Of a stretch of DNA of 33,411 nucleotides, positions 1 through 33,411 are shown piece by piece (the first letter of the stretch is position 1; each line of letters starts with the position of its first letter). Source of the stretch: Verrucomicrobia bacterium Ga0077533 (GTDB lineage Bacteria > Verrucomicrobiota > Verrucomicrobiia > Opitutales > Opitutaceae); the NCBI GenBank assembly GCA_001464505.1, contig LNEH01000124.1, positions 1-33,411 of the forward strand, in the 5' to 3' direction. The notes under the pieces are model-generated. The model searched no databases. It was not told where the DNA came from and worked only from the letters and a program-made list of their open reading frames with translations. The position numbers and the translations under genes were made by a program.

Positions 1-2
1 TC

Positions 3-1148
3 GGCACTCTTTCCGCCGAGGCCGACCCCGCCGTGCTCACCGCGGCGCAGCAGGAACTCGTCAAGCTCCAGACGGGTGATGCGGAGAACCTCGCCATCTG
101 GAAAAAGATCAACGATGCCTCCCTCGCCGCCTTCCAGCTCATCTACGACCAGCTGGGCATCAAGTTCGACGCCACCCACGGCGAGTCCTTCTACAACGAC
201 AAGGTCGAGCGCGTCTACCGCGAGCTGACCGACTGCGGACTCGCGCAGGAAAGCCAGGGCGCGCTGGTCGTCTTCCACCCCGAGCATCCGCGCTTCAAGA
301 CCCAGCCGTTCATCATCCGCAAGAAGGACGGCGCCGCCAACTACGCCTCCAGCGACCTCGCGACCGCCCTCTACCGCGCCGAGCACTACAAGGTCGACGG
401 CGCGGCCTACGTGATCGATTTCCGCCAGAGCGACCACATGGACCAGCTCTTCCTCACGACCGGGAAATGGTTTGAAAAGACCGGCCGCAAATTGCCACAA
501 CTCGAGCATGTCGATTTCGGCACCGTGCTGGGCGAGGACAACAAGCCGCTCAAGACCCGCCACGGCGAGAACATCCGCCTCAAGGACCTGCTCGCCGAGG
601 CCCGCGAGCGCGCCTACCAGCTTGTCACCGGCAAGAGCCCCGACTTCCCCGAGGCCGAGCGCCGCGCCATCGCCGACCTCGTCGGGGTCGCCTCCGTGCA
701 ATACGCCGATCTCTCGCAGAACCGCTCCAGCGATTATGTGTTCGCCTGGGACAAGATGATCTCGCTCGAGGGCAACACCGCCGCCTACCTGCTCTACGCC
801 GTCGCGCGCATCCGCTCGATCTTCCGCAAGGCCAACCTCGACATCACGGCGCCACCCGTCGCCGGGGCCACCGCGCCGGAGACGCCGCAGGAACTGGCCC
901 TCGCGCGCAAGATCGTGAAGTTCTCCGATGCCGTGCAACTCGCCACCAACACCCTGCGGCCCCATTTTCTCTGCCTCCACCTCTACGAGCTTGCCGGCGA
1001 GTTCAGCACTTTTTACGCCGCCGACAAAGTCATCGTGGACGACCCGGCCATGCGCGCCCGGCGCCTGCTGCTCTGCCACCGCACCCTGACCGAACTCGAG
1101 GCCGGGTTGCACCTGCTGGGCCTGCGCACTGACCTGGAGCGGATGTAG
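3..1148 (+). CDS. argS: Arginyl-tRNA synthetase, C-terminal part (5' truncated by window edge)
   Basis: Frame is open to the window start (GTLSAEADPAVLTAAQQELVKLQTGD...); ...FRQSDHMDQLF..., GTVLGEDNKPLKTRHGENIRLKDLL and C-terminal anticodon-binding DALR-type region ...LCLHLYELAGEFSTFYAADKV...LGLRTDLERM typical of class I ArgRS. Confidence 0.95.
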   Translation, partial: GTLSAEADPAVLTAAQQELVKLQTGDAENLAIWKKINDASLAAFQLIYDQLGIKFDATHGESFYNDKVERVYRELTDCGLAQESQGALVVFHPEHPRFKTQPFIIRKKDGAANYASSDLATALYRAEHYKVDGAAYVIDFRQSDHMDQLFLTTGKWFEKTGRKLPQLEHVDFGTVLGEDNKPLKTRHGENIRLKDLLAEARERAYQLVTGKSPDFPEAERRAIADLVGVASVQYADLSQNRSSDYVFAWDKMISLEGNTAAYLLYAVARIRSIFRKANLDITAPPVAGATAPETPQELALARKIVKFSDAVQLATNTLRPHFLCLHLYELAGEFSTFYAADKVIVDDPAMRARRLLLCHRTLTELEAGLHLLGLRTDLERM

Positions 1149-1270
1149 AGCCTATCCGAAAACCATGAAATTTTTTCGTAGGCCAGCGTGCTTGCACGCG
1201 CCGCTCATTCCGAAGCGCGACTAAGGTCGCTGCCCACCACTGCGCGAAACCGGGTTTCCGGATAGCCTCT
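1147..1270. repeat. Miniature inverted-repeat element starting at the argS stop codon
   Basis: Ends agagcctatccgaaaacc / ggtttccggatagcctct are inverted repeats (16/18); internal hairpin gcgtgcttgcacgc. Confidence 0.5.
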
Positions 1271-1276
1271 AATGTC

Positions 1277-1309
1277 CTGTAGCGGCGGTCTGTGACCGCC
1301 GGGCTACAG
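1277..1309. repeat. REP-like palindrome, family A copy 1
   Basis: ctgtagcggcggtctgtgaccgccgggctacag: nested arms ctgtagc/gctacag and ggcggtc/gaccgcc; same core at 8985, 13388 and 26044. Confidence 0.7.
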
Positions 1310-1371
1310 ATCGGACCCCGCCGGCACTTCGCTCTTGCCGCGCCCGCCCCGGGCCGCAACATGGGCGCACT

Positions 1372-2154
1372 ATGTCAGGCGGCTCATCCGAATCTTCCGG
1401 CCCGGAATACTACGTCCGCGGTGTCAACGATACCGAAGCGCGCGGCCCCTTCTCCATGGAGCAGCTGCGCTCGCTCACCGAAAGCAGCGACCCCGCCAAG
1501 GGCATCACCCCCGAGACCTATTTCTACGACACCGCCAGCGAGCAGTGGCTGCAACTCGGCTCGCACCCGCAGCTGAAAGCCACCCTCTGGCCCGAGAAAA
1601 AGAAGATGGGCTTCAAGCAAAAGGAATTCGTGGCCGTCAACGAGGAGAAATCCGCGAGCGCCCCGGCCATTACCGTGCAGGAATTCCTCGCCGCGGCCGA
1701 GGGGAAGACCGACGAGACCAAGGGCAAGATGGACAAATCCGAGACAATGATGAAGGCCGCCGCCTGGGGCACGCGGTCCGCCGCCATCATCTCGCTGCTC
1801 AGCGCCATCGCGCTCATCCTCCCGAGCATCGACCCGCTCATCGCCTTGGATTTTGCCAAGCTGGCCGACAAGCCGTTCGTTTACCTCGGGGTGGTCGACG
1901 CCGTCATCGGCCTCCTGCTCCTTCTCGGTGTCATCACCATTTATCCCTTTGTGCGTTTCCGCGCGGTATTCGGCCTGGGCTTTCTCGGCTTCCTGTTCAT
2001 GACCCAGGACCAGCTCACGCCGATGATCGCGGTGGCGGCGGGTTCGATCGGGCTTTATTTCTGCACGATCTTCCTGAGTTACATCCCGCTCGCCGTGGCG
2101 GCCCTCGTGGGCCTCGGCGGGATGGCGATGCTTGCCACCCTGGCCTACTCCTGA
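1372..2154 (+). CDS. Membrane protein with N-terminal GYF_2-like domain
   Basis: N-terminus YYVRGVNDTEARGPFSMEQLRSL...W resembles the GYF_2 pattern; several C-terminal hydrophobic helices. Confidence 0.75.
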   Translation: MSGGSSESSGPEYYVRGVNDTEARGPFSMEQLRSLTESSDPAKGITPETYFYDTASEQWLQLGSHPQLKATLWPEKKKMGFKQKEFVAVNEEKSASAPAITVQEFLAAAEGKTDETKGKMDKSETMMKAAAWGTRSAAIISLLSAIALILPSIDPLIALDFAKLADKPFVYLGVVDAVIGLLLLLGVITIYPFVRFRAVFGLGFLGFLFMTQDQLTPMIAVAAGSIGLYFCTIFLSYIPLAVAALVGLGGMAMLATLAYS

Positions 2155-2182
2155 GCGCGCCTGGGCGCTCCGGGTCCCGTCC

Positions 2183-3652
2183 ATGCCGCTGCCCACGCTC
2201 CTGGCCCGACTCCGGCGGCTTTGGACGCACGATATCTGGGCGGCCGGACTGATCCGCGAAAGTTCACCCAAGAGCCGGCTCTACGCCCTGCTGCGGATTG
2301 TCTCGATCACGCTCTCAGGCCTGCATGAGATGCATGTGGCCATCCGCGCCGCCGCGCTCAGTTTCAGTTCGCTGCTGGCCTTGGGTCCGCTCGTGGCCAT
2401 CGCCGTCCTCATCTCGGGCTTTGCCCTCGGCAACCAGGACCCCGCCTTCGCGGCCCAGGCGGTAAACCGTGTCATCAACTTCATCGCCCCGCAGATGGCA
2501 CAATATGACCGGGCCGGACAGGAGGAGCACAAGACCGGCCCGGCTGCATCGGCCGCCACGCCGCAGATGGTCCAGCTCATCAACAATTTCATCACCAGTT
2601 CCCGCTCCGGCACCGCCGGTCTGATCGGCATCCTCACCCTCTTCGTCATCGTGATCGGCCTCTTCACGACGATTGAGAACACCTTCAATGACATCTGGGG
2701 CGTGCGCCGCGGCCGCAGCTGGATGGCGCGCATCGTCTACTATTGGAGCGTCATCACGCTCGGCGCCCTGCTCTTCTTCACCTCGCTCACGCTGCTCTCG
2801 GCCGGCGCGTTTATGAATGTCTTCTTTGAGAAAATCCCCCTCGGTCTCCAGCTCAAGAGTCTGTTCGTCTGGATGCTGCCGTCGGGTTCCGTTCTCCTGC
2901 TCGTGTTCATCCTGACGCTGTTCTACCGGCTCGTGCCGCACACCCGCGTGCGCTGGCCCGCCGCCATTCTGGGCGCCGTCATCGTCACCGCCCTGCTCTT
3001 TCTCAACAACTACCTCGCCTTCCTTTATTTCAAGCGCGTCGTCCTGTCGAAAAGCCTTTACGGCTCGGTCAGCATCTTCCCGATCCTGATGATCGGCCTC
3101 TACATCTTCTGGTTTTTCGTGCTGGTCGGCGGCCAGATCACCTACGCCGTGCAAAACGTGCGTTACCGGAGCAGCCAGACCGCCTGGCACAGTCTCAACC
3201 ACGTCACCCGCGAGAGCATGTCGCTGGTCGTGCTCCTGCTGATCGCCCGCCGTTTCAAGGCCGCCGCCCCGGCCTACGCCGTCAGTGAGCTGGCCCAGCT
3301 CATCCGCGTGCCCTCGCAAATCCTCAACGAGAGCCTCAACCGCCTCTGCGACCTCAAGCTCATCACCGAGCTGCCCCCGGCGGACGCCGCCGACCCCAAC
3401 GATTTCCGTTACCAGCCCGCCCGGCCGCTCGACCAGATCACGCTCGAGGAATTCCGCCATAAATTTGAGCACTACGGCGAAGCCCCTGCCGGCGCCCTGC
3501 TCGACAACGTGGATCCCGTCCTCGCCCTCTATCACCAGCGCCTCGCCCAAGCCCTGCCCGTCGCCCTCGGCGGCCAATCCCTCGACCAACTCATCGGCGA
3601 GTTGGAACCCAGCCAGACCTTCTCCCCCTTCCCGGCGAAGGAGCAGGGTTAG
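2183..3652 (+). CDS. YihY/virulence factor BrkB family membrane protein with C-terminal winged-helix-like extension
   Basis: ...AIRAAALSFSSLLALGPLVAIAVLI..., ...IENTFNDIWGVRRGRSW..., multiple TMs; start ATG at 2183 chosen because the longer ORF start (2132) overlaps the upstream gene. Confidence 0.85.
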   Translation: MPLPTLLARLRRLWTHDIWAAGLIRESSPKSRLYALLRIVSITLSGLHEMHVAIRAAALSFSSLLALGPLVAIAVLISGFALGNQDPAFAAQAVNRVINFIAPQMAQYDRAGQEEHKTGPAASAATPQMVQLINNFITSSRSGTAGLIGILTLFVIVIGLFTTIENTFNDIWGVRRGRSWMARIVYYWSVITLGALLFFTSLTLLSAGAFMNVFFEKIPLGLQLKSLFVWMLPSGSVLLLVFILTLFYRLVPHTRVRWPAAILGAVIVTALLFLNNYLAFLYFKRVVLSKSLYGSVSIFPILMIGLYIFWFFVLVGGQITYAVQNVRYRSSQTAWHSLNHVTRESMSLVVLLLIARRFKAAAPAYAVSELAQLIRVPSQILNESLNRLCDLKLITELPPADAADPNDFRYQPARPLDQITLEEFRHKFEHYGEAPAGALLDNVDPVLALYHQRLAQALPVALGGQSLDQLIGELEPSQTFSPFPAKEQG

Positions 3653-3777
3653 ACGTTTTTTTGCCTGATGCAGGCAGGTCATGTCTGTATCAATAGCGCC
3701 GTTCCGGCCCTCGGCTACGAGTCAAGTTCGCCTGTTGACAGCGGCTCCTCCATTTCTACGTTGAGCCGCTTTCCCCC

Positions 3778-5481
3778 ATGATTTCCTGGATCCAACGCTA
3801 CTTTCAGAAGCACTTCCGCCTCGTGTTCGCCGTCATCCTGATCGCCGTGGCTGTGCCCATGGTCTTCATCTACAGCGCCTCGGGCGGCACCGGCGACGGC
3901 AAGCACGCGGGCAAACTCCTCGAACGCCCCTTCTTCGGCTACAACCTCGGCAATGCCGAGCAGACCCGCCGCATCGTCTCCGACGGCACCTGGAGCATCC
4001 GCCTTAAGGCCGGCTACGACGCCCTCCAAGGCGACCAAGTCCAGCAATACGCCCTGCAACGCATCGCCGGTCTGGCCCTCGCCGAAGAGCTCCACCTTCC
4101 TGTTCCCACCGCCGAGCAGGTCGCCAAGGCTGTCGCCACCCTCCGGGCCTTCCAGAACGAACAGGGTCAGTTCGACCAAGCCCGCTACACCCAGTTCGCC
4201 GACTCCCTTAAGACCCACAACGACCTCACGGGTGCCGACATCAACCGCATCCTGCGCGACGACGTGCGCCTGGAGGCGCTGGCCAAGCTCGTCGGTGGCC
4301 CGGGCTACGTCCTCCCCCACGACATCAAGCAGCAGCTCATCCTGGCCGACTCCATCTGGACCATCCAAGTCGCCACCCTCGACTACGCCGCCTTCAACCC
4401 CGCCCTCAACCCGACCGAGGACACGTTGAAAAAATTCCATGCGGACAACGCCTTCCGCTACGACGTGCCCGCCCGCCCGCGGCTGAGCCTCGTCGAGTTC
4501 AAGGGTGCCGACTACCTACCGCCCGTCGCCCCCACCGAGGCCGAGCTTCGCGCCTTCTACAATTCCAACCCCGCCCGCTTCCCGGTTTCCGCCCTGAGCT
4601 CGCCGAATGGGCCCGCCGAAACCGGCAAGAAGGACGACAAACCAGCAATCGCTCCCGCCACCACCGTGGACAATTTCCTCAAAGTCCGCGCACAGGTTGA
4701 AGCCACCTTGAGGGAGGCCGTCGGCGCCCGCGGCGCCGCCAAGGCCGCCAACGACCTCGCCACCGCCATCTTCGAGCGCAAGCTCGCCGCCAACTCGCCG
4801 GAGCTGACCGCCTTCCTCGCCGAACAGCGCCATCCCGCGAAAGCCGTCGCCCCCTTCGCCCCCGATCAGCCCCCGGCCGATATGCCATGGCTCGCCAGCT
4901 ACACCGAGCAGATCTCGCGCCTCAGCAAGGAACGTCACTTCTCCGACCCGCTGCCCACCACCGACAGTTTCGTCATCCTGCTGTGGAACGAGAGCCTGCC
5001 GGGCTACCAACCCCTCTTCACCGAAGTGCGCGACCGCGTGCTCGCCGATTACAAAGACGGCGAGAAACGAAAACTCTTCATCGCCCGTGGCCAGACCCTG
5101 CGCACGCAGCTTGCCGCCGCCGCCAAGACGGCCGCCGCCAATTTCGCCGCCACCGCCGCCACCGAGAAACTTGAGGTCAAGAGTTATGCCGGCTTTACCT
5201 TCCGCCAGCCGCCGCAGGACATGCCTTACCAGGCCTTCGGCGCTCTCCAAGGCCTCGAGGCGGGTCAGGTCGCCGAGATGGTGGCTGACGCGGATAAAGG
5301 CTACCTCGTTTTTGCCCAGGAGAAAAAACAACCCGACCTCACGCCCGGCAACCCGCGCTACGCCGAGCTCCAGCAGCAGATGATGATCCGCACCGCCGCC
5401 AACAACGGCAGCACCTATCTCGGCGAACTCGTCGAGCGCGAACTCCGGAAATCCGAAGCGGCCGCCCCCGTCCGGCCCTGA
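3778..5481 (+). CDS. SurA/PpiD-like periplasmic peptidyl-prolyl isomerase / foldase
   Basis: Single N-terminal TM anchor (FRLVFAVILIAVAVPMVFIY) followed by SurA_N-like helical region (ALQRIAGLALAEELHLPVPTAEQVAKAVATLRAFQNEQGQFDQARYTQF). Confidence 0.75.
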   Translation: MISWIQRYFQKHFRLVFAVILIAVAVPMVFIYSASGGTGDGKHAGKLLERPFFGYNLGNAEQTRRIVSDGTWSIRLKAGYDALQGDQVQQYALQRIAGLALAEELHLPVPTAEQVAKAVATLRAFQNEQGQFDQARYTQFADSLKTHNDLTGADINRILRDDVRLEALAKLVGGPGYVLPHDIKQQLILADSIWTIQVATLDYAAFNPALNPTEDTLKKFHADNAFRYDVPARPRLSLVEFKGADYLPPVAPTEAELRAFYNSNPARFPVSALSSPNGPAETGKKDDKPAIAPATTVDNFLKVRAQVEATLREAVGARGAAKAANDLATAIFERKLAANSPELTAFLAEQRHPAKAVAPFAPDQPPADMPWLASYTEQISRLSKERHFSDPLPTTDSFVILLWNESLPGYQPLFTEVRDRVLADYKDGEKRKLFIARGQTLRTQLAAAAKTAAANFAATAATEKLEVKSYAGFTFRQPPQDMPYQAFGALQGLEAGQVAEMVADADKGYLVFAQEKKQPDLTPGNPRYAELQQQMMIRTAANNGSTYLGELVERELRKSEAAAPVRP

Positions 5482-5669
5482 AGCCGGCCGGACCGCCCGG
5501 CCGGGCCGCTCATCCTGCCATAAAGCCGCCCGCCCATTGCGCTCGTGCCACCGTCCTCGCGGTGGCATTTTCTTTCCTGAAACCACCCCAGCGACGCCAC
5601 CGTCACAAAAAGCTTAAACTTTTGCCTGATTTCAGGTGTTCTAACCCCGTCATCCCTTTCATTTCTCCC

Positions 5670-7151
5670 ATGACCATCATCACCCGCCGCCTTTGCGTCT
5701 TGTTGCTCGCTGCCGCCACGGCCCTGACCGCCGCCCGCGCCCAAGAAGCCCCGCCCCAGCTCACCCTCGAGGAGTGCATCACCCGCGCCATGAAGCGCAA
5801 CCTCGACCTCGAAATCCAGCGCTACAACCCCGACATCGCCCGCAACGCCATCGACGCCGCCCGGGCGGAGTTCGACCCCACAGTCTCGCTCACTGCGACA
5901 CGCTCCTTCACCCAACAGCCCGGCGCCCTCAGCGCACTCGATGGCTCCGCTTCCCCCACTTCGGAAAGCACGACCACCCGCCTGGCCCTCAACCAGCGCG
6001 TCGCCACCGGCGCCACCGTGGGCCTCAGCACCCAGCTCAACCGCTCGGCGAGCAACTCCAGCTTCACCACCCTCAACCCCGCCTACAACGCCGACTTCAC
6101 GCTCAGCGTCAACCAGCCGCTGCTCCGCGGCTCCGGTCTCGCCATCAACCGGACTGCGATCCACCGCAATGAGATCGGCCTCGCCCGCGCCAACCTCGAC
6201 TACAAGGTCGGCGCCCTCAACGTCATCCAGCGCACCGAGGACGCTTACTCCAATCTCGTCTTCGCCCGCGAACAAATTGAGGTCCGCAAGTTCTCCCTCG
6301 CGCTCGCCGAGAAACTCCACGACGAGGCCCGCACCCGCCGCGATACCGGCGTCGCCACCGACCTCGACGTCTTCCAGGCCGGCGTCGGCGTCGCCAACGC
6401 CCGCCGCGGCGTCATCCTCGCCCGGCAGTCCGTCCGCGACAGCGAGGAGGCCCTCCTCGCCCTCATCGGCCAGTTCGAGCTCGAGGGCCCGCTCGGCCCG
6501 GTGCGCTTCACGGAGTTCGGCGAAGCCCTGCCCGTCCTCGCTTCCTCCCTCAACCTGGCCAAGCAGAACCAGCCCGATTATCTCTCCACGCAAGCCGGCA
6601 TTGAGCAGCTCCGGCTCGACCTGAACCTCGCCAAGGACGCCACCCTGCCCACGCTCGGTGTCGGCGGCGCCCTCGGTTACAACGGCCGGCAGGGCAACGC
6701 TGGCGACGCTTACCGTCAGATCCCCGACCGCGAAGGCTACACCTGGCAGGTCAACCTTTCCCTCAGCGTGCCGGTCGGCTTTCGCGGCGACAAGGCCCGC
6801 TACCGCCAGAGCCTTGCCACCCTCGGCCGCGAGCAGACCCGCCTCCGCCTTATCGAGCAGAACATCGAGGTGCAGGTGCGCGCCGCCGTCCGCGCCGTCG
6901 AGACCAACTTCGAAAGCGTGAAAATCTCCGCCCAGGCCCGCGAACTCAGCACCAAGCAATACGAGCTTGAGAAGGCCAGGTTCGACGCCGGCCTCTCCAC
7001 CTCCCGCCGCGTGCTCGAAGCGCAGAACGACCTCGAAGCCGCCCGCATCAACGAATTGCAGGCCAAGGTCAGCCTCCGCACCTCCCTCGCCGCCCTGCAC
7101 CGCATCGAGGGCAGCTCGCTGCAGCGTTATGCGGTTACGCTGCCTTATTGA
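5670..7151 (+). CDS. TolC-family outer membrane efflux protein
   Basis: Signal peptide (MTIITRRLCVLLLAAATALTAARAQ), LTLEECITRAMKRNLDLEIQR, RRDTGVATDLDVFQAGVGVANARR, repeated coiled-coil TolC pattern; ATG at 5670 preferred. Confidence 0.9.
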   Translation: MTIITRRLCVLLLAAATALTAARAQEAPPQLTLEECITRAMKRNLDLEIQRYNPDIARNAIDAARAEFDPTVSLTATRSFTQQPGALSALDGSASPTSESTTTRLALNQRVATGATVGLSTQLNRSASNSSFTTLNPAYNADFTLSVNQPLLRGSGLAINRTAIHRNEIGLARANLDYKVGALNVIQRTEDAYSNLVFAREQIEVRKFSLALAEKLHDEARTRRDTGVATDLDVFQAGVGVANARRGVILARQSVRDSEEALLALIGQFELEGPLGPVRFTEFGEALPVLASSLNLAKQNQPDYLSTQAGIEQLRLDLNLAKDATLPTLGVGGALGYNGRQGNAGDAYRQIPDREGYTWQVNLSLSVPVGFRGDKARYRQSLATLGREQTRLRLIEQNIEVQVRAAVRAVETNFESVKISAQARELSTKQYELEKARFDAGLSTSRRVLEAQNDLEAARINELQAKVSLRTSLAALHRIEGSSLQRYAVTLPY

Positions 7152-7169
7152 GACTTACCCAAAGAAGAG

Positions 7170-7273
7170 ACACACTCCGTCGCTGCGCGCCACCCCTCTT
7201 GATAGAGGGGCCCCAAACCCGCGCTGCTGAAATCCCCTCTATGAAGAGGGGTGCCCGTCAGGGCGGGGTGTGT
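7170..7273. repeat. Palindromic intergenic repeat (family C)
   Basis: acacactccg...cacccctcttgatagagggg...cccctctatgaagaggggtg...cggggtgtgt: nested inverted repeats. Confidence 0.6.
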
Positions 7274-7363
7274 CGGGCTCGGCTAGCGGCTCGCTGTGAC
7301 CACCGTCACTTCTTTGCGTAATTTTCAATAAGCCACGCACATTCCCGCCGGTCTTCGCGTCAG

Positions 7364-7390
7364 CCGCGCCGAAGCCTTGGCGAAGGCGGG
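7364..7390. repeat. Family F hairpin repeat copy (ccgcgccgaagccttggcgaaggcggg)
   Basis: Related to 29862-29895, 30401-30432 (opposite orientation) and degenerate 31184-31210. Confidence 0.45.
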
Positions 7391-7430
7391 CAGCGCTACG
7401 CGGTGACGCTGCCGTAACGTGGTGTCGCTT

Positions 7431-7491
7431 GTAGGTCGGGCTTTACGCCCGACACTCCGGGCCCACCTGTCGGGGATAAACCCCGACCTAC
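7431..7491. repeat. Palindromic repeat family B copy 1
   Basis: gtaggtcgggctttacgcccgac...gtcggggataaaccccgacctac; near-identical arms recur at 31288-31347. Confidence 0.75.
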
Positions 7492-7586
7492 CGTTTGCCT
7501 CCGCACGCGTTTCATCCTTTCGGCCTGCAATTAAACCCTTGTCGCCCCATGGCGTCCGGGGTTTTTCTTTGGGCCCCACGCCGCCC

Positions 7587-8978
7587 ATGCAGTTCCAGAC
7601 CATCATCGAGCCCTTCCGGATCAAGACGGTTGAGCCCATCCGTTTCACCACCCGCGAGCAACGCGCCATCGCGCTGGAGACCGCCGCCTACAATCTGTTT
7701 CGCCTCAAGGCCGAGGACGTCATCATCGACCTGTTGACCGACTCCGGCACCGGCGCGATGTCCTCCGCCCAGTGGGCCGGCATGATGCAAGGCGACGAGT
7801 CCTACGCCGGCGCCCGCTCGTTCTTCCGGTTTGAGTCGGCGGTGCGCGATGTGACCGGCTACCGCCACATCATCCCGACCCACCAGGGCCGCGCCGCCGA
7901 GCGCATCCTGTTCACCAGTGCGTGCAAGGCCGGGGACCTCGTGCCGAGCAACACGCATTTCGACACCACGCGCGCCAACCTCGAGGCCGTCGGGGTCACC
8001 GCCCTCGACCTGCGCTGCGCCGAGGCCACCCAACCGGCGCTCCTCGCCCCCTTCAAGGGCAACATCGACCTGGTCGCGCTGGAGCGCTGCCTGACGGAGC
8101 ACAAGGGCCGGGTGCCGTTCGCGATGATCACCATCACGAACAATTCCGGTGGCGGCCAGCCGGTCAGCCTCGCCAACATCCAAGCCACGTCGGCGCTGTG
8201 CAAGGCGCACCGCGTGCCACTCATCCTCGACGCCTGCCGCTTTGCCGAGAACGCCTGGTTCATCAAGCAGCGCGAACCCGGCCAGAGCAGCCGCACCCCC
8301 GCCGCCATCGCCCGCGAGGCGTTCGATTGCGCCGACGGCTGCACCATGTCGGCCAAGAAGGACGGCCTGGTGAACATCGGCGGTTTTCTCGCGCTCAATG
8401 ACGACGCCCTCGCCGCCACGTGCCGCAACAATCTCATCCTCACCGAAGGCTTCCCCACTTACGGCGGCCTCGCGGGCTACGATCTGGAGGCGCTCGCCAT
8501 CGGCATCAAGGAGGTGCTCGATGAGGACTACCTGCGTTACCGCATCCGCTCCGTCGCCTACCTCGGCGACAAGCTGACGGCCGCCGGCGTGCCCATCGTC
8601 CAGCCCCCGGGCGGCCACGCCATCTACATCGATGCCAAGGCCATGCTGCCGCACATCCCCCCGCACGAATTTCCTGCCTGGACTCTGTCGCTGGCGCTCT
8701 ACCTCGAGGGCGGGGTGCGTTCGGTGGAGATCGGTTCGGTCATGTTCGGCCGCCAGCCCGATGGCACGGAGAAACCCGCGGCCATGGAACTTGTCCGCCT
8801 CGCGTTCCCGCGCCGCGTTTACACCCAGAGCCACGTGGACTACCTCGCCGAAGTGATTCTCCACGTCCACGGCCTGCGCGATCGTCTTCGCGGCGTGAAG
8901 CTGACCGAGGCCCCCGAACAGCTCCGCCATTTCACCGCCCGGTTCGCCCCCATCACTGGAACCGTGATTGCGGATTGA
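7587..8978 (+). CDS. tnaA: Beta-eliminating lyase, tryptophanase-like (PLP-dependent)
   Basis: EPFRIKTVEPIRFTTREQR, IDLLTDSGTGAMSSAQWAGMMQGDESYAG, IPTHQGRAAE, RFAENAWFIKQRE, PLP lysine region SAKKDGLVNIGGFL, RSVEIGSVMFGR, LRHFTARF. Confidence 0.85.
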   Translation: MQFQTIIEPFRIKTVEPIRFTTREQRAIALETAAYNLFRLKAEDVIIDLLTDSGTGAMSSAQWAGMMQGDESYAGARSFFRFESAVRDVTGYRHIIPTHQGRAAERILFTSACKAGDLVPSNTHFDTTRANLEAVGVTALDLRCAEATQPALLAPFKGNIDLVALERCLTEHKGRVPFAMITITNNSGGGQPVSLANIQATSALCKAHRVPLILDACRFAENAWFIKQREPGQSSRTPAAIAREAFDCADGCTMSAKKDGLVNIGGFLALNDDALAATCRNNLILTEGFPTYGGLAGYDLEALAIGIKEVLDEDYLRYRIRSVAYLGDKLTAAGVPIVQPPGGHAIYIDAKAMLPHIPPHEFPAWTLSLALYLEGGVRSVEIGSVMFGRQPDGTEKPAAMELVRLAFPRRVYTQSHVDYLAEVILHVHGLRDRLRGVKLTEAPEQLRHFTARFAPITGTVIAD

Positions 8979-8984
8979 TTTTTT

Positions 8985-9009
8985 CTGTAGCGGCGGTCTG
9001 TGACCGCCG
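8985..9009. repeat. REP-like palindrome, family A copy 2
   Basis: ctgtagcggcggtctgtgaccgccg. Confidence 0.65.
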
Positions 9010-9062
9010 TAAACATCCTCGCCGACGGTCACACCGGCGGCGGCACCGCACCTTTCCGCCGC

Positions 9063-9608
9063 ATGAAACCAGAGTTGAAATACGGCCTTTTCAGCGGCGC
9101 CGCCGTCTGCCTCTGGATCGCGCTGGAGTATTGGTTTGGTTTCCACACCACGCGCCCGGAGATCGGGGCTTACACCGGCCTCCTCTCCAACCTGATTCCG
9201 CTGACCATGCTGTTCCTGCTGCTGCGGGCCAAGCGCGCCGTGATCTACGACGGCCGGCTCAGCCTCGGCGCCGGAATCGGTTCCGGCGTGCTCGCCTCGT
9301 TCATCGCCGCCCTGTTGGTTTACAGCTTCCTCGTCAGCTACAGTCGCTTTATCAACCCCACGTGGATCGACCAGGCGCTGGAACTTAAAGTCACCCAGTG
9401 GCGCGCGCAGCAATTGGCGGAAGCCGCGATCCAGGGAAAGATCACCCACTACCGCAATGCCTACTCCCCGGTCGGCCTGGTGGCCACCATCATTGTTGGC
9501 ACGACACTCATGGGCGGGCTGTTTTCCCTCGGCCTCACGCTGCTGATCCGCCAGTTGCCCCATCGCCCCCTGGGCAAGCCGGCCAGCGCCGCCCTCCCCC
9601 GAGCCTAA
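9063..9608 (+). CDS. DUF4199-like integral membrane protein
   Basis: Four hydrophobic helices; MKPELKYGLFSGAAVCLWIALEYW...; ATG at 9063 preferred over the ORF start at 9000, which lies in the REP-like repeat. Confidence 0.6.
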   Translation: MKPELKYGLFSGAAVCLWIALEYWFGFHTTRPEIGAYTGLLSNLIPLTMLFLLLRAKRAVIYDGRLSLGAGIGSGVLASFIAALLVYSFLVSYSRFINPTWIDQALELKVTQWRAQQLAEAAIQGKITHYRNAYSPVGLVATIIVGTTLMGGLFSLGLTLLIRQLPHRPLGKPASAALPRA

Positions 9609-9625
9609 GTCAACTATTAGTTGAC
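9609..9625. repeat. Perfect palindrome GTCAACTA-T-TAGTTGAC between convergent genes
   Basis: 8-bp perfect arms with one central base, directly after the TAA of the DUF4199-like gene. Confidence 0.6.
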
Positions 9626-9651
9626 ATCAGCCGGAACACTCCCGGAGCCTT

Positions 9652-10563
9652 TCACGGGAAAAGTTCCGCCACATTGGCCGTGGCCGCCGCGAGTTGCCGA
9701 TGCGCGGGCAGCTGGGTTTTGAACCAAGTGCGCTGCTTTTTCACCAAGGCCCGCGTGTTCTTCATGATGGTGGCCGCCAGCTCTGTCTCGGGCAACCGTC
9801 CTTCGATGAAATCAATCGTCTCGCGATAGCCAATGGCCTGCGCCGCGCTGGGATTATGCTTGAGACCCTGCGCCAGCAAACCCCGCACCTCGGCCACCAG
9901 TCCGGCGTCCAGCATCGCAGCCACCCGTTGGGCGATGCGGTTGTCCAGATCCGCCGGTTCGCGCACCAACTCGCAGAGTTTCACGGTGCAATCCGCAAAC
10001 GGCGCCGGCTGCGCGTCGAAGTCCGCTTGCAGTGCCGCCAGCGTCCGCCCCGAGGCGCGACAGCGTTCCAACGCCCGCAGCACCCGCCGCGGGTTCTGCA
10101 CGTCCAACGCGCCCAATCCCGCCGGGTTCAGTGGCCGCAATTCGGCCACCAGTGCGGCGAGACCTTCCACTGCCAACCGGTGCCTCAACCCTTCCCGCAG
10201 CTCAGCCGGCACCGCCACCTCGTCCGCCACCGGGGCAAAGAATGATTTCAGATAGAATCCGCTGCCGCCAACCACCAACACCCGCCGTCCGCGGCGCAGA
10301 ATATCGTCTGTCACCGCGCGGGCTTTTGTAACGTAATACGTTACATCCATCCGGTCGGCGAGATCGCAGATGTCGATCAGGTGGTGCGGCACCCGGGCCA
10401 GTTCCGCCTTCGTCGGTTTGGCGGTGCCGAGGTCGGCCCCGCGGTAGAACAGCAGCGAGTCGCACGACACGATCTCCGCCCCGCTGGTCTCCGCCCAGCG
10501 CAGCGCCAGCTCGGTCTTGCCGACCGCCGTGCAACCGGTGAGAACATGAATGGCTCGCTCCAT
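9652..10563 (-). CDS. miaA: tRNA dimethylallyltransferase
   Basis: P-loop GCTAVGKTELALRWA, SCDSLLFYRGADLGTAKP, PHHLIDICD, VGGSGFYLKSF, QAIGYRETIDFIEG. Confidence 0.95.
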   Translation of the reverse strand: MERAIHVLTGCTAVGKTELALRWAETSGAEIVSCDSLLFYRGADLGTAKPTKAELARVPHHLIDICDLADRMDVTYYVTKARAVTDDILRRGRRVLVVGGSGFYLKSFFAPVADEVAVPAELREGLRHRLAVEGLAALVAELRPLNPAGLGALDVQNPRRVLRALERCRASGRTLAALQADFDAQPAPFADCTVKLCELVREPADLDNRIAQRVAAMLDAGLVAEVRGLLAQGLKHNPSAAQAIGYRETIDFIEGRLPETELAATIMKNTRALVKKQRTWFKTQLPAHRQLAAATANVAELFP

Positions 10564-10604
10564 ACGGAAACTCCACCATTGTCGCCCCCCAGCAACGCGC
10601 CAGC

Positions 10605-11492
10605 TTGAAAATCCGCTTCATCCTCAATCCCGCTTCCGGCCATGTGCGGCGCCGACCGCAACTGGCCGGACAGATCAGGGATTTCTACACGGCGCGGGGT
10701 CTGCCGGCCTCGCTCGCGTTGACGGAACGGCCCGGCCACGCCACGGAACTGGCCGCCGCCGCGGTGCGCGAGGGTTGCGATGTCATTGTCGCCGTCGGTG
10801 GTGACGGCACGATGAACGAGGTCGCCAGCGCGTTGGTCGGCACGCCGGCCGCCCTCGGCCTGGTGCCCTGCGGCTCGGGCAACGGGCTGGCCCTCCATTT
10901 CGGTATTCCGCTGCGGCCAGCGGCGGCGCTGGAGTGCCTGCTCCGGGCCCGCCCCCGGGCGATTGACAGCGGCGTGGTGAACGGCCTGCCCTTTTTCAAC
11001 GCCATGGGCCTCGGCTACGAGGCGGAGATCGCCGCCGGATTTGCGAAGCTTCACTCGCGCGGGCTCGCCGGCTACCTGCGCGTGGGCTGGCCGCTGCTGT
11101 TCTCGCACCGGGAGGAAATCTGTCGGGTGACGCACGATGCCGGCACCACGGTGTTTGACCGGGTCTTCACCCTGGCCGTGCTGAACTCGGACCAATACGG
11201 CAACAAAGCCGTGCTCGCCCCCGGTGCCCGGACGGACGACGGCCGGTTCAACCTCGTCACCTTGCGCAAGGTCGGACTGGCGCGCGCAGCCGTCTTGCTC
11301 TGGCGCATGCGCTTTGGCGGCATCAGCCGGTCACCGGAACTCAGGTGGTGCCGCAGTTCACGGTTCCTCATCGAGCGCCAGGCCCCGGCGCCGTTTCACA
11401 CGGATGGCGAGCCGCGGCCCCCGGCCGCGCGCCTGGAGATCACCCTGATGCCGCTGAGCCTGCGGATCATGGCGCCTGTTCTCGCCGACTAG
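10605..11492 (+). CDS. Diacylglycerol kinase / YegS-like lipid kinase family protein
   Basis: ILNPASG, VAVGGDGTMNEVASAL, GLVPCGSGNGLALHFGIP, TDDGRFNLV. Confidence 0.9.
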   Translation: MKIRFILNPASGHVRRRPQLAGQIRDFYTARGLPASLALTERPGHATELAAAAVREGCDVIVAVGGDGTMNEVASALVGTPAALGLVPCGSGNGLALHFGIPLRPAAALECLLRARPRAIDSGVVNGLPFFNAMGLGYEAEIAAGFAKLHSRGLAGYLRVGWPLLFSHREEICRVTHDAGTTVFDRVFTLAVLNSDQYGNKAVLAPGARTDDGRFNLVTLRKVGLARAAVLLWRMRFGGISRSPELRWCRSSRFLIERQAPAPFHTDGEPRPPAARLEITLMPLSLRIMAPVLAD

Positions 11493-11547
11493 TCCGCCAT
11501 GGCTCGAAGAGTGACGGCGGAAGCCCCGGCGCAGGCGGACCCACCAC

Positions 11548-12498
11548 TTAGCCGGACTTGAAGAACAACTCGGTGCCGTCGGCCGCCATCACGATGCGGT
11601 TGCGTCCGCCCTTTTTGGCCGCGTAGAGGGCCTTGTCGGCGGATTCCACCAGCTCAGCAGCGTTGCTCGCGCCGCCCATGCTGTCGGCCACGCCCGCGCT
11701 CAGGGTGACTTCGACGGTCAGATTCTTGCCCTCGACCATGCAGGGCAGATCGGCCAGAAGAACGCCGAGCCTTTTGATGTGTTCCGCCGCGTTTTTGCCG
11801 TCGGTCTCAATCATGACGAGGGCGAACTCCTCGCCGCCGTAGCGCGCCACGCGGTCCACCGTGCGCACCTGGCCGGCGAGCAGGCTGGCCACATGGCGCA
11901 GCACCTCGTCGCCCACCTGATGGCCGTGCGTGTCGTTGATCTTCTTGAAATGATCGATGTCCACCATCACGAGGGCGAACGGCCGCTTGAACCGCACGCT
12001 GCGCTCCCACTCCTCGCTGAGGATGCGCTGGAATTCGCGGCGATTGAGAAGGCGCGTGAGTTCGTCGCGCTGGGCGAGCTGGCGCAACTGGGCGAGGGTC
12101 ACTTCGAGTTTGAGGGCATAGCGGATGGCGCGCTCAAGCAGGCGGGTGTTGAGCGCGGCTTTGACCAGGTAGTCCACTGCGCCGGCTTCCATGGCGGCGA
12201 TGTCCACCTCATCGCTGTCGTCGGCGGTGAGGATCAGTATGGGGGTGTCGCACCCGCTGATCCGCGATTCCCGCAGCAACTCCAGCCCGTTCCGCTCGCC
12301 CAAGTGGTAGTCGAGCAGGCATACGGCATAGTTGCCGCTCAACAATTTTTTTAGCCCGGCCTCGTAAGTCGGCGCATACTCCAGGGCAAATTGTTCCCGG
12401 CGGAACTTGGCCAGCTGCAATGTCAGCAGGTGCTCCTGCCGTTCGTCATCGTCGATCAGCAGGATTTTCCGGACTTTGCTCGGGGGCGTGTCGGACAT
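11548..12498 (-). CDS. Response regulator with GGDEF domain (putative diguanylate cyclase)
   Basis: Receiver: ILLIDDDERQ...CLLDYHLG...ILTADDSDEVD...YLVKAA; GGDEF: DELTRLLNRREF, VDIDHFKKINDTHGHQVGDEVL, RYGGEEFALV. Confidence 0.95.
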   Translation of the reverse strand: MSDTPPSKVRKILLIDDDERQEHLLTLQLAKFRREQFALEYAPTYEAGLKKLLSGNYAVCLLDYHLGERNGLELLRESRISGCDTPILILTADDSDEVDIAAMEAGAVDYLVKAALNTRLLERAIRYALKLEVTLAQLRQLAQRDELTRLLNRREFQRILSEEWERSVRFKRPFALVMVDIDHFKKINDTHGHQVGDEVLRHVASLLAGQVRTVDRVARYGGEEFALVMIETDGKNAAEHIKRLGVLLADLPCMVEGKNLTVEVTLSAGVADSMGGASNAAELVESADKALYAAKKGGRNRIVMAADGTELFFKSG

Positions 12499-12501
12499 GG
12501 T

Positions 12502-13299
12502 TTAGGCGGCACCCGCGACCAATCCGGCCGCCGCGATGCGCAACCTTGCCGGCAAACCGGCGCGGTTGTCGAGATTCTCCTTGATGACGTTCACCAGCGC
12601 GCTGCCCACGACCACGCCGTCGGCGACGCGCGCCACCTGCTTCACCTGTTCCGGGGTGGAAAGGCCAAACCCGACCGCCACGGGCAGCGTGGTGTGCTGG
12701 CGGATGCGGGCGACGGCCTCGGGAATGTTGGCCGCCACCTGGTCGCGCACACCGGTCACACCCTCGCGCGACACGTAGTAGATGAAGCCGGTCGCGGCGG
12801 CCCCGATGCGCGGCAGGCGGCTGGCGGGGGTGGTGGGCGCCACGAGGAAAACCGTCTTGAGATCGTGTTTCGCGCAGGCGGCGAGAAGTTCATCGGCCTC
12901 CTCGGGCGGCAGATCGAGCGTGAGCATGCCGTCCACGCCGGCTTCCTTGGCGGCGCGCACGTAGTTTTCCACGCCGGGCGAAAAAACCAGGTTGTAATAA
13001 GTGTAGAAGACAATCGGCGCCTGGCTCTTTTCGCGCAGACGACGGACCAGTTCCAAGACCCGGGCCGCCGTCATGCCGCCCTCGAGCGCGCGCTGGGCGG
13101 CGAGTTGGTTGGTGAGCCCGTCGGCGAGCGGGTCGGAAAACGGCACGCCCAGCTCCAGCACGTCGGCCCCCGCGTCCAGCACGGCACGGCAGGCGGCCAG
13201 CGACGTGTCGAAATCCGGATCGCCGGCGCAGAGGTAGGCCACAAACGCGGCGCGCTTTTCGCGACGCGTGCGGGCAAAGGTTTGGGCGAGGCGGTCCAT
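12502..13299 (-). CDS. trpA: Tryptophan synthase alpha subunit
   Basis: AFVAYLCAGDPDFDTS, ADVLELGVPFSDPLADG, LTLDLPPEEAD, VAPTTPASRL, YYVSREGVTGVR, VGFGLSTPEQV, VGSALVNVI. Confidence 0.95.
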   Translation of the reverse strand: MDRLAQTFARTRREKRAAFVAYLCAGDPDFDTSLAACRAVLDAGADVLELGVPFSDPLADGLTNQLAAQRALEGGMTAARVLELVRRLREKSQAPIVFYTYYNLVFSPGVENYVRAAKEAGVDGMLTLDLPPEEADELLAACAKHDLKTVFLVAPTTPASRLPRIGAAATGFIYYVSREGVTGVRDQVAANIPEAVARIRQHTTLPVAVGFGLSTPEQVKQVARVADGVVVGSALVNVIKENLDNRAGLPARLRIAAAGLVAGAA

Positions 13300-13387
13300 G
13301 AAAAGCCAAGCGTCCAAACTCCGACGCCGAGGGTCGAGCGAATATTACAGGACCGGGCGGTCAGCCCGCTGCGAATATCGGTCCATC

Positions 13388-13456
13388 CTGTAGCGGCGGT
13401 CTATGACCGCCGGGCGAGTGTCACTTGTAGTTCGACGGCGGTCATGGGGCCGCCTA
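13388..13456. repeat. REP-like palindromic pair, family A copy 3
   Basis: ctgtagcggcggtctatgaccgccgggcg ... tgtagttcgacggcggtcatggggccgcctac. Confidence 0.6.
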
Positions 13457-14233
13457 CACCAGGTCGAACTCCACCAGCACCGGCCGGTGATCGGACAGAT
13501 AGCAGCGGACCACCTCGGCGTGGACCGGGTGGCACTCCTGCGGGAGCAGCACGAAATCGAGCAACCGGGCGGGCAGCGCCGCGGGGAAGGTGCGCCCGGT
13601 CTTCGGCAGCAGCGTGTAGTTGTTGGTCTCCTCACAATAACCCAGCAGCATCGCGGTGGCGTCGGGCGTGTGCGGCGGATTGTTGAAGTCGCCGCACAGG
13701 ATCGGCGGCGCCACCCAGTGCGCGGCGCGCTGTTTGTGGCGCTCGGTCATGAATTTCATCAGAATTTCCGCCTGCAACAGCCGCTGTTTCCGCGAGACGT
13801 GGTGCAGGTGCAGGTTGATCAACGGCAGCCGCCGGCCGGCCGCCACCTCGGTTTCGATGAAGAGGAAGCCCTTGTCCCCGAGCTGACTCCGGCCAAAGGT
13901 CGCGGTCTCGGCGTGCAGGATGGGCCAGCGCGAGAGCACCCCGTTGCCGTAATTGCGGGGGTAGCGTCCGCCGCGCTCGTTGGTCAGGCCGATGGCGGTG
14001 AACGGCAGACCGCAATGCTCGCTGAGAAAGGTCAGGTGGTTGTAGCTCCCGTTCCAGCGCGAGTTCTCGTCGATCTCCTGCACGGCCACAATGTCGGCCT
14101 TCAGTCTTTTGATCAGCGCGGCGATCTTGAGCAGATTGCTGCGGATCTTTACCATCGAACGCAGGCTCTGATGCACGGGCAGCGGACCCCGGCCGTGGGC
14201 GACGTTAAAGGTCAGGAGACGGAGTTTCGCCAT
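13454..14233 (-). CDS. Endonuclease/exonuclease/phosphatase (EEP) family protein
   Basis: LLTFNVAHGRG, VAVQEIDEN, CGDFNNPPHT, LSDHRPVLVEFDL. Confidence 0.9.
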   Translation of the reverse strand: MAKLRLLTFNVAHGRGPLPVHQSLRSMVKIRSNLLKIAALIKRLKADIVAVQEIDENSRWNGSYNHLTFLSEHCGLPFTAIGLTNERGGRYPRNYGNGVLSRWPILHAETATFGRSQLGDKGFLFIETEVAAGRRLPLINLHLHHVSRKQRLLQAEILMKFMTERHKQRAAHWVAPPILCGDFNNPPHTPDATAMLLGYCEETNNYTLLPKTGRTFPAALPARLLDFVLLPQECHPVHAEVVRCYLSDHRPVLVEFDLV

Positions 14234-14272
14234 CAGGAAATCAAAGAATTAGGTTCGAAAACCATGGTGAAA

Positions 14273-14350
14273 TGGGGCGGCCAACGGGATTCGAACCCGC
14301 GACCCCAAGAATCACAATCTTGTGCTCTAACCAGCTGAGCTATGGCCGCC
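14273..14350 (-). tRNA. tRNA-His (anticodon GTG), 3' CCA encoded
   Basis: Minus strand GGCGGCCATAGCTCAGCTGGTTAGAGCACAAGATTGTGATTCTTGGGGTCGCGGGTTCGAATCCCGTTGGCCGCCCCA; 7-bp acceptor stem GCGGCCA/TGGCCGC, G-1 opposite C73, T-loop GGTTCGAATCC, anticodon loop TTGTGAT. Confidence 0.97.
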
Positions 14351-14459
14351 GTAAAAGGGCTCAGAAAGTTTATGACCAAATCACCCGTGTCAACCCCTAG
14401 CTTGCGGCGACTGCACCCCGCCAGCGCTCGAGCGGGGGCAACCGGGAACCAACGGTGTC

Positions 14460-15635
14460 TTACCCGGCCGGCAGCTTGATGAAGAAAGTGGTGCCGCGCC
14501 CCTCGGCGCTTTCCACCCGCACGTCTCCGCCGTGCGCCTGCACGAGGTTCTTCACGATCGCCAAGCCCAGACCCGTGCCGCCGCCCTGCGGCCGCGCGCG
14601 CGACTTGTCGGCGCGGAAGAACCTTTCGAACACCCGCCCGCGCGCCTCCTCGGGAATTCCCGGCCCCTCGTCGCGCACCCAGAATTGCAACCAGCCCGCC
14701 GCCAGCGGCGCCCCGCCCACCTCGACCGTGCCCTTGCCCCCGTGCTTGATCGCGTTGTCGATCAGGTTGGAGAGAACCTGCCGCAACCGGCCGGCGTCAC
14801 CCCGCGCCCGTAATGTGGCCGGCAGGCTGTTGCTCAGAACGATGTCGCGCCCGCCGGCCGCCGGGCGGAAATCCCCCATCGTTTCCTCCACCAGATCGCG
14901 CAAGTCCACCGGCTCTGACCGCAGTGCAATCCGGCCCGAATCGATGGCCGAAAGGAGCAGCAGATCCTCGATCAGCAGATTCAGCCGGCTCGCATGCCGG
15001 TCGATGATCCCGAGGAATCTCAGCCGTGCCTCCGGATCCTGGTGGCCACCGTCCAGCAGGGTTTCCGCGGCGCCCTTGATCAGGGAGAGTGGCGTGCGCA
15101 GCTCGTGGCTCACGTTGGCCACAAATTCCTCCCGCATGCCCTCGAGTTTCCGCAGGGCCGTGAGATCATGCACCACGAAGAGAACCCCCGCGGGCCGGGC
15201 GCTGGCATCGAGCAGGCGCACGGCGTTCACGTTCAACGTGCGCGTCACCGCCCCTTCGTGGCGCAATTCGTGGTCCCTCACCTCGGGCTCATGCTCCAGC
15301 CGCGCCAGCAACGCGGCAAACTCGTGGTGCCGCACCACTTCCAGCAGGGGCCGGCCCGCCCCGGGCGGTTGAAAACCGAAGAGCCGGGCGGCAGCCCGGT
15401 TGGCCAGCTGGATGCGCCCGGCCGGGTCCACGACGATCAGCGCCTCCAGCATCTGCGCCAGGACGGCCGCGAGCCGCTCCTGCTGCTCGCCCAACGCGAT
15501 GGCATGTTGCCGTTGCAGGGCCGCCCGTTCCCTTGCGTCCGACGCGCGGGCCTCCGTCAATTGCCCGCGCAGCCGCCAGATCCACACTGCGGCAACGGCC
15601 AGGGCGGCCAGGAGAATTAAGCCATATCCGATCAT
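14460..15635 (-). CDS. phoR: PAS-containing sensor histidine kinase (PhoR-like)
   Basis: Single N-terminal TM, PAS-like (LEALIVVDPAGRIQLANRAAARLFG), HisKA FVANVSHELRTPLSLIKGAAETLL, HATPase DNAIKHGGKG, DEGPGIP, GGTGLGLAIVKNLVQAHGG; ATG overlaps the phoB stop. Confidence 0.93.
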   Translation of the reverse strand: MIGYGLILLAALAVAAVWIWRLRGQLTEARASDARERAALQRQHAIALGEQQERLAAVLAQMLEALIVVDPAGRIQLANRAAARLFGFQPPGAGRPLLEVVRHHEFAALLARLEHEPEVRDHELRHEGAVTRTLNVNAVRLLDASARPAGVLFVVHDLTALRKLEGMREEFVANVSHELRTPLSLIKGAAETLLDGGHQDPEARLRFLGIIDRHASRLNLLIEDLLLLSAIDSGRIALRSEPVDLRDLVEETMGDFRPAAGGRDIVLSNSLPATLRARGDAGRLRQVLSNLIDNAIKHGGKGTVEVGGAPLAAGWLQFWVRDEGPGIPEEARGRVFERFFRADKSRARPQGGGTGLGLAIVKNLVQAHGGDVRVESAEGRGTTFFIKLPAG

Positions 15636-16318
15636 CCTTTCGAACCAAAGCGATAGCCGACGCCCCGGATTGTCTCCAGATATTCCGCCGCCGGGCCGAG
15701 TTTTTCGCGCAGCCGGCGCATGTGGGTGTCCACCGTGCGGGTGTCGATCGGATTGTCGTAGCCCCACACGTCCTGCAGCAGCCGGTCGCGTGTCTGCACC
15801 CGGCCGCGGCGCTGGGCCAGCAGTTCCAACAGCTTGAATTCCGTGGCGGTGAGTGTGACGGGCTGGCCCTTGACCTGCACGGCGTGGCGGCCGACGTCGA
15901 TATCGAGGGTTCCGATGCGCAGGTGGGTGGCCGGCTCGTCCGCCTGCTGGGTCCGGGTGAGCGTCTTTTTGATGCGCAGCACCAGTTCGCGCGGGCTGAA
16001 GGGCTTGGTCATATAATCATCGGCCCCCAGTTCCAGGCCGACGATCCGGTCCATCTCGGCGGCGCGGGCGGTGAGCATGATGATGGGGATGCCGGCGGTG
16101 GCCGGGTCGCGGCGCAGGAGCTTGCACACCTCCAGGCCGTCGAGTTTGGGCAGCATCAGGTCGAGCACGACGAGGGCGGGCCGCTCGTCGCGCACGAGCT
16201 CCACCGCGCGCACACCGTCGCCCGCGGTCAGAGCGACGTAGCCGGCCTCCTTCAGCTTGAAGGCGATGACCTCGAGGGCATCAGGCTCGTCATCAACGAC
16301 CAGGATCTTTGGCTTCAT
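15632..16318 (-). CDS. phoB: Response regulator PhoB-like (OmpR/PhoB family)
   Basis: ILVVDDEPDAL, LDLMLPKLDGLEVCK, LTARAAEMDRIVGLELGADDYMTKPFSPRELVLR, C-terminal winged helix ...TRTVDTHMRRLREKLG...IRGVGYRF. Confidence 0.95.
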   Translation of the reverse strand: MKPKILVVDDEPDALEVIAFKLKEAGYVALTAGDGVRAVELVRDERPALVVLDLMLPKLDGLEVCKLLRRDPATAGIPIIMLTARAAEMDRIVGLELGADDYMTKPFSPRELVLRIKKTLTRTQQADEPATHLRIGTLDIDVGRHAVQVKGQPVTLTATEFKLLELLAQRRGRVQTRDRLLQDVWGYDNPIDTRTVDTHMRRLREKLGPAAEYLETIRGVGYRFGSKG

Positions 16319-16973
16319 GCGGCTGGCCTTTGGAGTGGCGGATGTCCCGCGCTTCGTAAAGATAAACCACCTCCTCGGCGATGTTGGTGGCGTGATCCGC
16401 CACGCGTTCCAGCGAACGCGAGATCGCCATGAGGGAGAGACAGCGCGAGATGTTGGCGGGAGACTCGACCATGAAGCTGGAGAGCTCGCGGTGCAGCTGC
16501 CGGTTGAGCCGGTCCACCTCGGCGTCGCTGGGGATGATGGCGCGGGCTTCCTCCGGCTGGCGCTGCACGAAGGCGTCGATCGTGCCGTGCAGCATCTTCA
16601 GGGACATCTGCGCCATGCGGGGCAGGTCCACGTAGGGCTTGAGCTGGGGCTCGGCGTTGAGGTCGGTCGCGCGGCGGGCGATCTTGACGGCCTCGTCGCC
16701 CACCCGCTCGAGGTTCTGCGAGATCTTCATCGCCACCGTGATGAGCCGGAGGGTCGACGCCACCGGGGCCATCGAGAGCAGGTGGATGGCAATGTCGTCG
16801 ATTTCGATTTCATAGCGGTCGAGGATGTTGTCGTCCTGCTGCACCTGTCGGGCGAGCGCGTCGTCGCGCTCGGTCAGGGCCCGGATGGCGCGGGAGACGG
16901 CGCTCTCGGCGTGGCTGGCCATCGCGAGGAGCTTGTCCTTCAGCAGCTGGAGTTCTTCGTCAAAGTTGGTCAT
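16293..16973 (-). CDS. phoU: Phosphate signalling complex protein PhoU
   Basis: Tandem helical repeats: FDEELQLLKDKLLAMASHAESAV, MKISQNLERVGDEAVKIARR, ISRSLERVADHATNIAEEVVYL. Confidence 0.95.
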   Translation of the reverse strand: MTNFDEELQLLKDKLLAMASHAESAVSRAIRALTERDDALARQVQQDDNILDRYEIEIDDIAIHLLSMAPVASTLRLITVAMKISQNLERVGDEAVKIARRATDLNAEPQLKPYVDLPRMAQMSLKMLHGTIDAFVQRQPEEARAIIPSDAEVDRLNRQLHRELSSFMVESPANISRCLSLMAISRSLERVADHATNIAEEVVYLYEARDIRHSKGQPHEAKDPGR

Positions 16974-16985
16974 GGGCGGGGCGGA

Positions 16986-17833
<848 letters not shown>

Positions 17834-17840
<7 letters not shown>

Positions 17841-18886
17841 TGGTATTTTTTGCGGAGCCGCTGGCGCAGGATGACCGCGGTCATCGCGATGGCCGCCACG
17901 GTGAAGAGGAACACGAACGCCGTGCCGTATTGCACGTCGCGCGTGTATTCGTTCTGCGGAATCTTGGAAGCGACCACGTAGATGTGATACGGCAGCGCCA
18001 TGACGCCCTGAAAGATGAAGTCGGTCCATTTTTGCACCTGCCAGGGCAGCTCATCGCGCATCACAAAGGCGGCGGTGAACATGATGGGCGCCGTCTCTCC
18101 CGCCACGCGCGCGATGGCCAGCACCGACGAGGTCAGGATGCCCGGCAGGGCATAGGGCAGGACGTTGGTCAGGATGGTCTGGAACTTGGTGGCGCCGAGC
18201 GCCAACGAGCCCTCGCGGTAGCCCTGGGGCACAGCCTTCAGGGCCTCCTCTGACGCCGTGATGATGATGGGCAGGACCATGAAGGCCATGGTCAGCCAGC
18301 CGGCCAGGAGCGAGACGCCAAAATCCAGCGCGATGACAAACATGCCGAAGCCGAAAAGACCGAACACGATGGAGGGCACCCCCGCGAGGTTGACGATGGA
18401 GAGGCGGAGAAAACGGATGAACGGACCCTCGGTGGCGTATTCGCTGAGGTAGATGGCGCTCAGCACGCCCAGCACGAGCGCGATGAGGATGGAGCCGAGC
18501 ACCAGCAGCACCGTGCCGGCGATGTTGGGGAAAATGCCGCCGGCCGAATAAACGTAGGTCTCCACGGCCACGCCTTTCATCTCCGCCGCATGTTCCGCCT
18601 TGAACTGCCGGAAGGCCCGGTCGCCCATCGTCTGCTCCCGGCCGTCACGCACAAAGACGTTCAGGGTCTCGGGCGACTCGGTCAGGAACGGCACGTTGAT
18701 GAAGGGGGCCGAGGATTGGAAAACCACCGCCCCGCCCTTGCTGCCGATGTCCCAGAAGATGAAGGCGGCGCAGAGCAGCACGAAATAGGTGCAGAGTCGC
18801 AGCAGCCAGAACACGCCTGTTTCCACCCGCTTGGCGGGCGTGGGCCGGCCAAAGATGGCCGCGAAAGCGGAGGGCGCGGGCTTCAT
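17834..18886 (-). CDS. pstA: Phosphate ABC transporter permease PstA
   Basis: Permease motif [41 protein letters not shown] overlaps the pstC stop (ATGA); the listed ORF start at 19720 is out-of-frame shadow over pstC. Confidence 0.93.
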
Positions 18887-20553
18887 CCGATGGAGATGCG
18901 GTAGCGACGGACGATTTTCTGGGCGAGCCAGTTGACCAGCAGTGAAATCAGGAAGAGCACCGCGCCGACCATGAAGAGCGCCCGGTAGTGGATGCTGTTG
19001 CGCACCACCTCGCCCATTTCCTGGGCGATGATGCCGGTCATGGTATGCACGGGCTGGAAGATGACCCCCAGCCCCGCGCTGAGGTCCGGCGTCTGGATGC
19101 GGTTGCCGGCGCACAGCAGCACCACCATCGTCTCGCCGACCACGCGGCCGAAGCCGAGCAGCATGGCGGCCATGATGCCCGACAGCGCCGCCGGCACAAT
19201 GATGTGGATGATCGTCTGCAGCCGCGTGGCGCCCAGCGCGAACGAGGCCTCCTTGAAGGAGCGGGGCACGTTGTTGATGGCGTCCTCCGCCAGCGAGAAA
19301 ATCGTCGGAATGGCCATGAGCGCGAGCAGGCAGGCGGCCGTGGTCGCGTTCAGTCGTTCCGCCATCGGGAAGCCCGGCACCCAGTCGAGCGCGGGCAGTT
19401 GGGAGAGGCGGCGCAGGGTCTCGCCGAGCATCGCGATGCCAAAAAACCCGAGCACCACGCTGGGGATGGCCGCGATGAACTCGATGTAGGGCTTGAGGAT
19501 CTTCTGCTCCATCGGCCGGGCCACCTGGTTGACATAGATCGCGGCCGCGACGCCCAAAGGGAGGGCGAGCAGGAGGGCGAGAAAGGCGATGAGCAGCGAG
19601 CCCGTGAGCAGCGGGATGATGCCATACCAGTCCTGCCAAAAGCTGGCCGTGATCCACTTCCGGCCAAAGGCAAAGGCGTTGAAGGCTTCCAGCCGGCCGA
19701 CGGGCTTGGTTTGATCCCACGCCGCCATTTTCTCCGCGACGACCGCCGCTTCGTTGAAATAGCCCTGCACGAATCCTTGGAATTTCTCCATGCGCCGGTT
19801 CAGTTCGGCGTCGGCGAATTTCGGCGCCTGGCCCAGGATTTCCTTCATCGCCGTCATCTGGCTCGCATTGGTCGCGGCGATCTCCGGGCGGAGCGCGAGC
19901 AGGGGCTTGATTTCGGCCTGGTAATCGATCACCTCGATCTGGATCGCGTCCGCCTGCTGTTGCAGCTCGACCGCCCGCTCGGGGGTGGCACCTGACATGG
20001 CGCCGAGCAGGTTCTTTTTCGCCACCGCCAGGTCCTGGGCCACGGTCTGTCGCTCCTTCACCGCGGTGACCAAGTCGGTCATGGTGCCGAGGAGGGTCTC
20101 CTGCTCGTTGATGGTGTCGGCGAAGCTGTTAGCAAAGCCGTCGTATGCCGCGAGCCGCGCCATGGCGGCAGCAGGAGCCAGGCCTTCCTTCTGCATCAGG
20201 ATGTCCAGCTGCCGGGCGCGGATGCCGGCCAGATAGCGCGACATCGTGCTGTGCGCGGTCACCTGCTCGCGGTAGAGATCGACATATTCCAGGCCGGCCA
20301 GCCGGTAGACGGCGAGGTTGGCGTGGTTCATCGGGATGAACCCGACGGCGTCCTTGAAGATCGTGAAGGTGATCAGGCCCAGCACTATAATCGAAACCGC
20401 GGCGTTGCCCTGGAAGACGTATTTGACGAACTGGTCGCCGGTCATCCCGAAGAACCATCCGCGCCGCTTGCGCAGCAGCACCTCGCGGGTGGCCAAGCGG
20501 GCTAACGAAGGAGTTTCAGTGGTAGCGGACATGCGGAATAGCAAGGTCAGCAT
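18883..20553 (-). CDS. pstC: Phosphate ABC transporter permease PstC with large inter-TM insertion
   Basis: [73 protein letters not shown]; about 230 aa inserted between TM1 and the permease core. Confidence 0.92.
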
Positions 20554-20706
20554 CGGGTCGACCTCAGAGGCCGGTCAACCGGGGCAGGTTACGGTTGGGT
20601 TACAAAAGCGGCCGCCCGCAGTCCGGGCCTGGGCGGCGGGTGGCCGGAGACACACTGTAATACCAATTACGGGATAATTTGAGACTTTAGCGCAGCAGCG
20701 CGGTAG

Positions 20707-20754
20707 GGCGCACCGGCCCGGTGCGCCGCCCACGGCGGAGCGGGCCGCTCCGCC
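20707..20754 (-). promoter_or_regulatory. Two tandem strong hairpins in the pstS-pstC intercistronic region
   Basis: ggcgcaccgg c ccggtgcgcc (20707-20727) and ggcggagcgg g ccgctccgcc (20734-20754), a few nt after the pstS stop. Confidence 0.6.
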
Positions 20755-20758
20755 CTCG

Positions 20759-21574
20759 TCAATTCAGCGCGCGGACGGGCACGAAGCCGACCTTGCGGAC
20801 GACTCTCTGGCCCTCGTCGCTGAGGGTGAACTCGACAAACTTGGCGGCTTCGCCGGTCGGCTCGCCGTTCGTGTAGTAGAACGTCGGCCGGGCGTAGGGA
20901 TACTGCTTCGCGATCACGGACTCCTCGCTCGGGGACGAACCGTCGATGGCGACGGTCTTGATGCCTTCGGCATGCAGATAAGCCAGACCGACGTAGCCGA
21001 TGCCGTTGGGATTCTTGGCCACCTCGGCCGCGATCTGCTCGTTGCCGGCCATCTTCTGCGAAGAGGAGGCGTAGTCGCGCTTCTTCATGGCGAGCTCCTT
21101 GAAATCGGCGTAGGTGCCGGAGGAGGTGTTGCGGGTGTAGATCGAGATCTTGCCGGGCGAGCCGCCGACCTGCGACCAGTCGGTGATATCCCCGGTAAAG
21201 ATCTGCTCGATCTGCCGCTGCGTCATGGCGGAGAGCGGATTGCCGGTATTCACGATCACGCCGATACCGTCATAGGCGACGACAATGGGCTTGAGCGTGA
21301 CACCCTTCGCCGCACCGGCGGACATCTCGGTCGCCTTGGCCCGGCGGCTGGACATGCCAATCTGCGCCGTGCTGTCGATGATGGCCGAGATGCCGGTGGT
21401 CGAGCCCTCGGCGGCGATCTCAAAGGTCACGCCGGAATGGCGGGCCTTGTAGTCTTCGGCGAGCATGGGCACGAGCTTGGCGCCCAGGGTGTCGGAACCC
21501 TTGATGACGAGCTTTTGGGCGGACAGCGAGACGGCCATCGTGAGGATCGAGGCGAGGTAGATAAATTTTTTCAT
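20759..21574 (-). CDS. pstS: Phosphate ABC transporter substrate-binding protein
   Basis: Signal peptide, LVIKGSDTLGAKLVPMLAEDYKA, GSTTGISAIIDSTAQIGMSSR, YDGIGVIVNTGNPLSAMTQRQIEQIFTGDITDWSQVGG, RNTSSGTYADFKELAM. Confidence 0.95.
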   Translation of the reverse strand: MKKFIYLASILTMAVSLSAQKLVIKGSDTLGAKLVPMLAEDYKARHSGVTFEIAAEGSTTGISAIIDSTAQIGMSSRRAKATEMSAGAAKGVTLKPIVVAYDGIGVIVNTGNPLSAMTQRQIEQIFTGDITDWSQVGGSPGKISIYTRNTSSGTYADFKELAMKKRDYASSSQKMAGNEQIAAEVAKNPNGIGYVGLAYLHAEGIKTVAIDGSSPSEESVIAKQYPYARPTFYYTNGEPTGEAAKFVEFTLSDEGQRVVRKVGFVPVRALN

Positions 21575-21613
21575 GGGAGGAATGAGTAGAGCTGAGTTTT
21601 CTGGTTTTGCTGA

Positions 21614-22840
21614 TTAGAAGTTGATCTGAAACTGCGAGCGCAGGCCGCTCGTCTCGGCCTCGGCGGGGGCCCCGGCAATGGTGTCTTCGCTCTTGCCGTA
21701 GACATAACCGAACTGCCACTTCAGGTCGTTGCCCTGGATGTAGTAATTGGCGCCGACGAAGAATTCATCGAGTTTGTCCATGGTGCCGCCGCCCGGGGCG
21801 GAGCGCACGCTGTCGGAGAGGTTCACCCCGCGGCCGTCGGTATCAAGCGAGCTGTAGCGCACCACGCCCTCCAGCTTCGGCGTGATCTTGTAGGAGGCCA
21901 GCACCCAGTAGCCGGACGGCGACGCATCGACGGTGGCCGAGGCCCCGCGGTCCACATCCGCCGTGAGATACTCCGCGGAAAGTTGGAAATTTCCGGCCGT
22001 GATATCGCCATAGAGCGACCAGATCGTCAGGTCGTTGCCGGCTCCGAGAGTCTTGCCGCCTTGGTCGGGCAACAGACCCACGGCCGCACCGACCGTGAAG
22101 GCACCTTCCGCCAGCTTGCCCTTGAAACCACCGTGCGCCCAGTAAGCCTGGTTGTTGTTGGTGGCATTGCCGTTGTCGGTCGAGGAGCCCACGCGCTCAG
22201 GATTCGTGACGGCCGCACCGTAGAAGAAATTGCCGACGCTGCCGTCCGTAAACAGACCGATGCGGTAACCGGAGGCACCGAGCCGGCGGCCGTTGTTCGG
22301 CTCGATGAAATAACGGGTGACGCCGGAACGCTCGATCGCCTTGAGGCTGCCGGAGGAGGTGAGCTCCTCGAAACCGAGCGGAGCCTTCCGCAGCCCGATG
22401 TCCACCGTGTTCGATCCATTCTTGTATTGCACGACAGCGGCGTCGAACAGCGACTCCGCGGCGTCATAGGTGATGTTCATCGACCAGTTGCTGCCAAAGC
22501 TGGCCTTGGTCACGAGGTAAACGCGGCGCAGGAAAAAGTGGTTCGTGTCGGCGGGGTCCGCCGCATTGGCGATATCGGTGCTGAGCCCCGCATACTGGAT
22601 CTGGAGGCGGGCGCCCAGCGCCAGTTTGGTGACGGGCTTGGCTCCGGGGACGGCCATCACCGGCGTGGCCGCCGCCACGTCCTGCAGCAGTTCGGCCCTG
22701 AGTTCTTCCGCCTCCTGACCGGTTAAGATACCCTTACGGACGAGGGCCTCGACGAGCGGGCCGCTGTCCTGGGCGATTGCAAAGGAGCTTCCGAGAAGGA
22801 AGGCCGCCGTGGCGAACAGTTTGGATTTGAGGTTTAACAT
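21614..22840 (-). CDS. Phosphate-selective porin OprO/OprP family protein
   Basis: Signal peptide, LVEALVRKGILTGQEAEELRAEL, RLQIQYAGLSTD..., FFLRRVYLVTKASFGSNWSMNITYD, YGKSED; first gene of the pst/pho cluster. Confidence 0.88.
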   Translation of the reverse strand: MLNLKSKLFATAAFLLGSSFAIAQDSGPLVEALVRKGILTGQEAEELRAELLQDVAAATPVMAVPGAKPVTKLALGARLQIQYAGLSTDIANAADPADTNHFFLRRVYLVTKASFGSNWSMNITYDAAESLFDAAVVQYKNGSNTVDIGLRKAPLGFEELTSSGSLKAIERSGVTRYFIEPNNGRRLGASGYRIGLFTDGSVGNFFYGAAVTNPERVGSSTDNGNATNNNQAYWAHGGFKGKLAEGAFTVGAAVGLLPDQGGKTLGAGNDLTIWSLYGDITAGNFQLSAEYLTADVDRGASATVDASPSGYWVLASYKITPKLEGVVRYSSLDTDGRGVNLSDSVRSAPGGGTMDKLDEFFVGANYYIQGNDLKWQFGYVYGKSEDTIAGAPAEAETSGLRSQFQINF

Positions 22841-22919
22841 GTGGAACGGACTTGGGTTGTGCCTAGTGTGGAAAAACGTCCCGGTGATTGGGCCGAAACG
22901 TGGGCAGAGAGTAAGGGGC

Positions 22920-22952
22920 TAATGTTACAGTTCCGTGTCACCCAGGTGACAA
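22920..22952 (-). promoter_or_regulatory. Candidate PhoB-binding (Pho box-like) region upstream of the porin gene
   Basis: Minus strand TTGTCACctggGTGACACggaaCTGTAACatta: three related 7-mers at 11-bp spacing; also contains perfect inverted repeat TGTCACC-tg-GGTGACA. Confidence 0.35.
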
Positions 22953-22981
22953 ACACGGCAAATGCCCGGCCCGGTCAAATT

Positions 22982-23040
22982 GCGGGAGCGAGCTTGCTCG
23001 CGACGCTTTAATCCTGTGTCGCGAGCAAGCTCGCTCCCGC
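22982..23040. repeat. Perfect 23-bp inverted repeat (family D)
   Basis: gcgggagcgagcttgctcgcgac - 13 nt - gtcgcgagcaagctcgctcccgc. Confidence 0.85.
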
Positions 23041-23064
23041 GGACTATCCGCCCTCGCCCGCCCT

Positions 23065-24126
23065 TCAGCCCCGGGCCTTGGCGGTGTAGAGGGCGACCAG
23101 CGCGGCCCCGATCGCCTGTGAAAGCTCCCCGAGCGAAGCCGGCACCACCTTGAGCTTCGCCCGCTGCTGCGGCCAGAGATAGGGCAGCGCCGATTCCCGG
23201 ATGATGCGCAGGTAGCGCTCGCGAAACTCGGGCGTGGTGGACTCGGGGTCGATCAATCCGCCGCCAATCACCACATATTCGGCATCCACGGCCAACAACA
23301 GCGAGGCCAGGTGCAGGCCGAGCGCCCGGGCTTGGAAATTGAATATGTCCATCGCGAGCGGGTCGCCCTGCTGTGCCAGCGCGCGGAGTGACAGCGCCTT
23401 TTCCTTGAGCGGGGCGGCCGAGGTGTGGAAGGGATGCGTGGGGTGCTTGGGCAGGAACTCCTCCAGCAACTGGGGCAGGCCGGAAATGGTGGTGTAGGGT
23501 TCGATGCAACCCCAGTCGCGACCGCAACCACACCGCAGCGGCTTCATGCCGCCGAGCAGCTGCAGGATCGCCGGCATGTGGCCGCCTTCCATGCCGTTCA
23601 GGGTGTCGCCCTCCAGCGGCAGGCCGTTGGCGTCCACATAGGCGACGCCAAGCCCGGATCCGGGCGCGAGCATGAGCACGGTGGTTCGGTTCGTTCCGCG
23701 CACCCGCTGGGCCTCGCCGACTCCGCCGTAGTTGCCGTCGTTGCCGGCCACCAGCGGCACCGGGCGGCCGGCGGCGGTCGCCAGCGCGGCGCTGTAGTCC
23801 GCGTGAAAATTCCAGCCCGCGAAGCTCGCCGGCAGATTCGGCGACCGGCCGAGCACCCCATAGCGGTCATACGGACCGGGCAGGGCCAGGCCGACGCCCT
23901 GCACCTGAGCCCAGCTCAACCGGTTGTCGGCGAGAAAGCCCGCGACGCCATCCAGCCAACCCCGCACCACGGCGGCGGTTCCGGCCACGGCATTGGTCGA
24001 GCTTTGCCGGAGCTTGGTCGAGATGATGCTGCCGTCCGCCCAGACGCCGCCCGTTTTGGAGGTGGTCGCGCCGCTGTCCGTGCCGAGGTAAACGCCCTGC
24101 TTGATGGTGCTCATCGATGAGCTCAT
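23065..24126 (-). CDS. ROK/BadF-like sugar kinase family protein
   Basis: LGTDSGATTSKTGG phosphate-1 motif, VGLALPGPYDRYGVLGRSPNLP, VAGNDGNYGGVGEA, GSGLGVAYVDANG, CGCGRDWGCIEPY, YVVIGGGLID. Confidence 0.88.
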   Translation of the reverse strand: MSSSMSTIKQGVYLGTDSGATTSKTGGVWADGSIISTKLRQSSTNAVAGTAAVVRGWLDGVAGFLADNRLSWAQVQGVGLALPGPYDRYGVLGRSPNLPASFAGWNFHADYSAALATAAGRPVPLVAGNDGNYGGVGEAQRVRGTNRTTVLMLAPGSGLGVAYVDANGLPLEGDTLNGMEGGHMPAILQLLGGMKPLRCGCGRDWGCIEPYTTISGLPQLLEEFLPKHPTHPFHTSAAPLKEKALSLRALAQQGDPLAMDIFNFQARALGLHLASLLLAVDAEYVVIGGGLIDPESTTPEFRERYLRIIRESALPYLWPQQRAKLKVVPASLGELSQAIGAALVALYTAKARG

Positions 24127-24207
24127 CAGAAATGCCTTTTCCCCCGCCGGGTCAAACCCGCAGCTCAGGCCGGCGTTACCTCCCGCTGTGCGGGCGGCCT
24201 TCGCGCC

Positions 24208-25995
24208 TCAGCCCGTCCGCGCCGCCGCCAGGTGGCCCGGCACGCCCCGCCCCTCCAGCAACGCCAGCAGCAGGTCGTTCTTCACCAAAATCCCGTTCAA
24301 CCGGCCGGTGTCCGGCTCAACCACCGGCAGGGTCTGACCGGCGTGCTGGGCAAAGACCCGCAAGGCCTCGGCCAGCGGCGCCAGCATCGACACCGGGGGC
24401 ACATCGTCCTGCAGCAAATCCCCGGCGATGACATGCGCCGCGACCGCCGGATCGCTCAGGTAGGGCTTGATGTCGTGCAGCGAAATCGCGCCGGCATAAT
24501 TGCCCTCGGGCGTGGTCACATAGATTTCCTCATGCCGGGATTGCAGGAACAGCCGCGCGATCTCCTCGAAGCGGGCGGTCAGCTGCACCGGCGCGGCCTG
24601 TGGCTTCACGAGGTCGGCCACCACTCCGGGCAGGCGCACCGTCTCCGGCGCCTCCGCGGCCTTCTTCTGCAACGCCTCGCTGTAGAGCGATTGGCTCTCG
24701 ATGCCGCGCGCCGTGTAATAGGCGATCACGCTGCACAGCATCAGCGGCATGATGATGTCGTAGCTCAGGGTCATCTCGAAGAGCATGATGATCGCCATGA
24801 CCGGCGCATGACTCGCCGCCGCCAGCAACGCGCCCATGCCGACCAGCGCGAAGGCCCGCGGATCCTCGGCTCCGGCCGGCCAGACCGCATTGACCGCGAA
24901 ACCATACAGATACCCGATGCTTGCCCCCATGAACAGCGTCGGCGTGAACACCCCGCCCGGCGCGCCCGAGCCGAACGACGCCGCCGTCGCCGCCCACTTG
25001 CACACCAGCACGAGCACGAGCGTCGTCCACACCAGCTGGCCGTTGAGAGTTGAGACCACCACGCTGTCTCCATTGCCGCAGACCTCGGGCACCCACACCG
25101 CCAGCGCGCCCACGATGAGGCCGCCGAGAGCGAGACGCGCCGGCACCGGCAGGTTGGTGCGGGCAAACCAGCCCTCCACCGTCCGCAGCGACCGGAGGAA
25201 AAACGGCGCCACCGTGCCGGCCAGCACGCCCAGCACCACAAACGGCCCGATCTCCCACAGTGAATGCAGCGTGAAGGTCGGCACGGCATAGAGGGTATGC
25301 GCGTCGGACAGCGCGCGCATCGTCAGCGTCGCCGCGACCGCCGACACCGCCAGTGGTCCGAGGCTTTCCATGGCGATGGTGCCCAGGATGATTTCGGCCA
25401 CGAAAAACGAACCCGCGATCGGGGCGTTGTAGGCCGAGGCGATGCCCGCCGCCGCCCCGCACGCGACCAGCAGGCGCAGTTGCGGCGCCGACATGTTGCG
25501 CCAGCGCCCCAGCCACGAGGCCGCGACCGCCGCGAGCTGCACCATGGGCCCTTCGCGCCCGATCGAGCCGCCGGACGCGATGGAGAACATCGCCGCCGTG
25601 CTCTTCACCAGGCTGGCCCGCACCGGCAGCTGGCCGCTGCCGATCAAGATCGCCTCCATGTAATCGGTCGAGCTCTGGCCTTGATGCAGCCGCTTGCCGA
25701 ACAGCAGCACCAGTCCCGCCATCAGTCCGCCCACCGCCGGAATGCTGAGCCGCTGCCACCACGCCAGTTCGCGGAATGAATCCACCATTCCGCCGGTCGT
25801 CCCGGTCAGCAGGCTGTGGACCAGATCCACTCCGCCCCGGAACACCAGCGCCGCCAGCGCGCCCAACACGCCCGCCACCGCCGCCCAGCACAACGTCTCC
25901 TGCCACGGCGACGGCCGCAGTTTCTCGATGAACCACAACCGCCAGCGCAACACGCGCAGCAGGCGCTCATAGATTTGCGGCACCATCTCCTTCAT
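24208..25995 (-). CDS. ClC-family chloride transporter with C-terminal CBS domain region
   Basis: GGSIGREGPMVQLAA, AYNAPIAGSFFVAEI, GSGAPGGVFTPTLFMGASIGYLYG, C-terminal paired CBS-like segments. Confidence 0.93.
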   Translation of the reverse strand: MKEMVPQIYERLLRVLRWRLWFIEKLRPSPWQETLCWAAVAGVLGALAALVFRGGVDLVHSLLTGTTGGMVDSFRELAWWQRLSIPAVGGLMAGLVLLFGKRLHQGQSSTDYMEAILIGSGQLPVRASLVKSTAAMFSIASGGSIGREGPMVQLAAVAASWLGRWRNMSAPQLRLLVACGAAAGIASAYNAPIAGSFFVAEIILGTIAMESLGPLAVSAVAATLTMRALSDAHTLYAVPTFTLHSLWEIGPFVVLGVLAGTVAPFFLRSLRTVEGWFARTNLPVPARLALGGLIVGALAVWVPEVCGNGDSVVVSTLNGQLVWTTLVLVLVCKWAATAASFGSGAPGGVFTPTLFMGASIGYLYGFAVNAVWPAGAEDPRAFALVGMGALLAAASHAPVMAIIMLFEMTLSYDIIMPLMLCSVIAYYTARGIESQSLYSEALQKKAAEAPETVRLPGVVADLVKPQAAPVQLTARFEEIARLFLQSRHEEIYVTTPEGNYAGAISLHDIKPYLSDPAVAAHVIAGDLLQDDVPPVSMLAPLAEALRVFAQHAGQTLPVVEPDTGRLNGILVKNDLLLALLEGRGVPGHLAAARTG

Positions 25996-26043
25996 GCCTC
26001 CAACCTGCCACGCCGCGCGCGGCTGACAAGGTTTGTTCGCGGG

Positions 26044-26101
26044 TGTAGCGGCGCTCTATGAGCGCCGTTCCCCTGTCGGCGGTCGCAGACCGCCGCTACA
26101 G
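26044..26101. repeat. REP-like palindromic pair, family A copy 4
   Basis: tgtagcggcgctctatgagcgccg ... cggcggtcgcagaccgccgctacag: two family A units in inverted orientation. Confidence 0.65.
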
Positions 26102-28681
26102 TTTCTTGGCCGCTGGCGGCGCGGGCGAAACCGCCACCGCCGCATTCAGCATCTCCGCCTCGCCGGTCTCCACCGCGCTGAGCTGGATGAGGCTGTTCAG
26201 CGAACTGAAGTGCTTGGTCCACTCGAAATCGCCGGAGTGGCCGCCGACCACCAGATTGAAGAGCTGCTTCTTCTCGGACTTCAGCGCCTGGATGCGCTCC
26301 TCGATCGTGCCGGCCGTGACCATGCGGTAAACGAACACCGTGTTCGTCTGGCCGATGCGGTGCACCCGGTCGATCGCCTGGTCCTCCACCGCCGGGTTCC
26401 ACCACGGGTCGAGCAGGAACACGTAATCCGCCGCGTGCAGCGTGATGCCCGTGCCGGCGGCCTTCAGGCTGACCAGCATCGCCGCCGCGCCCACCGCCGA
26501 TTGGAAATCCTTCACCGGCTTCTGCCGGTCCACGGTCATGCCGGTGATCTCATAGCGCGGCAGCTCCGGGTAATGCTCGTCGAGCGCCGTGCGCACGCGG
26601 TTGAGCAGCGTCACGAACTGGGAAAAGATGACCACCTTGTGGCCGCTCGCGACCACCTCCTCCAGTTTCTCGACGAGCAACTGCAGCTTGCCGCTGTCCG
26701 TCAGCGGGGAATTCATCCACGGCAGCAGGTCGGGGTCGCAGCAGACCTGCCGCAGGCGCGTGAGCAAGGCGAGGAAGCCGAAGGATTTTTCGCGCAGTGC
26801 GAGCCCGATGTCCTCGCCGAGGCGCGCCAGGCCTTCGGTGCAGATGCGGGCGTATTCGGCGCGCTGCACATCGGTGAGCGGGCAGAGCATGTCCATCTCG
26901 ACCTTGGGCGGCAGTTCGGTCGCCACTTCGTTCTTGGTGCGGCGCAGGATGAACGGCGCCACCTGCTGGCGCAGCCGGTGCATCGTGCGCTCGCGGTCCT
27001 GGACCAGCGCGGTTTCGAAACCCGCGCGTGAGCCGAGCAGACCGGGCAGCAGGTAGCGGAAGATGGACCAGAGATCGAGCTGCCGGTTCTCCAACGGCGT
27101 GCCGGTCAGCACCAGCCGGTGCTGCGTCCGGATGGCGAAGCAGGCCTGCGTGACCTTGGCGTCGGGGTTCTTGATGAACTGCCCCTCGTCGAGCACGGCG
27201 TAGCCGAACTCGGTCGTCTCGAGCAGCGCGCGGTGCTTGCGGAGCTGCGTGTAACTGGCGAGCCAGATGCACGGCGCCTTGTTGGTCTTGAAATCATTGC
27301 CCGACTTCAGGACGTCGATCTTCGCCTCCGGGTAGAACCGCGCCAGCTCCTCGCGCCACACCGGCACGACGCTGGCGGGGCAGACAACGACGTGCCGGTG
27401 CTTTGGCAGCGGCCGCGTGCGCAGCAAGGCGATGACCTGGGCGGTCTTGCCCAGGCCCATTTCGTCGGCGAGCAGGCCGTGGCACTCGGTCTCGCAGAGA
27501 TGGTGCATCCACTCGACGCCGCGGCGCTGGTAGTTGCGCAGAAATTCCGGCAGCTCCGGCGGCGCGGCGGGCGGCGTCAGCACCTTCTGGCGCCAGGCCT
27601 CGATCTCGGCGCCGAGCGTGACCTTGATGCGGTGGTCGTTGAACAGGGAGAAAATCAGGTAGGGCGGGATCTCGCCGGCGGCGGAGGTGTCGGCCAGGTT
27701 GCGGCGCCACTGGTTGTAGCCTTCCAGTTTCTCCGGCGTGAGCGTGACGATGCCAAGGTCGGGCAGCAGCATCGGCGTGCGGCCGTGCTTGAGCAGCGCG
27801 GCGGCCTGTTCGTCGGTGAGCAGTTTCTCCCCGGCCCGGAAAATCCAGCGGAGGTTCAGGCCTGAATCTCCCCGCCGGTCGGCCACGGCCTCGATCTCGA
27901 TGGCGCGCGAGCCCTGCTTGATGATGTTCACCTTCACATCCAGCTCGATGGCGAACTGCTTTTTCCAATGCGGCAGCAGGTCGCGCAGGAAGCCCGGGAT
28001 GTCGGCCAGCGCGTCGAGCGCGTAGGCGTGCGTGGTCTGGTTGTAGCGGAAGTGGGCCTTGCGGGCGTAGGTGGCCAGCGCGATGAGCTTGGCGCGCTCG
28101 GTGGCGGTCGGGTGATTGACGGTGTTGCCGAGGGCCGGGATGCGGCTGCGGCCGTTTTTCCAGTAGGCGAGGAAAACCAGGCCGTCATTGTTGGTCGTGA
28201 AGCTCAGCAGCAGGTCGCGCGGCGGGGCGTCGATTTTGGGGGTGCCGTTGCCGTTGCCCGCCTCTTGCTGGCCATTGCCGTTGCCGGTGGTGGGTTGGCC
28301 ATTGCCGGCCTGGCTGGATTTCGTCGAGGTGCCGGGCAACAGCGCGGCCATCTCGTCCACCAGCAGCTCCTCAATCTCGTGCAAACCCGCCACGGCGATG
28401 GCGTGGGCCAGCAGGACATCGGTGGAGGAGGAGCGGACCTTGAGGCGGTCGCCCTCCCACTCGATCACGGCGTATTCCTCCTTTTTCTCCACCTTGCGGT
28501 GGATGATGGCATCCTGGGCTCCCAAGGCGACTTCGCGGATCTCCCCGTCGCGATACATGTCGTGGCCGCGCTCCACCTGGGCCGCGTCAAACTGCTCCTC
28601 CCATTCGACCTCCAGGCGGCCGAACCAGAATTCGAGGGATTGCGGAGTATAGATGCGCTTGGGCCCGTGGGTTTGCATCAA
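26096..28681 (-). CDS. SNF2-family DEAD/DEAH helicase
   Basis: LLADEMGLGKTAQVIALL, VVCPASVVPVWREEL, motif II LDEGQFIKNPDAKVTQA, LTGTPLENRQLDLWSIFRYLLPG, KVVIFSQFVTLL, DPWWNPAVEDQAIDRVHRIGQTNTVFVYRM. Confidence 0.95.
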   Translation of the reverse strand: MMQTHGPKRIYTPQSLEFWFGRLEVEWEEQFDAAQVERGHDMYRDGEIREVALGAQDAIIHRKVEKKEEYAVIEWEGDRLKVRSSSTDVLLAHAIAVAGLHEIEELLVDEMAALLPGTSTKSSQAGNGQPTTGNGNGQQEAGNGNGTPKIDAPPRDLLLSFTTNNDGLVFLAYWKNGRSRIPALGNTVNHPTATERAKLIALATYARKAHFRYNQTTHAYALDALADIPGFLRDLLPHWKKQFAIELDVKVNIIKQGSRAIEIEAVADRRGDSGLNLRWIFRAGEKLLTDEQAAALLKHGRTPMLLPDLGIVTLTPEKLEGYNQWRRNLADTSAAGEIPPYLIFSLFNDHRIKVTLGAEIEAWRQKVLTPPAAPPELPEFLRNYQRRGVEWMHHLCETECHGLLADEMGLGKTAQVIALLRTRPLPKHRHVVVCPASVVPVWREELARFYPEAKIDVLKSGNDFKTNKAPCIWLASYTQLRKHRALLETTEFGYAVLDEGQFIKNPDAKVTQACFAIRTQHRLVLTGTPLENRQLDLWSIFRYLLPGLLGSRAGFETALVQDRERTMHRLRQQVAPFILRRTKNEVATELPPKVEMDMLCPLTDVQRAEYARICTEGLARLGEDIGLALREKSFGFLALLTRLRQVCCDPDLLPWMNSPLTDSGKLQLLVEKLEEVVASGHKVVIFSQFVTLLNRVRTALDEHYPELPRYEITGMTVDRQKPVKDFQSAVGAAAMLVSLKAAGTGITLHAADYVFLLDPWWNPAVEDQAIDRVHRIGQTNTVFVYRMVTAGTIEERIQALKSEKKQLFNLVVGGHSGDFEWTKHFSSLNSLIQLSAVETGEAEMLNAAVAVSPAPPAAKKL

Positions 28682-28757
28682 GCTAAAAGACCAACGTTAG
28701 AAACTTCCGCTTGGGCCGCGCAACCACTAATTCACCTCATTTGCCACCCCACCCCGC

Positions 28758-28893
28758 TAATACCAACGTCCCCTTGAATTTAGACTGTCATTGCGAGGAG
28801 CGCAGCGACGAAGCAATCCATCTTGGATCGCCACGGCGCGCTTCGCACACCTCGCGATGGCAAAAGTCTAAAAGCTTAGGGACGTTGGTATAA
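28758..28893. mobile_element. MITE/REP-like element with 13-bp perfect terminal inverted repeats
   Basis: ATACCAACGTCCC (28760-28772) vs GGGACGTTGGTAT (28879-28891); inner ttagact/agtctaa and cattgcgaggagcgcagcgacgaagcaatcc ... cctcgcgatgg. Confidence 0.65.
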
Positions 28894-28937
28894 CTCCGCC
28901 CGCATCATCGCCGCCCAGTTGTTGGCATCAGTAAATT

Positions 28938-29257
28938 CGGTTCCTCGCTACTTTCGGTGGGTTGCCGTCAAGCCCATCCCCCTGCAGTTTTTGGAACCAC
29001 TAATCGGTTTCGCCAACGGGCGAAACTCTGCTTCACCCCTCCGACTGATCGTCTCCGGAGTTGTTTTTGGGGTCTGCTGATCGCAGACTTGGAAAATCAG
29101 CCGGCGATAAGCCGGCCCCCGAAACCCAGTGGCGGAGACGATCAGTCGAAGCCGATCCTTGAAGGATTCATCCGTTGATGAATCCATTTTAGTGGTCAAA
29201 CTCCTCCAAGCGGGGACGAATCCAGCCCACTTACCCACCGGAAACAGCGAGGAACCG
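28938..29257. mobile_element. 320-bp MITE-like element with TIRs, target-site duplication and multiple internal hairpins
   Basis: TIR cggttcctcgctactttcggtgggt (28938-28962) vs acccaccggaaacagcgaggaaccg (29233-29257), 22/25 complementary; flanking direct repeat TAAATT at 28932-28937 and 29258-29263. Confidence 0.65.
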
Positions 29258-29285
29258 TAAATTCCCTATCGGCCGTCGCCGCGCA

Positions 29286-29318
29286 GGCCTGAAAGACACT
29301 TGCCCTGAACTTCAGGCC
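29286..29318. promoter_or_regulatory. Inverted repeat upstream of hicB (possible operator)
   Basis: ggcctgaa - 17 nt - ttcaggcc ending 16 nt before the hicB ATG. Confidence 0.35.
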
Positions 29319-29334
29319 GGCCTACTGTGCGCCC

Positions 29335-29544
29335 ATGAGAGACTTCACCGCCGTCGTTGAAAAAGACCCCGTGACCGGCCTGTTGGTCGGCTATATCCCG
29401 GGCTTCGCCGGGGCGCACTCCCAGGCGGCGAACCTCGATGAATTGCAGGCTAATCTGCAAGAGGTGGTGGCCATGCTGCTGGAAGATGGCGACCCGAAGC
29501 TTGAGGCGGAGTTTGTCGGCACCCAAACCATCAGGGTCGCCTGA
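29335..29544 (+). CDS. hicB: HicB-like antitoxin (short form)
   Basis: [51 protein letters not shown]: HicB_like fold; directly upstream of hicA. Confidence 0.9.
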
Positions 29545-29546
29545 CC

Positions 29547-29771
29547 GTGGGCACGGTTCCCGTCCTGAAGCCGACCGAGGTCTGCCGAATACTGGAACGG
29601 CGGGGGTTTGTCGTCGTGCGGCAGCGCGGCTCCCATGTGCAATACCGTCACCCCGACGGCCGGGGCACCACCGTGCCGATGCACAAGGGCCGCGACATCG
29701 CCCCGCCACTGCTCCGCCAGATCGCCAAGGACATCGGCCTCACCATCGGGGAATTCCTGGAACATCGGTAG
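29547..29771 (+). CDS. hicA: HicA-like mRNA interferase toxin
   Basis: [68 protein letters not shown]: YcfA/HicA pattern with GSH catalytic His; GTG start 2 nt after the hicB stop. Confidence 0.92.
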
Positions 29772-29833
29772 CCATCCGCACTCTGGCGAGTGGACCTCCA
29801 CCGCCTCGCCCGACCGCAACGGTGCCAGCCACC

Positions 29834-29971
29834 GAGTAACGTTTGAGATGATTGATTCCGGCTTGTCCCGCCGTAGCAGCATGGCGCAGGCGGATGTAGA
29901 ACATGGTAGCGGCAGTGGTGACTGGTTTTGAGACTCGCGCAACCCACCGCCTTTCATGTTATCTGTTCGGC
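29834..29971 (+). other. Candidate attC-like site 0 (weak)
   Basis: Left GAGTAACgtttgagatga pairs partly with right tcatgttatctGTTCGGC; next ORF ATG lies 15 nt after the core. Confidence 0.22.
29862..29895. repeat. Family F hairpin repeat copy
   Basis: cttgtcccgccgtagcagcatggcgcaggcggatg; matches the reverse complement of 30401-30432 with small indels. Confidence 0.45.
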
Positions 29972-29986
29972 AAAACATCTGTGACT

Positions 29987-30292
29987 ATGCAAACCAAAGG
30001 TCAACTAGCAGCGAAGGCCGCGATAAAGCAATTTATCAAAGAGATTATATCCATGATGTCAGAGCAAGGCTTCAACGGACAGAACTACTATTGGTTGCGT
30101 TCCATGAATGAAATCGAAAATAAGTTTGAGGAGTGCCGCACAAAAGCGCGGCAATTGGCGGTCGATCATGGTTTAGCTATGAGCGAAGTAGACGCATTCG
30201 AGAAGACTGTCCGTGAGAAAATCTACGTCTCCGCAGCAAGGCGCAATGAGTTTGAATGGCAGGCAGCGTTTGTGAAGAGGCATGGATTCTAG
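29987..30292 (+). CDS. Hypothetical protein (101 aa)
   Basis: MQTKGQLAAKAAIKQFIKEIISMMSEQGFNGQNYYWLRSMNEIENKF...: coherent helical protein in lower-GC DNA; ATG at 29987 preferred to ORF start 29903. Confidence 0.6.
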   Translation: MQTKGQLAAKAAIKQFIKEIISMMSEQGFNGQNYYWLRSMNEIENKFEECRTKARQLAVDHGLAMSEVDAFEKTVREKIYVSAARRNEFEWQAAFVKRHGF

Positions 30293-30316
30293 ACCCCGCA
30301 TGGATGTGAGGGAAGA

Positions 30317-30482
30317 TCCGAACCAGTCATCCACAGCGCAACGCCCTTGATCTCACCTAAATCGCCGATGATGCTTCCGTTCAACATGGCCCACTCATTC
30401 CATCCGCCTTCGCCAAGGCTACGGCGGACAAGAAGAGACGTCTTGCCCGCCCGTCGGGCGTGGCTGATCTGAAACGTTAGGC
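30317..30482 (+). other. Candidate attC-like site 1
   Basis: Left TCCGAACcagtcatccac, right gtggctgatctgaaacGTTAGGC (matches GTTRRRY); imperfect inverted ends; shares cgggcgtggctgatctga with site 2. Confidence 0.4.
30401..30432. repeat. Family F hairpin repeat copy (reverse orientation)
   Basis: catccgccttcgccaaggctacggcggacaag. Confidence 0.45.
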
Positions 30483-30492
30483 AAAAAAGAAG

Positions 30493-31047
30493 ATGAAAAC
30501 CTTCCCTGCTTTGCTCTGCGCCATAGGGGTTGGTTTGACCGCCGGCTGCTATTCCGTCGAGCAATCGAACGTCGAGAGAGGTTATCGATGGATTCGCCGC
30601 GGGGAGACGGACAAGGCAATTTCTACTTTCAGCCACACCGTCCGTAAATACCCCGAAAGCGTGCTGGGCTACACAGGACTGGGTGACGCGTTGTTCGAAG
30701 CCCAAAGAGATCGAGACGCCATCGACGCATACAGTCGTGCCATAGCTCTGCTCGAAATTGCCAAGCCGGAATCTGTGAGGCGAGACCCTGCCGAGATTGT
30801 CGGCGGTCGCCTTCTTTCCTATCAAAATCAAGGGCTGAGATTCCCGTTCGGACTAGAGCCCTATCTTTATTTACGGCGAGGCAAAGCTTATGACGCCTTG
30901 GCAAAGGCCGTCCCAGGCTTCGATGCCGTGAGCTTCCGCAGCGCTGTCGCAGATTATAATCGAGCACTCAAGCTGTCCCCCGACTATGCCGCGGCGAGAG
31001 ACGCCCGAAATCGCCTGCTGAAAGAAGGCAAAGAGCCGAACCAGTAG
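30493..31047 (+). CDS. Lipoprotein with TPR-like repeats
   Basis: Lipobox LTAGC after an N-terminal hydrophobic stretch; TPR-like ISTFSHTVRKYPESVLGYTGLGDALFEAQRDRDAIDAYSRAIAL and AVADYNRALKLSPDYAAARDARNRL. Confidence 0.75.
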   Translation: MKTFPALLCAIGVGLTAGCYSVEQSNVERGYRWIRRGETDKAISTFSHTVRKYPESVLGYTGLGDALFEAQRDRDAIDAYSRAIALLEIAKPESVRRDPAEIVGGRLLSYQNQGLRFPFGLEPYLYLRRGKAYDALAKAVPGFDAVSFRSAVADYNRALKLSPDYAAARDARNRLLKEGKEPNQ

Positions 31048-31130
31048 GAATGAGAAGGCGCAGAGCGCCTCGTGTGTGAGCGCGAGGTGATCACTCTCAC
31101 GGCGGGCGTGGCTGATCTGATTCATTCGGC
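31035..31130 (+). other. Candidate attC-like site 2
   Basis: Left GCCGAACcag, right cgggcgtggctgatctgattcATTCGGC; same 18-mer and same spacing to the core end as site 1; 96 bp. Confidence 0.35.
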
Positions 31131-31183
31131 CGAAAGAAAAGAGGCTGGCTGAGGGCCACCTGCCTTCGCCTCGTTGGGCTTCC

Positions 31184-31210
31184 GACTTCGCCCAAGCTTC
31201 GACCGACAAG
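31184..31210. repeat. Degenerate family F repeat copy
   Basis: gacttcgcccaagcttcgaccgacaag. Confidence 0.3.
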
Positions 31211-31287
31211 ACGGCAAGCAAGTCGGGCCGAATAAGCGCGTAACCTACTGAGGCTCGAGAAATACAGTGACGTTGGCCGCCACCTTT

Positions 31288-31347
31288 GTAGGTCGGGCTT
31301 TACGCCCGACATACTGGGCAATCCGTCGGGGATAAACCCCGACCTAC
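31288..31347. repeat. Palindromic repeat family B copy 2
   Basis: gtaggtcgggctttacgcccgacatactgggcaatccgtcggggataaaccccgacctac. Confidence 0.75.
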
Positions 31348-31378
31348 AGTCAAATCGCATCACCCTATTATGCGAAAC

Positions 31379-32665
31379 TCAGTAAATTGACGTCAACTGC
31401 GCGCGGATGACGGCGAGGGTGCGCTCGGTCGCGCCGCGGTTTGCCTCGCTCCACTCTCGCGCGGCGGCCGCGAGTTTCCCGCGCTGCGCGGCGTCCTGCA
31501 GCAGTTCCACCGCGGCCGCGATGAGCTCGCTGTGCGTCTCCACCCTCCGCACCGCGCCGGCCTCGGTGAGCGAGCGGATGATATCGCGGAAATTCGTCAT
31601 GCGCGGGCCGTGCAGCACCGGCTTGCCCAGCACCGCCGCCTCGACCGGCGTCTGGCCGCCGTCGTGCGGGGCCAGGCTCTTGCCGGTGAACACCAGGTCG
31701 GCGAGTTGTGTGAACTTCCGCAACTCCCCGGTCGTGTCGCCAACCGCGACGTCAACGGTGCCGGCCGCCGCGCCCGTGGACCGGAAGTGAAAACTCAAGC
31801 CCGATTTTTCCAGCAGGCCGCGCAATTCCTCGCGCCGCTCGGCATGACGCGGCACCAGCAACAGCGAAACCTTGAGCCCGCGCTCGCGCGCCACCTTCAA
31901 GGCCGTCATCAGCGCAGTTTCCTCGCCGGCCCAAGTCGAGGAGCCGAGCAGCACCAGCCCGGCGCCAAGGCCGAGTTCACGGCGCAGGCTCGTCCGCTCA
32001 TTTTCCGCCAGCAGCGGAATGGTGACATCGAGCTTGAGGTTGCCCGTGGTCTGCAGCCGCCCGGGCGGGAAACCCAGAGCCTTGAAGCGCTGCTCGTCGC
32101 GTTTGGACGCGCACAGCACCTGCGTGAGGCCGGCCGCCAACGAGCGCAGCACCCACTGGAAACGCAGCGAGCGCCGAAAACTGCGGTCGGACAGGCGGGC
32201 GTTGACGCTGATCACCGGCACGTGTCGGGCCTGCGCCTGCGCCACGTGCTCCGGCCAGCGTTCGCCTTCCATCAGGATGGCCAGATCCGGCGCCACCTGC
32301 CGCCAGGCCCGGGCGCTAAACGCCCAGAAATCCAAGGGAAAATAGCCCAGGCCGACCGTCAGCGCCGCATATTTTTCTTTCGCCAGCTGGTAGCCGGTGC
32401 TGGTGGTGGTGGTCAGGTAAACCTCGGTGTGTCCCTCGCGCCGGAACGCCTCGAGCAGCGGCGCGATGGCCAGCACCTCGCCGACGCTGACGGCCTGCAG
32501 CCAGATGCGGCGGGCGCCCGGGGCCTTGGCCGGCAGCGGCGGCACCTCGCCGAACCGGTGCCAGAAACCCTCCGCGTAACCCCCGCGCCGCCGCATCCGC
32601 CACAGGTAATAGGGCGAGGCGAGCAGCAACGCCGGCAGGAAGAGAAGGCGGTAAAGAAAGATCAT
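31379..32665 (-). CDS. waaA: 3-deoxy-D-manno-octulosonic acid (Kdo) transferase
   Basis: IWLQAVSVGEVLAIAPLLEAF, YLTTTTSTGYQLA, FPLDFWAFSARAWRQVAPDLAILMEGERWPE, VISVNARLSDRSFRR, GNLKLDV, KSLAPHDGGQTPVEAAVLGKPVLHGPRMTNF. Confidence 0.95.
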   Translation of the reverse strand: MIFLYRLLFLPALLLASPYYLWRMRRRGGYAEGFWHRFGEVPPLPAKAPGARRIWLQAVSVGEVLAIAPLLEAFRREGHTEVYLTTTTSTGYQLAKEKYAALTVGLGYFPLDFWAFSARAWRQVAPDLAILMEGERWPEHVAQAQARHVPVISVNARLSDRSFRRSLRFQWVLRSLAAGLTQVLCASKRDEQRFKALGFPPGRLQTTGNLKLDVTIPLLAENERTSLRRELGLGAGLVLLGSSTWAGEETALMTALKVARERGLKVSLLLVPRHAERREELRGLLEKSGLSFHFRSTGAAAGTVDVAVGDTTGELRKFTQLADLVFTGKSLAPHDGGQTPVEAAVLGKPVLHGPRMTNFRDIIRSLTEAGAVRRVETHSELIAAAVELLQDAAQRGKLAAAAREWSEANRGATERTLAVIRAQLTSIY

Positions 32666-33105
32666 GAGCCGGCGTCACGCGGAGCGCGGAGGGCAGAACG
32701 CTGAGCGCCAGAAGCTGTTGGACTCAGTTTGCGATAGAGGCCGGAAGCCTTGGACACCACGGTTTCGACCGCGGTGAGCAACTGGTCTCGTTCAGCTTCG
32801 CTGATGTAGCCTTCATCAAAGGCCAGATAGGCATCCGATGCGACCTCGGCCGCGGAACCGTAGGCAATCTCCACAAACTGGGCGAAATCCTTGTCCGAAT
32901 TGCGCCCGCTGCCCTCCGCAATGTTCGCGCAAACCGAGCGGGCCGACCGGCGCATTTGCGAGGTCAGGCCGAACATTTCTTCGCGGGGAAATTTCCGCAC
33001 CAAGCCGGATACCAGGCGATACAACTTCCGCCCCTCCTGCCAGACCTCCAGACGCAAAAATCGGAATCGTTTGGTTTCCTCGGGCATTGGCGCAGTTTCA
33101 GGCAT
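32662..33105 (-). CDS. Four-helix-bundle protein (23S rRNA intervening-sequence protein family)
   Basis: RFLRLEVWQEGRKLYRLVSGLVRKFPREEMFGLTSQMRRSARSVCANIAEGSGR...DFAQFVEIAYGSAAEVASDAYLA. Confidence 0.9.
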   Translation of the reverse strand: MPETAPMPEETKRFRFLRLEVWQEGRKLYRLVSGLVRKFPREEMFGLTSQMRRSARSVCANIAEGSGRNSDKDFAQFVEIAYGSAAEVASDAYLAFDEGYISEAERDQLLTAVETVVSKASGLYRKLSPTASGAQRSALRAPRDAGS

Positions 33106-33135
33106 TCCGCATTCAGCACTCCGCGTTCCGCACCG

Positions 33136-33411
33136 CTACTGCCCCAGCACCCAGGCGAAGATCAGCGGGGCCACGATGGTCGCGTCGCTCTCGATGATGA
33201 ACTTCGGCGTGCTGGCCCCGAGCTTGCCCCAGGTGATCTTCTCGTTGGGCACGGCGCCGGAGTAGCTGCCGTAGCTCGTGGTCGAGTCGCTGATCTGGGC
33301 GAAGTAGCCCCAGAGCGGCACGCCGGTGCGGCCCAGGTCCTGATGCAGCATCGGCACGACGCAGATCGGAAAATCGCCCGCGATGCCGCCGCCGATCTGG
33401 AAGAACCCGAT
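33136..33411 (-). CDS. Deoxyhypusine synthase-like protein, C-terminal part (truncated by window edge)
   Basis: Frame open to window end: IGFFQIGGGIAGDFPICVVPMLHQDLGRTGVPLWGYFAQISDSTTSYGSYSGAVPNEKITWGKLGASTPKFIIESDATIVAPLIFAWVLGQ. Confidence 0.85.
   Translation of the reverse strand: MGFFQIGGGIAGDFPICVVPMLHQDLGRTGVPLWGYFAQISDSTTSYGSYSGAVPNEKITWGKLGASTPKFIIESDATIVAPLIFAWVLGQ

Follow-up and report, generated by a model that had tools for sequence, protein, structure and literature searches.

The window analysed here is a stretch of 33,411 nucleotides from Verrucomicrobia bacterium Ga0077533, a member of the Opitutaceae, and it contains a short segment bounded by inverted ends and filled with small palindromes. 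This locus raises the question of whether such a segment is a mobile element, a structured RNA, or a combination of the two. Our preferred reading, to which we assign a probability of about 0.75, is that it is a 318-bp ISL3-type MITE carrying an independently distributed Opitutaceae hairpin array, the stems of which are kept complementary at the DNA level. The mobile part of this reading is secure and the DNA-level interpretation of the core is likely. The evidence consists of a mobility signature, a match of the ends to ISL3 elements, the distribution of the core, covariation in its stems and the lack of a G-U excess; transposase action in trans, a DNA-level role and recognition of the loops are inferred.

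The element is non-autonomous and spans 28939-29256, with outermost bases, read from the sequence, of GGTTCC...GGAACC. The original prediction correctly placed a mobile element here but set its limits one base too wide on each side (28938-29257, 320 bp). Its inverted ends were confirmed with a match of 21/24 rather than 22/25, as the outer C/G is part of the target duplication, and the exact flanking repeat, given as the 6-bp TAAATT, is 8 bp in length (GTAAATTC). The features of the element are as follows.

28931-28938, no strand: left copy of the target duplication, GTAAATTC, read directly and scored with the other copies
28939-28962, + strand: left TIR, GGTTCCTCGCTACTTTCGGTGGGT, with genus-wide pattern matches; similar ends adjoin ISL3 transposases elsewhere
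28963-28995, no strand: left spacer from TIR to core, variable across the aligned copies
28996-29198, + strand: hairpin-array core, 203 bits with covariance model R1
29007-29026, + strand: left hairpin, GTTTCGCC/GGCGAAAC (helix 2), 97% of cells paired and 5/8 pairs changed on both sides
29043-29053, + strand: mini-hairpin GAC-TGATC-GTC in the 5' arm of a 16-bp stem (helix 3), middle pair AU in 19, CG in 9 and GC in 7
29072-29088, + strand: hairpin GTCTGC-TGATC-GCAGAC (helix 4)
29100-29116, + strand: hairpin GCCGGC-GATAA-GCCGGC (helix 5), one pair being UA in 16, GC in 13 and CG in 6
29132-29152, + strand: hairpin around GAC-GATCA-GTC in the 3' arm of the 16-bp stem (helix 6), pairing 80% overall and 87-100% in the inner three pairs
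29164-29185, + strand: right hairpin, GGATTCATC/GATGAATCC (helix 7)
29199-29232, no strand: right spacer from core to TIR, from the alignment of copies
29233-29256, - strand: right TIR, GGTTCCTCGCTGTTTCCGGTGGGT when read on the - strand, from end pattern matches
29257-29264, no strand: right copy of the target duplication, GTAAATTC, read directly and scored with the other copies

Other copies, which BLASTN was expected to reveal, were found both in the source genome (62 matches at E<=10, some of them self-complementary, with ~30 of the 62 at E<1e-5) and in relatives, with matches in 17 of 38 genomes when the source genome is included. A pattern search recovered ~25 ends of this type in the source assembly and ~90 in one relative (G005). 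Pairing of ends yielded 38 elements, mostly 310-360 bp in length, and 25 of these are flanked by 8-bp duplications with at most one mismatch (15 exact, 10 with a single mismatch). The exact duplications are 73% A+T, compared to 35% A+T (65% G+C) for the window. The source assembly comprises 2.9 Mb at 83% completeness and is interrupted at these repeats; several of its contigs end ~95 bp inside near-identical ends, as would be expected of a recent high-identity burst in a short-read assembly.

An empty site was found in part. The element lies upstream of a likely hicB-hicA toxin-antitoxin pair (29336-29839, called by eye), at a distance of ~80 bp, and the orthologous hicBA locus of a relative (G007) is present without the element and without the neighbouring MITE, but the intergenic DNA there has diverged to 76% identity, such that the single-copy target is not preserved and the exact pre-insertion sequence is unreadable. 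The neighbour is a second MITE-like palindrome just upstream at 28760-28891 (ATACCAACGTCCC...GGGACGTTGGTAT, enclosing the motif cattgcgaggagcgcagcgacgaagcaatc), a further copy of which interrupts a core elsewhere in the source genome (contig C158, L145). The window also encodes a tRNA-His (GTG) on the - strand at 14273-14349.

Protein-coding capacity does not account for the element. An open stretch of at least 90 aa on the - strand is kept in only 4 of 34 full-length copies, a level reached by 14% of shuffles, and the two overlapping open reading frames, which the original prediction took as probable reflections of the repeat, are not conserved among the copies.

The ends point to the ISL3 family as the source of mobility. 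Window-type ends occur in 29 of 384 genomes of the class and reach well beyond the Opitutaceae. Transposases of this family (PF01610) were detected in 17 of 33 end-bearing genomes, often directly adjoining an end, with ~30-80 bp between transposase domain and end in several genomes; such adjacency was seen in G239, G301, G123, G248, G192, G336 and G338. In G179 an IS of 1405 bp is complete (L251, 410-1814), having both ends and a duplication that matches at 7/8 (AAAACAGT/AAAACCGT), and a copy of 1322 bp in G239, likewise with both ends, lies at a contig edge. Within the genus, a genuine ISL3 element from the PF01610-bearing genomes (G010, G001) ends in GGCTCTTC and lies between copies of an 8-bp duplication (TTTTCGTT). 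PF01610 transposases beside the same type of end are present in other genera, but none is found in the source assembly. The genus-wide search for PF01610 returned only G010 and G001, and the domain is absent from the assemblies of G005, G014, G017 and the source genome, the last being only 83% complete; these four assemblies contain no candidate ISL3 gene for mobilizing their copies. An autonomous partner in the same genome is usual for an ISL3-type MITE without being a strict criterion. The element has TIRs in common with an ISL3 element, an 8-bp AT-rich duplication and no transposase gene of its own. The ISL3 partners in other genomes, the many copies and the exact 8-bp duplications bear out the description of the segment as a non-coding mobile element.

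A 2050-bp copy in G275 (L180, 645-2694) gave rise to the idea that an IS1380-type transposase moves the element, as this copy shares the ends, is flanked by an exact 8-bp duplication and encloses an IS1380-like gene. This gene belongs to a separate insertion within the MITE, one that has ends of its own (CCTAAAAACGGCG) and has duplicated ATTAG, and the relatives of the gene lack GGTTCC ends; IS1380-type ends and target duplication are likewise not those of the window element, and this mobilizer is refuted. The IS1380-like gene is itself broken by a TGA, and the insertion sits in an ATTAG of a MITE with the same type of ends.

The interior has a history distinct from that of the ends. In many relatives BLAST matches cover only the inner ~205 bp, and the core so delimited (CCACTAAT...ATTAGTGG) occurs in three settings: in ISL3-type MITEs, in TA-type elements and solo between genes. 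When 54 near-complete copies were sorted by their flanks, 12 were ISL3, 17 TA-type and 25 solo, counts that are approximate owing to loose end patterns. The TA-type carriers, found in G012, G011 and G009, end in GGGAGTGTYTTCAAA, and several are flanked by TA; examples in G012 with TA at the boundary are L372, L377, L378 and L293. With covariance model R1 the core was detected in 14 of 21 genomes of the genus and in 11 of 384 genomes of the class, all of the latter in the Opitutaceae; named records bearing it are MAGs labelled Opitutus sp., Lacunisphaera sp., Oleiharenicola sp. and Opitutaceae bacterium. Because the core was detected in this family alone and the ISL3-type ends extend well beyond it, the two differ in distribution. 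The proposal of a structured module carried by a mobile element is thereby upheld: the interior is an independently distributed palindromic repeat rather than the remnant of a transposase gene. A search of a limited literature collection for transposable inverted repeats in Opitutaceae found no report, and the exact hairpin pattern had no match in viral contigs as a sign of phage carriage.

Seven core sites are orthologous between genomes, with matches on both flanks, and two of these reach another genus (G000/G004/G012/G295 and G016/G011/G295, G000 being the source genome). One such site, shared by source contig C103 and G012, may represent two separate insertions at one place, the G012 copy being of the TA type. 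At the site on contig C142 of the source genome, the core is present in the source genome and G014 and absent from several relatives with tight gene spacing. Such presence and absence, together with the comparisons of orthologs, indicates that cores move over long periods and are retained afterwards. The C142 site (4031-4262) holds unrelated repeats in other species (G018, G011), in the manner of an insertion hot spot. For solo cores there was no sign of a target duplication of their own, direct repeats in their flanks being no commoner than between mismatched flanks. By crude gene calls, the core lies in 30 co-directional, 18 convergent, 12 divergent and 4 unresolved contexts and overlaps a predicted frame in 4; its position is mostly intergenic, and the counts give no strong terminator or promoter signal.

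An inverted, hairpin-forming, intergenic repeat of this kind could be a REP/REPIN-type element moved by a RAYT (Y1 tyrosine transposase). The core does form an inverted hairpin doublet, and Opitutus terrae is known to be rich in REPs (PMC3733652). Genus-wide, core-bearing genomes have 2-11 Y1_Tnp (PF01797) matches and five of the seven core-free genomes have none, and the counts are higher in carriers (Mann-Whitney P = 4e-4), a difference that may stem from genome size and the overall load of mobile elements. One core-free genome (G001) has four Y1 matches, the 30 Y1 loci have neither an adjoining core nor TRATC/GATYA hairpins of at least 6 bp, and neither a GTAG nor a CGTC tag adjoins the stems in the consensus of 38 copies. 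Membership in the REP/RAYT group was rejected on the tag and RAYT-flanking evidence despite the presence and absence counts, and we consider this origin improbable.

The interior had been described as highly structured, and the element folds unusually well on either strand, with RNA-parameter MFE values of -151 kcal/mol (+) and -168 kcal/mol (-) that correspond to z = -8.6 and -9.4 relative to shuffles. In the core, six small hairpins sit within an outer CCACTAA/TTAGTGG pairing, and the loops of four of them are TRATC or GATYA. The individually named hairpins all lie within a few bases of their predicted places (29007-29026, 29072-29088, 29100-29116 and 29164-29185). The window copy does contain the perfect 16-bp stem (29042-29057/29133-29148), but the structure conserved elsewhere is that of the local hairpins. 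The arms of the stem are homologous inverted hairpins, each covarying internally: alignment columns 54 and 62 pair in 37 of 38 copies, compared with only 24 of 38 for columns 54 and 163. The long stem was consequently rejected as the conserved fold, as its variable positions pair within arms and the local hairpins covary better. A kissing loop between TRATC and GATYA was also rejected, as 92% of its cells pair but its single variable position does so in only 24 of 38 copies.

Across the 38 copies the local-hairpin structure pairs in 92.9% of cells. Both-side changes affect 27 pairs (shuffled mean 10.6) and 109 cells (24.1 in shuffles), values reached by 0 of 500 shuffles. In the loops, T, A, T and C of TRATC and G, A, T and A of GATYA hardly vary. 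In six comparisons of orthologs, 17 stem pairs had both partners altered and 7 had one, and 24 lacked pairing in one or more copies. Divergent cores in G204 (L276, L287) have the bounds ACCACGAAT/ATTCGTGGT in place of ACCACTAAT/ATTAGTGGT, as if both sides had changed together.

The original prediction had raised the possibility of a structured RNA carried by a mobile element. Strong covariation, very low folding energy and the intergenic position of most copies would suit such an RNA, be it an ncRNA or a 3'-UTR element, with the MITE as its means of spread. RNA helices strongly prefer G-U. In 90 copies taken in their best orientation, the stem cells comprise 3810 Watson-Crick, 66 G-U (1.6%) and 71 A-C combinations, and by copy the two mismatches are each the commoner in 30 with 30 ties, a comparison that would be blunted if the loci were transcribed from differing strands. 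The tRNA control at the same loci gave 21 G-U and 0 A-C, with a bias as ARAGORN accepts G-U. Both strands fold equally well and both score with the covariance model, and in co-directional contexts 19 copies lie in the strand of the genes and 11 opposite, which is no clear bias. In Rfam only a tRNA of the window exceeded its threshold; the best match for the element was Hammerhead_II, which scored 20.5 bits, below the cut-off of 37. A hammerhead ribozyme was rejected on this score and on inspection, the ribozyme core being unconserved in the copies. With G-U no commoner than A-C, neither strand favoured and no Rfam match over threshold, the RNA proposal lacks support, and we regard it as unlikely.

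The lack of a G-U excess and the equal folding of both strands point instead to constraint on DNA or to repair by template switching at imperfect palindromes, for which there is precedent (PMC8794818). In the latter case, template switching would copy one arm onto the other, the stems would stay perfect by mutation and the element would be junk DNA. Watson-Crick symmetry without a G-U excess fits this mechanism, as do the multi-base double changes in orthologous copies (17 both-side, 7 one-side). Such repair gives loops no protection, however, and the near-invariance of the loops disfavours repair alone; orthologous copies also persist across genera. As a full explanation, template switching is possible but falls short of probable.

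Under our preferred reading of an ISL3-type MITE with a DNA-level hairpin array, an ISL3-family DDE transposase supplied in trans would recognize the 24-bp ends, and insertion at AT-rich sites would generate the 8-bp duplication. The array travels in ISL3-type MITEs and in a second, TA-ended MITE type, and also resides solo between genes, with stems apparently kept complementary as DNA, as Watson-Crick pairs are equal on both strands. The core may then act as extruded or single-stranded DNA hairpins with a protein reading the loops, or template-switch repair may maintain the pairing. More specifically, we tentatively suggest, as a somewhat doubtful extension, that the core is an undescribed family-specific DNA hairpin array whose TRATC/GATYA loops are read by a host or transposon protein in the extruded or single-stranded state, and that it has been repeatedly captured by unrelated DDE transposons for an advantage to carrier or host.

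These results illustrate that the interior of a MITE can be a conserved module with its own history, here found on its own as well as in transposons of two unrelated kinds, and retained at one intergenic site across two genera. They also show that counting G-U against A-C in covarying stems is a simple test for distinguishing palindromes maintained as DNA from RNA genes; judged on its strong covariation alone, the core would have been labelled a structured RNA.

Several known systems share features with this element. Like REP/REPIN elements (BIMEs), the core forms intergenic inverted hairpin pairs with compensatory changes, high copy number and restriction to a family; unlike them it is ~200 bp long with six hairpins, has no GTAG/CGTC tag, does not flank a RAYT and also travels inside DDE-type MITEs. 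ERIC and IRU sequences are long, imperfectly palindromic intergenic repeats without their own transposase. The core resembles them in these respects, but it is documented in two MITE types, and no sequence relation between them is known to us. The GGGAGTGTYTTCAAA elements with TA resemble IS630/Tc1-mariner-type MITEs with a TA target, an analogy drawn from the ends alone, whereas the window copy is not of the TA type. In its ends the element corresponds to ISL3 ISs and MITEs, which share GG(T/C)TC(T/C)TC-type ends, the 8-bp AT-rich target duplication and, in other genera, PF01610 genes adjoining near-identical ends. The window element differs from ISL3 ISs in having no transposase and an interior that is an unrelated hairpin array and not the remnant of an IS deletion. 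What is new relative to these systems is an ISL3-type MITE with an Opitutaceae hairpin-array repeat that also occurs without the MITE.
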